The translations under genes and the position numbers were made by a program. Source: Pelotomaculum thermopropionicum SI (lineage in GTDB: Bacteria; Bacillota; Desulfotomaculia; Desulfotomaculales; Pelotomaculaceae). Taken from it: a DNA stretch of 64,000 nucleotides. Shown here piece by piece: positions 1-64,000 of the stretch. The notes beneath the pieces were generated by a model. The model had not been told where the DNA came from. It worked only from the letters and a program-made list of their open reading frames with translations, and searched no databases. The stretch is taken from the NCBI GenBank assembly GCA_000010565.1, contig AP009389.1:620001-684000 (forward strand), read 5' to 3'. Position 1 is the first letter of the stretch. Every line of letters starts with the position of its first letter.

Positions 1-963
1 AAGGTCAGGGCTTCCGGCATCTGCGCCACCGATATCAAAACCCTGCTGGGCCAGGGGCTGCCGGAGAAACTCCCGGCCATCCTGGGCCACGAGGTGGCCG
101 GGACGGTGGAGCGGGTGGGGCCGGGCGTCCGTGGCGATCTGTCGCCCGGGAAAAGGGTGGCGGTGTACCCCATTGCAGTATGCGGGGAATGTTTCTTCTG
201 CAAACGGGGCAGGCACAACCTCTGCCTGAGGGAATACGGCCTGGCCCACGGGATAGACGGCGGGTTTGCCCAGTATGTGCGCATACCCAGGGAAATCGTC
301 GCTATCGGCGGCCTGGTTGAACTGCCGGAACACCTTTCTTACGAGCAGGCGGCAATGGCCGAGCCGCTGTCCTGCTGCCTGGCTGCGGCCCGCGCCGGAA
401 AGCTGGAGGAGGGCGACACCATGCTGGTGGTGGGGGCCGGCCCGATGGGGCTTTTGCACTTAAAGACGGGTCTCTGGCGCGGGGCCAGGGTCATTGTTGC
501 CGATTTGCGCCGCGACAGGCTGGAAATGGCCGCCCGGATGGGAGCTGCCCACTGCATTGATGCCGGTGAAAAAGATGTGGTGGAGGAGGTGCGGCGCCTG
601 ACGGACGGCCTGGGCGCCGGCCTGGTGGTGGCGTCTCTTGGAGCACCGGAGGCTGCAGCACAATACCTGCCGGCAGTGCGCAACGGCGGTACCTTCAATA
701 TTTTCGGCGGCCCGCCCGCAAACAGGCCGGTCAATGTTGATTTCCGCTGGATTCATTACTCCGAAGTGGTGCTGACGGGGACTTTCGCCTCCACTCCGGA
801 GGATTTCCGGCTGGCGTTAAAACTTATCGCCGGGGGGCAAATCCTGGTGGACGACCTTATTTCCCACCGCTTTGAACTGGAAAACATGCTCGAGGCAGTG
901 GAACTGGCGAGAAAACAGGAAATAATTAAGGGCGTTTTAATAATGCCGGGAGAGGATGGTTAA
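1..963 (+). CDS. Zinc-dependent alcohol/polyol dehydrogenase (MDR family), 5' end cut off
   Basis: The reading frame is open from base 1, so the N-terminus lies outside the window; an ATG at 94 is internal. The first visible residues contain the catalytic-zinc region SGICATD and GHEVAG typical of medium-chain dehydrogenases. They are followed by a structural-zinc loop (CGECFFCKRGRHNLC), the AEPLSC segment and a Rossmann glycine motif (VGAGPMGLLH). The family (sorbitol, threonine and related dehydrogenases) oxidises secondary alcohols with NAD(P). The stop codon abuts the ATG of the aldolase gene, so the two are probably co-transcribed in a sugar or sugar-acid pathway. The exact substrate cannot be told from the sequence. 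Confidence 0.9.
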   Translation, partial: KVRASGICATDIKTLLGQGLPEKLPAILGHEVAGTVERVGPGVRGDLSPGKRVAVYPIAVCGECFFCKRGRHNLCLREYGLAHGIDGGFAQYVRIPREIVAIGGLVELPEHLSYEQAAMAEPLSCCLAAARAGKLEEGDTMLVVGAGPMGLLHLKTGLWRGARVIVADLRRDRLEMAARMGAAHCIDAGEKDVVEEVRRLTDGLGAGLVVASLGAPEAAAQYLPAVRNGGTFNIFGGPPANRPVNVDFRWIHYSEVVLTGTFASTPEDFRLALKLIAGGQILVDDLISHRFELENMLEAVELARKQEIIKGVLIMPGEDG

Positions 964-1773
964 ATGGACGGGCTGCAAATCAGGCTGAAAAGGATTTTTC
1001 GCAAAAACACGGGGCGCACCCTGGTGGTGGCCATTGACCACGGCATGGCTCTGGGGCCCATGGCGGGAATTAGAAATATCCGGGAAACGGTGGAGCGGCT
1101 GGACTCCACCGGCCTGGTTGACGCCTGGCTACTGACCAAGGGAATTTTAAGATATGGCTTTGAGCCGGCCGGCACACCGGGCATAATCTTAAGAATCAGC
1201 GGTGGTGCAACCATTGCGGGGCCGGAGTTGACCAGGGAAGGGCTGACCGCCACCCTGGAGGAAGCCCTTGCCGCGGGCGCCGATGCGGTGGCGGTATCCG
1301 CCTTTATCGGCTCCCCTTACGAACACGAGACTCTGGTGAACCTGGCCGCAGCGGCAGGCCGGTGCCGGCGCTGGAACGTGCCCCTGCTGGGAGTGGTGGG
1401 GCTTGGAAAAACAAATGAGGACAAAAAAAAGGACCCGAAGTTTATTGCCCTTGCCACCAGGGTGGCGGCGGAACACGGGGCCGACCTGGTCAAAACTTAT
1501 TACACCGAAGAGAACTTCGACCAGGTGGTTGCCGGTTGCCCGGTGCCGGTTTTGATAGCCGGCGGGCCGAAATGCGACACCGACGGCGATACCCTGAAGA
1601 TGGTTTATGGCGCCGTTCAGGGGGGCGCCAGGGGCATCGTAATGGGCCGGAACGTCTGGCAGAGCCCCCACCCCAGGGCCCTCCTGGCGGCGGTGCACGG
1701 GATTATTCACCGGGGCCTGAGCCTCCGGGAAGCCTGCGAACTGCTGGAAGAAAAGGCTCGTAAAAATGAATAG
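964..1773 (+). CDS. DhnA/FbaB-type class I aldolase
   Basis: A 269-residue protein starting at the ATG directly after the upstream stop codon. It resembles the DhnA family of (beta/alpha)8 aldolases (archaeal-type fructose-bisphosphate aldolase, ADH synthase, LsrF-like). Visible features are the N-terminal VVAIDHGMALGP segment, the Schiff-base lysine context DLVKTYYT and the phosphate-binding C-terminal GIVMGRNVWQ segment. Coupling to a polyol-type dehydrogenase suggests cleavage of a ketose phosphate or a related compound formed by that enzyme. The physiological substrate is not evident. A good intrinsic terminator follows. Confidence 0.85.
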   Translation: MDGLQIRLKRIFRKNTGRTLVVAIDHGMALGPMAGIRNIRETVERLDSTGLVDAWLLTKGILRYGFEPAGTPGIILRISGGATIAGPELTREGLTATLEEALAAGADAVAVSAFIGSPYEHETLVNLAAAAGRCRRWNVPLLGVVGLGKTNEDKKKDPKFIALATRVAAEHGADLVKTYYTEENFDQVVAGCPVPVLIAGGPKCDTDGDTLKMVYGAVQGGARGIVMGRNVWQSPHPRALLAAVHGIIHRGLSLREACELLEEKARKNE

Positions 1774-1781
1774 CATTGGCG

Positions 1782-1803
1782 GCCCCCGCCGGGGCTTTTT
1801 CTT
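1782..1803 (+). terminator. Intrinsic terminator after the dehydrogenase-aldolase pair
   Basis: A GC-only 5-bp stem (GCCCC/GGGGC) with a four-base loop is followed directly by a run of T, 8 bases after the aldolase stop codon. Confidence 0.8.
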
Positions 1804-1926
1804 TTTAAATAAAAAATAAAATTATGTCGAATTTGCCGTTGTAAATATGGCTCCGCAGTGCTATTCTGATTATTAATATTAAATGTAAACTTTTGTTTTG
1901 CAAAAAGCTGCCGGGAGAGAACATCA

Positions 1927-2898
1927 TTGTATTTTCCAGTTTCCGGCGTTGAAGTTTTTCCGCTGATTCCGCCGGCTGTCGCCTTTTTGGTTTCTTCCTT
2001 TACCGCTTCGGCGGGGGTATCGGGCGCCTTTCTGCTGCTGCCCTTCCAGGTCAGCGTGCTCGGTTTTACCAGTCCTTCGGTCAGTCCGACAAACCTTATT
2101 TATAACATTGTGGCCACGCCGGGAGGGCTTTACCGTTTTATCAGAGAGGGCCGCATGGTGTGGCCGCTAACCTGGGCGGTAATAACGGGCACCCTGCCCG
2201 GTGTTTTTTCCGGCGCCTGGATAAGAGTAAGGTACCTGACCGATCCAGGAGCCTTTAAGGTTTTCGTGGGGGTGCTTCTTTTGTACCTGGGGCTCCGGCT
2301 CCTGCGTGAAACTGCCGGCTGTTTCATGGAGTACAATAGCCGGGCACATAATGCCGGGAGCAATTTTGGAGAACGGTACAGGACGGTCGGGAAAGGAAAC
2401 GGCTCAAAAGTTCCTCCGGGTTTTTCTGCGGGCGCCGGGGTGAGGGTCAGGCGCTTTTCGTATGGCAAGGTCGAATATGAATTTATGGGCCAAACTTTTT
2501 CATTCAGCACCGCCGCAGTGTTTTTCCTGGCCCTTGCGGTAGGTTTAATTGGAGGTATATACGGCATAGGGGGCGGAGCCATAATAGCGCCGTTCTGCGT
2601 TTCCTTTCTCGGTTTACCGGTCTATACCGTGGCCGGCGCCGCCCTGGCCGGCACATTTCTAACTTCCATAGGCGGGGTGTTTTTTTTCAGCCTGCTGGCG
2701 GCAACACCCGCCGGCGCCCAGGCTGCAGTGGCTCCGGACTGGGTGCTGGGGGCGCTGTTCGGCGCGGGCGGCCTTTTCGGCACTTACCTGGGCGCCTGGC
2801 TTCAGAAGTTCCTTCCGGAGAGGTTTATCCGCGGCACTTTGGGTGCCCTTGTTACCTTTCTTGCCGCCCAGTATATCCTGCAGTTTTTTTTCAGGTAG
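1927..2898 (+). CDS. TauE/SafE (TSUP) family membrane permease
   Basis: A 323-residue polytopic membrane protein with a TTG start 8 bases behind a GGGAGAG ribosome site. Both halves show the repeated architecture of TSUP transporters: an N-terminal segment with the SPTNLIYN motif and a C-terminal half with GGIYGIGGGAIIAPF, the conserved glycine-rich motif. The family is linked to export or uptake of sulfite, sulfonates and other organic anions. Residues about 130-190 form an unusually long hydrophilic linker rich in Gly, Arg and Ser between the two halves. Substrate unknown. Confidence 0.85.
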   Translation: MYFPVSGVEVFPLIPPAVAFLVSSFTASAGVSGAFLLLPFQVSVLGFTSPSVSPTNLIYNIVATPGGLYRFIREGRMVWPLTWAVITGTLPGVFSGAWIRVRYLTDPGAFKVFVGVLLLYLGLRLLRETAGCFMEYNSRAHNAGSNFGERYRTVGKGNGSKVPPGFSAGAGVRVRRFSYGKVEYEFMGQTFSFSTAAVFFLALAVGLIGGIYGIGGGAIIAPFCVSFLGLPVYTVAGAALAGTFLTSIGGVFFFSLLAATPAGAQAAVAPDWVLGALFGAGGLFGTYLGAWLQKFLPERFIRGTLGALVTFLAAQYILQFFFR

Positions 2899-2974
2899 GG
2901 GTTGTCAAAATTCACGGGCGGTTTTATGTTAAATAATATATGCATATATGCAGCTTTGAAGCGGGGTTGTTGAA

Positions 2975-4084
2975 TTGAAAGAGAATGAAGACGGGAGACG
3001 GTCCCGCCGGTGGCTGATCGGCCTGGTTAATTTTTTGCTTAACTTTGCCACCCAGAGTTCAATTACATTTATCCCCCTGTTGGGTGCCCAGCTGGGGGCT
3101 TCTGATTTTCAGGTGGGGCTGGTGGGCTCGGTCTACGGAGCCGCTTTTTTAGCTTCTTCCCTTTTTTCAGGGTGGAAGTCGGACAGCATGGGGAGGCTCC
3201 TTTTTGTGCGGTGGGGGCTTTTCATCAGCAGTGCGGCCTTTGCCGCCCAGCTTCTGGCCAGCAGCGTGCTGCTGCTGATGATCCTGCGCGGGGCGGTGGG
3301 CTTTGCCCTGGGCATTACTGTTGCAGCCAACCTTGCTTTTGCCTTTGAGTCTGGTGCCGATATGGGCAAATTCAGTTCTTACGGTTCTTTAGGCTGGATT
3401 TTTGGAGCTCTTGCAGCGGCACTGGTGGGGGATATTTACCTGCTTTTTAAAATCAGTTTCCTGGTCTGCCTGAGCGCCTTTTTCCTGTCCCTGTTTTTTG
3501 AAGAAGCCCCGTCTATCAAATTTTCCGCTCCGCCCAACCTCTGGCATGTATTGCGGAGGGATTACCGGATTTACCTGGCCGTATTTTTACGGCACCTGGG
3601 GGCCACGGCCGTATGGGTCATTCTTCCCCTCTACCTGTCCTGCCTGGGAATGGACAAATTCTGGATCGGCCTTTTGTGGGGGATTAATTTTTTTGTACAG
3701 TTTGTAGTGATGCGCCATCTTGACGGATTTTCGGAATATAAGGTTTTCGCCTTCGGGCAGCTGTTGTCCATTTTTGTTTTTGTGGCCTATGCCTTTGTTG
3801 CCGGCAAACCTTTCCTGGTTATTGTCCAGGTGCTTTTAGGAGTGGCCTGGTCCTGTCTGTACGTAGGCGCCCTGCTCATTGTCCTGCGCAGCGGGGAGGA
3901 AAGAGGGACGGCAGGCGGAGTCTTCCAGTCCACCCTGAATCTGTGTAACGCCGTGGGGCCGCTGCTGGGCGGTCTGATTGCCCAGGGGTTTGGCTACCGC
4001 GGGGTGATGTTCTTTGCCGCAGCCCTCGGCGTGTTGGGAATGCTGGTGGCCGTGCCGGCGGGACAGAAAGAGTCCGGGTGTTGA
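2975..4084 (+). CDS. Major facilitator superfamily transporter
   Basis: A 369-residue protein with about twelve hydrophobic segments. The TM2-TM3 loop carries a basic MFS-type motif (SGWKSDSMGRLL). The start is a TTG (MKENEDGRR), and the N-terminus is highly charged before the first membrane helix. The gene stands alone, 76 bases after the TSUP gene and before a ferritin-like gene. Drug, sugar or metabolite efflux are all possible; the substrate cannot be assigned. Confidence 0.8.
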   Translation: MKENEDGRRSRRWLIGLVNFLLNFATQSSITFIPLLGAQLGASDFQVGLVGSVYGAAFLASSLFSGWKSDSMGRLLFVRWGLFISSAAFAAQLLASSVLLLMILRGAVGFALGITVAANLAFAFESGADMGKFSSYGSLGWIFGALAAALVGDIYLLFKISFLVCLSAFFLSLFFEEAPSIKFSAPPNLWHVLRRDYRIYLAVFLRHLGATAVWVILPLYLSCLGMDKFWIGLLWGINFFVQFVVMRHLDGFSEYKVFAFGQLLSIFVFVAYAFVAGKPFLVIVQVLLGVAWSCLYVGALLIVLRSGEERGTAGGVFQSTLNLCNAVGPLLGGLIAQGFGYRGVMFFAAALGVLGMLVAVPAGQKESGC

Positions 4085-4161
4085 TTTCGATCCCCTGATT
4101 AATCACAAAATAAAGCGTTGTTAAATAAGATGTTAACAAATACAGGAAGAGGGGTAGAAAT

Positions 4162-4635
4162 ATGGCCGGTCAAATACAGCTGGAACAGGTGATCAACGGT
4201 TTAAACCTGGACCTGTCCTGGGAGTACGCAGCCATGGTTCAGTACATCCAGCATGCCAGCATGCTCACGGGCCCGGAATATGTGGCGGTTATTAGCGAAT
4301 TGCAGGAACATGCCAGGGAGGAGCATAACCATGCCGTCATCCTGAGCGACCTGATTCAGTACCTGGGCGGCGTTCCCACCGTGGAAGTGGCCACCAGGCT
4401 AACGTCCCTTAACAATGTAGAAATGCTGCGCCAGGACCTGCAGGCCGAGTATGACGCCATCCGCCGCTATTTGCAGCGTATTGAGCAACTGGAAGCACTT
4501 CACCTTTACGACTCGGCGCAAAAAATCAGAAATATTGCGGCAACGGAGCAGGAGCATGCCATTGATCTGGAAAAAGCCCTGGGCATCCAGAAAGTGCGGC
4601 CGGGTACGGCGTATCCCTTTACCCTCAGTCCATAG
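4162..4635 (+). CDS. Ferritin-like diiron protein (bacterioferritin/Dps-like)
   Basis: A 157-residue four-helix-bundle protein with ATG start and an AGGAAGAGGGG ribosome site. Diiron ligands can be followed along the helices: Glu near residue 21 (LSWEYAAM), Glu and His in REEHNH (ExxH), Glu in the third helix and the EQEHA motif in the fourth. This matches bacterioferritin-like or ferritin-like proteins that store iron or consume peroxide. It lies tail to tail with a spore-associated gene cluster, but nothing ties it to sporulation. Confidence 0.8.
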   Translation: MAGQIQLEQVINGLNLDLSWEYAAMVQYIQHASMLTGPEYVAVISELQEHAREEHNHAVILSDLIQYLGGVPTVEVATRLTSLNNVEMLRQDLQAEYDAIRRYLQRIEQLEALHLYDSAQKIRNIAATEQEHAIDLEKALGIQKVRPGTAYPFTLSP

Positions 4636-4681
4636 CAAGTCGCCTCTCCCTATTTTTTAATTTTAATGTGTTCCGGAGGCA

Positions 4682-5281
4682 CTACTCGAACCTGACCTCG
4701 ATTTTTTGAGGGGAAAAGAAATTTTTCTTAGGTGCCCGGACGTACATGGTTCCGTTCCGGTAAACGGCGGAGGCGCCGGAGGGGTCTACCGGTGCCGGCA
4801 GGCGAACTGTTTTATGAAAATTTTCGGTTCTTTTGTCTCCTCCGGCAGTTCCGCCGCAAACCATGGTCCCGGATAACTCCAGCGCTTCCGGAGAGATAAA
4901 GAGGGCCAGGTCGTTCCGGGAGGCAAGCTCCGGAAGGACAATATGAATACTGACTTCACCGGCCGTTTCAAAGACCGATACCGGTATGTTGCGGCCGCTT
5001 TTTGTTTGTGCCGGCTGCTTTCCGCCATAAAAAGGATGTGATTTCTGTTGCCAGAAAGCCTCATTTTCTGCTTTTTCCTGCTCTGCCGGGGCTGCTTCCT
5101 GCTGAATTTTGCCTCCTTTACCGGGCTGCGCGGGCCACGGGCCTGAGAAATTCAGTTTACCGGCCATATCTATTAAGGACTCCAGACCGTTTTTGTCAAT
5201 TCCGTTCATGAAGCCCATGTCCCTGGTTTTTTCGTACAGGTCAAGGGCAAATTTAAGCCAGTCTTTGTTTGAAAAATTCAT
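4682..5281 (-). CDS. Hsp20/alpha-crystallin-like protein, probably spore-associated
   Basis: A 199-residue protein. The N-terminal half is a hydrophilic, Pro/Gln-rich region. The C-terminal hundred residues form an alpha-crystallin-type beta-sandwich (IPVSVFETAGEVSIHIVLPE, then the NFHKTVRLPAPVDP core strand and a C-terminal YVRAP strand). An AGGAGGCC ribosome site precedes the ATG. It is the last gene of a leftward block of GerP-like genes, so a role in the spore coat (as for CotM/CotP-type Hsp20 proteins) is inferred from position. Confidence 0.7.
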   Translation of the reverse strand: MNFSNKDWLKFALDLYEKTRDMGFMNGIDKNGLESLIDMAGKLNFSGPWPAQPGKGGKIQQEAAPAEQEKAENEAFWQQKSHPFYGGKQPAQTKSGRNIPVSVFETAGEVSIHIVLPELASRNDLALFISPEALELSGTMVCGGTAGGDKRTENFHKTVRLPAPVDPSGASAVYRNGTMYVRAPKKNFFSPQKIEVRFE

Positions 5282-5393
5282 TTTAGGCCTCCTTATTTAT
5301 GCAGGAGTGTTAATATATTATAAAAATTAAACTTTCATGGTTAAAGAAACTGCAGGAAAAATTAAAACAGGGGCAGATTATGTTCTGTCCCCG

Positions 5394-5639
5394 CTACGGC
5401 AAAATTGTTCTGGCGCCGTCGCCGTCTATTATATCGGTTATGATGCCGTTTACCGAAACGCTGGGCTGGTCGGTTGTGCCGTAAAAAAGGTTACCGTCTC
5501 CTACGCAAAAGGAATTAGCATCTGCTTCCTGGTGAATATTGCTTTTGGCACAATTGAGAGCTATTTCGCCGTAATTGAATATGCCTCCCGATTGGATCTC
5601 TATGTTGAGGCCGCCTATAATTAGAGCCAGAAGCACCAC
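5394..5639 (-). CDS. GerPA/GerPF-like spore germination protein (paralogue 4)
   Basis: About 80 residues with the GerPA/GerPF signature: a short hydrophobic start (ALIIGGL), a Gly-rich segment SGGIFNYGEIAL and a C-terminal Asp/Val segment (GIITDIID). In bacilli GerP proteins are needed for germinant passage through the spore coat. The start codon is uncertain: two GTG codons at the 5' end overlap an AGGTGG ribosome site, and a CTG at 5630 would give better spacing and the N-terminus seen in its neighbours. It is the fourth of four tandem paralogues. Confidence 0.65.
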   Translation of the reverse strand: MVLLALIIGGLNIEIQSGGIFNYGEIALNCAKSNIHQEADANSFCVGDGNLFYGTTDQPSVSVNGIITDIIDGDGARTILP

Positions 5640-5640
5640 C

Positions 5641-5925
5641 TCAGCCCCTGTGATTTGCTTTCCGTAAAATCTCAGCTAAATTGCCGGCATCGATAATATT
5701 GGTGCGTGCCTTCCTGAATTTTATTTCTGGAGCATTGAAAAATGAATTATGAAAATTTCTGTTGCCCTGGTTGAAGGAGTTGACATCAGCTGCCATATGC
5801 AAATTATTTTTGTTAACAATCAAAAACACGCTGCCAATGTTAGATTTTGCGCCGGTTTGTACGGCTGCCCTTACAGGCCCTAAAATTAGAGGCATTGCTT
5901 CAACCGCTTCACTTTTGTAGGACAT
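5641..5925 (-). CDS. GerPA/GerPF-like spore germination protein (paralogue 3)
   Basis: A 94-residue protein. The ATG at 5925 is preferred over an upstream in-frame codon because an AGGAG site lies 9 bases before it. The family core begins at MPLILGPV and runs through TGAKSNIGSVFL to the C-terminal segment TNIIDAG. Compared with its neighbours it has ten extra N-terminal residues and a basic C-terminus. The gene downstream begins one base after its stop, so translation is probably coupled. Confidence 0.7.
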   Translation of the reverse strand: MSYKSEAVEAMPLILGPVRAAVQTGAKSNIGSVFLIVNKNNLHMAADVNSFNQGNRNFHNSFFNAPEIKFRKARTNIIDAGNLAEILRKANHRG

Positions 5926-6002
5926 TATCAATCGTCTCCTAACCCGTAATTGCAAGGCGATGCAAGGCCTGCGACCTCGCTTGCTTTGATCCTGTACAGG
6001 TG

Positions 6003-6245
6003 CTAAATGATCTTTTCGAAAGCATCTGAATCTACTATGTCAGTAGAAATCCCATTAAATAGTATTGAAGGGAAATTTGACAAAGAGGCCTGGTTGTTAA
6101 AGCTTCCCTGGTTGTATGAGCTACATCTGCCTTCAAGGTGCATATTATTTTTGTCAGACGAAAGAAAGACGTTGCCGAAATTGAATTTTCCTCCGGTTTG
6201 GTTTTTTACTGTTATGGGGCCTATAATTAAAGGCATTGCAGCCAT
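6003..6245 (-). CDS. GerPA/GerPF-like spore germination protein (paralogue 2)
   Basis: 80 residues, with the classic MPLIIGPI start, the Gly/Asn-rich segment TGGKFNFGNVFL, an Asn/Gln/Ser-rich middle (SYNQGSFNNQ) and the C-terminal GISTDIVDSD. A GGAGTG site lies just upstream of the ATG at 6245; a second ATG three codons later is also possible. The four paralogues are more alike in their N-terminal 25 residues than in their C-termini, which suggests local duplication and divergence. Confidence 0.7.
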   Translation of the reverse strand: MAAMPLIIGPITVKNQTGGKFNFGNVFLSSDKNNMHLEGRCSSYNQGSFNNQASLSNFPSILFNGISTDIVDSDAFEKII

Positions 6246-6377
6246 TCACTCCAGTTTAACCCCAGGAATTTTTGGCTGCTTTTCAGCAAGCCTTCCTGTC
6301 TATAGAATATGCGGTTCGCGAAAAAAAGCTACAAATACCTGGCAAGATACTGGCTTTTGCTCATTCTCCTGGTTGTT

Positions 6378-6587
6378 TTAAGAATGCGAGTTTTTTTCGC
6401 TGTCAGGGACCTGCCGTTCTTTTGAAGCAATTGAAGTTATGCCGTCCCCGGAACAAAAGGAATTGCTTCCTGCCGACAGCTCGATCTTGTTGCCGGGCAG
6501 GCTGAAGATAACTTCTCCTATATTTAAAACTGCACCTGAATGAATGCAGTTAATCTTAAAGCTGCCAATAATTATCTGCGCCACCAT
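6378..6587 (-). CDS. Short GerPA/GerPF-like protein (paralogue 1)
   Basis: 69 residues. The N-terminal two thirds match the family (IIIGSFKINCIHSGAVLNIGEV, in outline a hydrophobic start followed by a Gly/Asn/Ile-Gly segment). The C-terminus departs from it and is short and polar (PDSEKNSHS), lacking the usual Asp/Val terminal strand. An AAGGGG site precedes the ATG. It may be a shortened or divergent copy; the missing C-terminal strand is the oddity. Confidence 0.6.
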   Translation of the reverse strand: MVAQIIIGSFKINCIHSGAVLNIGEVIFSLPGNKIELSAGSNSFCSGDGITSIASKERQVPDSEKNSHS

Positions 6588-6603
6588 TTAACCCCTTAAC
6601 CTG

Positions 6604-6637
6604 AATTTTTCCCGGCATCTAGAAGCCGGGAATTTTT
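6604..6637 (-). terminator. Bidirectional-looking terminator inside the gerP-like cluster
   Basis: An 8-bp stem (TTCCCGGC/GCCGGGAA) with an 8-base loop is flanked by T and A tracts on both sides, so it could work on either strand. It separates the GerPC-like gene from the four GerPA/F-like genes on the leftward transcript. Confidence 0.7.
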
Positions 6638-6724
6638 GCATGAGGAAGGTTATTCTTTTTTAATTTCACGATTACAGTATATTACTGGCAATTTAAAAAA
6701 GTGCAAAAAGAAAATTCTCCTTTT

Positions 6725-7075
6725 TTATTTATATATCAAGTTGATCTTTTTCTTCTCTGGCTCCGGTTGCCTGATGGGTTTTTCCTCCTGATTTAGTTCG
6801 AATTTTTGTTCCGATGCAGAATAAGTGGTACCAATGTTCATTGTGCCTGAAAGATTTTCGGTTGCAACAGAATCTATATTATAACTGGTCTCAAATTTTT
6901 CACAAATTATTTTATCAATTATAATTTTTTCAATTTTTATTACTGGTGCATTATCTATTTGCAACTTAATTTGTTCAATCTGTTTTTCTAATTCTCGTAT
7001 CTTATTTAAAAGATCTTCAGGACTATAACTTTGGTGTATAAATTTTCTTAATTTTAAAAATAAAAATTTTATCAT
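6725..7075 (-). CDS. GerPC-like spore germination protein
   Basis: A 116-residue protein. Residues about 15-45 form a heptad-like coiled coil (LLNKIRELEKQIEQIKLQI). These are followed by a segment matching the GerPC core: PVIKIEKIIIDKI, then a strand ending LSGTMNIGTTYS, comparable to the ELSGTLNIG-type segment of GerPC. The C-terminus is charged (PEPEKKK). An AAGGAT site precedes the ATG. Its place beside GerPA/F paralogues supports the assignment. It is shorter than Bacillus GerPC, which has about 200 residues. Confidence 0.6.
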   Translation of the reverse strand: MIKFLFLKLRKFIHQSYSPEDLLNKIRELEKQIEQIKLQIDNAPVIKIEKIIIDKIICEKFETSYNIDSVATENLSGTMNIGTTYSASEQKFELNQEEKPIRQPEPEKKKINLIYK

Positions 7076-7253
7076 AATTCCATATCCTTAAATATAGATT
7101 TATCTGTTGCAAGGACCGGCAAAATACACCAGTAAGAGATAGTTTAACTCTCCAAAATAATACAGTACCTTATAGATGTTTATTCACCTGTGAAAGAAGA
7201 CTGCATGGTTTTATTTTCGGTTGTGCCGCATAAAAATTGATAAAAATTAGCGA

Positions 7254-7278
7254 GGAGCCCCTGTGAGGGCTCCTTTTT
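7254..7278. terminator. Strong hairpin with T tract
   Basis: A 7-bp stem (GGAGCCC/GGGCTCC) with a 6-base loop. The T run follows on the plus strand, while on the minus strand a weaker T-rich tail follows. As the gene that ends here is leftward, it probably serves the small Cys gene despite the better T run on the other side. Confidence 0.6.
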
Positions 7279-7289
7279 GCAGCTTAACC

Positions 7290-7463
7290 TTAAATTTTGT
7301 TTAACGCATCCTGGCATTGTTTAATGCAGGCGTCAATGGACTGGTAAGCCTGATCCAGGGATTGCTTTGCGGGAGCCGGTGCATCCGTTGCCATAGACTT
7401 TATGTCGTTGGCCGTGGCCTGGCAGCGCTGGATGCATGACTGCAATGTTTGTCTGGAAAGCAT
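7290..7463 (-). CDS. Small helical protein with paired cysteines
   Basis: 57 residues from the ATG at 7463, which lies 8 bases after a perfect AGGAGG; two other start codons upstream fall inside the ribosome site. Two helices each carry a CxxxC pair (SCIQRCQ and ACIKQCQ) joined by an Ala/Pro-rich turn, giving a helical hairpin that could bind a metal or form disulfides. I do not recognise the family. Its strong ribosome site and the nearby spore genes suggest an abundant spore component, which is inference. Confidence 0.7.
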   Translation of the reverse strand: MLSRQTLQSCIQRCQATANDIKSMATDAPAPAKQSLDQAYQSIDACIKQCQDALNKI

Positions 7464-7529
7464 GGACATCACCTCCTCTTGTCTTATTATTTGTCATGAA
7501 AATATTTTTTATTATCGGAGGAAAATTAT

Positions 7530-7562
7530 AAGGCCTCCGGCGCAGGCGCCTTTAGAGGCCTT
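7530..7562 (-). terminator. Long hairpin at the 3' end of a small leftward ORF
   Basis: The arms AAGGCCTC/GAGGCCTT enclose a further GGCGC/GCGCC pairing. On the minus strand a TTATAATTTT tail follows. It overlaps the stop codon of the small ORF ending at 7561. Confidence 0.55.
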
Positions 7563-7758
7563 AAAGGGTAAGGTTGCTTTTTCTTCCCTTTTTCTTATTT
7601 GGGTCGTAAACCTCGAATTTTCCCGTAAAACTGGCCAGGTTGTACTCAATCAGGGGGGCGGATTTGTTAAGCCGTTCCATCTGAACGGTGCGCATTCTGG
7701 CAAGCGCGTTTCCGTATTCGTTCCTTTTCCGGTCAACATGGCACCTGTGCTTGCTCAT
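7561..7758 (-). CDS. Small basic hypothetical protein
   Basis: 65 residues from the ATG at 7758 (MSKHRCHVDRKRNEYGNALAR). The same frame is open upstream to 7884 through a very hydrophobic stretch, which could make it a 107-residue protein with one membrane segment. Neither start has a convincing ribosome site. The favourable point is a terminator-like hairpin exactly at the stop codon. Unrecognised; it may be non-coding. Confidence 0.35.
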   Translation of the reverse strand: MSKHRCHVDRKRNEYGNALARMRTVQMERLNKSAPLIEYNLASFTGKFEVYDPNKKKGRKSNLTL

Positions 7759-7863
7759 ATACTTATTATATTCAAATGGATAAAGAACATTCATAAAGAA
7801 AATTAAAATAAAATATAAAAAAATGAAAATATTTATATATTTTAGGAGGATAGTGGTAACATA

Positions 7864-7971
7864 ATGTCGAAAATCTTTAAACAAAATTTAAATCATTTTA
7901 TGAAAATTGGCATGTACAGGCAGGCTTTAAAAAACCTGAACCTTAAAAATGAGGGGAGGATAAGCGGGTGA
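7864..7971 (+). CDS. 35-residue ORF translationally coupled to the Rossmann-MCP gene
   Basis: An ATG at 7864 opens a 35-codon frame (basic, polar, MSKIFKQNLNHF...). Its TGA overlaps the GTG start of the next gene in a GTGA arrangement. An AGGAGG lies 16 bases before the ATG, which is too far for ideal use. It may be a coupling leader ORF rather than a functional protein; there is no homology that I recognise. Confidence 0.35.
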   Translation: MSKIFKQNLNHFMKIGMYRQALKNLNLKNEGRISG

Positions 7972-8822
7972 AGGTATGCATAATCGGCGGAGGCCGGGGC
8001 GGAAGAGCTATTCTGGATGCCTTTTATAATTTAAAAGAGGTTGAAATCGTAGGCATCTGCGACAAAAACATGGATGCTCCCGGCATAGTTCTGGCCCGGC
8101 AGTTAAAAGTGCCTGTTTACAGCGATTTTAACGAATTAATTAAAAAGCCCGGCCTGAATCTTATATTTGAGGTTACCGGAAACGAAAAGGTCAGCGAAGC
8201 AATCATAAATTCATGTCCTCCCGGAGTTTTTGTGGTAAACGCCCACGCTGCCAAATTGATGATGGATTTGATTGAGAAAAACAACAGTTTGCTCCGCCAG
8301 TTAGAAGAACAGGCCCAGCACCTGGCCGAGGTGGCCCAGGAAATTAACCAGGCCATGAAACTTATTGTGACGGCAATCGAAGAAATTGCCCAGGGAGCCA
8401 AAAACTTAAACCTTCACACCGAAAAGCTCAGTTCCTCGGCCAGGGAAACCGAAGGCCACCTCAAAGAGACCGGGTCCATCCTGGAGTTTATTCAGGGTGT
8501 GGGGGACCAAACCAAGCTGCTCGGCTTAAATGCGGCAATTGAAGCGGCCCGCGCCGGGGAGCACGGCCGCGGTTTTACCATTGTGGCCCAGGAAATACGC
8601 AAAATGGCCGATAACAGCGCCAACAGCGCCAAGCAGATCAACGTTATCCTGAAAAATATTGAAAAGTCGGTCACGGTAATTGTTCATAATATAGAGGAGG
8701 CGAGCAATATTATTCAGAAGCAGGCGGCGGCCACCAGCGAGGTGGTGGGGGCCACCAAGAAGGTTAACGACACCGTCGAGCAGCTTTACGCGGTAGCCAC
8801 CAAACTGGCATCGATCAAGTAG
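7968..8822 (+). CDS. Soluble chemoreceptor: NAD-binding Rossmann domain fused to MCP signalling domain
   Basis: A 284-residue protein with a GTG start behind GGGGAGG. Residues 1-100 form a dinucleotide-binding Rossmann fold of the oxidoreductase N-domain type: IIGGGRGGRA at 5-14, then VEIVGICDKN and VYSDFNELI. Residues about 105-284 are an MCP signalling helix hairpin with the conserved tip [19 protein letters not shown] at 186-204. There is no membrane segment, HAMP domain or periplasmic sensor. The protein should couple a nucleotide-linked metabolic signal to CheA/CheW. The signalling arm is short, and methylation helices are reduced or absent. The ligand is not known from the sequence. Confidence 0.85.
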   Translation: MKVCIIGGGRGGRAILDAFYNLKEVEIVGICDKNMDAPGIVLARQLKVPVYSDFNELIKKPGLNLIFEVTGNEKVSEAIINSCPPGVFVVNAHAAKLMMDLIEKNNSLLRQLEEQAQHLAEVAQEINQAMKLIVTAIEEIAQGAKNLNLHTEKLSSSARETEGHLKETGSILEFIQGVGDQTKLLGLNAAIEAARAGEHGRGFTIVAQEIRKMADNSANSAKQINVILKNIEKSVTVIVHNIEEASNIIQKQAAATSEVVGATKKVNDTVEQLYAVATKLASIK

Positions 8823-8853
8823 CAGGAACTGCGTTAAAACGCGTTTAACTCTC

Positions 8854-8889
8854 CGCCGGGGGCCGCGCTTTCCGCCGGCTTGCTTTTTT
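8854..8889 (+). terminator. Possible terminator after the Rossmann-MCP gene
   Basis: GCCGG and CCGGC arms enclose a 15-base GC-rich loop and are followed by TTGCTTTTTT. The pairing is imperfect. Confidence 0.4.
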
Positions 8890-8974
8890 GAAGCGGGGTC
8901 GAAGGAAGGGAAGGATTTCTTTAAAAAATATCGTAATGATACTCAAATCGTAATATTTTAAGGGAGGGGTTAAT

Positions 8975-9232
8975 ATGCCAATATTTGAGTACAAATGCAA
9001 CAACTGCAACAGGGTCAGTGAAATTCTCCAACTGCCTGGACACAACGGCGAAATTGCGTGCAAGGGCTGCGGCAGCACCAACCTGACAAAAATGATTTCT
9101 GCTCCCTTCCTGCCCAGTTCCGTAGGAAAGCCCGCCAACGACGACTTAAAATGCAGCGCATCTGATAAAGAATGCGAATTCAAGGACAGAAGCTGCGATG
9201 CCGGTTCCTGTTGCGGGCAGGCGGTAAATTAG
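8975..9232 (+). CDS. FmdB-family zinc ribbon protein
   Basis: 85 residues with the FmdB N-terminus MPIFEYKCNNCNRVSE and a second CxxC (CKGCGSTNL), forming a zinc ribbon, followed by SAPFLPSS. The C-terminus adds a second group of cysteines (CEFKDRSCDAGSCCG). The family is named after a putative regulator of formamidase/amidase genes and its function is poorly defined. The gene is monocistronic, with an AGGGAGGGG ribosome site and a strong terminator. Confidence 0.85.
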   Translation: MPIFEYKCNNCNRVSEILQLPGHNGEIACKGCGSTNLTKMISAPFLPSSVGKPANDDLKCSASDKECEFKDRSCDAGSCCGQAVN

Positions 9233-9252
9233 CAGTAAATTGACCAGGACGG

Positions 9253-9277
9253 CCCCGCCCCGATCGGGCGGGGTTTT
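9253..9277 (+). terminator. Intrinsic terminator after the FmdB-like gene
   Basis: A perfect 8-bp GC stem (CCCCGCCC/GGGCGGGG) with a 5-base loop is followed by TTTT. Confidence 0.85.
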
Positions 9278-9431
9278 CGATTGTCTTTTAGCGGCAGATA
9301 TGGTAACGGAAAATTTTTTAAAAACAGTTTTAAAACAGGGTTATGCTGTGCATCCTAAAAAAAGATTCTTTTCCTTTCTTGATTAATTGGGCCTGTGACT
9401 GCGTATAATAACAAAAAGGGGGTGACAGGAT

Positions 9432-9968
9432 GTGAAGGCAACGGGAATCGTGCGCCGTATTGACGACCTTGGCAGGGTGGTGATACCGAAGGAAATAAGG
9501 CGGACGATGAGAATCAGGGAAGGGGATCCCCTGGAGATCTTCACCGACAGGGAAGGGGAAGTTATTCTGAAGAAGTATTCACCAATCGGTGAACTGGGTG
9601 AGTTCGCTTCAGAATACGCCGATTCATTAAACGAAGCGCTCGGCCACATCTCCTGCATAGCGGACAAGGATTCCATCATTGCGGTGGCGGGAGCGCCCAA
9701 GAAACAGTTACTGAACAAGCAGATCAGCCCCGACGTGGAAAAAGTAATGGCGGACCGGAAGGTGGTAGTTTTTAATGAACCCTGCTTTTTAACCTTTGAT
9801 GAAGACATCAGCTACAACTCTGCCGTGATTGCGCCGATCATTGCCGAAGGCGACGCGGTGGGAGCGGTGATTATTGCCTCGAAAGAGCCCGGCGTGCAAA
9901 TGGGTACGCTTGAAACAAAGCTTGCCGAAACCGCCGCAGGTTTTCTGGCAAAACAAATGGAATCGTAG
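9432..9968 (+). CDS. spoVT: Stage V sporulation protein T (AbrB-family regulator)
   Basis: 178 residues, with a GTG start behind a GGGGGTGACAGG site. Residues 1-50 form a swapped-hairpin AbrB DNA-binding domain (KATGIVRRIDDLGRVVIPKE, IREGDPLEIF). Residues about 56-178 form the GAF-like C-terminal domain that distinguishes SpoVT from AbrB and Abh. The length equals that of Bacillus SpoVT. It regulates forespore genes late in sporulation. The gene is monocistronic with its own terminator. Confidence 0.93.
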   Translation: MKATGIVRRIDDLGRVVIPKEIRRTMRIREGDPLEIFTDREGEVILKKYSPIGELGEFASEYADSLNEALGHISCIADKDSIIAVAGAPKKQLLNKQISPDVEKVMADRKVVVFNEPCFLTFDEDISYNSAVIAPIIAEGDAVGAVIIASKEPGVQMGTLETKLAETAAGFLAKQMES

Positions 9969-9995
9969 AAGAAGCCCCGAACGGGCTTCTTTTAT
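9969..9995 (+). terminator. Intrinsic terminator of spoVT
   Basis: A 9-bp stem (AAGAAGCCC/GGGCTTCTT) with a 5-base loop is followed by a T-rich tail, starting at the spoVT stop codon. Confidence 0.85.
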
Positions 9996-10134
9996 TGTTG
10001 CTCTGATATCATATAATTGAAAGCAGCCGGGGAGGTGATGCCGCGTTGAGACCGCTCAACTTTGCCTCTTAATCTGCCGTTGACAACAGCAGGCAGATAA
10101 AATATAATCTTCCTAAAGGTTACAACCGAATAGT

Positions 10135-10220
10135 CAGCTAGGGGTGCCGCAAGGCTGAGAGAGAGCAATCTCGACCCTCTGAACCTGATCTGGGTAATGC
10201 CAGCGTAGGGAAGCGGAAAA
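10135..10220 (+). promoter_or_regulatory. TPP (THI-box) riboswitch
   Basis: The conserved thiamin-box blocks are all present in order: AGGGGTGCC, GGCTGAGA, ACCCTCTGAACCTGATC, TGGGTAATGCC and GCGTAGGGAAGC. The aptamer lies about 110 bases before thiS and is followed by an intrinsic terminator at 10282-10313. Transcription attenuation by thiamine pyrophosphate of the whole thi operon is the expected mechanism. Confidence 0.97.
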
Positions 10221-10281
10221 GCTGTATCTTGATCCAAACTTGCAAGGCCGTTTTATCTTCTCTTGAAGTCAAGTTTTTTTA

Positions 10282-10313
10282 AAAGCTTACCCGGTGAGGT
10301 AGGCTTTTTTTAT
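10282..10313 (+). terminator. Riboswitch-controlled terminator before thiS
   Basis: A 9-bp stem with one G-U pair (AAGCTTACC/GGTAGGCTT) is followed by TTTTTT. It lies between the TPP aptamer and thiS, so it is the likely expression platform. Confidence 0.85.
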
Positions 10314-10328
10314 TGAGGGGTGGTGCTT

Positions 10329-10529
10329 TTGAAAATAATTTTAAACGGCCGGGAGGAAGTGCTGGAGGAAGGCATGACCGTGGCCGGGCTTGTTGCTTTA
10401 AAAGGGGTCAACCCCGATGCCGTCATTGTCGAGTACAACTATTCCCTGGTTAAGAAGGAGGATTGGGCCGGCATAACCCTCAAAGAAAACGACCGGCTTG
10501 AAATACTGAGATTTGTGGGGGGAGGATAA
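10329..10529 (+). CDS. thiS: Sulfur carrier protein ThiS
   Basis: 66 residues from the TTG at 10329, chosen because GAGGGG lies 8 bases before it and the product then starts MKIILNGRE as in other ThiS; GTG codons at 10320 and 10323 overlap the ribosome site. A ubiquitin-like fold is expected. The C-terminus ends in FVGGG, providing the Gly-Gly tail that ThiF adenylates and that carries the thiocarboxylate used by ThiG. It is the first gene of the thi operon. Confidence 0.92.
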
Positions 10530-10531
10530 AA

Positions 10532-11302
10532 ATGGAAGACACATTCAAGATCGGTGGACGGGAGCTTACAAGCCGGTTGTTCCTGGGTACGGGCAAGTTT
10601 TCTTCCAACAGGCTCATTCCCGAAGCGGTCAGGGCTTCAGGCGCCCAGGTGGTGACCGTGGCTTTAAGGAGGATAGATCTGGAGTACGAGGAGGAGAATA
10701 TTGCCGCCTACGTTCCAAAGGACTGCATTTTAATGCCCAACACTTCCGGGGCCAGAAACGCCCAGGAAGCGGTGCGGATTGCCAGGCTGGCCAGGGCCGC
10801 CGGATGCGGCAACTGGGTTAAAATTGAGGTTATCACAGACAACAGGTACCTGCTGCCGGACAACTACGAGACCATAAAGGCCACCGAAATTCTGGCCGCC
10901 GAGGGGTTTGTGGTTCTGCCCTACATGAGTCCGGACCTGATGGTGGCCAAAAAGCTGGCCGAGGCAGGCGCGGCGGCGGTAATGCCCCTGGGCGCCCCGA
11001 TCGGCAGCAATCGCGGCTTGAGAACAAAGGAACTGGTGAGAATTCTGATCGACGAAATACCCCTGCCCATTATCGTGGATGCCGGACTGGGGCGGCCCTC
11101 TGAGGCGGCAGAGGCCATGGAAATGGGCGCGGCGGCGGTACTGGTAAACACGGCCATAGCCACGGCGGGGGACCCGGTAGCTATGGCCAGGGCCTTTGGC
11201 CTGGCCGTTAAAGCCGGCCGGCTGGCCTACCTGGCCGGACCGGGAGAGACCCAGGAGTACGCCAGGGCTTCCTCGCCGCTGACCGGTTTCTTGAGGGATT
11301 AG
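10532..11302 (+). CDS. thiG: Thiazole synthase ThiG
   Basis: 256 residues, ATG start three bases after the thiS stop. A TIM-barrel thiazole synthase: the N-terminus is [19 protein letters not shown], the Schiff-base lysine sits in WVKIEVITD, and the phosphate-binding motifs are [10 protein letters not shown] and AVLVNTAIA. It joins deoxyxylulose phosphate, dehydroglycine and ThiS thiocarboxylate to make the thiazole phosphate. It partners with the ThiH encoded next, which supplies dehydroglycine anaerobically. Confidence 0.95.
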
Positions 11303-11332
11303 GAAATCTCTGTAAAAAAAGGGTGACCGCTG

Positions 11333-12433
11333 ATGAGCTTTTACGAGGTGCGGAAAGAGTACGCCGGTTTCGACTTTAAAGGGTTCTTTGCAGGGGTTAC
11401 TGTTGACCGGGTTAAGAGGGCGCTTTCAAAAAGCCGTCTGACCGAATGGGACTACCTGGCCCTGCTTTCCCCGGCGGCGGAGGAGTGCCTGGAAGAAATG
11501 GCCCGGAAAGCCCACCGCCTGACCGTGCAGCATTTCGGAAGGGTGATTTTGCTTTACACCCCCCTCTACCTGGCCAATTACTGCGTCAACCGGTGCGTGT
11601 ACTGCGGCTTCAAGGCAAACAACAGGCTGGAAAGGAAGAAGCTTACGCCGGCCGAGGTGGAGAGGGAGGCCGGGATAATTGCGGCTACCGGCTTAAAGCA
11701 CATCCTTATTCTGACCGGGGAATCCCGCCGTCATTCTCCCGTTTCATATATCAGGGAATGTGTTAAGATCCTGAAAAAATATTTTACCTCAATCAGCATT
11801 GAAATTTATCCTCTGGAAGAAAGCGAGTACGCCGAGCTTATTGCCGCCGGGGTGGACGGCCTGACCATCTACCAGGAGGTTTACGACGAAGAAGTGTACG
11901 CCGAACTTCACCCGGCCGGGCCGAAGAGAAACTACCGCTACCGGCTGGAAGCCCCTGAGCGGGCCTGCCGGGCCGGGATGAGGACGGTCAACGTGGGTGC
12001 CTTGCTCGGGCTGCACGACTGGCGGACGGAGGCCTTCTTTACCGGATTGCATGCCAGCTACCTGCAGGATACCTTCCCGGATGTCGAGGTCAGTATTTCC
12101 CCGCCCCGGATGCGCCCGCAACTGGGAGGATTTCAGCCCAGGGTGAAGGTGAACGATAAGGACCTGGTCCAGTATATGCTGGCTTTCAGGCTGTATATGC
12201 CCAGAGGTGGAATTACCATTTCCACCAGGGAGAGGGCCGAACTGCGGGACCATCTGGTCAGGCTTGGGGCCACCAAAATGTCGGCCGGTTCCTGCACGGC
12301 CGTGGGCGGGCGGTCGGGCCATGAATCCACCGGGCAGTTTGAAATATCCGACGGGCGCAGCGTGGCCGAAATGGCCAGGATGCTCTACGACCAGGGCTAC
12401 CAGCCGGTTTACAAAGACTGGCAGATGATCTAG
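11333..12433 (+). CDS. thiH: 2-iminoacetate synthase ThiH (radical SAM)
   Basis: 366 residues, ATG start behind GGGTGACC. The radical SAM cluster motif is [10 protein letters not shown] (CxxxCxxC), and the ThiH/BATS-type C-terminal domain contains [15 protein letters not shown]. It cleaves tyrosine to dehydroglycine (2-iminoacetate) and p-cresol. Use of ThiH rather than the oxygen-dependent ThiO fits an anaerobe. Confidence 0.95.
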
Positions 12434-12442
12434 GTGGCTGAC

Positions 12443-13075
12443 ATGAACGCTTTTGAGACGGCCCTGGCCGGAATTCTGGGGAAAGAGAAACTGGCAGCAA
12501 TCCAGAGGCTGAAGGTGGGCATTGCCGGCGCCGGCGGGCTGGGCTCCAATTGCGCCGCCTTTCTTGTGCGCAGCGGTTTTAAAAGGTTCAGGATCGTGGA
12601 CTTCGACGTGGTGGAGAGCGGCAATCTGAACAGGCAGTTTTATTTTGCCGCCCAGGTGGGGAAAAGCAAGGTGGCCGCCCTGAAGGAAAACCTGCTGCTG
12701 ATCAATCCGGGGCTGGAAATAGAGGCCCTGCCTGAAAAAATTGACGAGGGCAATGTTACCGCCCTTTTTTCCTGCTGCGACGTGGTGGTGGAGGCGCTTG
12801 ACCGGGCCGAGTACAAGAGAATGCTCGTGGAAGCCTGCCTGGGTACGGGCAAGCTTTTGGTAGCGGCCTCCGGCCTGGCCGGGTGGGGGAGAAGCGACGG
12901 CATTAAAATCCACCGGGTTAAAGAAAATTTTTATCTGGTAGGAGACCTGGTATCAGAAGCCGGGCCGGGCTGTCCTGCCATGGCTCCGGGAGTCAGCGTG
13001 GCGGCGGCAAAGCAGGCCGATGTTATATTGGCCTATTTTTTGGAAAATCTTGCAGGGAGGGATTGCTGTGGTTAG
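12443..13075 (+). CDS. thiF: ThiS adenylyltransferase ThiF (short clostridial type)
   Basis: About 210 residues from the ATG at 12443, which lies 5 bases after AGGTGG; a GTG at 12434 lies inside that site. E1-like fold with the nucleotide motif GIAGAGGLGSNCA, VDFDVVESGNLNRQ (metal/ATP binding) and QVGKSKVAALKENL. It lacks the C-terminal CxxC zinc pairs of MoeB/ThiF from enterobacteria, as do other short clostridial ThiF proteins. It adenylates the ThiS C-terminus. The 3' end overlaps thiE by 8 bases. Confidence 0.9.
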   Translation: MNAFETALAGILGKEKLAAIQRLKVGIAGAGGLGSNCAAFLVRSGFKRFRIVDFDVVESGNLNRQFYFAAQVGKSKVAALKENLLLINPGLEIEALPEKIDEGNVTALFSCCDVVVEALDRAEYKRMLVEACLGTGKLLVAASGLAGWGRSDGIKIHRVKENFYLVGDLVSEAGPGCPAMAPGVSVAAAKQADVILAYFLENLAGRDCCG

Positions 13076-13724
13076 GCGGAGGGGCTTGTCCGGCCTGCTG
13101 GAGGCGGACATTTACGGGATTACCGCCTGGGAGTATTCTCTGGGCAGGAGCAATATTGAGGTTGTGGCGCAGATGATCGAGGCCGGCATTAAAGTCATCC
13201 AGTACAGGGAAAAGGAGCGGCCGGCCCGGCAGAAGTACGAGGAGTGCCTGAAAATCAGGGAAATGACCAGGGAGGCCGGCGTTACTTTTATAGTCAACGA
13301 TCACGTCGACCTGGCCCTGCTGGTTGACGCGGACGGGGTCCACCTGGGCCAGGACGACCTGCCTGCGGACAGGGTCAGGGAACTGGTGGGAGACAAAATG
13401 ATTATCGGCCTTTCTACCCACTCGCCGGCTCAGGCCAGGGCCGCGGAAAAGATGGGAGTTGACTATATCGGGGTAGGCCCTATTTTTGCCACAAAGACCA
13501 AGAAGGACGTGTGCGACCCGGTGGGCCTGGAATACCTGGAGTTCGTGGTCAAGAACATCAGTCTGCCTTTTGTGGCCATAGGCGGCATAAAAGAGCACAA
13601 CATTGCGGAGGTAAGCAGCAGAGGGGCCAAATGCATAGCACTGGTTACGGAAATAGTGGGGGCTGAAGACATAAAGGCCAAGGTGCGCGCCCTCCGTGCC
13701 ATTATCAGCCGGAAGGAGGATTAA
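13068..13724 (+). CDS. thiE: Thiamine-phosphate synthase ThiE
   Basis: 218 residues from the GTG at 13068 (8 bases after GGAGGG); the ATG at 13020 lies inside thiF and has no ribosome site. TIM barrel with typical motifs: [57 protein letters not shown] and IGGIKEHN. It couples HMP-PP with thiazole phosphate. The N-terminus is longer than usual by about ten residues. Confidence 0.93.
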
Positions 13725-13726
13725 CC

Positions 13727-15025
13727 GTGAATTACGCCACCCAGATGGAGGCTGCCCGGAAGGGAATCATCACCCGGGAAATGGAAACCGTTGCCCGCAA
13801 GGAGATGGTTGACCCTGCAAAGCTGCGGGAATTGATAGCGGAGGGCAGGGTGGTCATCCCGGCCAACAAAAATCACGCCTCGCTTGACCCGTGCGGCATT
13901 GGCCAGGGCTTGAGGACCAAGATCAACGTGAACCTGGGAGTTTCCAGGGACTGCTGCAATATCGGGATGGAACTGGAGAAGGCCAGGCTGGCCATAGAGC
14001 TAAAGGCCGACGCCATTATGGACCTGAGCTGTTACGGGCGGACGGAGGAATTCAGGCGGCGGCTGATTGAGATGTCGCCGGCGGCGGTGGGCACCGTGCC
14101 GGTTTATGATGCCGTCGGCTTTTACGGCAAAGAATTGAAAGAAATTTCAGCCGAAGAATTTCTGGGAGTGGTGGAGAAGCACGCTCAGGACGGCGTGGAC
14201 TTCATGACCATTCACGCCGGCATTAACCGCGAGACGGCCGCCCGCTTTAAAAAGAACCCGCGGCTGACCAATATCGTTTCCAGAGGGGGCTCCCTGCTTT
14301 TTGCCTGGATGGAGCTTAACGGCAGGGAAAATCCCTTTTATGAGTATTTTGACGAGCTTTTGGAGATTTGCAGGAAATACGACGTTACCATCAGCCTGGG
14401 CGATGCCTGCCGGCCCGGCAGCGTTAAAGACGCCACCGATGCCTCCCAGATCCAGGAGCTAATAGTACTGGGGGAACTGACCAAAAGAGCCTGGGAGAAG
14501 GATGTGCAGGTGATGATCGAAGGACCGGGCCACATGCCCCTTAATGAAATTATACCGAACATGCTTCTGGAGAAAAAGCTGTGCCACGGGGCCCCGTTTT
14601 ACGTGCTGGGGCCGCTGGTAACAGACGTCGCCCCCGGCTACGACCATATTACCAGCGCCATCGGAGGGGCCATTGCTGCCGCCAGCGGGGCCGACTTTCT
14701 CTGTTACGTCACCCCGGCGGAGCATTTGCGGCTGCCCACCCTGGAGGATATGAAAGAAGGCATCATTGCATCCCGCATTGCCGCCCACGCCGCCGATATA
14801 GCCAAGGGGGTGCCCGGGGCGCGGCAGTGGGACGATAAGATGAGCGAAGCCAGGCGCAACCTGGACTGGCAAAAGATGTTCGAGCTGGCGCTGGACCCGG
14901 AAAAGGCAAGGCGCTACAGGGCCGAATCGCAGCCGGAAAGCGAGGATACCTGCACCATGTGCGGCAAAATGTGCGCCGTGCGCAACATGAACAGGGTGCT
15001 GAGCGGCGCCGGCCCGGACGGGTAA
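13727..15025 (+). CDS. thiC: Phosphomethylpyrimidine synthase ThiC
   Basis: 432 residues, GTG start behind AAGGAGGA. It converts aminoimidazole ribotide to HMP-P with a C-terminal [4Fe-4S] cluster bound by [10 protein letters not shown] (CxxCxxxxC near residue 410). Other conserved blocks are [26 protein letters not shown] and [10 protein letters not shown]. The length is that of the short bacterial/archaeal form lacking the N-terminal extension. It is the last gene of the TPP-controlled operon. The operon contains no thiD or thiM. Confidence 0.95.
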
Positions 15026-15042
15026 AAGTAAAGGCGGTTTTT

Positions 15043-15071
15043 AACCCCTGCCTCGAAAGGTGGCAGGGGTT
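15043..15071 (+). terminator. Hairpin after thiC
   Basis: A perfect 10-bp stem (AACCCCTGCC/GGCAGGGGTT) with a 9-base loop, but only GAAAATTTTG follows, so termination would be weak or factor-assisted. Confidence 0.5.
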
Positions 15072-15145
15072 GAAAATTTTGAGGTTATATTAACCGTTTT
15101 TGGTATATAATTATGCCATAATAAAGCAAAAGGAGGCTGGTTGCC

Positions 15146-15712
15146 ATTATTAAAAAGGTTGCTAAAAGACCTTCCACGGTTCTCTTCCCCGTTCCGGCCG
15201 TGCTTGTTACCTGCTGTCCGGAAGGAGAAACGCCCAACATCATTACCATTGCCTGGACAGGCATCATGTGCTCCGAGCCGCCGACGGTGTATGTAAGCGT
15301 CCGCCCCGTCGGCCGGTATTCCTACCGGCAGCTCAAGGAGTCCGGCGAATTTGTGATCAACATCCCCTCGGCCGATCTGGCCAGAGTGGTGGATTACTGC
15401 GGCAATGTATCAGGAGGCGAAGTGGATAAGTTTAAAGAAACCGGTCTTACCCCGGTGCCTGCTGCCCACGTCAGGGCTCCCCTGATTGCGGAATGCCCGG
15501 TTAACGTTGAGTGCAGGGTGAAACAGGTAATTCCCCTCGGCAGCCACGACGCTTTTATAGCCGACGTGCTGGCGGTGCATTTTAATGAAGACGTCCTGGA
15601 TGAAAGGGGCCGGCCCGACCTGGATAAAATCAAGCCTTACGGCTACTGCATCAACGAATACCGGCTTGTATCCGGAAAGTTGGGCTTTTACGGGTATTCG
15701 AGGAAAGAGTGA
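15146..15712 (+). CDS. Flavin reductase-like domain (FMN-binding split barrel) protein, apparent ATT start
   Basis: About 188 residues. The first conventional start codon in frame (GTG at 15200) has no ribosome site and would delete the conserved N-terminus KRPSTVLFPVPAVLVTC. The frame is open back to a stop at 15122, and AGGAGG at 15131-15136 lies 9 bases before an ATT codon (15146), which is the best-placed start. The protein belongs to the flavin reductase/DIM6-NTAB family: PNIITIAWTG, YVSVRPVGRYSY and GEFVINIPSADL bind FMN. Electron-transfer partner unknown. Confidence 0.8.
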   Translation: MIKKVAKRPSTVLFPVPAVLVTCCPEGETPNIITIAWTGIMCSEPPTVYVSVRPVGRYSYRQLKESGEFVINIPSADLARVVDYCGNVSGGEVDKFKETGLTPVPAAHVRAPLIAECPVNVECRVKQVIPLGSHDAFIADVLAVHFNEDVLDERGRPDLDKIKPYGYCINEYRLVSGKLGFYGYSRKE

Positions 15713-15734
15713 ATTGGAAAAGGAGGGCTGTTTT

Positions 15735-16298
15735 GTGGAAGCGCGTTTGGGAAATACTGTCATAAAGATAATTAAAGGAGATATTACCCTGCAGGATACC
15801 GAGGCCATTGTAAATGCGGCGAACTCAAGCCTGATGGGCGGGGGCGGGGTGGACGGCGCCATTCACCGTGCCGGCGGCCCGCAGATTCTTCAGGAATGTA
15901 AGGAGATTCGCGCCCGGCAGGGCATGCTGCCCACCGGCCAGGCCGTTATTACCGGCGGCGGACGCCTTAAAGCGCGCTATGTCATCCATACCGTGGGGCC
16001 GGTGTGGTCCGGCGGCAGCAAGGGGGAGGACGGCCTGTTGCGCAGCGCCTACCATAACAGCCTTTCCCTGGCCAGGGAGAAAGGCATCCGGTCCATTTCC
16101 TTTCCTTCAATAAGCACCGGCGTTTACCGCTTTCCCGTCGACCGGGCGGCCCGCATTGCCCTGCGCACCGTGCGCGATTTCGTCACGGCCAACCCGGGGA
16201 TCGATGAAGTGCGCTTTGTGCTCTTCACCGATCAGATCCTGCGGGAGTTTGAAGCGGCCTGGGCGGAAATAAACGCCGGGCCTGCATGTACGGGATGA
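15735..16298 (+). CDS. Macrodomain protein (O-acetyl-ADP-ribose deacetylase type)
   Basis: 187 residues from the GTG at 15735, 7 bases after AGGAGGG. Macrodomain motifs are clear: GDITLQDTEAIVNAANSSL, the Gly-rich loop MGGGGVDGAIHRAGG, ARYVIHTVGP and the phosphate loop SISTGVYRFP. Enzymes of the YmdB class hydrolyse O-acetyl-ADP-ribose or ADP-ribosyl groups. It follows the flavin reductase gene by 22 bases, so the two may be co-transcribed. Confidence 0.92.
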   Translation: MEARLGNTVIKIIKGDITLQDTEAIVNAANSSLMGGGGVDGAIHRAGGPQILQECKEIRARQGMLPTGQAVITGGGRLKARYVIHTVGPVWSGGSKGEDGLLRSAYHNSLSLAREKGIRSISFPSISTGVYRFPVDRAARIALRTVRDFVTANPGIDEVRFVLFTDQILREFEAAWAEINAGPACTG

Positions 16299-16323
16299 GC
16301 ACTGGAAAACAAAAACACCTTGG

Positions 16324-16366
16324 AATGGCCCCCCAGGTTTAATTTTTGGCAAAGGGCCATTTTTAG
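16324..16366 (+). terminator. Terminator after the macrodomain gene
   Basis: AATGGCCC pairs with GGGCCATT around a 22-base loop and is followed by a TTTT run. Confidence 0.65.
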
Positions 16367-16422
16367 TTGACAGCAGCCATTATTAAAACCTATTATATTA
16401 GTAGTTAATAATATGATAATAT

Positions 16423-16776
16423 TTGGTGGAAGAGGCGATAGATTTGCTTGAAGAGCGAGCCGAACTGCTGAAAGCCCTGGCCCATCCATCGCGGCTGGCC
16501 ATCCTGGAAACCCTGAAAGAAGGCGAAAGATGCGTTTGTGAAATTATCGACAGGGTTGTCCTGGAGCAGTCAAACACCTCGCAGCATTTAAACGTTTTAA
16601 AAAAGTCGGGCATTCTGGGCAGCCGGAAGGAAGGGGCCAGGGTTATCTACTGGGTAACCAATCCCGAGATTTATAAACTGCTCGACATACTGGATGCAGT
16701 AATTATGGACAAGGCAGAAAAGTCATCCAGGCTGCTGGTGCAGTCCAGAAGTACGGGTGGCACCGGCAGCGTGTAA
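16423..16776 (+). CDS. ArsR-family metalloregulator
   Basis: About 117 residues from a TTG at 16423; a second TTG at 16444, 8 bases after GAAGAGG, is an equally good start. Winged helix with LLKALAHPSRLAILETL, the cysteine-bearing segment ERCVCEIID (the position of the ArsR/SmtB alpha3 metal site) and the recognition helix SNTSQHLNVLKKSG. It lies tail to tail with a permease gene that it may control. The AT-rich dyad region just upstream (about 16380-16420) is the likely operator. Confidence 0.85.
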   Translation: MVEEAIDLLEERAELLKALAHPSRLAILETLKEGERCVCEIIDRVVLEQSNTSQHLNVLKKSGILGSRKEGARVIYWVTNPEIYKLLDILDAVIMDKAEKSSRLLVQSRSTGGTGSV

Positions 16777-16778
16777 AC

Positions 16779-17951
16779 CTATCCCTGGATTGCTCCGAAG
16801 ATCATCCCTGCGAACGTGGACAGTATAATAACAAGCGAAATAAAAACCAGCGTCTTTTTGGTTCCCAGGATCTTACCGATTACAATCATGCTCGGCAGGC
16901 TCAGCGCCGGGCCGGCCAGCAGCAGGGCAAGCGCCGGCCCCCTGCCCATGCCGCTGCCCAGCAGGCCCTGCAGAATGGGCACTTCGGTTAAAGTGGCGAA
17001 GTACATGAAGGCGCCTGCAACGGCAGCAATAAGGTTGGCGCTGAATGAGTTGCCGCCTACCAGAGCAGAAATATGTTTTGCCGGGATAATTCCGGCGTCG
17101 GCATCCGGCCTGCCCATTAAGAAACCGGCTGCCAGCACGCCACCCAGGAGCAGGGGGAAGATCTGCTTGGCAAAGTTCCAGGTAGATTCTACCCAGGCTG
17201 CCATTTCTTCTTTATTAAACCAAATTATTAGTATTACCGCCAGTACGGCCAGAAAGAACAACGTCAGGTACCAGTGCACCTGGTAAACTGCGTTGAAAAA
17301 GCCTACCGGTTGCGGAGGTTTTCCCCAGGCTGCGAAGATGAGGATGAGCACCATCGTTGCAAAATACACCGCGTACTGCCACAAAGCCCGCCTGTCTTCC
17401 GGGGGCGGCGGCAGGCTCAGCGCTGCTGCTTTTTTTTCTCTTTCTTCTTTTAAGAAGAACAAGTGCATTAAAAGCCCTATAATTATTGAGAAAAATACCG
17501 CTCCAACCGCCCGTGCCACACCCAGTTCAAATCCCAGTACGCGGGCGGTGAGGATGATGGCCAGAACGTTTATAGCCGGGCCGGAGTACAAAAAAGCCAC
17601 GGCCGGCCCGATGCCCGCGCCGCGCTTGTAAATTCCGGCAAAAAGGGGCAGAACAGTACAGGAACATACCGCAAGTACCGTGCCGGACACCGAGGCCACG
17701 CTGTAGGAGAGAATTTTGTTGGCCCCTGCCCCGAAATATTTTAACACCGACGCCTGCGACACGAAAACCGCAATGGCCCCGGCGATAAAGAAGGCCGGCA
17801 CCAGGCAGGTCAGCACGTGCTTCTGGGCGTAGTCCTGGAGCATGTAGAAGGCTTCCAGTATGGCCGACTGCACCCGCGGATTTTGGAGCGGGAGATAAAA
17901 GGCTATAAGGAATATACCTAGCAATATAAAAAATTTGTCGCGTTCCTTCAT
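16779..17951 (-). CDS. YraQ/UPF0718-type permease
   Basis: 390 residues with about ten membrane segments. Family hallmarks are the paired motifs LAVCSCTVLPLFAGIYKRG with YSGPAINVLAI in the first half, and ILQGLLGSGMGRGPALALLLAGPALSLPS in the second. Such permeases often sit with ArsR regulators, small thioredoxins and DGC proteins, as here, and have been linked to efflux of metalloid or thiol compounds; the substrate is not established. The gene is read leftward together with the DGC and thioredoxin genes. Confidence 0.85.
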   Translation of the reverse strand: MKERDKFFILLGIFLIAFYLPLQNPRVQSAILEAFYMLQDYAQKHVLTCLVPAFFIAGAIAVFVSQASVLKYFGAGANKILSYSVASVSGTVLAVCSCTVLPLFAGIYKRGAGIGPAVAFLYSGPAINVLAIILTARVLGFELGVARAVGAVFFSIIIGLLMHLFFLKEEREKKAAALSLPPPPEDRRALWQYAVYFATMVLILIFAAWGKPPQPVGFFNAVYQVHWYLTLFFLAVLAVILIIWFNKEEMAAWVESTWNFAKQIFPLLLGGVLAAGFLMGRPDADAGIIPAKHISALVGGNSFSANLIAAVAGAFMYFATLTEVPILQGLLGSGMGRGPALALLLAGPALSLPSMIVIGKILGTKKTLVFISLVIILSTFAGMIFGAIQG

Positions 17952-18010
17952 GAAAAGCCCTCTTTCTATGAGGCAGCATACATGCGGCCTTTGGTTTTTG
18001 TGTCCGGAAT

Positions 18011-18374
18011 TTACTTCAACTGCCTTTTAATTTCGTTGCAGACCTTGGCAATATCTTCCTCATGCAGTTGGAAGCTGCCTTCTTTTTTGATACCCAGTCC
18101 GGTGACTACTATGTGCACGTCTACAGGCAATTCTGCGTGCTCAAAAATCTTTTTGACGCATGACACCGGGCAACCGTCTATAACTACCAGGCGGTTGCCT
18201 TTTGACGACTCTATGAAACTCTCTATATGCCCGCCGACACCGGCCAAACAGTACATTTTGCCGGTCTTATCTTTGGTTAGTGCTATTGCTGCCGTTGGCT
18301 ATTTGCCCCACGTTGGAGCCGCCGGAGCAGGAAAAGAAAAGAACGGGCGCTGCCGTGCAGGTACAGTTTTCCAT
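18011..18374 (-). pseudogene. DGC-domain (putative zinc-binding) protein, frameshifted
   Basis: The 3' frame encodes KMYCLAGVGGHIESFIES and VIDGCPVSCVKKIFEHA, the DGC-domain core. The missing N-terminus is found upstream in another frame: ATG at 18374 gives MENCTCTAAPVLFFSCSGGSNVGQIAN and then runs into a stop. Continuity returns in the second frame at AAIALTKDKTGKMYC. A net loss of two bases around 18293-18297 explains the break. Either the gene is disrupted or this is a sequencing error. It lies between the permease and thioredoxin genes. Confidence 0.75.
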
Positions 18375-18405
18375 ATTGTAAACTACCCCCGGTTAAGTTC
18401 TTAAT

Positions 18406-18645
18406 TTAAATCTCTTGTTGGATATATTTCTTTATATCTTCTTTCCCCGGTACCTTTCCGGTCACTTTGACCTTGCCGTTGATTATCAGACCTGGTGTCA
18501 GCATCACGCCAGCTTCGATTATCTCGTCCAGCTTTTCTACTTTTTTTACGTCGGCGCTTACACCCATTTCCTCGACCGTTTCGGTTACTGCCTTGTACAG
18601 GGCCTTGCATTTCGGACAGCCCGGCCCCAGGATTTTAATTTCCAA
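18406..18645 (-). CDS. Small thioredoxin-like redox protein (MTH895/TM0996 type)
   Basis: 79 residues with a thioredoxin fold: active-site CPKC at residues 10-13 (LGPGCPKCKALYKA), the cis-Pro loop as TPGLIING and a C-terminal helix. An AAGGGGGTGG ribosome site precedes the ATG. Proteins of this type commonly accompany UPF0718 permeases and ArsR regulators and are thought to reduce disulfides or metalloids. It is the first gene of the leftward thioredoxin-DGC-permease group. Confidence 0.85.
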   Translation of the reverse strand: MEIKILGPGCPKCKALYKAVTETVEEMGVSADVKKVEKLDEIIEAGVMLTPGLIINGKVKVTGKVPGKEDIKKYIQQEI

Positions 18646-19101
18646 AGAAAGCCACCCCCTTTAATATTAATTAACCATATTATAATATTGTAATTTATTA
18701 AAATATAACCCGGAACTTATGCCCTGTCAAGTGATTTTTCCGATTAACAATTTGAATGTTGGAATATAAGTTATTGATTTGGAGATCTATTCATTATATT
18801 ATAATAGCAACATATAGTAATTTTATTTAATTATTTTATTTAAATTATTTTATATGATTTTTATATAAATCCGGTAATGTTATGGCTACTGTTATGTAAA
18901 ATTCATTGCCCAATTACTCAAGGTTAGGTTAAAGCTCCAGGAAGACTGTTCGGCGATAGGGAAATTGAAAAAAATTATTGAGAAAAAATTTTTATTGAAG
19001 TTAAAATTTAGCGGTACGGTTTTTGCATAGATTTAAGTATGTAAATGTGTCAAAGCTTTATACCGGACTGAGACACCATTGTAAAGGAGGTGCTGTTATG
19101 C
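18646..19101. promoter_or_regulatory. AT-rich divergent control region between the thioredoxin gene and arsR
   Basis: About 450 bases without a gene, strikingly richer in A+T than its surroundings, with several overlapping dyads built of TATAATATT-like and TTTATTTAAAT-like elements. It should hold the promoters of both divergent groups and ArsR-type operators. No single operator can be fixed by eye. Confidence 0.5.
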
Positions 19102-19464
19102 ATGACTGACGTTTTAAAGGCGCTGTCCGACCCGCACCGGCAGAGCATCTTAAAAATGCTGGCCCATCAGGAAATGGGCGCGTGTGAGATCATTCACTCC
19201 ATCGGGCTGTCCCAGCCCGCCGTATCGCACCATTTGAAAATACTGAGGCAGGCCAGGCTGATAACCAGTCAAAAGCAGGGGAAAATGGTGTTTTATTCTC
19301 TTAACAAAAGCGGCCTGAAAAATTTTTTCAACCAGATCAACTGTTTTTTACATGAGCTTTCCTGCTTTAACGATGCAATGCCGAGGCCTTCACAGTTAAG
19401 GCAGAACCCGGACCTGTGCGAATCTTTAGGATTTAAAGCGGAGGTATGTGAAAAAGAAGTATGA
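19102..19464 (+). CDS. arsR: ArsR-family arsenite-type repressor
   Basis: 120 residues from the ATG at 19102, 11 bases after AAAGGAGG; codons before it fall inside the site. Winged helix: TDVLKALSDPHRQSILKML, GACEIIHSIGLSQPAVSHHLK, and the wing ITSQKQGKMVFYSL. Cysteines at GACEII, in the NCFLHELSCF helix and in the C-terminal tail (DLCESLG, EVCEKEV) could form an As(III) site. The ACR3 pump gene follows 41 bases downstream, which supports the arsenic role. Confidence 0.88.
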   Translation: MTDVLKALSDPHRQSILKMLAHQEMGACEIIHSIGLSQPAVSHHLKILRQARLITSQKQGKMVFYSLNKSGLKNFFNQINCFLHELSCFNDAMPRPSQLRQNPDLCESLGFKAEVCEKEV

Positions 19465-19505
19465 TCTAAAGAAAAGTATTAAGCAGAAAAGGGGGAAAAG
19501 TTGAT

Positions 19506-20576
19506 ATGCCGGAAAGCACGTCGGCAAAGCTGTCGCTGCTGGACAGGTTTTTGACTTTATGGATTTTCCTGGCCATGTTTTTGGGTGTGGGCCTGGGTTA
19601 TGCAGTTCCTGAGGTGGCCAACCTGCTGAACAGGTTCCAGGTTGGCACCACTTCGATACCCATTGCCATCGGGTTGATCGTTATGATGTACCCGCCTTTG
19701 GCCAAAGTTAAGTACGAGGAAATCGGGAAGGTGTTCAAAAACGGCAGGGTGCTGTCCCTTTCTCTTGTTCAGAACTGGATCATCGGTCCGATCCTGATGT
19801 TTTTTCTGGCGATAATTTTTTTGCAGAAATATCCCGAATATATGGCGGGGCTTATCATCATCGGCCTGGCCCGCTGCATTGCCATGGTAATCGTCTGGAA
19901 CTCCCTGGCCAAAGGGGATTCGGAATATGCAGCGGCGCTGGTTGCCTTGAATTCCATCTTCCAGGTGCTGTTCTTTTCGGTATATGCGTATTTTTTCGTT
20001 ACCCTGGCGCCTCAGTGGCTGGGCATAAAGTCTATGGAAGTGCACGTTTCCATGGCCGAAGTAGCCAAGAGCGTGGCGATCTACCTGGGTATTCCCTTTG
20101 CCGGCGGGGTGATCACCAGGTTTTCCCTGATCCCGGCCATGGGCAGGGACTGGTACGAGAAGAAGTTCATTCCCAAAATCAGTCCCCTTGCCCTCATCGC
20201 CCTCTTATTTACCATTGTGGTTATGTTCTCTTTAAAGGGCAACTACATCATAAACCTTCCGCTCGACGTGGTCAGAATAGCCGTTCCCTTGCTGGCTTAC
20301 TTTATCATAATGTTCTTCATATCCTTTTTCTTAAGCAAGCAGCTTGGGGTAAATTACGAGCAGTCAGCTACGCTGGCCTTTACGGCCGCCAGCAATAACT
20401 TTGAACTGGCCATTGCCGTGGCCGTGGCAGTATTCGGCATAAATTCCGGCCAGGCTTTTGCCGCCGTGATCGGTCCCCTTATTGAGGTGCCGGTGATGAT
20501 CGGCCTGGTCAACGTAGCCCTGGCGCTTAAGCAAAAGTATTTTGCTTCTCCTCCCCTGGGGGCGGGAAACATATAG
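19506..20576 (+). CDS. acr3: ACR3-family arsenite efflux permease
   Basis: 356 residues with ten predicted membrane helices and the ACR3 hallmarks: [18 protein letters not shown], the essential cysteine in [19 protein letters not shown] and, late in the protein, [22 protein letters not shown]. It exports As(OH)3 or arsenite. It pairs with the preceding ArsR. No arsenate reductase gene (arsC) is seen; the small thioredoxin upstream is not of that family. Confidence 0.95.
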
Positions 20577-20591
20577 CACCGGCCCGGACAC

Positions 20592-20632
20592 GAAGCGTGG
20601 GGAAGCATGTCTCCCACGCTTCTTCATATTTT
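20592..20632 (+). terminator. Intrinsic terminator of the ars genes
   Basis: A perfect 10-bp stem (GAAGCGTGGG/CCCACGCTTC) with an 11-base loop is followed by a T-rich tail. Confidence 0.8.
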
Positions 20633-20634
20633 CT

Positions 20635-20866
20635 ATTGTCTTTTCGGCGGAATTAATCACGAATGGCTTTTTGACCGGGGACAGCGTCCGGGAATTGATC
20701 GGGCTGGGACTGGATGTTCTGTTCACTTCTTTCGACAGCCCCGAAAAGGAGGAGTATAATGAAATACGGCAGGGAGGCTGTTTTGACAGCGTATACGGCA
20801 GCGCTGGGGGAAACAGCCCCTTCCTGTGCTGAGTGCCTGTGGTCGAGAAGGATTATTGTCTGCCCT
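20635..20866 (+). pseudogene. Remnant of a radical SAM enzyme gene
   Basis: Directly after the ars terminator, one frame reads ELITNGFLTGDSVRELIGLG, then LDVLFTSFDSPEKEEYNEIR and GGCFDSV. This is the ITNG...L..LGLD...S.DS....YN.IR.GG.F pattern of radical SAM barrels. A second frame soon after reads SCAECLWSRRIIVCPD, like a C-terminal cluster-binding tail. The start, the CxxxCxxC motif and much of the core are absent, and the frames do not connect. A decayed gene is the simplest reading. Confidence 0.6.
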
Positions 20867-21063
20867 GATTAATAGGATTATAATAAATATAAAATTGCAC
20901 GGCCTGCGGTGATTTTTTAAGAATATTGCAGCTTTCTTTTTAATACCGGGGCCTGGCTTAACTTTTTATTGACAATGTTCAAACTTTTCAGATATCCTAT
21001 TTTAAAAGCCGGAAACGTAGAACCGGGTGTTATTTTTAAAGATTGGGGGAGGGAAATATAAGA

Positions 21064-22011
21064 ATGTCTGCGAAGGTATGTGACCTGGGCAACGGCATTT
21101 ATATGGTCGATGTGTTCGACCAGGAGCCTGAAAGGACTTCCTGCTATATTGTCGCGGCAGAAAAGCCGGCCGTAATTGAAACGGGCGCCACGCCGGGCAT
21201 CGGCCACCTGAAAGCTTCCCTGCGGGAACTGGGAATACCGCCGGAAAAGGTTGAGTACATAATCGTCACCCACATTCACCTGGATCATTCGGGCGGGGCC
21301 GGGGCGCTGGCCCGCGATCTGCCTAACGCCCGGGTGTTTGCCCACCCCAGGGGGGCCAAGCACCTTATCGATCCGTCCAGGCTCGCGGCAGGGGCCAGGT
21401 CGATTTACGGGGAGCGCTTCGATACCCTGTTTGGCGAAATAGTGCCGGTCCCCGCAGAGCGGGTGCACACGCCGGAGGACGGTGAAACGCTGGATCTGGG
21501 CGGGGGCAGGGTGCTTACTTTTTACCATACGCCGGGACACGCGCGCCACCATTTTGTCGTCTACGACCCGGCCAGCCGGGGGATATTCGGCGGTGATGCG
21601 GCCGGTATCCGTTTTTATGCTTTAAGCAGGCTTGCAGGTTACGATTTTACCCTTCCTTCGACCCCTCCGTCGGAATTCGATCCGCAGGCTACCATTGAAA
21701 CGCTGGACCGGCTGAAAGACCTGGACCTGGAAAATATTTATTTTACCCACTACGGGAAGGCGGCGGGAGCGTCCGCCATCCTGGAGCGCAACAGGAAACT
21801 GACCGGTGTTTTTGAGGCCACAGGCCGGCAGGTGCTTGAGTCCGGCGGCGGCGTTAAGGAAATTGAAGAAGCCCTGTGGGATCTGGTAATGAAAGAACTG
21901 GAGCAAAACGGCGTTGCTGCCGGCAGGGAGCACCCGGCGGTGAAATTTCTGGCGCTGGACATGGAGCTGAACGCTGCCGGAATAGCTCAGTACCTTGAAA
22001 GGAAGAAATAG
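21064..22011 (+). CDS. Metallo-beta-lactamase-fold hydrolase
   Basis: 315 residues from the ATG at 21064; the TTG at 21043 lies within the GGGGGAGGG ribosome site. The metal motif is THIHLDHSGGAGAL (HxHxDH), with later ligands in TPGHARHH and GGDAAG and a final THYGK histidine. These fit a glyoxalase II-like or related MBL hydrolase. The C-terminal 80 residues form a helical extension. Monocistronic; substrate unknown. Confidence 0.85.
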   Translation: MSAKVCDLGNGIYMVDVFDQEPERTSCYIVAAEKPAVIETGATPGIGHLKASLRELGIPPEKVEYIIVTHIHLDHSGGAGALARDLPNARVFAHPRGAKHLIDPSRLAAGARSIYGERFDTLFGEIVPVPAERVHTPEDGETLDLGGGRVLTFYHTPGHARHHFVVYDPASRGIFGGDAAGIRFYALSRLAGYDFTLPSTPPSEFDPQATIETLDRLKDLDLENIYFTHYGKAAGASAILERNRKLTGVFEATGRQVLESGGGVKEIEEALWDLVMKELEQNGVAAGREHPAVKFLALDMELNAAGIAQYLERKK

Positions 22012-22018
22012 CAAAAAA

Positions 22019-22050
22019 GCCGGCCCGTGTCTTGCGGGCCGGCAAATTTA
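22019..22050 (+). terminator. Intrinsic terminator of the MBL hydrolase gene
   Basis: A 9-bp GC stem (GCCGGCCCG/CGGGCCGGC) with a 7-base loop is followed by AAATTTA. An A tract precedes it, so it may work both ways. Confidence 0.7.
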
Positions 22051-22216
22051 GTAAGCGTTTTTGGAAAAGCCTGCGACCGGGGGAAGGTTCTGGCATTAAA
22101 AATGCAAATAACCTATTTAAAAAAGTTTATATTGTTAGCAGAGGATTATTGTAATATTATAAAATTAAGAAAATTTATTCTTTTTTATTATGTTTTAAGG
22201 GCAGGGGGAAAAGTTT

Positions 22217-23554
22217 GTGAGAAATTTATACGACATAGCCGTGGGGATAGCCTTCAGGTGGGCGGCGGTTCAACTGGCAGCGGTTGCCGTAGTTTTGCTC
22301 CTGGTCCCCGTTTTGTGGGGAGGGATAGCGCTTATGGTTCTGGCCAGCGCCCTGAGCACTTACATGGTGGTTGATTATATTCAGAAACACAAGGGCGTTA
22401 AGGTGAAGCTGGACGATCACCCCATCGACCCGACCCTGCAGATAGCCAACGAAACCCTTCCTTTTATGCGGCGGGGCTTGAACGAAGAAACGGCCCAGAA
22501 GATTGCGGAAATTATCCTTAAAATAAGCGACGTTTCGGCCGTGGCCATAACCGACAGGGAGAAAGTGCTGGCCTATATCGGTGAGGGCTCGGACCACCAT
22601 AAGGCGGGAGGGCCTATTATCACTTACGCTACCAAGCAAGCCCTGGAGACCGGGGAACTGATAATAATAAAAGACAAGAAAGGTCTTAACTGCCCGGAGA
22701 AGAACTGCTCCCTGCAGGCGGCCGTTATTGCGCCTTTGAAGTGCAAGGGCGAGGTGGCGGGCACGGTTAAGCTGTACCAGACCAGCCAGGGCGACCTGCA
22801 GCCTGCCGTGGTTAAGCTTACCGTTGCCGTGGCGCAGCTTTTGGGCCTGCAAATGGAGCTGGCGGAACTCGACCGGCAGGCCCAACTGGTTACCAAGGCC
22901 GAACTGGAGGCTCTGCACGCCCAGATCAACCCGCACTTTTTGTTTAACACCCTGAATACCATAATAACCTACAGCCGGACCCACCCGGAAACGGCGCGCA
23001 GGCTTTTGATCCGCCTGGCCGCCTTCTTCCGCCAGGCCTTGAAGAGGCACGGCCATTTTAACACCCTGAGGGAAGAAATAGAATACGTAAATACCTACCT
23101 CATCCTGGAAAAGGCGCGCTTTCGCGAAAAGCTCAGGATTCACCGGGAAATCGACCCGGCCCTGCTCGATTACCATGTGCCCGTCCTGACGTTGCAGCCG
23201 ATTATTGAAAATGCCATCAAGCACGGCATCCAGCCGAAAATGGGCACCGGCACGGTGCAGATTATAGCCAGGCTGTTCAACGGGGAAATGCTTTTTATCA
23301 TTAAAGACGACGGCGTGGGAATAAACAGGGATAAGATGCCCAAGATTTTCCTGCCCTGGTTTGGATCGGGCAACGGGGTGGGTTTGAGCAATGTGCATGA
23401 ACGCCTGAAAAGCCTTTTCGGAGAGGATTACGGCCTCAGGATAGTAAGCGAGGAAGGCAAAGGCACTTCTGTTTACATCAGGGTGCCCCTGAACGCTAAC
23501 ACCACCGAAAGGGGGGGGCAGGCCGGTGAAACTCAAAGCGCTTATTGTGGATGA
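22217..23554 (+). CDS. LytS-type sensor histidine kinase
   Basis: 445 residues with a GTG start behind GGGGGAA. Two membrane helices lie within the first 60 residues. A GAF-like sensor domain follows (about 90-220, with NCPEKNCSLQAAVIAPL). Next come the His_kinase segment ALHAQINPHFLFNTLNT with the phosphoacceptor His of the LytS family, and an ATPase domain (QPIIENAIKHGI, DDGVGI, GNGVGLSNVHERL). It overlaps the response-regulator gene by 29 bases. The signal is unknown; the cysteines in the GAF segment might bind a cluster or sense redox state. Confidence 0.9.
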   Translation: MRNLYDIAVGIAFRWAAVQLAAVAVVLLLVPVLWGGIALMVLASALSTYMVVDYIQKHKGVKVKLDDHPIDPTLQIANETLPFMRRGLNEETAQKIAEIILKISDVSAVAITDREKVLAYIGEGSDHHKAGGPIITYATKQALETGELIIIKDKKGLNCPEKNCSLQAAVIAPLKCKGEVAGTVKLYQTSQGDLQPAVVKLTVAVAQLLGLQMELAELDRQAQLVTKAELEALHAQINPHFLFNTLNTIITYSRTHPETARRLLIRLAAFFRQALKRHGHFNTLREEIEYVNTYLILEKARFREKLRIHREIDPALLDYHVPVLTLQPIIENAIKHGIQPKMGTGTVQIIARLFNGEMLFIIKDDGVGINRDKMPKIFLPWFGSGNGVGLSNVHERLKSLFGEDYGLRIVSEEGKGTSVYIRVPLNANTTERGGQAGETQSAYCG

Positions 23555-24323
23555 TGAGTACCCTGCCAGGCAGGAGCTGAGATACGCCTTAAGCGGTTTT
23601 GGCAACGTTGAGATTGTGGGGGAGGCAACCAACGCCCAGGAAGCAATGGCCCTGATCAGGGCGCTGGACTACCAGGTGCTTTTTCTGGACATTTCCATGC
23701 CTGGGATGAACGGGCTTGATTTGGGGGCTGCCATACAGGAACTGCCCAGGCGGCCGTATATTATATTTGTCACGGCCTACGACGAGTATGCCGTTTCGGC
23801 TTTTGAAGTGAACGCCGTGGATTATATTTTAAAGCCGGTTGAGCCGAAGCGCTTAAAAAAAGCCCTTGACAAGGTGATCAAGCTGACCCAGGAAGGCGCG
23901 CCCGCCGCCAAGGTGCTGATCACCGGCCAGGAAGGGCCGGCCGTCCGGATAGGGGATGCCAACGGGCAGGCGCCTCAGAGCCAGATTAAAATCGACCGGA
24001 TTCCTGCCGAAAAACAGGGCAAGACCATTCTCGTAACCGGATCCGACATTTTTTACGCCTTTACCGAAAAAGATTACGTTTATTTAAAGACGTACTCCGA
24101 CAAGCTTTTCACCCGTTTTACCCTGAAAGAGCTGGAAGCCCGCCTGAACCCCCAGGTGTTTTTCCGGACCCATCGCTGTTACCTGGTCAACCTGCACAAA
24201 GTGAGGGAAATCGTCCCGTTTTTCAACGGCACATACAACCTGATTGTGGAGGACAAAGAGCGCAGCGAAGTGCCGGTAAGCCGTGCCCAGGCCAAAAAGT
24301 TGAGAAAAATCCTGGGATTTTAA
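23526..24323 (+). CDS. LytTR-type response regulator
   Basis: 265 residues with a GTG start inside the kinase gene. A receiver domain (acidic VDDEYP, phosphoacceptor in LFLDISMPGMNGLDL, TAYDEYA, then KPVEPKRL) is joined by a linker to a C-terminal LytTR DNA-binding domain (YLKTYSDKLFTRFTLKELE, FFRTHRCYLVNL). It partners with the preceding kinase. Such pairs regulate murein hydrolases, holin-like proteins or carboxylate uptake; no obvious target lies next to it. Confidence 0.92.
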   Translation: MKLKALIVDDEYPARQELRYALSGFGNVEIVGEATNAQEAMALIRALDYQVLFLDISMPGMNGLDLGAAIQELPRRPYIIFVTAYDEYAVSAFEVNAVDYILKPVEPKRLKKALDKVIKLTQEGAPAAKVLITGQEGPAVRIGDANGQAPQSQIKIDRIPAEKQGKTILVTGSDIFYAFTEKDYVYLKTYSDKLFTRFTLKELEARLNPQVFFRTHRCYLVNLHKVREIVPFFNGTYNLIVEDKERSEVPVSRAQAKKLRKILGF

Positions 24324-24562
24324 ACAGATCTTTGCATAATAAGGGAGAAAAGGGTTTAAAATAACGTTCGGGTGTTTTACGCGGTGTCGGGTCCGGGCCC
24401 GGCGAAGGGGAGCGTTTTTGCTTTTTGGATTTTCAGTTTTTTTACAACAGAGGATGACATTTGAAGAACCTGCTGCCAAAGTCAAAAAACTTTGAGGGAG
24501 GTTTTTTCTTTTTGCCGGCGAAAAAGTGCAATAACCGGAGCTTTTGTCAGGGGGTGGGGGGG

Positions 24563-24973
24563 GTGTCGCAGCTCTGGCCGTCCGGCGCCGGACTGGCAGG
24601 CATCGGCGCCGACATAATTGAGATTGAAAGAATAAGACGGGCGGCAGAACGAAGCAACTGCCGCTTTCTGGAAAGGGTTTTTACTACTGCCGAAAGGGAT
24701 TATTGCGATGCAAAACGGGACCGGTACGCCTGTTACGCCGCCCGTTTTGCCGCCAAAGAGGCGGTGCTGAAGGCCATGGGCAGGGGCCTTTCCGGCTGCC
24801 GTTGGAGCGATGTTGAGATCAGGCGGGCGGATGAAGGCCGGCCGGAAGTGCACCTGCACGGGAGAGCGGCAGAAATGGCAAAAGAGAGAGGGATCGGGCA
24901 GGTGCTGGTGAGCCTGTCGCACGATAAACGTAGGGCGCTGGCCTTTGCCGTTGCCGTAAGAGAGGAGGCATGA
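24563..24973 (+). CDS. acpS: Holo-[acyl-carrier-protein] synthase
   Basis: 136 residues from a GTG at 24563 behind a G-rich site; the frame is open further upstream, but the family N-terminus (AGIGADIIEIERI) fits this start. Motifs: the Mg-binding Asp in GADIIEIERI and FAAKEAVLKAMG with the catalytic Glu. It transfers phosphopantetheine from CoA to ACP. It is followed closely by the nnr gene, then ald and, farther on, alr, as in many Firmicutes. Confidence 0.93.
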   Translation: MSQLWPSGAGLAGIGADIIEIERIRRAAERSNCRFLERVFTTAERDYCDAKRDRYACYAARFAAKEAVLKAMGRGLSGCRWSDVEIRRADEGRPEVHLHGRAAEMAKERGIGQVLVSLSHDKRRALAFAVAVREEA

Positions 24974-24976
24974 ATT

Positions 24977-26560
24977 TTGCGTGTTGTGACCGCTGGGGAA
25001 ATGAAGGCCTTGGACAAGGCGGCAATCGAGGAATACGGCATTTCCGGCCTGGTTTTAATGGAGAATGCCGGCCGCCAGGTGGCGGAAGTCGTCCGCCAGG
25101 TTCTGGGAGAGGTGCGGGGCAGGGTTATCACCGTTTTTATCGGCAAGGGGAACAACGGCGGGGACGGCCTGGTGGCGGCCCGCCACCTGTTGAACATGGG
25201 CGCGGAGGTAAAGGTGATGGCGCTTGCCGATACTGCCGAAATTACCGGGGACGCCCTGGTTAATCTGGAAATCTGGCAGAAGATGGGCCAGAGGGTATAT
25301 TCCCTCCGCCACGGCGACGGCATAAATATCGTCAGGCTGGCGTTAATGAATACCGACCTGATTGTTGATGCCATTTACGGAACCGGTTTTAAGGGCAGGG
25401 TGGCAGAAAAGGCCGGGCGGATAATAGAAGTGCTTAACGGCAGCGGCAAGCCGGTTGTGGCGGTAGACATTCCTTCCGGCCTTGAAGCCGACACCGGCAG
25501 GGTTAATGGGCCGTGCCTGCGGGCCGCCCACACCGTTACCTTCGGCCTGCCCAAACTGGGGCTGCTCCTGGAACCGGGCGCCGGTTATGCCGGCAGGCTT
25601 CATGTGGCGGATATTTCCATTCCCGCCGGCCTGGTGAGCAAGGCCGCACCGCGCAGGTATGTTATTACCGCCGGTCTGGTGAGGGAATGGCTGCCTTCCC
25701 GCCCTTTGGAATCGCATAAAGGGGATTACGGACGGGTGCTGGTTGTAGCCGGTTCCCGGGGGATGACGGGAGCCGCCTGCCTGGCCGGGGAGGCGGCCCT
25801 CCGTGCCGGGGCAGGCCTGGTAACCGTGGCGGTGCCGGAAACGCTTCACGATATTATGGAAGTTAAGTTAACCGAAGTGATGACCGCGCCCCTGCCCGAT
25901 ACGGGCGGCGGCGCATTGAGCAGGGAGGCGGGACAGCGCATTCTGGCCATGCTGGAGAGGGCAGACGTGCTGGCCATCGGGCCCGGCCTTTCCACTTCTT
26001 CCGAGGTTGCAGCCGTGGTGAGGGAACTGCTGCCCCAGGTCAAGGTGCCCTGTGTAATTGATGCAGACGGCCTCAACGTTCTGGCCGGGGCAGGCGACAT
26101 TTTAAGAAAGATTCAGGCACCGGCGGTAATAACGCCGCATCCGGGAGAAATGGCCCGGCTGCTGGGAACGACGGTGCAGGAGGTCCAGCGGGACAGGCTG
26201 GCGGCCGCCCTTAAGGCGTCTGCCGCCTGGAATGTAACGGTGCTGCTGAAAGGTGCCCGTACCATTGTTGCCTCGCCTGACGGCGCGGTATACATTAATC
26301 CCACCGGCAATCCCGGCATGGCTACCGGCGGAAGCGGGGACGTCCTGACCGGGACCGTAGCAGCCCTGGTCGCTCAGGGGCTGGAGCCGGAAAAAGCGGC
26401 GGCGGCCGGTGCCTACATGCACGGGCTGGCCGGTGACCTGGCCGCCGCGGAGAAAGGCATGATGAGCCTGGTGGCAGGCGATATTTTAGCCGCCCTTCCG
26501 GCCTCGGCGAAAAAAGTGATGTCTGAAAAATGTGCGGACTTTAACATTGTAATGAGGTGA
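24977..26560 (+). CDS. nnr: Bifunctional NAD(P)H-hydrate epimerase/dehydratase
   Basis: 527 residues with a TTG start 8 bases after AGGAGG. The N-terminal epimerase (YjeF_N, about 1-215) shows GKGNNGGDGLVAARHL, DAIYGTGFKGR and VDIPSGLEADTG. The C-terminal ADP-dependent dehydratase (ribokinase fold, about 230-515) shows GDYGRVLVVAGSRGMTGA, AIGPGLS, VIDADGLN and GNPGMATGGSGDVLTG. It repairs hydrated NADH and NADPH. It overlaps the next gene's ribosome site. Confidence 0.95.
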   Translation: MRVVTAGEMKALDKAAIEEYGISGLVLMENAGRQVAEVVRQVLGEVRGRVITVFIGKGNNGGDGLVAARHLLNMGAEVKVMALADTAEITGDALVNLEIWQKMGQRVYSLRHGDGINIVRLALMNTDLIVDAIYGTGFKGRVAEKAGRIIEVLNGSGKPVVAVDIPSGLEADTGRVNGPCLRAAHTVTFGLPKLGLLLEPGAGYAGRLHVADISIPAGLVSKAAPRRYVITAGLVREWLPSRPLESHKGDYGRVLVVAGSRGMTGAACLAGEAALRAGAGLVTVAVPETLHDIMEVKLTEVMTAPLPDTGGGALSREAGQRILAMLERADVLAIGPGLSTSSEVAAVVRELLPQVKVPCVIDADGLNVLAGAGDILRKIQAPAVITPHPGEMARLLGTTVQEVQRDRLAAALKASAAWNVTVLLKGARTIVASPDGAVYINPTGNPGMATGGSGDVLTGTVAALVAQGLEPEKAAAAGAYMHGLAGDLAAAEKGMMSLVAGDILAALPASAKKVMSEKCADFNIVMR

Positions 26561-26565
26561 ATGTT

Positions 26566-27735
26566 TTGATTATTGGAGTGCCGAAGGAAATAAAGCCATA
26601 CGAGGACCGCGTGGCGGTTACGCCTGCCGGCGTGCTTGCCCTGACGGCGGAAGGCCATAAAGTGCTGATCGAAGCCGGTGCCGGGCTGGGCAGCGGCATT
26701 ACCGACGAAGCCTACGCAGCCGCCGGTGCCGTGCTGGTGGACGGGCCTGCCGAAGTGTTCGGGCATGCCGATATAATCATGAAGGTAAAAGAGCCGCTTC
26801 CGCAGGAATACAACCTGCTGCGCGAGGATCAGATCCTGTTTGCCTACCTGCACCTGGCCAGCGAGCCTGAACTTACAGAGGTATTGCTTGAGAAAAAGGT
26901 CGTGGCCGTTGCTTACGAAACAATTCAACTGGACAACGGCGTGCTGCCCCTGCTTACCCCCATGAGCGAGATAGCCGGCAGGATGGCGGTTCAGGTAGGT
27001 GCCCACTATCTGGAGAAGCCGTACGGCGGAAAGGGAATACTGCTCGGCGGAGTGCCTGGGGTACCGCCGGCAGACGTGGTTATCATCGGGGCCGGAACGG
27101 TTGGCACAAGTGCCGCCAGAGTGGCAATGGGCATGGGCGCCCAGGTCACCATTATTGATAAAAACCTGGACCGCCTGCGCTACCTGGATGAACTGTACGG
27201 CGGCAGGATTAAAACTCTTGCCTCCAACCAGTTTAACATCGAGATGTCGGTTCGCTATGCCGACCTGCTGATAGGGGCGGTGCTGGTGGTCGGGGCCAAG
27301 GCGCCGAAGCTGGTTACCGTAGAGATGGTCAAACAAATGAAGCAGGGGTCCGTAATTGTGGACGTGGCCGTCGACCAGGGCGGTTCAATCGAAACCGTAG
27401 ACAGGGTAACCGTTCACAGCGATCCGGTCTACGAAAAATACGGCGTAATACATTACGCAGTGGACAATATGCCGGGGGCCGTCGCGCGCACTTCAACCTT
27501 TGCCCTCACCAACGCCACCCTGCCTTACGCCTTGGAGCTGGCCAACCGCGGCTGCCCCAGGGCCTTTACCAACCGTGCCCTGGCCCGCGGCGTCAATACC
27601 TACAAGGGCAAGCTGACCTGCCGGGCGGTGGGCGAGTCGCTGAACATGGAATGCCATGACCTGGGCGATGTTCTGAGGAGCGATGCCGCCCTTAATTTCA
27701 GGCAAAAACTACAGAAAAGAAGGGAGGACGAGTAA
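26566..27735 (+). CDS. ald: Alanine dehydrogenase
   Basis: 389 residues from the TTG at 26566, with AGGTGA just before it, giving the usual N-terminus MIIGVPKEIKPYEDRVAVTP; a GTG at 26557 overlaps the upstream stop. NAD-binding motif VIIGAGTVGTSAARVA, substrate residues in KVKEP and the conserved HYAVDNMPGAVARTST. It interconverts alanine with pyruvate plus ammonia. An alanine racemase gene lies 0.7 kb downstream. Confidence 0.96.
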   Translation: MIIGVPKEIKPYEDRVAVTPAGVLALTAEGHKVLIEAGAGLGSGITDEAYAAAGAVLVDGPAEVFGHADIIMKVKEPLPQEYNLLREDQILFAYLHLASEPELTEVLLEKKVVAVAYETIQLDNGVLPLLTPMSEIAGRMAVQVGAHYLEKPYGGKGILLGGVPGVPPADVVIIGAGTVGTSAARVAMGMGAQVTIIDKNLDRLRYLDELYGGRIKTLASNQFNIEMSVRYADLLIGAVLVVGAKAPKLVTVEMVKQMKQGSVIVDVAVDQGGSIETVDRVTVHSDPVYEKYGVIHYAVDNMPGAVARTSTFALTNATLPYALELANRGCPRAFTNRALARGVNTYKGKLTCRAVGESLNMECHDLGDVLRSDAALNFRQKLQKRREDE

Positions 27736-28034
27736 TGTCCGCGGCAGAAAACCTGTTGGATGATGCAAGGTACCTGTTAAAGAAGGTTGCCTTTCTTGAC
27801 GGCCAGGACCTGAAGTCGCTTTGCCGCGATCTGGACCTGCCGGTAATGAACATGGCCGCCGGCGACATGATCGATCAGATATCAAAAAAAGTGCTTGCCG
27901 CCGCCGAAGCCTACAGCAAGATGCCGGACGGGGAAAGCAAAAAAATCCTGAGCACTTTTCGCTACAATATGCTGGTGAAAAGCAGGTTTCTGGAGAGGTA
28001 CCTGGACCGGGTAAAGAGGAGCGTGGCGGTCTAA
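27735..28034 (+). CDS. Small helical protein of unknown function
   Basis: 99 residues. The ATG overlaps the ald stop (TAATG), so translation is coupled. The sequence is largely helical and charged, with two mid-protein segments (LKSLCRDLDLPVMNMAAGDM and ISKKVLAAAEAYSK). No membrane helix, no signal peptide and no family that I recognise. Coupling to ald suggests a related role, but none can be named. Confidence 0.75.
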   Translation: MSAAENLLDDARYLLKKVAFLDGQDLKSLCRDLDLPVMNMAAGDMIDQISKKVLAAAEAYSKMPDGESKKILSTFRYNMLVKSRFLERYLDRVKRSVAV

Positions 28035-28100
28035 AGGCCACGCGCAGTGTTGTTTTTGCCCGGGCGGTGCCGTGGGCATTAATAATTATTAATTAACAGT

Positions 28101-28125
28101 CCGTCCTTGCGACGGCGATTTTTTT
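28101..28125 (+). terminator. Terminator of the acpS-nnr-ald group
   Basis: A 5-bp stem (CCGTC/GACGG) with a 5-base loop is followed after three bases by seven T. Confidence 0.65.
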
Positions 28126-28151
28126 ATAATAAAATATTGCAAATATGCTGG

Positions 28152-28167
28152 ATATTGTATACAATAT
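28152..28167. promoter_or_regulatory. Perfect 16-bp palindrome, likely repressor operator
   Basis: ATATTGTATACAATAT is a perfect palindrome that overlaps a TATAAT-like -10 element (28165-28170). The TTGTATACAA core resembles operators of GntR-family repressors. It stands before a 33-codon ORF and 0.3 kb before alr. Confidence 0.55.
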
Positions 28168-28199
28168 AATCAAGAAAACCCTGCAGGGGGTGTGGGGCG

Positions 28200-28301
28200 A
28201 TGAAATACCTCTTATTCTCCATAGCAACCGTAGCTGCCTACTTCCTTACGTACTGCTTTTTACGCTGGGACAGTTTTCATCACGACGCCGTAAGGCACTG
28301 A
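28200..28301 (+). CDS. 33-residue small membrane peptide
   Basis: The ATG at 28200 follows a GGGGGTGTGGGG ribosome site. The peptide begins MKYLLFSIATVAAYFLTYCF, a single membrane helix, and ends with a charged, His-rich tail (RWDSFHHDAVRH). Its own promoter-like region and palindrome lie upstream and a terminator downstream, which supports a real gene. Function unknown. Confidence 0.5.
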   Translation: MKYLLFSIATVAAYFLTYCFLRWDSFHHDAVRH

Positions 28302-28355
28302 TAACCCTTTAGTTTGGACTGTACTTTTCCATGCCCTGACATGCTTTAATAAAGT

Positions 28356-28383
28356 AACCCCATGCAGCAGGGGTTTTATTTTT
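28356..28383 (+). terminator. Terminator upstream of alr
   Basis: A 6-bp stem (AACCCC/GGGGTT) with an 8-base loop is followed by TTATTTTTT. It closes the small-peptide transcript. Confidence 0.65.
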
Positions 28384-28467
28384 TATAGAGGAAAAGCTAT
28401 TTACGGTTGAGAATATTAATAGAGCGGGCATGTTTTGCAAAAAATTTTAAAGCAGGTGCAGCTTTGT

Positions 28468-29592
28468 ATGTCTATTTTTCCGGTTTGGGCGGAGATAAAT
28501 TTAAGGGCCATAGCTCATAACATAAGGGAGATCCGCAGGGTGACCGAACCTGGGGCGAAGGTTATGGCGGTGGTCAAGGCCAATGCCTACGGCCACGGGG
28601 CGGAGGAGGTCAGCCAGACCGCCCTGGCCGGCGGGGCCGAATGGCTGGGAGTGGCCAGGGTGGCCGAAGGCGTGTCCCTGCGCCAGGCTGGAATTGAGGC
28701 GCCGGTGCTGGTGCTGGGCTACACCACGCCCGAACAGGCCGCAGATGTGATCCGGCATAATCTGTCCCAGACGGTTTATACCCGTAATGCCGCCTTGTTC
28801 CTGGCAGAGGCAGCCGCCAGGGAAGGGAAGCGGGCGCGGGTGCATTTCAAGGTAGATACGGGCATGGGGCGGATCGGCTGGCTGGCCGGCCCCGGCGCCG
28901 TGCGGGAGATCCTGGAACTGGCGCGGCTTCCGCAACTGGAGGTGGAGGGAATTTTCACCCACTTTGCCGCCGCCGATGCCGCCGACAAGAGGTATACCCT
29001 GGAGCAGTTTCAAAAATTTATTGAGATGATTGATGAACTGCAAAAAAACGGTCTGGAATTTCCCTTGAGGCACGCCGCAAACAGCGCTGCCATAATGGAA
29101 CTGCCCGGAACTCACCTGGACATGGTAAGGGCCGGCATCATACTGTACGGGCTTTACCCATCGGACGAGGTGGACCGCCGCCGCATCGACCTGCGGCCGG
29201 CCATGAGCCTGAAGGCGCGGGTGGCGCACGTTAAGGAGGTGCCCGCAGGGTTCAAGGTCAGCTACGGGTGCACCTACACTACCGGACGGCCCGGTGTGAT
29301 AGCCACCCTGCCCCTGGGCTACGCCGACGGTTATTCCAGGCTTCTGTCCTCGAAGGGAGAGGCGTTAATTCACGGCCGGCGGGCGCCGGTGGTAGGCCGG
29401 GTGTGCATGGACCAGGTTATGGTGGACGTGAGCGGTATTCCCGGGGTGAAGGCGGGAGATGAGGCGGTCCTTATCGGCCGTCAGGGCGGTGAGACAATAT
29501 CGGCGGATGAGGTGGCTGCAAAGCTCGGAACGATCAATTACGAAGTGACCTGTATGGTTAGCGGCAGGGTGCCGCGGGTGTATATTCGCTGA
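28468..29592 (+). CDS. alr: Alanine racemase
   Basis: 374 residues from the ATG at 28468, about 9 bases after GCAGGTG; the TTG at 28435 lacks a ribosome site. Motifs: the PLP lysine in [33 protein letters not shown] and the catalytic tyrosine region [11 protein letters not shown], then [13 protein letters not shown]. It makes D-alanine for peptidoglycan and possibly for spore dormancy. Confidence 0.95.
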
Positions 29593-29629
29593 CCGGCATT
29601 GCAGGCAGAAAAAGACTGGAGGAGTCCCC

Positions 29630-30499
29630 ATGCAATCTTTTGTAGAGTGCGTTTACTGCTACTTAAAGCAGGCGGTTACCTGCATGAGCATCGCCGGCAC
29701 GGATGAGGACAGGCAGCACCGCATCCTGTTCGAGCTGATGGACGAAATTAAAGCCCTCGACCGCAGCAGGACGCCGGCGGAGAACTCAACGGAAGTCCTG
29801 TTGAAGCTGTATAAACTATTGGGCAATGAAGATCCTTACAGAGAGGTTAAGAGAAAGTCAAACCTCCTGGCCCTCGAGTGGTATCCTTTGCTTAAAGATA
29901 TGCTGAAAAGATCGGAAGACAGGCTTTATGACGCCCTCAGGATTTCGGTTGCCGGGAATGTAATTGACCTGGGCATCAATAAAAGCTTCGACCTTGGCGC
30001 CAGTCTGAAGCACAGCCTGGGCGCCGGCTTTGCCAGGGACGACTATGCCCTTTTTGCAGAAAAACTGGCCGGGGAGGACGAAGTAATTCTGGTAGGGGAC
30101 AACGCCGGTGAGATAGTCTTTGACCGGCTTTTGGCGGAAGAGCTGGCGGCCAGGGGCAAAAAGGTCACCTGTATTGTAAAAGGCGGTCCCATCTTAAACG
30201 ACGCCACCATGGAAGATGCCGTGCAGGCGGGAATGGATAAAGTGGCGAGGGTGGTTACCACCGGTTCAAACTTTTTGGGCGTGCCCCTGGAGAGGGTATC
30301 CGGCGAGGTCAGAAAGATGCTGGCGGGGGCGGGCCTGGTTATCTCAAAAGGCCAGGCCAATTTTGAATCCTTGGAGCATGAAAGGGGAACTGCCGGGCGG
30401 GTATTTTTCCTGCTGAAAATAAAGTGCGAGTGCGTGGCCAGGGTGGCGGGGGCAAACTTTGGCGACGTAGTATTTTTTACCAGGCAAGGAGGGGTTTGA
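29630..30499 (+). CDS. DUF89 (damage-control phosphatase-like) protein
   Basis: 289 residues, ATG start behind GGAGG. The N-terminal FVECVYCYLKQA contains the CxxC metal-binding segment of the family. The catalytic core shows VILVGDNAGEIVFDRLL with Asp-Asn metal ligands, and later GPILNDATMEDA and SKGQANFESL. The family includes metal-dependent phosphatases acting on damaged sugar phosphates or cofactor precursors. The next gene starts 4 bases downstream. Confidence 0.88.
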   Translation: MQSFVECVYCYLKQAVTCMSIAGTDEDRQHRILFELMDEIKALDRSRTPAENSTEVLLKLYKLLGNEDPYREVKRKSNLLALEWYPLLKDMLKRSEDRLYDALRISVAGNVIDLGINKSFDLGASLKHSLGAGFARDDYALFAEKLAGEDEVILVGDNAGEIVFDRLLAEELAARGKKVTCIVKGGPILNDATMEDAVQAGMDKVARVVTTGSNFLGVPLERVSGEVRKMLAGAGLVISKGQANFESLEHERGTAGRVFFLLKIKCECVARVAGANFGDVVFFTRQGGV

Positions 30500-30502
30500 T
30501 CA

Positions 30503-31024
30503 ATGAGCGGTGATTTTCTGGAACTGTGCAAAAGGCGGCAGTCGGTTCGCAGGTTTACCGCGGAACCGGTGCCGGACGAGGCCCTGCAGCAAATACTGGA
30601 GGCGGCCCGGGCGGCCCCCTCGGCCGGCAACCTGCAGGCTTATGAGATTGTCGTGGTAAAGGATCCGCAGACGAGGCAAAAACTGGCCGCCGCTTCCCGC
30701 GGCCAGGGCTTTGTGGCCCAGGCCCCGGTGGTGCTGGTTTTTCTTGCCCTGCCCCAAGCCTCGGCAAGGGTATACGGGGAACGGGGAGCAAGGCTGTACT
30801 CCGTCCAGGATGCCACCATTGCCTGCACCTGTGCCATGCTGGCCGCCACTTCGCTCGGCCTTGCCACCACCTGGGTCGGGGCCTTCTACGATAATGAAGT
30901 TATGGCGGCAGTCGGGGCCGGACCCCACCAGGTGCCGGTGGCCCTGCTGCCGGTAGGTCACGCCGGGGAAAACCCGCGCCGCACTTCCAGGAGGCCCTTG
31001 CAGAATATGATCAGGGTAATATAA
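30503..31024 (+). CDS. Nitroreductase-family flavoprotein
   Basis: 173 residues, ATG start behind AAGGAGGGG. FMN-binding motifs: the N-terminal CKRRQSVRRFTAEPV, AARAAPSAGNLQAYE, and the C-terminal GHAGENPRRTSRRP. The family reduces nitro groups, quinones or flavins with NAD(P)H. It is co-directional with and 4 bases from the DUF89 gene. Physiological substrate unknown. Confidence 0.9.
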   Translation: MSGDFLELCKRRQSVRRFTAEPVPDEALQQILEAARAAPSAGNLQAYEIVVVKDPQTRQKLAAASRGQGFVAQAPVVLVFLALPQASARVYGERGARLYSVQDATIACTCAMLAATSLGLATTWVGAFYDNEVMAAVGAGPHQVPVALLPVGHAGENPRRTSRRPLQNMIRVI

Positions 31025-31191
31025 AAAAGCTGCCGCCGTAAAGGACCCTTTTTTTGTTAGGACAAATGGAGGCCAAAAAAATTTTATGGAAAATCGGTCT
31101 TTTCCGGGATTTTTTAGCCGGAGCCGCGGTTTGCCTCTTGAAAATTTGCGGTGAAAGCAATTTGCCGTGAACACAATTTGACCAAAAAATA

Positions 31192-31220
31192 TTGACAACG
31201 TTTAAACAGGTTTTTATAAT
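31192..31220 (+). promoter_or_regulatory. Consensus sigma-A promoter of amt-glnK
   Basis: TTGACA (31192-31197) and TATAAT (31215-31220) are both perfect and are separated by exactly 17 bases. Transcription would start near 31227, giving a leader of about 275 bases before amt. Confidence 0.85.
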
Positions 31221-31241
31221 AGCAGTAATAATTCAATCTTT

Positions 31242-31392
31242 GATACAGGGCTGTATCACAACAGCAATGGCGCTTTTTAAGAAGCATTTTCTTAAAAAGC
31301 GTTTTTTGTTCGGGCCACAATGACGTAATTAAATTGAGCAGCGGCGCTCTCAAGACAGGACGCGTTCCTGTCGCGAGGGCGCTTTCTGTTTT
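31242..31392 (+). promoter_or_regulatory. Structured leader with two terminator-like hairpins before amt
   Basis: Three hairpins follow the promoter. The first (31242-31257) has stem GATAC/GTATC and hexaloop AGGGCT. The second (31271-31307) is a perfect 13-bp stem followed by six T, an intrinsic terminator. The third (31344-31392) is a long two-part stem (GCGCTCTC/GAGGGCGC enclosing GACAGGA/TCCTGTC) followed by TTTCTGTTTT. The layout implies transcription attenuation. The hexaloop has A at position 1 and G at position 4, as ANTAR-bound hairpins do, but the usual second hexaloop is not obvious. Confidence 0.6.
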
Positions 31393-31503
31393 AAAGAGGA
31401 CCGTAAGGGCGGGTGCATCCTCCGGAATGAGGCGCCACTCCGGAAGAGGTTTTCCGGCCAAACGGTTCTCAGAAACAACTTAATTATGAGGGGGTAATAA
31501 AAA

Positions 31504-32922
31504 ATGAAAAACAGGCTTTTGCGGACCGCATCCCTGGCCGCCGTATTTCTTATGACAGTGCCGGCCCTCGCCTGGGCGGAGGAAGCGGCTGAGGCCGTTG
31601 CCGGAGCCGCCCCGGTTGATACCGGCGACACGGCGTGGGTCCTGGCCTCAACGGCCCTGGTCATGCTAATGACCCTGCCCGGCCTTGCCCTTTTCTACGG
31701 CGGCCTGTCCCGCAAGAAGAACGTCTTGAGCACTATTATGTACAGCTTCTTTGCAATGGTTATAATCAGCATCCAGTGGGCGCTTTACGGTTACAGCCTT
31801 TCTTTCGGCCCGGACCTGGGCCATTTTATTGGCAGCCTGGCCTGGCTGGGCCTGAATAACGTTGGGGCCGCCCCGAACCCGGATTATTCTGCAACAATTC
31901 CCCATCAGGTGTTCATGATTTTTCAAATGATGTTTGCCGTTATCACTCCGGCCCTTATTTCCGGAGCTTTTGCAGAAAGGATGCGCTTTCCGGCCTTCCT
32001 GGCCTTCCTGATCCTGTGGGCGACATTTGTCTACGATCCCGTCGCCCACTGGGTATGGGGGGTCGGCGGGTGGCTTCGCAACCTCGGCGCCCTGGACTTT
32101 GCCGGGGGCACGGTGGTGCATATTCTCTCCGGCGTGTCCGGCCTGGTTGCCTGCCTGGTTCTGGGCCGGCGCAAGGGTTACGGTAGCGAGCCGATGATAC
32201 CGCACAACCTGCCTTTTGTGGTAGTCGGTGCCGCCCTCCTCTGGTTCGGCTGGTTCGGCTTTAATGCCGGCAGCGCCCTGGGCGCCAACGGCCTTGCGGC
32301 CGGCGCCTTTGTGGTAACCCACCTGGCCACGGCAGCAGCAGCGCTGTCGTGGGTTGCTGCCGAGTGGCTGCATCACGGCAAACCCACCACCCTCGGCGCC
32401 GCTTCAGGCGCTGTGGCCGGCCTGGTGGCCGTCACCCCTGCCTCGGGCTTCGTGGAACCCATGCCGGCTCTTATCATCGGCCTGGTTGCCGGCGCGCTCT
32501 GCTACCTGGCGGTGGGCGTGCTCAAAGCCAGGCTCCGTTACGACGACGCCCTGGACGCTTTCGGCGTGCACGGCATTGGCGGCACCTGGGGCGCAATAGC
32601 GACCGGTCTTTTCGCTACCACTGCGGTTAACCCGGCCGGAGCCGACGGACTTTTCTACGGCAATCCGGGGCTCCTGGCGAACCAGTTAATAGCAGTCGCG
32701 GCAAGCTGGGCCGCAGCCCTGGCAGGCACCTTTATCATCTTGAAAATTGTCGGCGCCTTCACCAGGCTGCGTGCCACCGATGAAGAGCAGGACACCGGCC
32801 TTGATCTTACCCAGCACGGAGAAGATGCCTATACCGATTTCGTTCTTTCAGCTTCGCCCTTCAGCTCCGCCGGGGCAATGACGGCAAAAGCGCCGGCAGG
32901 CGAGGCCAGGCCGGCCCTTTAA
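31504..32922 (+). CDS. amt: Ammonium transporter
   Basis: 472 residues with an N-terminal signal sequence (RTASLAAVFLMTVPALAWA) and eleven membrane helices. Amt signatures: LFYGGLSRKKNVLS, the pore His context in TVVHILSGVSGL, DDALDAFGVHGIGGTWGAI and the amphipathic C-terminus with EDAY. It conducts ammonium. It is followed by its PII partner gene. Confidence 0.96.
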   Translation: MKNRLLRTASLAAVFLMTVPALAWAEEAAEAVAGAAPVDTGDTAWVLASTALVMLMTLPGLALFYGGLSRKKNVLSTIMYSFFAMVIISIQWALYGYSLSFGPDLGHFIGSLAWLGLNNVGAAPNPDYSATIPHQVFMIFQMMFAVITPALISGAFAERMRFPAFLAFLILWATFVYDPVAHWVWGVGGWLRNLGALDFAGGTVVHILSGVSGLVACLVLGRRKGYGSEPMIPHNLPFVVVGAALLWFGWFGFNAGSALGANGLAAGAFVVTHLATAAAALSWVAAEWLHHGKPTTLGAASGAVAGLVAVTPASGFVEPMPALIIGLVAGALCYLAVGVLKARLRYDDALDAFGVHGIGGTWGAIATGLFATTAVNPAGADGLFYGNPGLLANQLIAVAASWAAALAGTFIILKIVGAFTRLRATDEEQDTGLDLTQHGEDAYTDFVLSASPFSSAGAMTAKAPAGEARPAL

Positions 32923-33046
32923 CCGGGTGCGAAGGGTGTAAACCTGCCAGGCCGGAAAGGCCTCAAACCTTTGAGGTTCCGGGCAACGGTTTTAAGCAGC
33001 AGGCACAAATGGTAACTTATTTGTAAGAAGCAAAGGAGGGGTTATC

Positions 33047-33385
33047 ATGACCAAAATCGAGTGCATTCTCCGGCCGGGCAAGCTGGAGGACGTCAAGGAG
33101 GCCATTAACAGGTACGGCATTCACGGCATGACCGTGACCCAGGTTATGGGCTGCGGCCTGCAGAAAGGCCGCACCGAGGTTTACCGCGGTACGGAATACA
33201 GCATAAACCTGCTGCCGAAAGTTAAAATTGAAATGGTGGTGCCGGACAAGGACGTCGACAGCATTGTTGCTCTTATCATTGAAGCGGCCCGCACCGGTGA
33301 AATCGGCGACGGGAAAATCTTTACCTGCAGGATCGACAACGCAATCCGCATCCGCACCGGCGAAAAGGGAGAGGCGGCCATTTGA
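33047..33385 (+). CDS. glnK: PII nitrogen regulatory protein (GlnK/GlnB)
   Basis: 112 residues, ATG start behind AAAGGAGGGG. The PII signatures are intact: T-loop KGRTEVYRGTEYSINLLPKV with the tyrosine at position 51 and TGEIGDGKIF, the nucleotide-binding C-loop. It binds ATP, ADP and 2-oxoglutarate and would gate the neighbouring Amt channel. An intercistronic hairpin lies between it and amt. Confidence 0.94.
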   Translation: MTKIECILRPGKLEDVKEAINRYGIHGMTVTQVMGCGLQKGRTEVYRGTEYSINLLPKVKIEMVVPDKDVDSIVALIIEAARTGEIGDGKIFTCRIDNAIRIRTGEKGEAAI

Positions 33386-33424
33386 ATTCAGCCTTTAACT
33401 ATCCGTTCGGAAAAGGGCAGAAAA

Positions 33425-33450
33425 AGAGGCCGGAAGAACTTCCGGCCTCT
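33425..33450. terminator. Hairpin after glnK
   Basis: A 10-bp stem (AGAGGCCGGA/TCCGGCCTCT) with a 6-base loop. The A tract is on the 5' side and there is no T run on the plus strand, so it would terminate better leftward than rightward. Confidence 0.5.
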
Positions 33451-33506
33451 CGCCTGCAGCCGGTCTGCAAACTCCAAGATAAGCATGAGGTTAAGAATAA
33501 TCACCG

Positions 33507-34751
33507 GTGGTGAAAGAGATGCGGTTAGTTGCTGGAGAGAATTGCTGCCTAGCCAGGATTATCGGGCAAGATACCCTGTTCATTCACTTTCAGCCTATCA
33601 TGTCCGTCAAGAAAAAAACTGTTTTTGGCCTGGAAGCCTTGTGCAGGTGCGTCGATCCGGCGGGCGGGAAAATCCCGCCCGGTATCCTTTTTGAGTTGGC
33701 CAGGGCGGAGGACATGGCATTAGTGCTTGACCGGCTCTGCCGGAGAAAGACGCTGGAAAACTATAGTAAGAAGTGCTCAAAAAACCCGGATTTATTCCTG
33801 TTCCTTAATATGGATGTCTCGATCATCGACAAAGGCGTTGTCGGGTCGGGCAATTTGCTTAATACGGTTCGGATGTTTGGTCTGAATCCCAACAGTATAG
33901 TTATTGAAATTGTGGAATCCAGGGTAAAAGATCTGGCAGCTCTGAAATGTTTTGTCGAGAGACATAAGCATTATGGTTTTCTCATCGCCCTGGACGATGT
34001 GGGCTCGGGCAATTCCAACCTTGACCGGATTCCCCTGGTAAAGCCGGACATTTTAAAGATAGACCGTTCCCTCGTCTCCGAGATCGATAAAAAGTATTAT
34101 AAGCAGGAGGTATTCCGGTCGCTGGTTAATCTTTCCAGAAAGATCGGCGCGCTGGTGGTGGCGGAAGGCGTGGAAAGGGAAGAGGAGGCCATAATGGTAC
34201 TGGAACTGGGAGCAGACTTGCTGCAAGGTTATTACTTCGCCGAACCCCGGCCCCTGACGGGCAATCCTGCTGAGATGGGCATTGAGAAAATTAATTACCT
34301 GGCCTGTAAATTCAAAAGCTACATGGCAGGAAAGATTAATACGATTGTTTTCCAGCACCGTCAGTACGAAACTATCCTTAATGAGATCATGGCCAGGATT
34401 TCCGGTAAATCTTTCAGGGATTTTGATTATTACCTCCAGCAGATGATTGCAGATTACCCCGGTCTTGAGTGCGCTTATGTGCTGGACGAATACGGTATCC
34501 AGGTTACAGATACGCACTGCAACCCATTCAGTCTGCCAGAACCGGGAAGAGCATTTTACAAGCCTGCTGAAAAAGGTGCTGACCATTCTTTTAAGGATTA
34601 TTATTATTTGCTTGTGCATACCTGCCTGAACAAGTTTACCACTGAACCATACGTATCTATGGCTTCAGGCAATTTGTGCATAACCGTTTCATCGTCTTTT
34701 ACGGACGATAAAGACGACAGATACATATTGTGTGTTGATTTTAAACAGTAA
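33507..34751 (+). CDS. EAL-domain c-di-GMP phosphodiesterase with C-terminal sensor-like domain
   Basis: About 414 residues; GTG at 33507 or 33510 or ATG at 33519 could be the start, none with a strong ribosome site. The EAL domain (about 20-260) keeps the catalytic set: [34 protein letters not shown] (DDVGSG in place of DDFGTG), [15 protein letters not shown] and LQGYYFAEP. The C-terminal 150 residues form a PAS/Cache-like domain similar in layout to that of YkuI. It should hydrolyse c-di-GMP. The chemoreceptor gene follows by 23 bases. Confidence 0.85.
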
Positions 34752-34774
34752 TACTTTTTCTTGGGGGTAAGAGC

Positions 34775-36307
34775 TTGAGAGATCAAAATATTATTTTGGG
34801 GGCAGGAATTCTTCTTGTGTCATTGCTTTCGGCGCTGGCGGCAGCTTTCCTGCATTCAGCTAAACTTCAGGCTTTCACCTTTGTTTTTTTCAGCGCCCTG
34901 ATGGCGGGGCTGACCGCCATGTTGCTGGCGAGGAAACAATATAGAAGGTGTCTGGAAAGGTTGAGCTGGGCGACGGCCCGGGTTGCCGCCGGAAATGTTA
35001 CCGGTGTTCCCGGGGAAAGTTTCTACCCGGGCGAATACCGTGATCTGATCAGAGAGCTGAACAACGTCTCTATGCTGATGCGGAGCATAGCTGAAAATTC
35101 TCAGGCAACTGCCGGGCAGGTGGCAGCCGCCGCCGAGCAGGTGGACATGATAGTCGGGCATGCCCGCCAGGCGGTAATGGATTTTGACCGGATAAAGGAG
35201 TTGGCCGGGTCACTGGCAGCCGTGACCGGGAAATTGAAGCGCAAAACTGTAGAAAATGAACAGGCGGTGGCGGAGTGCCGCCGGGGGATGAACGCCGCCC
35301 GGCAGGCCATGGACCGGATCAATGCCGACTCGGAGCAGATTGCCGGACTCATTTCCAGACTGGATGCGGCAGTTGGGCGGGTGGACACCATTTTGACCGT
35401 CATCGGTGAAATTTCGGACCGCACCAGACTGCTTGCCTTGAATGCTGCCATCGAGGCGGCCAGGGCCGGTGAACACGGAAAGGGCTTTGCCGTCGTGGCC
35501 CGGGAGGTGAAAAAGCTTTCAGATAGCACTTCTGCAGCAGTTAATGAGACTGGCGACATTCTCCGGGCGGTCCGGGCAGAGGCCCGGAAGGTAGCCGGCA
35601 CGGTCCTGCTGAGCAAGCAAAATATCAAGTCCGGAATGGACCAGCTTGTTTCGGCGGATGAGGGGCTGGTTAAAATCTCCCGGGCCGTGGCTTCTGTTTC
35701 AAGCGCGGTGGAGGAGAGCGGACGGGAAATTGAAGACTACCTCCTTCAGGTGGACGCGAACGTAGGGGCGCAGAAGAAAAACCTGGAAGAAATTACGGCA
35801 GTGCTGGACCTGTTGAAGAGGGCGGCAAAAACTTTGGATGAGGTGGGTAAAAAGGTAAAGATAAGCGTTTTTGGTGCCGGGGGGAGGGCCGGGCTGGGCT
35901 CCCTGGCGGACCGCCTGATGGAGCTTTTAAAAAGCGTGGCCCAAAGACCTGGTTTTGTCAGCCTGATTGAAGAAGAGCACAGGCACGTTCTTACGGGCCT
36001 GTTGCAGCAGGTTAAGGAACTGGAAGCCGTATATTCAAACCGGGCCGACGGGACCTTTATCTTTTCGGAACCACCGGCCGGGCTGGTCAACGCCAGGGCG
36101 AGGGAATGGTGGCAGCGGGCCATGGCCGGAGATAACTATATTTCCGATGTGTACGTGTCTGCCATCACCAGAAAGCCCTGTCTCACCCTGTCTGTGCCTA
36201 TTCGGGGCGAAGACGGCTCCGTTAGGGGTGTATTGGGTGCCGACGTGCGCCTTGACACCATAGAAAACAAAAACAGTTCTGATGAGAGCTATAACCCCCG
36301 CTTTTGA
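34775..36307 (+). CDS. Chemoreceptor with MCP domain followed by a C-terminal Cache-like domain
   Basis: 510 residues with a TTG start behind TGGGGGTAAG. Two closely spaced membrane helices lie in residues 5-52, followed by a HAMP-like stretch and an MCP signalling domain whose tip reads [20 protein letters not shown] near 215-235. The last 120 residues form a PDC/Cache-like fold ([54 protein letters not shown]). In most receptors that domain is extracellular and N-terminal; here it follows the signalling domain and would be cytoplasmic. It is probably co-transcribed with the EAL gene. Confidence 0.85.
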
Positions 36308-36543
36308 TCGTTCCACTATTGTCGGGGTGGAGAACCTCGGAGCAAGTATAGTGGCAAAGAGAGTCATCGTGCAAAAATAGCCCAACGAATTGTTTATAAA
36401 TATAGTGAGGCGGAGAGGCCTGGAGGGGAAGAACCCCCTTAGGCTTAATCTATCTTTGGTTGACGAAAAAAAATTAATAGCCTGGCAGGAAAATGTTTTT
36501 TAATGTTGAATACATTTTTTCGAAATTTTAGTTATACAATTTA

Positions 36544-36637
36544 TTCTCCGAGCTTGGCATGCCTAAGCAAGGTACGGCAGCCAAGCCGTTAGGGTACGGG
36601 CGGGAAACCCCCGTGCCTCCCGGTGCGGAAAGGAGAA
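36544..36637 (+). promoter_or_regulatory. Moco-type riboswitch, copy A
   Basis: The closing stem TTCTCC/GGAGAA encloses the blocks CCGAGC, GGGAAACCC, GTGCCTCCC and GCGGAAAGGAG that I associate with the molybdenum-cofactor RNA motif. It is the most divergent of three tandem copies and is followed by a terminator-like hairpin. Identity is from memory of the motif and from context; no covariance search was possible. Confidence 0.65.
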
Positions 36638-36653
36638 GGCGGCTGTTTGGAAG

Positions 36654-36697
36654 AAAAGCTTTGTCCTCTTTCTAACCGGGCAAAGCTTTTAGTATTT
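36654..36697 (+). terminator. Terminator-like hairpin after riboswitch copy A
   Basis: A 10-bp stem (AAAAGCTTTG/CAAAGCTTTT) with a 17-base loop is followed by AGTATTT. It is a probable expression platform. Confidence 0.6.
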
Positions 36698-36707
36698 AAT
36701 GAAGATG

Positions 36708-36804
36708 CTCTCCGAGCCACATGACCTAAAGCTGCCAAGCCATGGTTTGCTGGCCGTCAGGGTACATTGGGAAACCGGCGTGCCTTCCATTGCGAAAAGG
36801 AGAG
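36708..36804 (+). promoter_or_regulatory. Moco-type riboswitch, copy B
   Basis: 97 bases closed by CTCTCC/GGAGAG with CCGAGCCACATGACC, GGGAAACCGG, GTGCCTTCC and GCGAAAAGGAG. It differs from copy C by only two substitutions. The 3' strand of the closing stem can also pair with ACTCTC just downstream, a possible switching element. Confidence 0.65.
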
Positions 36805-36825
36805 TTGACTCTCGGTAAAATATTT

Positions 36826-36924
36826 GCCGGGTCAGACTCTATTCGCATGGGTTTGCCCGGCGTTATATTTTTGTAGAAAACCCCCCTTTTCTACTCTGTT
36901 GGTCATCCGACCAACAATTTTTTT
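36826..36924 (+). terminator. Two terminator hairpins after riboswitch copy B
   Basis: The first pairs GCCGGG (36826) with CCCGGC (36856) ahead of GTTATATTTTT. The second is a clean intrinsic terminator, GTTGGTC/GACCAAC with a 4-base loop and seven T (36898-36924). Confidence 0.7.
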
Positions 36925-36934
36925 AATACCGGCG

Positions 36935-37031
36935 CTCTCCGAGCCACATGACCTAAAGCTGCCAAGCCACGGTTTGCTGGCCGTCAGGGTACATTGGGAA
37001 ACCGGTGTGCCTTCCATTGCGAAAAGGAGAG
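36935..37031 (+). promoter_or_regulatory. Moco-type riboswitch, copy C
   Basis: 97 bases, two substitutions away from copy B, with the same CTCTCC/GGAGAG closing stem. It is the copy nearest the hydrogenase gene, about 200 bases upstream of its start, and is followed by a strong hairpin. Confidence 0.65.
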
Positions 37032-37052
37032 TTGGAACCCGGATTGTTTCTT

Positions 37053-37098
37053 TGCCGGGCCAGCTTTGCTTTTCACAGCGCTGGCCCGGCATTTGTGC
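37053..37098 (+). terminator. Terminator-like hairpin after riboswitch copy C
   Basis: A perfect 12-bp GC-rich stem (TGCCGGGCCAGC/GCTGGCCCGGCA) with a 15-base loop and a TTTGTGCTTATTT tail, 140 bases before the hydrogenase gene. Confidence 0.65.
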
Positions 37099-37239
37099 TT
37101 ATTTATGTTATGTTTTTATTATGTTTTTTTAGAGAAGAGAAGGCGAGGTGATAAATAAATAAGCTTTAAGTTTTTAAATAGTCACTTGCAAAAAGCTCTA
37201 TTAGAAGTGCTGAACAAAAAATCTTTGGGGGAGATGAGT

Positions 37240-38832
37240 ATGGAAGACAGCAAAAGGGGTATTGAGCAAGAAAATATTAACCAAGAAAAGAAAGAAATGA
37301 CCCGCCGTTCTTTTCTAAAAATGATTGCCGGTACGGGATTATTGGTGGGCTTGAGCGGCGCCTTAGCCGGTTGCGTCGAAAAGAGTCCGGAACATGCCGG
37401 CGGCAAGGGCTGGCTGCCGTACCAGTACAATGTCGCGGGCAACCTGCCGGCTCAAGTGCGAGGCCGTGTTCCCATCGATGCGGATAACCCGTCCATTACC
37501 CGTGACGATCAAAAGTGCATATTATGCGGCCAGTGCCTGGAGGTCTGTAAAAACGTTGAAAGTGTCTATGGTTATTACGACCTGCCGGTTGTAGACGAAA
37601 CCATCTGCATCAACTGCGGCCAGTGCTCCATGGCCTGCCCCTCCGGAGCGATCAGCGAGCGCGACGACACGAAAAAGGTTTTTGAAGCACTGGCCGATAA
37701 AGACAAATTCGTGCTGGTTCAGACGGCGCCCGCCACCAGGGTCGCCCTGGGCGAGGAATTCGGTTTGCCACCCGGCACGTGGGTACAGGGTCAGCAGGTA
37801 GCGGCACTGAGGAGACTAGGCTTCAACGCCGTTCTGGATACCAACTTCGCTGCCGACTTGACCATAATGGAAGAAGCCACCGAATTGATTAAAAGGATCA
37901 AAGGCGAGGTAAAGAAACCCCTGCCGCAATTCACTTCATGCTCGCCGGGTTGGATCAAATTCTGCGAGTATTTCTATCCCGAACTCATTCCAAACATCTC
38001 TTCATGCAAGTCACCCCAGCAAATGTTCGGCGCATTAGCCAAGACTTATTACGCCAGGGCGAGAGGCATTGATCCTGAAAATATTGTTTCTGTCTCCGTC
38101 ATGCCGTGTACAGCCAAAAAGTTTGAAGCGCAGCGGCCGGAAATGAACGCCAGCGCGAAATATTGGAAGCGCGGCAATTTGCGTGACGTGGATGTCGTGC
38201 TTACCACCCGGGAACTAGCCCGGATGCTTAAAGAAAAACAAATTGACCTGACCGCCCTCCCTGAAGAGAATTACGATAAGCTTATGGGTGAAGAAACAGG
38301 AGGGGCAGTGATTTTCGGCGCAACCGGGGGAGTTATGGAGGCTGCCGCGCGCACCGCCTACTTCCTTATTACCGGTCAAGAGCCTCCCGCCCTGTTCCTA
38401 AACCTGACGCCCGTGCGCGGCCTCGCCGGGGTTAAGGAAGCGGCGGCGGAAATACCAGGCGTGGGAACGCTTAGGGTAGCCGTCAGCCACGGCATGGCCA
38501 ACGGTCGAAAAATTTTAAACGCCGTACGCGAAGGGAAAGCCCCCTGGCACTTCGTCGAATTCATGACCTGTCCGGGCGGGTGTATCGCCGGCGGCGGTCA
38601 GCCCCGCACAGCCGTCCCGCCCAGCGACACCGTGCGCGAGCAGCGCCTCGCCGCGCTCTACAAAGCCGATGCGTCGCTGTCCAAACGCAAGAGCTACGAA
38701 AATGAAGAGGTAGCGGCTCTTTACAGGGATTTCCTTGGACACCCGATGAGCGAATTGGCGGAAGAACTACTGCACACGGAATATCATTCCCGCGCTGACA
38801 GGCTGAAGCGCATCTTGGCCCAAGCGGTGTAA
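37240..38832 (+). CDS. Tat-exported [FeFe] hydrogenase, catalytic subunit
   Basis: 530 residues from the ATG at 37240, 6 bases after GGGGGAG. The N-terminus has a twin-arginine signal (TRRSFLKMIAGTG, RR at 22-23) ending in LAGC, a lipobox-like site at Cys45, so the enzyme should face the outside of the membrane. Two [4Fe-4S] motifs follow (CILCGQCLEVCKN, CINCGQCSMACPSG). The H-cluster motifs are TSCSPGW (L1, Ser where TSCCPxW has the second Cys), MPCTAKKFE (L2) and MTCPGGCIAGGGQP (L3). The C-terminus contains the small-subunit-like domain. It oxidises or makes H2. Three riboswitches precede it and an Fe-S subunit gene follows. Confidence 0.93.
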   Translation: MEDSKRGIEQENINQEKKEMTRRSFLKMIAGTGLLVGLSGALAGCVEKSPEHAGGKGWLPYQYNVAGNLPAQVRGRVPIDADNPSITRDDQKCILCGQCLEVCKNVESVYGYYDLPVVDETICINCGQCSMACPSGAISERDDTKKVFEALADKDKFVLVQTAPATRVALGEEFGLPPGTWVQGQQVAALRRLGFNAVLDTNFAADLTIMEEATELIKRIKGEVKKPLPQFTSCSPGWIKFCEYFYPELIPNISSCKSPQQMFGALAKTYYARARGIDPENIVSVSVMPCTAKKFEAQRPEMNASAKYWKRGNLRDVDVVLTTRELARMLKEKQIDLTALPEENYDKLMGEETGGAVIFGATGGVMEAAARTAYFLITGQEPPALFLNLTPVRGLAGVKEAAAEIPGVGTLRVAVSHGMANGRKILNAVREGKAPWHFVEFMTCPGGCIAGGGQPRTAVPPSDTVREQRLAALYKADASLSKRKSYENEEVAALYRDFLGHPMSELAEELLHTEYHSRADRLKRILAQAV

Positions 38833-38897
38833 AAGAATAATGCAAACAACTGATCATTTGTGAAATAAAATGAACGTGTTCGAAAGGGTGATCTGAA

Positions 38898-39713
38898 GTG
38901 GCCAGTACGAAGGGAGTGCTCGTCGATATTACCAGGTGTATTGGCTGTGAAAGCTGCGTTGTTGCCTGCCGCTTGTATAACGGCCTGGAACCCGGTCAAA
39001 AAAACAGGGGCAAAACGAAGCAGAACGGGAACACTGAACTGGCCCCTGATAAGTGGACAGCTGTGCAGGGCTACCGTGTCGATAAAGACGGAAATAAGGT
39101 CAGGCGTTTTGTAAAAAAACAATGCTTACACTGCCTCGAGCCGGCCTGCGCTTCTGCCTGCTTTGCCAGGGCTCTGCAAAAAACGCCGGAAGGGCCGGTG
39201 GTTTATAATGAGAAACTGTGCGTGGGCTGCCGCTACTGTATGATTGCCTGCCCTTTCGGGATATTGAGGTTCGAGTGGGATAAGCCGTTTCCAAGGGTGC
39301 TCAAGTGCCAGATGTGCCTGGCGCGGGTAGCCGACAATCAGATGCCCGCATGCGCCAGCGTATGTCCTACGGGAGCAGTCACTTTCGGCGAGAGGGATAA
39401 AATAGTCGAAGAAGCAAAAAAGCGCCAAGCTTCCAACCCAAATCTTTATGTCAGCCAGATATACGGGCTGAAAGAAGCGGGAGGCACGTCATGGCTGTAC
39501 CTTTCAGACGTTGCCTTCGACAAGCTCGGATTTCGGACCGATGTTCCCGAAAAGCCCATTCCGGAATATACCTGGCAGGTGCTCAGATGGACCCCCCATA
39601 TTTTTATCGGGTGGGGCGCCTTGCTGACCGGCATGTATTTGTATACCAAAAGACGGGCGGCGGTGCATGCGGAAGAAGAAATGTACGCTCCTGTTGATGT
39701 CGACGAGAAATAG
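38898..39713 (+). CDS. Four-cluster ferredoxin subunit (HybA/FdhB-like) with C-terminal membrane anchor
   Basis: 271 residues with a GTG start behind AAAGGGTG. Four Cys groups bind [4Fe-4S] clusters: CIGCESCVVACRLYNG, CLHCLEPACASACFA, CVGCRYCMIACPFG and CQMC...CASVCPTGA. A membrane helix near residue 235 (HIFIGWGALLTGMYLY) anchors it, as in FdhB/HybA subunits of periplasmic formate dehydrogenases and hydrogenases. It should pass electrons between the hydrogenase and a membrane subunit. No Tat signal is visible, so it may be exported with the hydrogenase or act inside. Confidence 0.9.
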   Translation: MASTKGVLVDITRCIGCESCVVACRLYNGLEPGQKNRGKTKQNGNTELAPDKWTAVQGYRVDKDGNKVRRFVKKQCLHCLEPACASACFARALQKTPEGPVVYNEKLCVGCRYCMIACPFGILRFEWDKPFPRVLKCQMCLARVADNQMPACASVCPTGAVTFGERDKIVEEAKKRQASNPNLYVSQIYGLKEAGGTSWLYLSDVAFDKLGFRTDVPEKPIPEYTWQVLRWTPHIFIGWGALLTGMYLYTKRRAAVHAEEEMYAPVDVDEK

Positions 39714-39715
39714 GC

Positions 39716-39985
39716 ATGGGCGTCCTCACCGCTTCCTTGTTGGTGGTTGCAGGCGTTATTTTCAACCGTATGAACGTAGTATTTACAGGCATGGCCAAAA
39801 GCGCCGGCGGATATTATTTCCCCACCGTTTGGGAGTTCTTGATTACCATCGGTATGTGGAGCGCGTTGATCCTCATCTACTGCTTCATTGCCGAAAACTT
39901 CCCCATCCTGCCTAAAGAGGAACGTAAAGCAACTTATGCATACAGCTCAGGAAAAAGAGCCGATTTCATAACTGCAGACCCTTGA
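39716..39985 (+). pseudogene. C-terminal fragment of a NrfD/HybB-like membrane subunit
   Basis: An ATG two bases after the upstream stop opens 89 codons. They match only the last helices of NrfD/HybB polysulfide-reductase-type subunits: VIFNRMNVVFTGM, then YYFPTVWEFLITIGMW and a final helix ending AENFPILPKEE. The family normally has 300-400 residues and eight or more helices, so about three quarters is missing. It may be a deletion remnant, or a retained mini-subunit working with the anchor of the preceding protein. Confidence 0.7.
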
Positions 39986-40070
39986 AACAGGTAGAACATT
40001 TAATGCATTCATTGTCTTCCACAATTCCGGAATTTTTATAGAGGTAAGGTTTAGAAAATATTTTCAAAAT

Positions 40071-40107
40071 CGGAGAGCCCCAGCCTTAAGCCAGGGCTTC
40101 CTTTTTT
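40071..40107 (+). terminator. Terminator of the hydrogenase operon
   Basis: GGAGAGCCC pairs with GGGCTTCC (one bulge) around a partly paired loop and is followed by six T. Confidence 0.65.
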
Positions 40108-40173
40108 GGGGAAGTCGCGGAATCGAACCGCGCAGCGGGCCTCGTGCCTCGCCGTGTTCCCGACACTCCCCCC
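40107..40173 (-). other. tRNA-like element with 8-bp acceptor stem, lacking an anticodon arm (possible selC remnant)
   Basis: On the minus strand, GGGGGAGT pairs with ACTTCCCC in an 8-bp acceptor stem (one G-U pair). A perfect T arm, CGCGG-TTCGATT-CCGCG, directly precedes the 3' acceptor strand. Together 8+5 bp is the bacterial tRNA-Sec geometry. Only 32 bases lie between the acceptor 5' strand and the T arm, too few for D, anticodon and variable arms, and no CCA is encoded. It is therefore a pseudo-tRNA or deletion derivative rather than a working tRNA. Confidence 0.5.
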
Positions 40174-40333
40174 AGGAAATTATTACCATTATTATTGCAT
40201 TGAGACTTCAGCTTGTCAACATTAAGGTTTTGTTTTGTTCTTAAAGAAAATTTTTCATAAATATAAATCCATTTACCGTTTATTAAACGTCTAAACATAT
40301 AAGAGCGCTTAAGGTGCGTTCAAACAGAACGGG

Positions 40334-40891
40334 ATGCCGGGTGAATTAAACTTGGACGAAAATCTGATCCGGAAGGCTCAATCCGGAGACAATGACGCAT
40401 TTGCCCAGCTGGTGCAAAAGCATTCTGCGGATGCCTACCGCACCGCCTTTATGGTCCTGCGCAACCGGAGCGAAGCGGAAGACGTGGTTCAGGAGGCCTT
40501 TTTAACCTGTTACAGCAAGTTGCATTCTTTCCGGATGGAATCTTCATTCAAGACCTGGCTGTACAGGATAGTGGCCAACCTCTGTTATGACAGGCTGAGA
40601 AGGCAAAACCGGGAAAGCATGGCTTACAGCAGGCTGTCCTTGAGTATTAACATGAGAGCAGGGAATGATGACATGGCCGAAATAGAAAAACGCCTCGATT
40701 TAAAGGAAGTGGTGTCTTCCCTCAGGCCGGAGCACCGCCTGGTCCTGGCCCTTTACTACGGGATGGATTTCGGAGTCCAGCAGGTTGCCAGGATGCTGGG
40801 CATCCCTGCCGGAACGGTCAAGTCAAGGCTTAGCACCGCCCGCAGCCTGATTAAAGAACGTTTGGAAAGAGGCCGTGAATATGCACTGTGA
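40334..40891 (+). CDS. ECF-type RNA polymerase sigma factor
   Basis: 185 residues. Region 2: NDAFAQLVQKHSADAYRTAF, EAEDVVQEAFLTCYSKLHSF and FKTWLYRIVANLCYDRLR. Region 4: LRPEHRLVLALYYGMDFGVQ with the helix-turn-helix ARMLGIPAGTVKSRLSTAR. The size and the downstream anti-sigma gene identify an ECF sigma of the SigW/RpoE-like type. The start is either ATG 40334 or the GTG two codons on; the ribosome site is weak. The signal and regulon are unknown. Confidence 0.92.
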   Translation: MPGELNLDENLIRKAQSGDNDAFAQLVQKHSADAYRTAFMVLRNRSEAEDVVQEAFLTCYSKLHSFRMESSFKTWLYRIVANLCYDRLRRQNRESMAYSRLSLSINMRAGNDDMAEIEKRLDLKEVVSSLRPEHRLVLALYYGMDFGVQQVARMLGIPAGTVKSRLSTARSLIKERLERGREYAL

Positions 40892-41951
40892 AACTGTGAA
40901 AAGGCTGATGAACGACCTTCTTGATCAAACGCTTCCCGCCGCCAGGGAGCGGGAGATTGAAGCCCACATGGCGGTTTGTGAGGGCTGCCGCAGCGAGTTT
41001 CAGAAGCTAGGAGCGGCTGATGAGCTGTTGAAAAAAGTTATATGTGAGATGATGACAGAGATAGAAGTGCCGCCCGGCTTAAGCCGCAGAATTGAAAAGG
41101 TGCTGGCAGAGGCAAAGCACAGGGGGCCGGCATGGATGCGCCTGGCGGCACTCCTGAAAGCACCGGCGGTGGCGGCTGCCCTGCTGCTTGCCGTTGCGGC
41201 TGCCGGTTTTTTAGGCTGGCAAAAACCCTTCAGCACGGCCGTAAAACAGCCGGAGGTGGCTTTAAACGGGCCAGTAGCTGCGGAAAACCAGAGCGAGGTT
41301 GTTACTCGTGATGCAGACCGGACTGCGGCTCCGGAAGAAGTTCCCGCCGCGGATAAGCTGGAGGTGCTGCAAAAATATGATTCGGGCGCCGTTCAAGACG
41401 GGGCAGGCGGAGGGAACAGCGCTGAGCCGGAGGAAAAACAGGAGCTAAGGGACGCCGGGGAGGTGCCCGCCGGGGTCTCCCGGGAGCCGGGCGGGCAGTT
41501 GCGGCAGAATAAAATTTTTTCCGGCGCTTCGGTGGAAACCCTCAATTCAGGTGCACCTTTACTAAAGAAAGGGACACTGGAGGAGGCTGCCGCCGGGGCC
41601 GGCTTTTACCCGGTAAAGCCGGCCTATCTGCCGGAAGGGGCCAGGTTTCTGGAAGCAGCCTGGGTTCCGGGAGCCGTCTATCAGAACTACCGGGCCGGCC
41701 AGCTTGCCTTTACGGTGAGCCAGAGCAGAGCGAATGGGATTAAGCCCGGAGAGGGCAGCCGGGCCGGGCCGGGGGTGGCCGTCGAGATAAACGGTGTGCC
41801 TGCGGTGCTGCAGGAAACGGGGCCTGAACCGGGCGACGGCGCTTCCAGGGTGCGCACGGTGCTGCGCTGGGTCAGCGGCGAGTGGGCTTTTTCGGTCGAG
41901 GGCGAACTGCCGAAAGAAGAAATTATAAAGATAGCGGAGTCGCTCCGGTGA
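40881..41951 (+). CDS. Membrane-anchored zinc-finger anti-sigma factor
   Basis: 356 residues from the ATG at 40881, overlapping the sigma gene end. The N-terminal ZAS domain has the motif HMAVCEGC (Hx3Cx2C) preceded by an upstream HCE. One membrane helix (about 94-115, AVAAALLLAVAAAGFLGW) follows. The extracytoplasmic part has a low-complexity Glu/Ala/Gly-rich linker (about 120-210) and a C-terminal domain of the DUF4367 type. It should sequester the upstream sigma factor and release it on an envelope signal. Confidence 0.88.
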   Translation: MHCETVKRLMNDLLDQTLPAAREREIEAHMAVCEGCRSEFQKLGAADELLKKVICEMMTEIEVPPGLSRRIEKVLAEAKHRGPAWMRLAALLKAPAVAAALLLAVAAAGFLGWQKPFSTAVKQPEVALNGPVAAENQSEVVTRDADRTAAPEEVPAADKLEVLQKYDSGAVQDGAGGGNSAEPEEKQELRDAGEVPAGVSREPGGQLRQNKIFSGASVETLNSGAPLLKKGTLEEAAAGAGFYPVKPAYLPEGARFLEAAWVPGAVYQNYRAGQLAFTVSQSRANGIKPGEGSRAGPGVAVEINGVPAVLQETGPEPGDGASRVRTVLRWVSGEWAFSVEGELPKEEIIKIAESLR

Positions 41952-42029
41952 AATTTATATCCCTGTGTCCAGGTTCATTTTTTTTTGCTGATGCATAAAG
42001 TATAGCAGGGCATAACCGGGGACGACGAG

Positions 42030-42069
42030 GTCCCGAAAGGAGCTTTCGCTTCTTTCGGGACTTTTTTTT
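42030..42069 (+). terminator. Intrinsic terminator after the sigma/anti-sigma operon
   Basis: A perfect 10-bp stem (GTCCCGAAAG/CTTTCGGGAC) with a 12-base loop is followed by eight T. Confidence 0.85.
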
Positions 42070-42097
42070 AAAAAACGTCTTGTTAGGGGGGTACCTT

Positions 42098-43945
42098 ATG
42101 TGTGGAATCACCGGCTGGATAAACTGGGAAGCGGACCTGACCCGGCAGGGTCACATCCTGGAAAAGATGGTTGAAACGCTGTCCCGCCGGGGGCCTGACG
42201 CCGCCGGGGTCTGGCTGTCGCCCCGCGCCGCCGTCGGGCACCGCCGGCTGATTGTCGTTGACCCCGAAGGCGGGAGCCAGCCCATGACCCGCCGGCTGGG
42301 GGAGCGCGCCTGCACCATAACCTACAACGGCGAACTGTATAATGCGCCGGAATTAAGGCGGGAACTGGAATCGCGCGGGCACCGGTTCTACACCCGCAAT
42401 TCCGACACCGAAGCGCTTCTTTTAGCCTATATGGAATGGGGGACGGCCTGCGTGGAACGCTTAAACGGCATTTTTGCCTTTGCCGTCTGGGACGAGGCCG
42501 GCCAGAGCCTGTTTTTAGCCCGCGACCGCCTGGGGGTGAAGCCCCTTTTTTACGCGGTGAGAGGCAGTTCCTTTCTGTTCGGTTCAGAGCTGAAGGCGCT
42601 TCTGGCCCATCCGGCGGTGAAGCCGGAGGTGGATGAGGAGGGGCTGGCCGAAGTGTTTGCCGTCGGCCCGTCGCGCACGCCGGGGCACGCGGTTTACCGC
42701 GGAATTGCAGAGCTGAGGCCGGGGTGCTGCCTTGTGTTTGCCCGGAACGGCCTGCGCCTGCGCCGCTACTGGGCTCTGGAGAGCCATCCCCACCCCGATG
42801 ACTTTGAGACCACCGTTGCCACGGTGCGGGAGCTTTTTATGGATGCCGTCGAGCGGCAACTGGTATCCGACGTGCCGGTCTGCACCTTCCTGTCCGGCGG
42901 GCTGGACTCCAGCGCAATTGCCGCCGTTGCCGCAGGCGCCTTCCGGCGGAAAGGGCTGGGAAAGCTCCGCACTTACTCCGTCGACTATACCGGGAACGAC
43001 CGCTTTTTCCGGCCGGATTATTTCCAGCCCAACTCCGACGCCTGGTGGACGGGGCGGGTGGCGGACTGCCTCGGCACAAGCCATCATGTAGTTGAAATTG
43101 ACACCCCCGAACTGATTGAAGCGCTGGTGCCGGCGTTACTGGCCAACGACCTGCCCGGTATGGCGGATATAGACTCCTCCCTTTACCTTTTCTGCCGCGA
43201 GATAAAAAAGGGCGCTACTGTCGCCCTTTCCGGGGAGTCGGCCGACGAGGTGTTCGGCGGCTATCCCTGGTTTTACGATGAGGAAGCTTTGGCTGCCGGC
43301 ACCTTTCCCTGGATCAGAAAGCTGCGGGAACGGGTGCAGTTTCTTTCGCCTGAGCTGGCCGGGCGGATAAAGCCGGAGGAGTATGTGGCCGAACGCTACC
43401 AGGAGGCCCTGGCCGAGGTGCCGCGGCTGCCCGGCGAAACCCCTTTTGAGGCGCGCCTTAGGGAAATGTTTTACCTGAACATCACGCGGTTTATGCAGAT
43501 GCTTTTGGACCGGAAGGACCGGATGAGCATGGCGGCCGGCCTGGAGGTGCGGGTGCCGTTCTGCGACCACCGCCTGGTGGAGTATGTCTGGAACATCCCG
43601 TGGGAAATGAAAAGCTGTGACGGCATGGCTAAAGGCATTCTGCGCCGGGCGCTTTCCGGCATACTTCCAGAGGAGGTGCTGCGGCGGAGGAAAAGCCCTT
43701 ACCCGAAGACTCATAATCCGGCCTACCTGGCGGCGGTGCGCAGCCTGGTGCTGCGCCTCCTTGACGATCCGGGGTCGCCCCTGCTGCCGCTGATCAACGT
43801 GGAGGCCGTTCGCGAGGCGGCCCTCTCCGGCAGTGCCCTTTTTGACCGGCCCTGGTTCAGCCAGCTAATGGGTGACGCCCAGTTTTTTGCCTATCTCATC
43901 CAGGTGGATGCCTGGCTAAGAAATTACGGTGTTACCATCAGGTAA
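42098..43945 (+). CDS. asnB: Asparagine synthase (glutamine-hydrolysing)
   Basis: 615 residues from the ATG at 42098, which makes Cys2 the amidotransferase nucleophile (MCGITGWINW) and lies 7 bases after TTAGGGGGG. The class II glutaminase domain (about 1-210: LSRRGPDAAG, NGELYNAPELR) is followed by the synthetase domain with the PP-loop VCTFLSGGLDSSAIA and the SGESADEVFGGYPW motif. It converts aspartate to asparagine; relatives amidate other carboxylates. It is a single gene with no T-box leader. Confidence 0.93.
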   Translation: MCGITGWINWEADLTRQGHILEKMVETLSRRGPDAAGVWLSPRAAVGHRRLIVVDPEGGSQPMTRRLGERACTITYNGELYNAPELRRELESRGHRFYTRNSDTEALLLAYMEWGTACVERLNGIFAFAVWDEAGQSLFLARDRLGVKPLFYAVRGSSFLFGSELKALLAHPAVKPEVDEEGLAEVFAVGPSRTPGHAVYRGIAELRPGCCLVFARNGLRLRRYWALESHPHPDDFETTVATVRELFMDAVERQLVSDVPVCTFLSGGLDSSAIAAVAAGAFRRKGLGKLRTYSVDYTGNDRFFRPDYFQPNSDAWWTGRVADCLGTSHHVVEIDTPELIEALVPALLANDLPGMADIDSSLYLFCREIKKGATVALSGESADEVFGGYPWFYDEEALAAGTFPWIRKLRERVQFLSPELAGRIKPEEYVAERYQEALAEVPRLPGETPFEARLREMFYLNITRFMQMLLDRKDRMSMAAGLEVRVPFCDHRLVEYVWNIPWEMKSCDGMAKGILRRALSGILPEEVLRRRKSPYPKTHNPAYLAAVRSLVLRLLDDPGSPLLPLINVEAVREAALSGSALFDRPWFSQLMGDAQFFAYLIQVDAWLRNYGVTIR

Positions 43946-44010
43946 ATAAAGCCGGTTTTTCTTCCCCTGCAAAACAACGCCGGCAACGGCGCCGGCGCCT
44001 TTCCCTAACA

Positions 44011-44060
44011 CCGTGGTGTCTTGTGCCTCCGCAAAACGGTGGTGTCTTATACCTCCGCCA
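44011..44060. repeat. Two imperfect 24-bp direct repeats, 26-bp period
   Basis: The unit CSGTGGTGTCTTRTRCCTCC occurs at 44011 and again at 44037. The second copy contains the stop codon of the leftward regulator gene, so the 3' end of that gene seems to have been duplicated locally. Confidence 0.6.
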
Positions 44061-45003
44061 CGATTTTGCCTGTCTCGGTTAAATCGTAGTCGCCCAGGCC
44101 CTGAAGCTCCCTCTTGAACTCCTCTGATTGCAGAATTTCGATGACGGCCTGGAAATGGGGCTTCTCCAGATCTTCTTTCTTGATGACCAGTTCGTAGCGT
44201 TCCTTGTGCAACGGGACGAATTCAATTCCCCGGACCTGAAGAGCCGCTTTTTCGATGCCCAGGCCCGTGTCGGCCTCTCCGCGGGCTACGGCGCTGGCAA
44301 TGGCGAGGTGGGAGTTTTCCTCTCTTTTGTAACCGTTGATTTGCCGCCTGTCTATTCCCAGAACCCGGAGCTTTTCGTCAAGAAGCACCCGGGTGCCGCA
44401 ACCTTTTTCCCTGTTGATGAAGCTTATATCCGGGCGGGTTAAGTCCTGCCATTGTTTGATGCCTTTTGGATTTCCCTTAAGCGCGTAAAATCCCTGCATT
44501 CTGCAGGCCAGATGAATTATTACCGCCGGAATGCCGGGAAGCAGGCGGCGCACATAAGGGATGTTGTAAACGCCGGTATCCCCGTCCCAAAGGTGAACTG
44601 CGGACATGTCGGCTTTTTCCTGGTACAGGGCCAGCAGGCCCGAAAAACTGCCTACGTAATGGCGGAAGGCACGGGTTCCGTTTGGGTGCCGCTCCAGGTG
44701 ACGGGTCAAAATATCCAGGAGAACATCCTGCCCGCAGATTACCAGCCCCGAAAAAGCAGTTTGTCCTTCTATGGAAGGTTTTGTTCCTGCAGTTATCCTG
44801 CCGGCGGGGGTGGTTTCGGGCAGGTGCTCTGTTTTTTTGCCCTGCTTCTTATAGTTTTCAACGTCCTGCAGGTCAATCCGGATTTTGCGGCCGATCCTGT
44901 AAGCCGGAAGTTCTCCCCTCTTAATTAATTCATAAACCGTATTTTTGGCAATTTTTAATATGCCCGCCACTTCTTCAGGCGTTAAAGAGGTTTCATTTTT
45001 CAT
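44047..45003 (-). CDS. HTH-PBP regulator, likely molybdate-responsive
   Basis: 318 residues. The N-terminal excisionase/MerR-like helix-turn-helix reads LTPEEVAGILKIAKNTVYEL with the wing GELPAYRIGRKIRI. A linker leads to a periplasmic-binding-protein-like ligand domain (about 85-315; AVHLWDGDTGVYNIPY, FINREKGCGTRVLLDE, EADTGLGIEKAA). The gene is divergent from modABC, and regulators of this build in clostridia sit with molybdenum genes. Molybdate or tungstate is the inferred ligand. Confidence 0.8.
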   Translation of the reverse strand: MKNETSLTPEEVAGILKIAKNTVYELIKRGELPAYRIGRKIRIDLQDVENYKKQGKKTEHLPETTPAGRITAGTKPSIEGQTAFSGLVICGQDVLLDILTRHLERHPNGTRAFRHYVGSFSGLLALYQEKADMSAVHLWDGDTGVYNIPYVRRLLPGIPAVIIHLACRMQGFYALKGNPKGIKQWQDLTRPDISFINREKGCGTRVLLDEKLRVLGIDRRQINGYKREENSHLAIASAVARGEADTGLGIEKAALQVRGIEFVPLHKERYELVIKKEDLEKPHFQAVIEILQSEEFKRELQGLGDYDLTETGKIVAEV

Positions 45004-45062
45004 GTTTTATTTCCTCCAATTCCCTTGACAATTATTATAACTTAACTTATCATTAATGAGTA

Positions 45063-45092
45063 GTAATGTTATGTAATGTTATGTAATGTTAT
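45063..45092. promoter_or_regulatory. Three exact 10-bp tandem repeats in the regulator-modA intergenic region
   Basis: GTAATGTTAT is repeated three times head to tail, one helical turn apart. It lies 60 bases from the regulator start and 170 bases from modA, a typical place for cooperative regulator binding. Confidence 0.55.
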
Positions 45093-45197
45093 AACCATTC
45101 TTGTTTGAAGATAAACCTTTACAAACGCGGCGTTCTGTGTGACCGGCATGGTTTTTATCCGGGCCCTTGCTATTTTATGTTAATTTATGTTAAGTTA

Positions 45198-45222
45198 CAT
45201 TTAGTTTAATATAAACTAAATG
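45198..45222. promoter_or_regulatory. Perfect 11-bp inverted repeat upstream of modA
   Basis: CATTTAGTTTA and TAAACTAAATG are exact inverted repeats separated by three bases, 40 bases before the modA start. This is the probable operator of the molybdate transport genes. Confidence 0.6.
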
Positions 45223-45261
45223 CTATTTAAAAATATTATAACTCAGGAGGTTGCCACAAAA

Positions 45262-46050
45262 ATGAAAAAATATTTATTTTTGCTGATTATCCTGCTGCTC
45301 ACCGCAGCCGCGGCGGCCGGCTGCGGAACCGGCAAGGAACAGCCGAAGGCCGCGGCGGAGCCGGTAAACCTGACCGTGTCGGCGGCGGCCAGCCTGCAAG
45401 ACGCTCTGGAAGAGTTGAAAACCGTTTATGCCGGGCAGAACCCTGGGGTGACCGTCACCTATAACTTTGCTGCTTCCGGCACTCTGCAAAAGCAAATCGA
45501 AGAGGGGGCTCCGGTAGACCTCTTCATTTCCGCGGGCAAGTCCCAGATGGACGCCCTATCCGAAAAAGGATTGATCTTGAACGATTCCCGGAAGGACCTG
45601 CTGGGCAACGAGCTGGTGCTGATCGCCAGAAAGGACAGCGAGCTTACCGGTTTTGAAGATCTGGCCGGTCCGGACGTTGCCAGGATCAGCATCGGGACGC
45701 CGGAAACGGTGCCGGCAGGCCAGTACGCCCGGGAAGCGCTGTCCAAACTTAAGCTTTGGGACAAGCTTCAGCCAAAGTTTGTTTTGGCCAAGGACGTGCG
45801 CCAGGTGCTTACATATGTGGAGACCGGCAATGTAGATGCTGGCCTGGTTTACCGCTCTGATGCCCTGGCAGGCAAGGAAATCAAAGTGGTGGCCGCCGCT
45901 CCTGCCGATTCTCACGCTCCTATTGTGTATCCCATGGCGATCATCAAGAGCACCAAGCACCAGAAGGAGGCGGAGGCCTTTGCTTCTTTCCTGTCCGGTG
46001 CGGAAGCAATGCAGGTTTTTACAAAATACGGTTTTAAAACATTAAGGTAA
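45262..46050 (+). CDS. modA: Molybdate ABC transporter, binding lipoprotein ModA
   Basis: 262 residues from the ATG at 45262, 11 bases after CAGGAGG. A lipoprotein signal ends in AAAAGC. The mature part begins NLTVSAAASLQDALEEL and continues TYNFAASGTLQKQIEEGAPVD, DLFISAGKSQMD and TPETVPAGQYAREAL, the oxyanion-binding residues of ModA. It captures molybdate or tungstate outside the cell for ModBC. Confidence 0.95.
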   Translation: MKKYLFLLIILLLTAAAAAGCGTGKEQPKAAAEPVNLTVSAAASLQDALEELKTVYAGQNPGVTVTYNFAASGTLQKQIEEGAPVDLFISAGKSQMDALSEKGLILNDSRKDLLGNELVLIARKDSELTGFEDLAGPDVARISIGTPETVPAGQYAREALSKLKLWDKLQPKFVLAKDVRQVLTYVETGNVDAGLVYRSDALAGKEIKVVAAAPADSHAPIVYPMAIIKSTKHQKEAEAFASFLSGAEAMQVFTKYGFKTLR

Positions 46051-46082
46051 TAAAAATAAAATAAAAATAACGTGGTACTGCT

Positions 46083-46760
46083 ATGACAATTCAACCGAGT
46101 GACTGGCATCCGGTGCTTTTATCCCTCCGGGTGGCCGTGATCGCTTTATTTGCGGTGACCTGCCTGGGGGTACCTTTGTCCAGACTGCTGGCCCGCCGGG
46201 ATTTTTTTGGAAAAGACGTGCTGGAAGCCATTATCACTCTGCCTCTGGTGCTTCCCCCTTCGGTAATCGGTTACGGCCTTTTGATGCTTATCGGGAAAAA
46301 CGGCCTGTTGGGCAAAACCCTTGCCGGTATGGGTTTGACTCTCGTCTTTACCTGGTGGGCGGCGGTCCTGGCTTCCACCGTGGTGGCTTTCCCGCTGATG
46401 TACCAGAGTGCCAAGGCAGCCTTTAAGAGCGTGGACACCAACCTGGAAAAGGCGGCCAGAACCCTGGGGGCCGGCGAGATTAGAATTTTTTTCACCATTA
46501 CCCTCCCCCTGGCCTGGCCGGGCATTATTGCCGGCCTGGTACTGTCCTTTACCCGGGCCCTGGGCGAGTTCGGGGCCACCCTGATGGTGGCCGGCAACAT
46601 TCCCGGCCAGACTCAAACCATTCCGCTTGCCATTTACTTTGCGGTGGAAGCCGGTGATACCGTCACGGCCAGGGTGCTGGTGGCAATTATTACCGTATTC
46701 AGCTTCGTCGTTATTTTTTGGGTAAACCGCTGGGCCAGGCGGCAGGATTATCAGCGTTGA
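46083..46760 (+). CDS. modB: Molybdate ABC transporter permease ModB
   Basis: 225 residues with five membrane helices. The EAA loop for contact with the ATPase reads LEKAARTLGAGEIRIFFTITLPLA (within 133-160 by estimate), followed by SFTRALGEFGATLMVAGNIPG. ATG start 32 bases after modA. It forms the translocation pore with ModA and ModC. Confidence 0.95.
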   Translation: MTIQPSDWHPVLLSLRVAVIALFAVTCLGVPLSRLLARRDFFGKDVLEAIITLPLVLPPSVIGYGLLMLIGKNGLLGKTLAGMGLTLVFTWWAAVLASTVVAFPLMYQSAKAAFKSVDTNLEKAARTLGAGEIRIFFTITLPLAWPGIIAGLVLSFTRALGEFGATLMVAGNIPGQTQTIPLAIYFAVEAGDTVTARVLVAIITVFSFVVIFWVNRWARRQDYQR

Positions 46761-46769
46761 GGAGTGGCT

Positions 46770-47483
46770 ATGCTGGAAGCGCAATTCACAAAAAAACTGT
46801 GGCATTTCAACCTTGACGTGCAGCTTAAGGTTAAAAATCAGATACTGGTGCTGTGGGGGCCCTCCGGTTCCGGTAAAACCACCGTTTTAAACTGTCTGGC
46901 CGGCATTATGAAACCTTCTTCCGGCTACATCAGGCTTGATGACCAGATGCTTTTTTCTTCCGGGGAAAAGATCGACGTGCCAACCCGGTTCAGGAATGTC
47001 GGGTACCTGTTTCAGGATTATGCCCTTTTCCCTCATATGACCGTAAGGCAAAACGTTTTATACGGGATCAGATGCAAGAAAAAGCATGGGCAGGAAGCCT
47101 TTCCAAATTTCATGGAACTGTTGAGTTTCTTCGGGGTGGGGCATCTCATCGACCGGTACCCCTGCCAGCTCTCCGGAGGGGAGAAGCAGCGGGTGGCCCT
47201 GGCCAGGGCCCTGGTTATGCGGCCCCGGTTGCTGTTGCTGGACGAGCCCTTCAGTGCGCTGGATAAGAATACCAGGATAAACCTGAGGTGTGAGCTGAAA
47301 AAATTGCACCAGCGCTGGCAGATTCCCTTTATCCTGGTTTCTCACGATGAAGAGGATGCGAAGTTTCTGGGCGACATAATACTGGTACTGGAAAAAGGTA
47401 AGACCAGGGAGGCAAGCCTTAAGGCCCTCTCCTTACAGGATGTTGCCCCTGCTCAAAGCAGCAGCATGCTGCGGAAGGTTTGA
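46770..47483 (+). CDS. modC: Molybdate ABC transporter ATPase ModC (short form)
   Basis: 237 residues from the ATG at 46770, 5 bases after GGAG. ATPase motifs: Walker A GPSGSGKTT, Q-loop FQDYALF, signature LSGGEKQRVALARAL, Walker B LLLLDEPFSALD and the switch histidine VSHDEEDA. The C-terminal TOBE/molybdate-binding domain of longer ModC proteins is absent, so trans-inhibition by molybdate is not expected. Confidence 0.92.
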   Translation: MLEAQFTKKLWHFNLDVQLKVKNQILVLWGPSGSGKTTVLNCLAGIMKPSSGYIRLDDQMLFSSGEKIDVPTRFRNVGYLFQDYALFPHMTVRQNVLYGIRCKKKHGQEAFPNFMELLSFFGVGHLIDRYPCQLSGGEKQRVALARALVMRPRLLLLDEPFSALDKNTRINLRCELKKLHQRWQIPFILVSHDEEDAKFLGDIILVLEKGKTREASLKALSLQDVAPAQSSSMLRKV

Positions 47484-47707
47484 AGGCGGTGCTTATTCCG
47501 CCGCGGGCAGCAGAGGATGATTAAAAGCGCTCATGCGGGGGCAGGGGCGGTGAAAAGGCAGCTGGACATAAAGCCGTACATAGGACCAGGACCGTATTCT
47601 TTTCACGGATGCAAGGAGTTTTTTGCAGCATAATTAGTTCAAAAAAGCCGGAGGAAAAGTTGCAGGTATTTTTTTGTTTGTGAAGAATTAGTATTTTGAA
47701 AAAATTT
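47484..47707. other. Intergenic stretch after modC without a recognisable gene
   Basis: About 220 bases between modC and riboswitch copy D. No convincing ORF or hairpin terminator is seen. The promoter for the riboswitch transcript should lie in the AT-rich part near 47640-47705. Confidence 0.4.
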
Positions 47708-47806
47708 ATCTCCGAGCCTGTTTAACCTTCACCGGCGGCGGTGGTGGTTTGCAGGCCGATAAGGTGTAAGGGGAAACCCTTATGCCCCCCAGTGCGGAAA
47801 GGAGAT
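47708..47806 (+). promoter_or_regulatory. Moco-type riboswitch, copy D
   Basis: The closing stem ATCTCC/GGAGAT encloses CCGAGCC, an internal GGCGGCGGTGG hairpin region, GGGGAAACCC, ATGCCCCCC and GCGGAAAGGAG. These are the same blocks as copies A-C, 11 kb away. Its position between modABC and a regulator of a molybdenum-enzyme cluster is the strongest support for Moco as the ligand. Confidence 0.7.
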
Positions 47807-47820
47807 GAGAAATGCCAGCT

Positions 47821-47875
47821 AAAGCCGGGCTTTATTACTCTTTCCGCAAATAAAGCCAGGCTTTAATATTTTCTT
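47821..47875 (+). terminator. Expression-platform terminator after riboswitch copy D
   Basis: A 16-bp stem with one mismatch (AAAGCCGGGCTTTATT against AATAAAGCCAGGCTTT) is followed by AATATTTTCTTT. Confidence 0.75.
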
Positions 47876-47933
47876 TCAAGACCTTCTATATCAATAGGTC
47901 AATTTAAAAAATTTTAAAGGGGGTGACAGGCTT

Positions 47934-49571
47934 TTGTCCGGTGTAAATGTATTAATTGTCGACGATGAAGAAGACATAGGCACCTTGGTAAGCCGCTTGT
48001 TGAAGAAAAAAGGCTATGAGGTGAAGATAGCCCTGAACGGTATGGAAGCGGAAGGGTTTATCCGGGAAACACCTGTGGATGTGGCTCTGGTGGACTTGAA
48101 TTTGCCCGATACCGACGGGTTCACTCTTTTAAGGAAAATAAAAAAAGTTAACCCGCGTTGCGAAGTTATCTTGATGACCGGCAATGGCACCCCCGGCACT
48201 GCTGAAAAGGCCGTCCGCAGCGGAGCTTTTAACTATTTAGGAAAGCCGTTCAGGGACATTAGCGAGGTTGAGACAATGGTTGAAAGGGCCGCTTCTTATG
48301 GTAAAAAATTTTTGCAAAGCCAGCCCTCAGGCGCGGAGTGGGCGCCCATTGCCGAAAGATTGGGGTTTCAGGTGGGACGTTCTGCGGTAATGTGCAGCCT
48401 GGTCGACATTGCCTATAAGATCGCGAAAAAAGACATCAATGTATTAATCCAGGGTGAAACCGGCACCGGCAAGGAAATGCTGGCTAAATTCATTCATGCC
48501 GCCTCTAACCGTTCTCATGAAATTTTCATCCCGGTAAACTGCGGCGCACTGCCCAAAGATCTTGTGGAAACCGAGCTTTTCGGCCACGAAAAGGGCGCTT
48601 TTACCGGCGCTGTAAGCATGCGGCGGGGCTTGTTTGAAATGGCCAGCGGCGGGACGCTTTTTCTGGACGAAATCGGCGAGGTAAGCCCGGCCATTCAGGT
48701 AAAGCTTTTACGTGTTCTTGAAACCGGTGAATTTTTGCGGGTAGGCGGTGAAAAGTACGTAAAGACCGACGTGCGGTTAATTGCCGCCACCAATGTGGAT
48801 TTAAGACTGGCCTTGCAAAATAAGACTTTCCGGGAGGACCTCTTTTACCGCCTTGAAGGCGTGCGTCTGGAAATACCTCCGTTGCGCGAGCGGCGGGAAG
48901 ATATTCCCCTTCTGGCGGAGTATTTTGTTCGCAAAGCAAATCCCGGGCTGCTTATTTCTTCCAGGGCCGTGGAGCTTTTATGCAATTATTCCTGGCCTGG
49001 AAATGTCCGTGAGCTGTCGAATATAATTCGCCAGGCTGTGGCGCTGTGCGACGGCAATATTATCTTGCCCGAGCATTTAAGTGCAAAGATTGCTGCCAGA
49101 AATTCCGTCCAGGTAAAAACACGGGACACCAATGACCATAGTGAAACCGGGAAAAAAGGCGCTTATGGCAGCGGCAGCAGGGAGGGCTCTGCCGGTGCCG
49201 GTTTTTATGAAAAAAGCCTGCCCACCCTCCTTGAACGTTACTTCGCTGCGGCGGCCCTGGAGGGGGCCAGCAGCGAGGAATTGATGGACATTCTGGAACG
49301 GGTGCGGCGCCTGGAAAAGAGGGTCCTGCATGTCATGCGGGAAAAGGGTTTAAACTCCGCCATGCCGCCGTCCCTTGCGGAAGCGGAGGTGCGTGCCATC
49401 ACCGAAGCCCTGGATTACCATCAGGGGATTATTGTCAATGCCGCCCGGTCGCTGGGAATCGGCCGGAATACGCTGAGCCGCAAGATAAAACAATACGGCA
49501 TTAAAATTGAGAAAAGAAAATACGGCTGTAGTGCCGGGCCGTTATGCTTCAAAAAGCATAAATATCCATGA
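47934..49571 (+). CDS. Sigma-54-dependent response regulator (NtrC family)
   Basis: 545 residues with a TTG start behind AAAGGGGGTGACAGG. Receiver domain (VDDEED, phosphoacceptor in [23 protein letters not shown]). AAA+ domain: Walker A GETGTGKE, the sigma-54 contact loop GAFTGA, Walker [12 protein letters not shown] and the arginine-finger region [21 protein letters not shown]-terminal Fis-type HTH ([20 protein letters not shown]). No kinase gene is adjacent, so it is an orphan. It should activate the -24/-12 promoter 175 bases downstream, and its own expression appears riboswitch-controlled. Confidence 0.94.
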
Positions 49572-49636
49572 TGCACCGTAATCACCATCATGAATTTAAA
49601 AACGTGTCTGTTATTGGTACAGCATGCACCATTGTT

Positions 49637-49677
49637 GGGCGTTATTGTTTTTTGTTAAAACAATAAACGCCCTTTTT
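49637..49677 (+). terminator. Terminator after the sigma-54 activator gene
   Basis: GGGCGTTATTGTTTT pairs with AAAACAATAAACGCCC (one bulged base) and is followed by five T. Confidence 0.8.
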
Positions 49678-49743
49678 GCTTTGGTCCGGCATTGCCCGAT
49701 AGAAAAAAGTGAAGAACGGGTGGCGTTTGGCCTGTCATACAAT

Positions 49744-49760
49744 TTGGCATAAAAATTGCG
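49744..49760 (+). promoter_or_regulatory. Sigma-54 (-24/-12) promoter of the aldehyde oxidoreductase cluster
   Basis: TTGGCATAAAAATTGCG has the invariant GG and GC exactly ten bases apart. It lies between the terminator of the activator gene and the oxidoreductase gene, 350 bases before its start. The activator encoded upstream has the GAFTGA loop needed to use it. Confidence 0.85.
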
Positions 49761-50106
49761 AGAAAAATATAACGAAAAATTTTATTTGGAAAACGTTATG
49801 TTTTTTTAAGCATATTGACCGGAAAGGTGGGCTTAAGTTTTATGGCATTGAAAAGAGAAAAACGTGGCTGTTATTTGAAAAAAACATTGAACACCTGTTT
49901 GAGCGTTATGCTTAATTAAGCATAATGTCTATACAATTTAAACGGTGGGGAAAGCATTTGCTATTAAAAAGGGGTGATGAACAGCCAGAAGTACTAACTC
50001 TGCAGGTAAACCTGATCCTTTGGAAGTAAAAGGTTTTTGGTTAACATTAAACAGAATAGCTTTGCTTTCCGTGCCAGCTTAAATATAACAAACGATAAGG
50101 AGTGAA
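49761..50106 (+). other. Long 5' leader of the aldehyde oxidoreductase transcript
   Basis: About 340 bases between the sigma-54 promoter and the start codon. A weak ATAACG/CGTTAT pairing before a T run (around 49769-49807) is visible. There is no convincing gene and no copy of the Moco-type RNA here. Confidence 0.4.
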
Positions 50107-52878
50107 ATGATGCAAAAAAAATTTCTTAACATCAACGGCGTTGCTCACACTTTGATTGTCGATCCGGAAGCCAGCCTGGCCGACGTCCTGCGCGGCCAGC
50201 TTCGCCTGACCGGCACAAAGATCGGCTGCGGCAAGGCCCAGTGCGGCGCCTGCTCTGTTATCATGAACGGCAAGGTAATCATGTCCTGCGCCACCAAAAT
50301 GAAAAGGGTTCCCGATGAGGCCATTATCACCACTATCGAAGGCATCGGCACCCCCACCAACCTGCACGCCCTCCAGATGGCCTGGGTAAAGCACGGCGCC
50401 GCCCAGTGCGGGTTCTGCGCCCCGGGATTTATCGTTTCTGCCAAGGTGCTTCTGGATCAGAACCCCAATCCTACCAGGGAAGAGGTCCGCGACTGGTTCC
50501 AGAAGCACAGGAATGTTTGCCGCTGCACCGGCTACAAGCCTATCGTGGATGCGGTGATGGATGCCGCCCGCCTGATGCGCGGCGAAATTACACCCGAAGC
50601 CCTTGGCTTTAAGATGCCTGCTGACGGCAAGATCTGGGGCACCGACTATCCGCGTCCCTCCGCCATCGGCAAGGCCACCGGCACCATTAACTACGGCTCC
50701 GACCTGGGGCTCAAGATGCCGCCCGGCACCCTGCAGCTCAAGCTGGTCCAGGCTCAGGTTTCTCACGCCAGGATTTTGTCTATTGACACCTCCGAAGCGG
50801 AAAAAATGCCCGGCGTCTACAAGGTCGTTACACATAAAGACGTTAAGGGGAAAAACCGCATCACCGGCCTGATTACCTTCCCGACCAACAAGGGGGACGG
50901 CTGGGACAGGCCTATCCTGTGCGATGAAAAGGTCTTTCAGTTCGGCGACGCCATAGCCATTGTGTGTGCCGACACCGAGGCCAATGCCCAGGCCGCCGTT
51001 GAAAAGGTCAAGGTGGAGCTGGAAGTGCTGCCTCCGTATATGAGCGCACCCGCCGCCATGGCGCCCGATGCTATTGAGATTCACCCCGGCACGCCCAACG
51101 TTTATTTCCGGCAGAATATTGCCAAGGGCGAGGATACCGGGCCCATCATGGAAAAAGCGGACTATGTGGTGGCCATTGAGGATTATTACGTCGGCCGCCA
51201 GCCCCACCTGCCCATCGAGCCTGACGTTGCCGCGGCATATTTTGACGAGCAGGGCCGCCTGGTCATCATGTCCAAGAGCATCGGCCTGGATCTGCACCAC
51301 GCCATGATTGCCCCCGGCCTCGGCATTGAGCCGGAGAAACTGATCCTGGCCCAGTTCCCTGCCGTGGGCGGCACCTTCGGGTATAAATTCAGCCCTACCA
51401 TTGAAGCGCTGGTGGGTGCGGCTGCCATGGCCACCGGCAAGCCGGTTTTCCTGAACTTCAATTACTTCCAGCAGATCACCTACACCGGCAAACGGTCGCC
51501 TTTCTTCATCGACCTTAAATACGGGGCTAACAAGGACGGCAAAATTATTGCCATGGAAAGCAACTGGGCGGTGGACCACGGCCCCTATTCCGAGTTCGGC
51601 GACCTCCTTACTTTGCGTGGCGCTCAGTTCATAGGCGCTGGTTACGGCATTCCGAATATCCGCGGCGCCGGTTACACGGTCTGCACCAACCACGCCTGGG
51701 GTTCCGCCTTCAGGGCTTACGGCTCGCCCCAGAGCTTCTTTGCCTCCGAGTCGCTTATGGATATCCTGGCGGAGAAAATGGGCATTGACCCGCTTGAGCT
51801 GCGCTACAGGAACGTCTACCGGCCCGGCGACACCTCGCCCACCGGACAGCCTCCCGAAGTATACACGCTGCCTCAGATGATCGACATCCTGAGGCCCAAG
51901 TACAAGGCAGCCCTGGAAGAGGCCAGGAGGCTTTCCACGCCCGAGAAGAAGCGCGGCGTCGGGGTGTCAATAGGCATTTACGGGTGCGGTCTGGACGGCC
52001 CGGACAGCGCCGAGGTATGGGTGGAGTTATTGCCTGACGGCAGGGTCCAGGTAAGCACCAACTGGCAGGACCACGGTCAGGGTGCCGACATGGGCCTTCT
52101 CGCAACCTCGCACGAATCGCTCCGGCCGATGGGGATCAAGCCGGAGCAGATTAAGCTGGTGATGAACGATATGGCCGTGGCTCCGGCCGGCGGTCCGGCC
52201 GGCGGAAGCCGCTCCCAGTTTGTCATCGGCAATGCCGTCAAGAACGGCTGCGAGCAACTGCTGAACGCCATGCGGAAACCGGACGGAACCTACCGCACCT
52301 ATGAAGAAATGGTCAGGGAAAATATTCCACTTAAATATGTGGGCAAGTGGACCACTCCCTGCACCCCCTGTGATGAAAACGCTCAGGGCTCGCCCTTTGC
52401 CTCGTACATGTACGGCGTGTTTATGGCCGAAGTGGAGGTTGACACCAGGACCGGCAAGGTTCAGGTTCTGAAGATGACCCTGGTTGCCGACATCGGCAAG
52501 ATTGCCAACAAGACGGTTGTGGACGGGCAGATTTACGGCGGCCTGGCCCAGGGTATCGGCCTGGCGCTTACCGAGGACTTCGAGGACCTCAATAAACATA
52601 CCACCATGGCCGCCTGCGGCATCCCGTACATCAAGGATGTACCGGACAACCTCGAGGTAATTTACGTGGACAGCCCGCGTGAACTGGGCCCGCACGGCGC
52701 TTCCGGCGTGGGCGAACTGCCGCTGACCTCGCCGCATGCCGCCATCGCCAACGCTATTTACAATGCCTGCGGCGTCCGGATTACCCAACTGCCGGCGCTG
52801 CCTGAGAAAATTCTGGCCGGCCTGCAGGGCAAGCAAATCCCGGTTGTGAGAAGGCCGATTAAAAACCCGCCCTTCTAA
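50107..52878 (+). CDS. Molybdenum aldehyde oxidoreductase (Mop type, xanthine oxidase family)
   Basis: 923 residues, ATG start behind AAGGAGTG. The N-terminal [2Fe-2S] domain has Cys 41, 46, 49 and 61; the second has Cys 101, 104, 138 and 140 (CGFC, CRCTGY). Moco-binding blocks are VGGTFGYKFSPTIEAL, NHAWGSAFRAYGSPQSFFAS and the catalytic glutamate GASGVGELPLTSP near 870. There is no FAD domain, as in Desulfovibrio Mop (about 907 residues). It converts aldehydes to acids or the reverse at an MCD-type cofactor with a sulfido ligand. Downstream genes appear to mature that cofactor. Confidence 0.94.
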   Translation: MMQKKFLNINGVAHTLIVDPEASLADVLRGQLRLTGTKIGCGKAQCGACSVIMNGKVIMSCATKMKRVPDEAIITTIEGIGTPTNLHALQMAWVKHGAAQCGFCAPGFIVSAKVLLDQNPNPTREEVRDWFQKHRNVCRCTGYKPIVDAVMDAARLMRGEITPEALGFKMPADGKIWGTDYPRPSAIGKATGTINYGSDLGLKMPPGTLQLKLVQAQVSHARILSIDTSEAEKMPGVYKVVTHKDVKGKNRITGLITFPTNKGDGWDRPILCDEKVFQFGDAIAIVCADTEANAQAAVEKVKVELEVLPPYMSAPAAMAPDAIEIHPGTPNVYFRQNIAKGEDTGPIMEKADYVVAIEDYYVGRQPHLPIEPDVAAAYFDEQGRLVIMSKSIGLDLHHAMIAPGLGIEPEKLILAQFPAVGGTFGYKFSPTIEALVGAAAMATGKPVFLNFNYFQQITYTGKRSPFFIDLKYGANKDGKIIAMESNWAVDHGPYSEFGDLLTLRGAQFIGAGYGIPNIRGAGYTVCTNHAWGSAFRAYGSPQSFFASESLMDILAEKMGIDPLELRYRNVYRPGDTSPTGQPPEVYTLPQMIDILRPKYKAALEEARRLSTPEKKRGVGVSIGIYGCGLDGPDSAEVWVELLPDGRVQVSTNWQDHGQGADMGLLATSHESLRPMGIKPEQIKLVMNDMAVAPAGGPAGGSRSQFVIGNAVKNGCEQLLNAMRKPDGTYRTYEEMVRENIPLKYVGKWTTPCTPCDENAQGSPFASYMYGVFMAEVEVDTRTGKVQVLKMTLVADIGKIANKTVVDGQIYGGLAQGIGLALTEDFEDLNKHTTMAACGIPYIKDVPDNLEVIYVDSPRELGPHGASGVGELPLTSPHAAIANAIYNACGVRITQLPALPEKILAGLQGKQIPVVRRPIKNPPF

Positions 52879-52895
52879 GCCCGATTAAAAGGCTG

Positions 52896-52965
52896 TCAGG
52901 CACCGCCTGATATGATTTCTGCCTAAAACGAACTAAAACGTCTCATGCTTTTAGTTCGTTTTAGG
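52896..52965 (+). terminator. Two inverted repeats between the oxidoreductase and the FAD/Fe-S gene
   Basis: A small TCAGGC/GCCTGA hairpin is followed by a perfect 17-bp inverted repeat (CCTAAAACGAACTAAAA and its complement, 52922-52965) with a 10-base loop and a T-rich tail. It is likely a terminator or attenuator that lowers expression of the downstream genes relative to the oxidoreductase. Confidence 0.65.
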
Positions 52966-53051
52966 TTTCATTTACTTAACTTATTTAACTGCTTTAAAGG
53001 CCGGGGATTTTCCAGCGGCAAAGCTCTCAGGGAAACGGTGGGATTAAATAA

Positions 53052-55382
53052 ATGGACCAGAAAGAACTGCGCGAACTGGAGGACAGGTGTATCCAGGAGT
53101 GCCCTCCGGCATGTGTGACGGCCTGCCCTGTTCATGTTGACGTAAAACTCTTCCTTGCGGAAATGAAAAAGGGTAACTTTGACGGTGCGCTAAAAATTTT
53201 CAGCAGGACGGTCCCGTTTCCGGGAATACTGGGGAGGATTTGCGATCACCCCTGCCAGGATGCGTGCAGGCGGCGGGAAGCAGGAGGCGCCGTCTCAATT
53301 GGTGCACTGGAAAAGGCCTGTGTTCAATTGAGCCCCGCTTTACCCGTCAGGGTCACCCCTCCGCCCAAAAAAAAGGAAAAGATAGCCGTTGTTGGCGGAG
53401 GCTTAAGCGGCTTAACTGCTGCTTTTGATCTGGCCGGAAAGGGGTACGGCGTGACCATTTTCGAGGCAGAAGGGCGCCTGGGAGGCAAACTCTGGGAAAT
53501 ACCGGAGGAGGTCCTGCCGCGGCAGGTTATTAAGGAAGAGATTGGCCTGCTGGAGAAAATGGGGGTTGAGGTCCGCTTAAACACCACAGTTGGGAAGGAC
53601 ATCACCCTGGAAGATCTGGGCAGGGAATTTGATGCCGTATATCTCGGACTTGGGGCCAATCCCAAAGATACGTTGGGGCTGAAGCTGGATCAGCAGGGCC
53701 GGATTGAGGTCCACCCGGTTACTCTGACCACCGGTCACACGGGAGTTTTTGCCGGAGGAGGGCTGCGGGCGGGAGGATTTAAACCGTCCCCGGTGGGCGC
53801 TGTATCCGACGGCAGGCGGGCCGCCGTTTCGATAGACCGTTACCTGCAGAAAGTATCCCTGACCGCCGCCCGGGAAAAGGAAGGGCCTTACCAGACCCGC
53901 CTTTATACCAGCCTCGAGGGTGTAGAGCCGCTCCCGGCGGTTGCCGCAGGCGACCCGGTTCGTGGATACACTCGCGAGGAGGCAATTCGCGAGGCCGGAC
54001 GCTGCCTGCAGTGCCAGTGCCTGGAATGCGTAAAGGCCTGCGAGTATCTGGCCCGCTTCGGCAGTTACCCCAGGCGCTACGTCCGGGAAGTTTACAACAA
54101 TGAGTCCATCGTCATGGGAATGCACCTGGCCAATAAGCTGATCAACTCCTGCAGCCTTTGCGGCCTCTGCCAGGTGATCTGCCCCAACGACTTTCATATG
54201 GGCGAGGTCTGCAAAAAGGCCAGGGAAAGCATGGTCAGCCGGGGGAAAATGCCTCCTTCGGTTCACGACTTTGCCCTCAGGGACATGCAGTTCAGCAACG
54301 GCGAAAAGTTTGCCCTGGTCCGGCCCGACCCGGGCACGGCCGCCGGCGGTTCCGCCTTCTTTCCCGGCTGCCAGTTAAGCGCCTCGGCGCCGGAGTACGT
54401 GGAAAAAGTGTACGCCTACTTGAGGGAAAGAGTGCCTGGAGGGGTTGGACTGGTGTTTCGCTGCTGCGGGGCTCCCGCCGATTGGGCGGGACGGAAGGAT
54501 ATCTTCCTGCAGGGCCGGGAAGAAATTTTGCGTCTGTGGAAGGATATGGGCGAGCCCCGCTTTATCCTGGCCTGTTCCAGTTGCTATCAGGTTTTTAAGA
54601 CCTTCATGCCGGAGATTGAAATTATTTCGCTCTGGGAAATTTACGACCGGCTTGGGCTGCCGCAAGCCCTGCCGGAGGGGAGCCCCAGAACCGTTGCCGT
54701 TCACGATGCCTGCAGCACCAGGCATGAAGAACATATCCACAGGAGCGTGCGGTCGATACTGAAGCGGCTCGGGTACAGCGTCCAGGAGCTGAAATACAGC
54801 GGAGAAAAGACCGGGTGTTGCGGTTACGGCGGGCTGATGACCTTTGCCAACCCGGAACTGGCGGCCCGGGTGGTAGACCGGCGGGCCGGCGAGAGCGGGG
54901 CCGATTACGTGGCCTATTGCGCCATGTGCCGGGACAGGCTTGCCGCGGGAGGGAAGAGGGCCCTGCACCTGCTGGACCTGATTTACGGCGATAATTACGA
55001 CCGGCTTGCCTGCAGGAAGGGGCCCGGCTACTCGCAAAGGCATGAAAACAGGGCCAGGCTTAAAAGGAAAATGCTTAAAGAGGTCTGGGGAGAAGAAGTG
55101 GAGGATAAAAAGGGCTTCGAAACCATTGAGCTGTACATCGGCGACGATATAAGGGAGTTAATGGAAAACCGGCTGATTCTGGTAGAAGACATTCAGAAGG
55201 TAATCGATTACGCCGAAAAGACGGGAAAGAAGCTGTTCAATGAGGATAGCAAGCATTATCTTGCCTGCTACAGGCCTGTCAGCGTTACCTACTGGGTGGA
55301 GTATTCCCCCCAGGGAGCCGGGTACAAAGTATACAATGCTTACAGCCACAGGATGCAAATTATTGAGGAAGTGAAATCATGA
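53052..55382 (+). CDS. FAD oxidoreductase / Fe-S / HdrB-like (CCG domain) fusion protein
   Basis: 776 residues. In order: an N-terminal GltD-like Cys region (Cys 13, 17, 21, 25, then CDHPCQDACRRR); a FAD-binding domain (IAVVGGGLSGLTAAFDLAG near 108, VFAGGGLRAGG); a two-cluster ferredoxin part (CLQCQCLECVKACE, CSLCGLCQVICPND); two CCG domains as in HdrB/GlpC (FPGCQLSA...RCCGAP and HDACSTRH...GCCGYGG...YCAMC); and a C-terminal unit of about 90 residues that I do not recognise. It could pass electrons from the aldehyde oxidoreductase to NAD(P), quinone or a thiol/disulfide. ATG overlap couples it to the next gene. Confidence 0.85.
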   Translation: MDQKELRELEDRCIQECPPACVTACPVHVDVKLFLAEMKKGNFDGALKIFSRTVPFPGILGRICDHPCQDACRRREAGGAVSIGALEKACVQLSPALPVRVTPPPKKKEKIAVVGGGLSGLTAAFDLAGKGYGVTIFEAEGRLGGKLWEIPEEVLPRQVIKEEIGLLEKMGVEVRLNTTVGKDITLEDLGREFDAVYLGLGANPKDTLGLKLDQQGRIEVHPVTLTTGHTGVFAGGGLRAGGFKPSPVGAVSDGRRAAVSIDRYLQKVSLTAAREKEGPYQTRLYTSLEGVEPLPAVAAGDPVRGYTREEAIREAGRCLQCQCLECVKACEYLARFGSYPRRYVREVYNNESIVMGMHLANKLINSCSLCGLCQVICPNDFHMGEVCKKARESMVSRGKMPPSVHDFALRDMQFSNGEKFALVRPDPGTAAGGSAFFPGCQLSASAPEYVEKVYAYLRERVPGGVGLVFRCCGAPADWAGRKDIFLQGREEILRLWKDMGEPRFILACSSCYQVFKTFMPEIEIISLWEIYDRLGLPQALPEGSPRTVAVHDACSTRHEEHIHRSVRSILKRLGYSVQELKYSGEKTGCCGYGGLMTFANPELAARVVDRRAGESGADYVAYCAMCRDRLAAGGKRALHLLDLIYGDNYDRLACRKGPGYSQRHENRARLKRKMLKEVWGEEVEDKKGFETIELYIGDDIRELMENRLILVEDIQKVIDYAEKTGKKLFNEDSKHYLACYRPVSVTYWVEYSPQGAGYKVYNAYSHRMQIIEEVKS

Positions 55383-55591
55383 GCAATCCCCGGGGAAATA
55401 CCGCAAAAACGGCCTGGCAGTGCTTCAGGTGCGGCCTTCCTTTGGTTTTGGGCAAGGTGACCGTTACCTACATGGACAACAAATTTCCCGTGGAACTGTT
55501 TAAATGCCCCGGCTGCGGCCTGGTGCTGGTTCCTGAAGAGATGGCCACCGGGAAAATGGCTGAGGTCGAAAAGACCCTGGAAGACAAATAA
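55379..55591 (+). CDS. Small zinc-ribbon redox protein (DVU_1557-like)
   Basis: 70 residues; the ATG overlaps the previous stop (ATGA). Two CxxC pairs (WQCFRCGLPL and FKCPGCGLVL) surround a beta-hairpin (VTVTYMDNKFPVELF), giving a rubredoxin- or zinc-ribbon-like knuckle. I recall small proteins of this kind next to aldehyde oxidoreductase genes in Desulfovibrio (DVU1557); this is from memory and not checked. It may be an electron carrier or assembly factor for the oxidoreductase. Confidence 0.75.
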   Translation: MSNPRGNTAKTAWQCFRCGLPLVLGKVTVTYMDNKFPVELFKCPGCGLVLVPEEMATGKMAEVEKTLEDK

Positions 55592-55639
55592 CAGGGCTTC
55601 CCGTTTATACACATCTTAATAAATGGGAGGAAGTTTTTC

Positions 55640-56389
55640 ATGGATAAAGCGCCGTCGGCCGGCGCCGGGGAGCGCTGCAGGATCTACGAAAGCGGTGCCC
55701 TGCACAGGGTTACCGGGGATTTCATCAGGCCGGGCGGTATTGTGTTAACCGACCGGGCCCTGAGTTTTTGTTCCTTCCCTCCCGGCGCCAGGGTGCTGGA
55801 TGTAGGGTGCGGTGCGGGCGCCACGGTGGAACACTTGATTACCGTATACAACCTGAATGCCGTAGGGGTAGATCCTTCCCCGGCCCTGCTGGAGCAAGGC
55901 CGCCGGAGGCGCCCCGGCCTGCCGCTGCTGGAGGCCTCCGGGGAGGACCTTCCCTTTGATGACGGAGTTATGGACGGTGTCTTTGCGGAGTGCACCTTAA
56001 GCGTGATGGGAAGCCCTGACAGGGCCCTGGCGGAAATCTGGCGGGTTTTGAAGAAGAGGGGGCTGCTGGTGGTTACCGACGTCTATGCCCGCAACCCGGA
56101 AGGGATTGCAGCACTGCGCCGGCTGCCGCCAGCCGGTTGCCTGACCGGAGCCATGTCCAGGGATGAAATAACGGAAAAAATGAGTTTGCACGGTTTTGAA
56201 ATCCTTCTCTGGGAGGATCATTCCAGACTGCTGGCGGAACTGGCCGCCCGGCTCATCATGGTAAACGGTTCCCTGGATGCGTTGTGGCGCAATTCAGCCT
56301 GTGATGCGGCACAGTGCCTGGAGATCGGGGAGACGGTTAAAAGATCCCGGCCGGGGTATTTCCTGCTGATTGCCGGGAAAAAGGGTTGA
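55640..56389 (+). CDS. SAM-dependent class I methyltransferase (TrsM/DVU_1556-like)
   Basis: 249 residues, ATG start behind GGGAGGAAG. SAM-binding motif I VLDVGCGAGATVEHL, the acidic residue in AVGVDPSPALLEQG, and the EDLPFDDGVMDGVFAECTLS segment place it in the UbiE-like class I fold. The N-terminal ERCRIYESGALHRVTGDFIRPGG is distinctive and precedes the fold. Its substrate is unknown. Its constant company, a radical SAM protein, a C-GCAxxG-C-C protein and an AMP ligase, suggests a step in one dedicated pathway. Confidence 0.8.
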   Translation: MDKAPSAGAGERCRIYESGALHRVTGDFIRPGGIVLTDRALSFCSFPPGARVLDVGCGAGATVEHLITVYNLNAVGVDPSPALLEQGRRRRPGLPLLEASGEDLPFDDGVMDGVFAECTLSVMGSPDRALAEIWRVLKKRGLLVVTDVYARNPEGIAALRRLPPAGCLTGAMSRDEITEKMSLHGFEILLWEDHSRLLAELAARLIMVNGSLDALWRNSACDAAQCLEIGETVKRSRPGYFLLIAGKKG

Positions 56390-56425
56390 AAAGAATTGCT
56401 GGCCGGAAAGGGGCATAAAGCCGGA

Positions 56426-56878
56426 ATGAACGACGAACTGTTTCGCATGATGGAATTGTATCAGCAGGGATTTAATTGCAGCCAGATTTTGCTTCTTCTG
56501 GGGCTGGAGAACCTGGGGAGAAGCAGCCCGGATCTGATCCGGGCTATGACCGGCCTGGGCGGCGGCCTGGGTTTTTCGGGAAAAATCTGCGGGGCGCTGA
56601 CCGGCGGGGTTTGCCTGCTGGGCCTTTATGCCGGCCGTGGGGCGCCGGAGGAAAAAGAGCACGACCGGTTTCTTCTTTTAATCGACGAACTGGTGCAATG
56701 GTTCGAGGGCGAGGCCGGCCGGCTTTACGGCGGAATCAACTGCGCCGATATTTTAGGCGAAGAACTGACCTACAGGGCGGTTACCCCCAAATGCGGTACC
56801 TTAATCGGTAGTACCTACAACAAGGTCAAAGAAATACTGGTTTCCAACGGGATCAATCCCGCCGGTGAAGAGAAATGA
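56426..56878 (+). CDS. C-GCAxxG-C-C family protein (DVU_1555-like)
   Basis: 150 residues from the ATG at 56426; a TTG at 56396 is possible. Conserved cysteines follow the family pattern: FNCSQ, GKICGALTGG (GxCGAxxGG), INCADIL and KCGTLIG. The family is thought to bind a metal or an Fe-S cluster and often lies beside redox enzymes. Its TGA overlaps the ATG of the radical SAM gene, so the two proteins are made together. Confidence 0.8.
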   Translation: MNDELFRMMELYQQGFNCSQILLLLGLENLGRSSPDLIRAMTGLGGGLGFSGKICGALTGGVCLLGLYAGRGAPEEKEHDRFLLLIDELVQWFEGEAGRLYGGINCADILGEELTYRAVTPKCGTLIGSTYNKVKEILVSNGINPAGEEK

Positions 56879-58266
56879 GCGAACAGGCTAAAGTTCTGTC
56901 TAAAACCGAGAGCCTTTGCCCCGACTGCCTCCGCAGGATACCGGCAAAAAGGGTGGCCCGGGGAAATTGCGTGTATCTTGAAAAGGCCTGCCCGGAGCAC
57001 GGCATGTACCGCACAAAGATATGGCAGGGGGAGCCTTCTTTTCAGTCCTGGGTCAGGCCTAAAGTGCCGGCAACGGTCAAGGTTCCCTTTACCGGCATTG
57101 ACCGGGGCTGCCCTTTCGATTGCGGCCTTTGCCCCGCTCACCGCCAGCTTACCTGCTGCGTCCTGCTGGAGGTTACCGGCCGTTGCAACTTAAAGTGCCC
57201 TTTTTGTTTTGCCGGTGCCGGCAACGGCGATGCAGATCCGGACCTGGACACAATCAGAAACTGGTACCGGCGCCTGCTGGATGCCGGAGGGCCGTTCAAC
57301 GTCCAGCTTTCCGGCGGGGAACCCACCCTGCGGGACGACCTGCCCGAACTGGTGGCCCTGGGCCGTTCCATGGGCTTCAGCTATATTCAGCTTAATACCA
57401 ACGGCCTGAGATTGAGCCGGGAGCCGCGGTACCTGGAGTCATTGAAAAAAGCAGGACTTTCTTCGGTTTTCTTGCAGTTCGACGGTACCGAGCAGGAAAT
57501 CCACCGCCGGATGAGGGGCCGCGATTTGCTGGAGGAAAAGCTGGAAGCGGTGCGGCTGTGCGGAGAAACGGGGATCGGAGTGGTCCTGGTGCCTACGGTT
57601 GTACCGGGCATTAACGACCACAATCTGGGGCAGATCATTAAGCTGGCCCTGGAGCTCATGCCGGCGGTGCGGGGCGTTCATTTTCAGCCGGTGAGCTATT
57701 TCGGCCGTTTTCCAGGGACGCCGTCCGACCGGGCGCGGATCACCCTGCCGGAAATTATCTCCGGGATTGAAGCGCAGACTGAGGGCCTGATCAGGGCGGA
57801 AAATTTCCGGCCGCCCGGCTGTGAAAACGCGCTTTGCTCATTTCACGGCAACTTTGTTTTAATGCCGGACGGGAAATTGCTGGCCACCACCAGGCACAAG
57901 CCTCCGGAGAATTGCTGCGGCCGGCCGGAAACGGCAGAAGAAGGGGCCCGCAGGGCGAGAAACTTTGTGGCCGCCCACTGGCCTGCCCCGGAAAGCTCTA
58001 AATGCGGCTGTTCTGAAGATAATAAAGCTGCGGACGGCCTTGACCTCTTTCTGGCCAGGGCCAGGACCCATACCCTTTGCATCTCCGGCATGGCCTTTCA
58101 GGATGTCTGGAATATCGACCTGGAGCGGCTGAAGGACTGCTGCATTCATACCGTGGCCCCCGACGGCAGGATTATCCCCTTTTGTGCCTATAACCTGACC
58201 GGTAAAACCGGCCGGCCGCTCTACCGGGGATGTGAGAGCACATGGCCATCAGGCGGACGCCGCTAG
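56875..58266 (+). CDS. Radical SAM enzyme with Tes-like N-terminus (TrsS-like)
   Basis: 463 residues. The N-terminal zinc/Fe knuckle (LCPDCLRRIPA, Cys 15/18, then CPEHG at 39) and the segment GCPFDCGLCPAH (Cys 79, 83, 86) precede the radical SAM motif CNLKCPFCF (Cys 104, 108, 111). The barrel has LSGGEPTLRDDLPE and NTNGLRL. The C-terminal region holds many more cysteines (CENALCSFHG, NCCG, CGC, DCCIHTVAPDGRIIPFCAYN) for auxiliary clusters. The N-terminal build resembles the archaeal MJ0619/Tes family. In related systems this family is called TrsS and some members contain selenocysteine, from memory. Reaction unknown. Confidence 0.82.
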   Translation: MSEQAKVLSKTESLCPDCLRRIPAKRVARGNCVYLEKACPEHGMYRTKIWQGEPSFQSWVRPKVPATVKVPFTGIDRGCPFDCGLCPAHRQLTCCVLLEVTGRCNLKCPFCFAGAGNGDADPDLDTIRNWYRRLLDAGGPFNVQLSGGEPTLRDDLPELVALGRSMGFSYIQLNTNGLRLSREPRYLESLKKAGLSSVFLQFDGTEQEIHRRMRGRDLLEEKLEAVRLCGETGIGVVLVPTVVPGINDHNLGQIIKLALELMPAVRGVHFQPVSYFGRFPGTPSDRARITLPEIISGIEAQTEGLIRAENFRPPGCENALCSFHGNFVLMPDGKLLATTRHKPPENCCGRPETAEEGARRARNFVAAHWPAPESSKCGCSEDNKAADGLDLFLARARTHTLCISGMAFQDVWNIDLERLKDCCIHTVAPDGRIIPFCAYNLTGKTGRPLYRGCESTWPSGGRR

Positions 58267-59585
58267 AATCCTGGTTTTTAAAAAAAGCGGCGGATGCCGG
58301 CGGGGCGGAGCCGCTGACCCGCACCCTGATTGAATCCTACCAGCTGCAAAAGCTTAAGGAGACCCTGGCCCTGGCCAGGGCCGCCAGTCCTTTTTACCGC
58401 CGCCATCTGGAAAACTTTCCGGCGGAGCAATTAAGGTCTTTAAAGGATTTGCAGGCATTTCCGTTTACCACCGCCGGGGATATAAGCAAAAACCCGCTGC
58501 TGTTTCTCTGCGTCTCCCAGGATCAAATTAACCGGGTGGTTACCATAAACAGCTCCGGCACCACGGGCCGGCCCAAAAGGGTTTTCTTTACGGGAGGCGA
58601 CCAGGAGCTGATCAGGGACTTTTTCCGGTACGGCATGTCCACCCTGGTTGAGCCGGGCGATACGGTGCTGGTCTTGCTGCCGGGAGGACGGCCCGGCAGC
58701 GTGGGGGCCCTGCTGGCAGAAGCCCTGGAGCGGAGCCAGGTGCGGTGTATTTTGCACGGTTTTGTGCGCGATCCCCGGGAGACCCTGCAGATTATGGCCG
58801 GGCAAAAGGTTGACTCGCTGGTGGGCGTTCCCACCCAGGTGCTGGCCCTTGCCCGCTATGAGGCACCGGGCAAAAAGAGCTTTCCTGTTCGTTTAAAAAA
58901 TATGCTGCTTACAACCGACCATGTTCCCCGGGCCATTGTCAATGAAATTGAGAGGACCTGGTACTGCCGGGTCTACAATCATTACGGCATGACCGAGATG
59001 GGCCTGGGCGGCGGGGTGGAATGCGAGGCCCGGGATGGCTGCCACCTGCGGGAGGCGGACCTGTATTTCGAAATCGTCGACCCGGCCACCGGGGAGGCCG
59101 TGCCGGAAGGGGAGGAGGGGGAGGTGGTTTTCACCACCCTGACCCGTCAGGGCATGCCTTTAATCCGGTACCGGACCGGCGATATCGCCAGGTTTGTGCC
59201 CGGAACCTGCTCCTGCGGATCCTTGTTGAAAAGGATTGCCCCGGTGCGCGACAGGATTGGGGGGAGGGTTCCCCTGGCCGGCGGCGGTTTTATCAGCATG
59301 TCTGTGCTGGATGAGGCGCTGTTTGCCGTAAAAGGCGTGATTGACTTCCAGGCGGCTGTTTCTTCTGCCGGCGGTGCGGACTTGCTGACCGTCAAGGTGC
59401 AGGCGGCCGTCTGGGCCGGCGAAGAAGTGAACGATTTGGTCAGGGAAGCCCTGCTTTCCGTTCCCGTTATTGCCGGAAATATTGCCAAAGGCGCCCTGAT
59501 CCTGGGTCCTGTCGATGTGGAGCGTTCCCAGAAAATCCGGGCACCGGCGAAGCGGATAATCCAGGACTTGCGCGGCAAGGAGTGA
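58242..59585 (+). CDS. AMP-forming acyl ligase (PaaK-like, DVU_1553-like)
   Basis: 447 residues; the ATG lies 25 bases inside the radical SAM gene. ANL-superfamily motifs: NSSGTTGRPKRVFFTGG (P-loop), YNHYGMTEMGLGGG (motif A5 with Glu), and GDIARFVPGTCSCGS with RYRTGD as in phenylacetate-CoA ligases. It should adenylate a carboxylate and pass it to CoA or another nucleophile. A link to the acid/aldehyde chemistry of the oxidoreductase is plausible, but the substrate is not evident. Confidence 0.85.
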   Translation: MAIRRTPLESWFLKKAADAGGAEPLTRTLIESYQLQKLKETLALARAASPFYRRHLENFPAEQLRSLKDLQAFPFTTAGDISKNPLLFLCVSQDQINRVVTINSSGTTGRPKRVFFTGGDQELIRDFFRYGMSTLVEPGDTVLVLLPGGRPGSVGALLAEALERSQVRCILHGFVRDPRETLQIMAGQKVDSLVGVPTQVLALARYEAPGKKSFPVRLKNMLLTTDHVPRAIVNEIERTWYCRVYNHYGMTEMGLGGGVECEARDGCHLREADLYFEIVDPATGEAVPEGEEGEVVFTTLTRQGMPLIRYRTGDIARFVPGTCSCGSLLKRIAPVRDRIGGRVPLAGGGFISMSVLDEALFAVKGVIDFQAAVSSAGGADLLTVKVQAAVWAGEEVNDLVREALLSVPVIAGNIAKGALILGPVDVERSQKIRAPAKRIIQDLRGKE

Positions 59586-59590
59586 AGCAA

Positions 59591-60640
59591 ATGAAAGAAA
59601 TTTATGATGCGTGCGCCCGGCTGCTGGCCGGGGGGGAAGATGTGGTGCTGGCCACCATTATCAGCCGGAGCGGGTCTGTACCCCGGACTGCCGGCACCAA
59701 AATGCTGGTGCGGCGGGACGGTTCCTTTACGGGGACCATTGGAGGCGGCCTGCTCGAGGCCAGGGTACTGGAGGAGGCCCGGGAAGTGTTTCGAACCGGA
59801 CGGCCGGTAATCAGGGAATTTCACCTTACCGGCGCCGACGCGGCCAGCATGGATATGATCTGCGGGGGAGAGCTGGAAGTTTTTGTTGATTTTCTGTCCG
59901 CCGGTTTGCCGGAAAACATTCAGGTCTTTAAGGCCATTGGGGATTTGCTGAATTCCAGGCGGAGGACGCTGCTGGCAACCAGGCTGCCGGCCCAGACCGG
60001 CAGCAGCGAACGTCCCTGCAAATGCCTTCTGGTTCAGGGCGAACAGCCGGTCGGCTGCAGGCTGCCGGCCGGTCAGCAGGAAAAACTGCTGCAGTGCGGC
60101 TGGGTCAGATATCCTCAGGTGGTGCCTGTGGACGGAGCAGTTTTCCTGGTGGAACCGGTCAGCATCCCCGGCACCGTTTATCTGTTCGGAGCAGGCCATG
60201 TTTCGCAAAAAGTGGCCCAACTGGCTTCTTTTGTAGATTTTTGCACGGTAATCCTGGACGACAGGGAGGAATTTGCCAACCGGCAGCGCTTTCCCTGGGC
60301 TGACGAAATTATTGTTTTAGAAAGCTTTGAAAACGCACTTAAGGATCTGCCTGTAACAAGGGACAGCTACCTGGTCATCGTAACCAGGGGGCACCAGCAT
60401 GACCTTACCGTTCTGGCCCAGGCCCTGCAAACCGGGGCAGGCTACATTGGAATGATCGGCAGTTGCAGGAAGCGGGATGCCGTTTACCAGGCCCTGCGCG
60501 AAAGGGGAGTTACCGGGGAGCAGTTATCCAGGGTTTACTCTCCCATAGGCCTGGACATTAATGCGGAGACTCCGGAAGAGATTGCCGTCAGCATTGTTGC
60601 CGAGATAATTAAAGTGAGAGGGGAGTTGATGGGTAATTAA
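59591..60640 (+). CDS. XdhC/CoxI-family molybdenum cofactor maturation protein
   Basis: 349 residues from the ATG at 59591, 8 bases after AAGGAG; a GTG at 59582 overlaps the site. N-terminal XdhC/CoxI domain (LATIISRSGSVPRTAGTKML, GTIGGGLLEARVL) and C-terminal Rossmann domain (VYLFGAGHVSQKVAQLA, GYIGMIGSCRKRDAV). XdhC binds Moco, promotes its sulfuration and inserts it into xanthine oxidase-family enzymes. The aldehyde oxidoreductase is the obvious client. Confidence 0.92.
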   Translation: MKEIYDACARLLAGGEDVVLATIISRSGSVPRTAGTKMLVRRDGSFTGTIGGGLLEARVLEEAREVFRTGRPVIREFHLTGADAASMDMICGGELEVFVDFLSAGLPENIQVFKAIGDLLNSRRRTLLATRLPAQTGSSERPCKCLLVQGEQPVGCRLPAGQQEKLLQCGWVRYPQVVPVDGAVFLVEPVSIPGTVYLFGAGHVSQKVAQLASFVDFCTVILDDREEFANRQRFPWADEIIVLESFENALKDLPVTRDSYLVIVTRGHQHDLTVLAQALQTGAGYIGMIGSCRKRDAVYQALRERGVTGEQLSRVYSPIGLDINAETPEEIAVSIVAEIIKVRGELMGN

Positions 60641-61766
60641 GCTTCCGGGTATTGCAGCCGTCATCCTGGCTGCCGGCTATTCCTCCCGCATGGGGGAGTT
60701 TAAACCATTGCTTAAACTGGGGTCCTGTACCGCGCTTGAACACGCCGTTCGCTGCTTTTTCCGGGCCGGCGTCCGGGACGTCCGGGTGGTGGCGGGATAC
60801 CGGGCAGAAACGGTGGCGGAGGCTGTAAAGCCGCTGGGAGTAAGGGTGGTTGTTAATCAATATTTCGACAAAGGCATGTATTCCTCCGTGCAGGCGGGGG
60901 TCAGAACCCTGGAGCCGGAGGTGCGGGCGTTCTTTTTGCTGCCCGCGGATTACCCGCTGGTCCGGAAATCCACCGTCGGGAAGATGCTGGAGTGCTTTCA
61001 TACCGGCTCCAAGGGGATCGTATACCCGGTTTTTCAAGGACGGCGGGGGCACCCACCCCTGATTTCAGCCAGGTATGCAGGTGATATAATCAACAGTTTT
61101 CCGGCAGGCGGCCTGCGGGAACTTTTGGGCAAATACGAACACGATGCCCTGGGCGTGCCCGTGTCAGACGAGGCGGTGCTGCTGGACATGGATACCCCGG
61201 AGGATTATGAGGTTTTGCTGCAATATCTGAAAAACCGGGCTGTTCCCACGCTGGAGGAATGCCGCAGCATCCTCCGGGAATGCCGGGTTAGTGAACTCGT
61301 CTGGAAGCACAGCCACCGGGTGGCCGGTCTGGCTTTGTTGCTGGTTAAACATCTGAAAAAAGCCGGCGCCGCCCTGGACGAGGACCTGGTACTGGCCGGG
61401 GCGCTGCTGCATGACGTGGCCCGCAGTCAGCCGGATCATGCCGGGGCCGGGGCCAGATTGCTTGAAGCCAGGGGTTACCCTCTGGTAGCAAAGGTTGTGG
61501 CGGCGCATATGGATATTGATTCAAGCGAGGATATGCCGCTGTCGGAACCGGAGGTGGTTTTCCTGGCCGACAAGATGATTAAGGACCAGAGCATGATTCC
61601 GATTCCAGAGCGTTTTGCTGTCATGCTGGAGATGTATAAGGACGACCGGCAGGCCTGTGAGGCGGTGTTGCGCAGGTTAAAGCAGGCCCTGCTGATAAAA
61701 AGGAAGGTCGAAAAATTACTGGGCCGGCCGTTGGAAAGCGTATGCCGGGCAAAGACCGGTATTTAA
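60636..61766 (+). CDS. MobA/MocA-like NTP transferase fused to an HD domain, apparent ATT start
   Basis: About 376 residues. The first ATG in frame (60690) would cut away the nucleotide-binding start AAVILAAGYSSRMGEFKPL. The frame is open only back to a stop at 60627, and the only sensible initiator is ATT at 60636, which overlaps the XdhC stop (ATTAA). The N-terminal 200 residues form a MobA-like transferase (LPADYPLV, GHPPL). The C-terminal part has an HD phosphohydrolase motif (HSHRVAG, LLHDVAR, AAHMDID) at about 225-290. It probably cytidylylates molybdopterin; the HD part is unexplained. Confidence 0.82.
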   Translation: MKLPGIAAVILAAGYSSRMGEFKPLLKLGSCTALEHAVRCFFRAGVRDVRVVAGYRAETVAEAVKPLGVRVVVNQYFDKGMYSSVQAGVRTLEPEVRAFFLLPADYPLVRKSTVGKMLECFHTGSKGIVYPVFQGRRGHPPLISARYAGDIINSFPAGGLRELLGKYEHDALGVPVSDEAVLLDMDTPEDYEVLLQYLKNRAVPTLEECRSILRECRVSELVWKHSHRVAGLALLLVKHLKKAGAALDEDLVLAGALLHDVARSQPDHAGAGARLLEARGYPLVAKVVAAHMDIDSSEDMPLSEPEVVFLADKMIKDQSMIPIPERFAVMLEMYKDDRQACEAVLRRLKQALLIKRKVEKLLGRPLESVCRAKTGI

Positions 61767-61795
61767 TTTAAGTGGAGGCGCGGAGGTCAAAGTAT

Positions 61796-62821
61796 ATGCA
61801 TAAAAAAATTCCTGTGGAAAAGGCTGTTGGGATGGTTCTCTGCCATGATATTACCCAGATTGTGCCTGGAAAGTTCAAGGGCCGGGCATTTAAAAAAGGC
61901 CACATCGTGAGGAGGGAGGATATACCGAAACTCCTTCAGCTCGGCAAGGAAAACTTATACGTCCTGGAAAAGAATGAAGGATGCCTGCATGAAGACGAGG
62001 CCGCTCAAAGAATAGCCAGGGCGGTGGCCGGCAGCGGCATCGCTTTGAGCGAACCGGTGGAAGGCAAAGTCAATCTGGTTTCCACCCGGCGGGGATTGTT
62101 GAAGATCAACGCCGGCGCCCTTCATGCAATCAATAACATCGAGCAGGTAATGCTGGCCTCTCTGCATACCAATCAGGTGGTGCAGGCAAATACGGTGGTT
62201 GCCGGCACCAGGGTTATTCCCCTGGTAATCGATGAAAAAATAATTAAAGAGGTGGAAGAATTATCTGCCCGCTTTGCTCCCGTGGTGGAGGTCAAACCGC
62301 TGGCCAGCCTGCGGGTGGGGATGGTGGTAACGGGCAGCGAGGTTTACAAGGGGCGCATCGAGGACAGGTTCGGCCCGGTGGTAAAGGAAAAAATCGAAAA
62401 CCTGGGCAGTTACGTTTTTCGCAAGATTAATGTCACGGACGACGTTAAAATGATTGTTGAGGCCATTCACTCCCTGATAGCGGAGAGGGCAGATCTGGTT
62501 GTAATTACAGGCGGTATGTCGGTGGACCCTGATGACCTCACCCCGGCAGGGGTAGTGGCCGCAGGCGGCAGGATCGTATCATACGGCGCTCCCACCCTGC
62601 CCGGGGCCATGTTTATGGTGGCATATATGGGGGATATACCGGTGCTGGGCCTGCCCGGCTGCGTGATGTTTGCCAAAAGCACGGTGTTCGATCTGGTTTT
62701 GCCCCGCATTATGGCCGGAGAGGTCATCGAGCGCAAGGAAATTGTAGCTTTAGGGCATGGCGGGCTGTGCATGGGGTGCCCGACGTGCCGGTTTCCGGCC
62801 TGCTCTTTTGGGAAGGCGTGA
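61796..62821 (+). CDS. MoeA-like molybdopterin-binding protein with Cys-rich tail
   Basis: 341 residues from the ATG at 61796, behind GGAGG. The MoCF-binding domain shows VGMVVTGSEVYKGRIEDRFG, ITGGMSVDPDDLTPAGV and PGAMFMVAYMGDIPVLGLPG. The N-terminal half only loosely resembles MoeA. The C-terminus ends in a Cx2Cx2Cx4C cluster, unusual for the family and able to bind a metal or Fe-S cluster. It probably handles Mo insertion for the aldehyde oxidoreductase cofactor. Confidence 0.85.
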   Translation: MHKKIPVEKAVGMVLCHDITQIVPGKFKGRAFKKGHIVRREDIPKLLQLGKENLYVLEKNEGCLHEDEAAQRIARAVAGSGIALSEPVEGKVNLVSTRRGLLKINAGALHAINNIEQVMLASLHTNQVVQANTVVAGTRVIPLVIDEKIIKEVEELSARFAPVVEVKPLASLRVGMVVTGSEVYKGRIEDRFGPVVKEKIENLGSYVFRKINVTDDVKMIVEAIHSLIAERADLVVITGGMSVDPDDLTPAGVVAAGGRIVSYGAPTLPGAMFMVAYMGDIPVLGLPGCVMFAKSTVFDLVLPRIMAGEVIERKEIVALGHGGLCMGCPTCRFPACSFGKA

Positions 62822-62870
62822 CTGCCGTGAACGGCGCCCGCGTCCAGTTGCATGCCGGCAGGACATATTT

Positions 62871-63482
62871 ATGAAACCGAGACGGATTTACCTGGTGCGG
62901 CACGGCGAGGTGGCGGGGGGTGGCAGCCGGCGGTTTATCGGCCAGATCGACCTGCCTTTAAGCGAGGCCGGCAGGAAACAGGCCGCCTGCCTGCGGGATG
63001 CCCTGGCCCGGGCGGAACTGAACGGCATTTTCTGCAGCGACCTGGACCGCTCCGTTACAACCGCCCTGATTATTGGTGAAAAACACAACCTTAAACCTGT
63101 GCCGAAAAAAGAGTTGCGGGAAATCAGCCTGGGAGCCTGGGAGGGGCTAACCTTTGAAGAGGTTCGCCGGAAATATCCGGGTGAGTTTGAAAAGCGGGGT
63201 GCCTGTATAGTTCATTACCGGCCGCCCTGGGGAGAAAGCTTTGCCCGGTGCGCGGCCAGGGTTATACCGGCCCTGAAAGAAATAGTGAGCAGTGTTGAAG
63301 GCAACATTCTCATTGTGGGGCACGCAGGAGTCAACAGGATAATCCTGTGCCTGGCCCTTGGCGCACCGTTGGAAAACCTGTTCAGGATCAAACAGGATTA
63401 CGGGTGCCTGAACGTGCTCTTGCTGGATAATTCGGGAATAAAAATAATTATGTTAAACCGTACATTTACTCCGGAAATTTAA
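62871..63482 (+). CDS. Histidine phosphatase (CobC/PGAM-like)
   Basis: 203 residues from the ATG at 62871; the frame is open upstream but lacks a better start. Motifs: phosphohistidine YLVRHGEV, RFIGQIDLPLSEAGRKQA, CSDLDRSVTTA, LREISLGAWEGLTFEEV and the second histidine VGHAGVNR. It fits alpha-ribazole phosphatase (CobC) or a relative. No other cobalamin gene is near, so a role in dephosphorylating an intermediate of the molybdenum cluster pathway is possible. Confidence 0.85.
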   Translation: MKPRRIYLVRHGEVAGGGSRRFIGQIDLPLSEAGRKQAACLRDALARAELNGIFCSDLDRSVTTALIIGEKHNLKPVPKKELREISLGAWEGLTFEEVRRKYPGEFEKRGACIVHYRPPWGESFARCAARVIPALKEIVSSVEGNILIVGHAGVNRIILCLALGAPLENLFRIKQDYGCLNVLLLDNSGIKIIMLNRTFTPEI

Positions 63483-63699
63483 CCGCCGGCAGTGACAATT
63501 TTTTAAGCCCGGTTTCAGCCTGCATTTTTAAGGCGCATTCGCAGGACATAAGGCATGTCTATAGAATATACTAGTTAGCTTTCACTTTCTGTTTTTTTGT
63601 TTGAATCAGGCTTTACTGTCAAAACGTTCATCTATACAGAAAAAATCATCGTGGAAGCCGGTTTTCCGGCCTTGCCGTCATCCAGGGGGGGGTAGAGTC
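63483..63699. other. Intergenic region after the histidine phosphatase gene
   Basis: About 215 bases without a gene. No clear terminator hairpin is seen. A TATAGAATATACTAGTTAG stretch near 63560 is AT-rich and could contain a promoter for the next gene. Confidence 0.35.
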
Positions 63700-64000
63700 T
63701 TGCTGTTTATAAAATATATCTTGCCGTATGTTTCGGTTTGTGTTTTTTTGTTGGGAATGGCCTGCAAGCTGCACCGGTGGCTGAAAGCGCCCTCGCTTTT
63801 TCCGGTAACCGTTTTTCCGGCACCCGGCAGTTCTTCCGGCAGGCTGGCCGTTTTTCTCAAAGAAGTGCTGCTGTTTAACAGCCTGTACCTTCACAGCCGC
63901 CTGCTGTGGCTGTTAAGCTGGACGATGCATCTGTCGCTGGGGGTGATTTTTGCGGGCCACCTTGCCGGCATTTATTTTTCGGGCGAACAATTCGTTTTTT
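63700..64000 (+). CDS. NarI/DsrM-like membrane cytochrome b subunit, 3' end cut off
   Basis: A frame opening with TTG at 63700 behind GGGGGG runs past the window end (100 codons visible). It starts MLFIKYILPYVSVCVFLLGM, an N-terminal membrane helix, and continues with KLHRWLKAP and a second helix, LSWTMHLSLGVIFAGHLAGI, whose two histidines could bind heme b. This pattern resembles NarI/HmeC/DsrM quinone-linked subunits. An HdrD/DsrK-like partner would be expected beyond the window. Confidence 0.7.
   Translation, partial: MLFIKYILPYVSVCVFLLGMACKLHRWLKAPSLFPVTVFPAPGSSSGRLAVFLKEVLLFNSLYLHSRLLWLLSWTMHLSLGVIFAGHLAGIYFSGEQFVF

Follow-up and report, generated by a model that had tools for sequence, protein, structure and literature searches.

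In the genome of Pelotomaculum thermopropionicum SI, a stretch of 64,000 nucleotides (the window) contains three copies of a structured RNA, here called A, B and C, that lie in series in front of an [FeFe] hydrogenase gene; the question raised by this locus is why RNAs of the Moco/Tuco riboswitch class should precede a gene whose product requires neither molybdenum nor tungsten. The use of H2 or formate as electron carrier in syntrophic bacteria is a long-standing question and, if the synthesis of a hydrogenase is tied to the cofactor supply of formate dehydrogenase, trace-metal status would directly control the H2/formate choice. Covariance models and RNA folding make it rather probable that A, B and C are three complete serial OFF riboswitches of this class, devoid of the P3 stem, which would gate an exported [FeFe] hydrogenase serving as an electron outlet free of Mo and W.

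The gene downstream of the array (37240-38832, forward strand, with an ATG start preceded by GGGGGAG) encodes an [FeFe] hydrogenase, as the first-pass annotation had recognized: the product matches the group A family model TIGR02512 (489.8 bits, cut-off 405.95) and Fe_hyd_lg_C (317.8 bits), and its translation carries a Tat-like RRSFLK motif, by which the enzyme is taken to be exported. Its nearest named hydrogenase relatives are from Pelotomaculum. The following genes on the same strand encode a HybA/HmcB-like iron-sulphur subunit (38898-39713; NF045715 281.3 bits, below the cut-off of 420) and an 89-aa C-terminal remnant of a HybB-like membrane subunit (39716-39985), which aligns only to residues 308-381 of a 396-aa P. 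propionicicum protein with 82% identity; longer HybB matches (370-396 residues) are present in 9 of the 12 relatives compared. This truncation, which obscures the electron partner of the [FeFe] hydrogenase, counts against the reading of it as an enzyme made when the cofactor is short. A membrane-bound Fe-H2ase I has been described in P. thermopropionicum in the part of PMC6046458 used here, and we infer that it corresponds to the 37240-38832 enzyme.

The identity of the RNAs was assessed with the Rfam covariance model RF01055, whose gathering score is 36 bits, on the whole genome (3,025,375 bases, single contig). All the array copies are on the forward strand and score well above this value, A (36534-36652) with 60.3 bits, B (36698-36818) with 69.8 bits and C (36925-37045) with 66.7 bits, so that the earlier description of three copies of one structured RNA holds. 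The count of 2 differences between B and C was reproduced exactly on the alignment (2 mismatches in 97 core positions, 95/97 identical), C being a near copy of B, and A is indeed divergent, with 66% identity to either B or C in a 100-column alignment. The P4 stem is capped by a GAAA-type tetraloop (GGAAAC) in A, B, C and in 29/29 aligned aptamers, and the first P2 pair covaries across them (GC 21, AU 6, UA 2, n=29; columns 19 and 60 of alignment A2).

The subtype needs a correction with respect to the first-pass annotation, in which the RNAs were called Moco-type: the RF01055 class is right, but the P3 positions are gapped in A, B and C. The same stem is absent in 28 of the 29 aligned aptamers, nine of which come from the P. 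thermopropionicum genome (the copy at 190735 being left out and one copy linked to an AOR gene being viewed separately). In the sections of Regulski 2008 (PMC2408646) drawn on here, RNAs without P3 are proposed to sense the tungsten cofactor (Tuco/Wco), and the absence of P3 tracks tungsten use almost perfectly. By this rule the three array RNAs belong to the proposed tungsten-cofactor type rather than to the Moco type and, on the strength of their sequence, they are proposed to be Moco/Tuco riboswitches in that form. Tuco/Wco RNAs are expected to neighbour genes for the metabolism of tungsten or molybdopterin, an expectation that is not strict; the neighbour of the array is a hydrogenase operon.

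Ten RF01055 places, A, B and C included, are found in the P. thermopropionicum genome. The fourth aptamer of the window (47698-47820, forward strand, 53.7 bits), 11 kb away from the array, had been assigned to a regulator of a Mo enzyme, in agreement with what is found there: it exceeds the gathering score like the other three, and it precedes a sigma-54 response regulator gene followed by a gene for a molybdopterin-dependent aldehyde oxidoreductase (NF045668, 1670.7 bits). The remaining copies, in genome coordinates, are located before an exported [NiFe] hydrogenase operon (1790414), before TupA-like genes (593047) and TupB/C-like genes (2370211), both assigned by matches below the curated cut-offs, in an fdh operon whose fdhA is split by a TGA (2751211), and before two hypothetical genes (186028 and 190735). 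The window also holds a TPP riboswitch (76 bits) at 10130-10228.

As to the ligand, it is possible, even if somewhat unlikely, that the array responds to Moco or to either cofactor, the P3 rule not being predictive of specificity here. In favour of this, a [NiFe] leader of P. terephthalicicum (L123:733-862) contains a P3 stem, unlike those of its relatives before the same genes, and there is a P3-less copy in the vicinity of a gene for a molybdopterin aldehyde oxidoreductase; moreover, in the sections of Regulski 2008 (PMC2408646) at hand, the specificity of P3-less RNAs was deduced from gene correlation, and direct cofactor binding could not be demonstrated for the class. That same correlation is nearly perfect, however, and the P. 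thermopropionicum genome contains ten AOR-type genes and, behind RNAs of this kind, genes for TupA/TupB-like transporters (matches under the curated cut-offs), which argues for the tungsten cofactor.

Terminator-like hairpins are found behind each copy, as had been noticed in the first pass, all of them on the forward strand. The growth temperature of the host is 55 C, and this value was used for folding beside 37 C. The hairpin of A (36654-36690) has a free energy of -15.8 kcal/mol at 37 C and -10.2 at 55 C and is followed by the tail AGUAUUUAAUGA, a weak U tract; that of C (37053-37091) is much more stable (-29.2 and -21.7 kcal/mol, respectively) with the tail UUUGUGCUUAUUU, and the U tracts behind both are poor. 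B is followed by three hairpins: the first (36826-36861; -17.8 kcal/mol at 37 C for the stretch 36827-36863) has the tail UAUAUUUUUGUA, the second (36873-36894) is weak (-3.0 kcal/mol for the folded stretch) and the third (36897-36916), with seven T, reaches -11.6 kcal/mol at 37 C and -8.1 at 55 C. The latter is the sole match of a simple terminator scan, in which shuffled sequences do equally well (1 match against a mean of 1.5), so that the scan by itself proves nothing.

More information comes from the structures that compete with these hairpins in constrained folds. In A, the aptamer 3' side (CCCGGU..GGAAAGGAG) is predicted to pair with the loop and the 3' arm of the terminator, forming an antiterminator at 36619-36680; the corresponding predicted elements are at 36791-36847 in B, by pairing of UGCGAA / AGAGUU with GACUCU / UUCGCA, and at 37018-37077 in C, by pairing of GUUGG-AA-CCCGG with CCGGGCCAGC. 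At 55 C the fold with P1 and terminator and the fold with the antiterminator have similar energies of -42.6 and -43.3 kcal/mol in A, -38.4 and -34.7 in B, and -50.9 and -47.1 in C, while in transcripts ending just short of the complete 3' arm of the terminator the antiterminator is ahead by up to 9.2, 2.8 and 5.7 kcal/mol, respectively; in B, however, the shortest of the transcripts folded favours P1 (-30.2 against -26.5 kcal/mol). When the downstream part was shuffled 60 times and the shuffles reaching the observed maximal advantage of the antiterminator over P1 were counted, only 1/60, 0/60 and 1/60 did so for A, B and C. The evidence from a simpler duplex test is weaker, the observed value being reached by 17/100, 6/100 and 5/100 shuffles, with 1/100 for the [NiFe] unit of P. 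thermopropionicum. Other copies of this genome vary in the fold test (SLH-linked 0/60, response regulator 3/60, and, with weak results, [NiFe] 8/60, tupA 9/60 and tupBC 14/60), as do the [FeFe] unit (4/60) and the second [NiFe] copy (2/60) of P. propionicicum and the second [NiFe] copy of the genome G096 (11/60).

In all three array copies the antiterminator and the P1/terminator fold are mutually exclusive by computation, as in transcription-OFF switches, and the antiterminator consumes the P5/P1 3' side of the aptamer; for this reason A, B and C all look like OFF switches in the modelled folds. A separate terminator and antiterminator is predicted for each aptamer, the arrangement of pseudo-cooperative tandems, so that the earlier picture of three units in series, every one followed by a terminator, before a hydrogenase independent of Mo and W is retained.

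The RNA is rare at [FeFe] loci, which speaks against the reading of a hydrogenase made when the cofactor is short. Among 65 such loci of the class scoring at least 619 bits in 113 genomes, that of P. thermopropionicum included, the RNA is upstream in 5 (the own locus, L023, L059, L058 and L020); in L058 it lies 1.1 kb upstream with two ORFs in between, and in L020 two partial matches are seen only with the model R1. Some loci end close to the gene, as L047, and absence there is uninformative. Among the best 80 of 471 relatives, taken as named loci of which many are the same places, three have the RNA upstream of the gene or operon (L151, L150 with a partial copy, and L166). The idea that this control of the [FeFe] gene is ancient and conserved was rejected on the basis of the 5/65 count. 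No copy of the RNA was found at the [FeFe] orthologues of P. terephthalicicum and further relatives, which are 85-89% identical. In P. propionicicum MGP a single copy precedes the [FeFe] gene (L128/L151), and in Pelotomaculum sp. UBA5255 (L020:1-560) a scaffold gap of N lies between 3' halves, at least two in number and nearly identical, that are followed by C-like terminators. In Pelotomaculum sp. DTU098 (L022) two C-like terminators appear to be kept and the aptamers to have decayed, as judged from copies recognized by BLAST to the terminator of C and by eye (the model gives only 8.9 bits, E 0.7). Outside the family, in Peptococcaceae bacterium SCADC1_2_3, the RNA is found before a gene run in which [NiFe] is followed by [FeFe].

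The third hairpin after B bears on whether the copies work in series. Given its seven T and the fact that no antiterminator is visible for it, this hairpin should always block C and the gene unless it is leaky and, if it always works, few transcripts begun before A get as far as C. The array could then be a by-product of local duplication, consisting of recent copies in which A and B are isolated by the hairpin and only C or leakage counts, a reading that is considered unlikely, although the 95/97 identity of B and C, the lack of a competing fold for 36897-36916 and the decay or loss of the array in close relatives all speak for it. On the other side, A differs by 34% from B and C and nevertheless retains an intact aptamer and antiterminator, UBA5255 likewise retains two copies or more, and a promoter search between B and C gave no convincing site (1 sigma-70-like candidate against 1.2 expected by chance). 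In the part of PMC6046458 used here, RNA-seq shows low transcripts, moderately down in coculture, for the P. thermopropionicum hydrogenases other than Fe-H2ase III; this agrees with the OFF reading and would also fit a constantly working hairpin, and is a test of neither.

The opposite design is present in the same genome. An eleventh copy at 2711591-2711701 (L234:4092-4202), which scores 54.5 bits with the own model R1 and 40.3 bits with RF01055 when searched by itself under permissive settings, being absent from the standard RF01055 genome listing, precedes an AOR-family gene (2709820-2711544; PF01314 255.8 bits; NF007354 120.4 bits, below cut-off). This copy is divergent in sequence, lacks P3 and has a GCAA loop on P4; the 3' strand of its P1 (GGAAG) is at the same time the 5' arm of the terminator GGAAGAGG-auuugu-CCUCUUCC-UUUUUU, and this sharing, together with the six U, indicates an ON design. 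Thus, the gene of an aldehyde:ferredoxin oxidoreductase, a tungsten-type enzyme, is predicted to have an ON-type relative of the array RNAs; that A, B and C are themselves ON switches, by which the cofactor would raise hydrogenase expression, is very improbable in spite of this precedent, since their terminators start well past P1 and the P1 3' strand is part of the antiterminator and not of the terminator. With OFF-like units preceding hydrogenases and an ON-type unit preceding the gene of a tungsten-type oxidoreductase, this one genome offers a natural test set for the ligand of P3-less RNAs.

In the reading of A, B and C as serial OFF switches, at low cofactor the aptamer 3' side would pair into the terminator, the antiterminators would form, and the polymerase would clear three gates so that the hydrogenase is made; in contrast, binding of the cofactor would close P1, allow the terminator to form and halt transcription. 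Each single gate would be able to stop the polymerase and, since any one unit is sufficient, full expression would need A, B and C all free of ligand, with a sharper response, in line with the steep response suggested in the first-pass annotation and already in print for a triple Tuco array. The hydrogenase would in this way be an electron outlet without Mo or W, produced when the enzymes with Mo/W cofactors cannot be filled. The copies before the [NiFe] hydrogenase and the tungstate-transporter-like genes and the ON-type AOR copy fit with this, and the [FeFe] hydrogenase is probably made when the cofactor is short. The proposal of the first-pass annotation that hydrogenase expression depends on cofactor status is therefore kept in its link and in the modelled direction, repression by the ligand, with the proposed tungsten-type cofactor in the place of Moco.

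In 25 genomes of the family, 11 group-1-like [NiFe] loci were sampled, namely ten whose N-terminal piece scores 115 bits or more and a truncated one in G091, and at 9 of them RF01055 matches just upstream on the same strand; in G091 the RNA precedes a [NiFe] locus without a small-subunit ORF, and no RF01055 match was found upstream of the second [NiFe] loci of G096 and G097. Among the family RF01055 matches listed, pairs with a c-di-GMP-I aptamer were also observed in P. propionicicum MGP: before the [NiFe] hydrogenase (L121:733-1146, G095:C187), a Moco-class aptamer is followed 10 nt on by c-di-GMP-I (62.7 bits), a terminator-like hairpin and a second Moco-class aptamer, and a further Moco then c-di-GMP-I pair follows fdhA, close to the end of a contig (L235:467-754, G095:C186). 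Table 2 of PMC9481103, in the form viewed, contains no pair of Moco/Wco and c-di-GMP.

Formate dehydrogenase genes complicate the suggestion that H2 replaces formate as electron sink. Repression goes in the direction that this would need, in silico, but the units before the fdh genes of G098 are OFF-like (0/60 and 10/60 shuffles), which is evidence against a simple toggle and weakens the idea of opposite fdh and hydrogenase switches; the RNA inside the P. thermopropionicum fdh operon shows no such switch in the fold test (28/60 shuffles reach the value), and the accessibility of its SD sequence points to no clear direction. In at least 11 family loci the RNA lies 0-30 nt before a formate-dehydrogenase-like start, most of these being identified by eye from the translation, and from this distance control is probably translational there. 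A Moco-class RNA within the fdh operon, 6-9 nt before an fdhA-like start, recurs in the family (L013:7212-7333; L087, L088, L090, L100).

A wider scheme can be put forward tentatively, in which the tungsten-cofactor riboswitches of Pelotomaculum would constitute an RNA-only selector of electron outlets: in cofactor-rich cells the [FeFe] hydrogenase (three serial OFF units), the [NiFe] hydrogenase (one) and tungstate uptake would be shut and the ON unit would open the tungsten-enzyme gene, cofactor-poor cells would do the reverse, and in P. propionicicum the c-di-GMP-I aptamer between two Moco-class aptamers would add a second signal.

Part of this has been published: the class of the aptamer, arrays of three Tuco RNAs (2008) and Wco RNAs placed in tandem before hydrogenases (2022). 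In the literature searched, with partial coverage, no study of the A-B-C locus was found, nor anything on point for Mo/W deprivation and hydrogenase transcription, nor the switch direction, an antiterminator for each copy, the conservation at [NiFe] loci, the ON-type unit of the AOR gene or the Moco/c-di-GMP/Moco leader of P. propionicicum. The tandem Wco riboswitches before hydrogenases occupy one line of "Architectures and complex functions of tandem riboswitches" (2022, PMC9481103) which, unlike the present account, does not give species, direction, structure or conservation in the portion consulted; the A-B-C locus may be among those cases. The Moco riboswitch of Escherichia coli moaA (RF01055) shares the aptamer class and has a ligand that represses expression (PMC2408646, in part), but it contains P3, works through the ribosome-binding site and regulates the synthesis of the cofactor. 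Serial riboswitches of a single class that act pseudo-cooperatively, such as the triple c-di-GMP-I switches cited in the part of PMC9481103 used, have several complete switches in one leader, as A-B-C, and differ in ligand and genes. Among the closest known systems is the triple Tuco-type array of Syntrophomonas wolfei, for which a more digital response was proposed (Regulski 2008, PMC2408646, in the sections used): both consist of three P3-lacking aptamers in series, the first two being followed by terminators; the S. wolfei array fronts an operon for molybdopterin synthesis and molybdate/tungstate transport, whereas A, B and C front a hydrogenase and have an antiterminator modelled for each copy.
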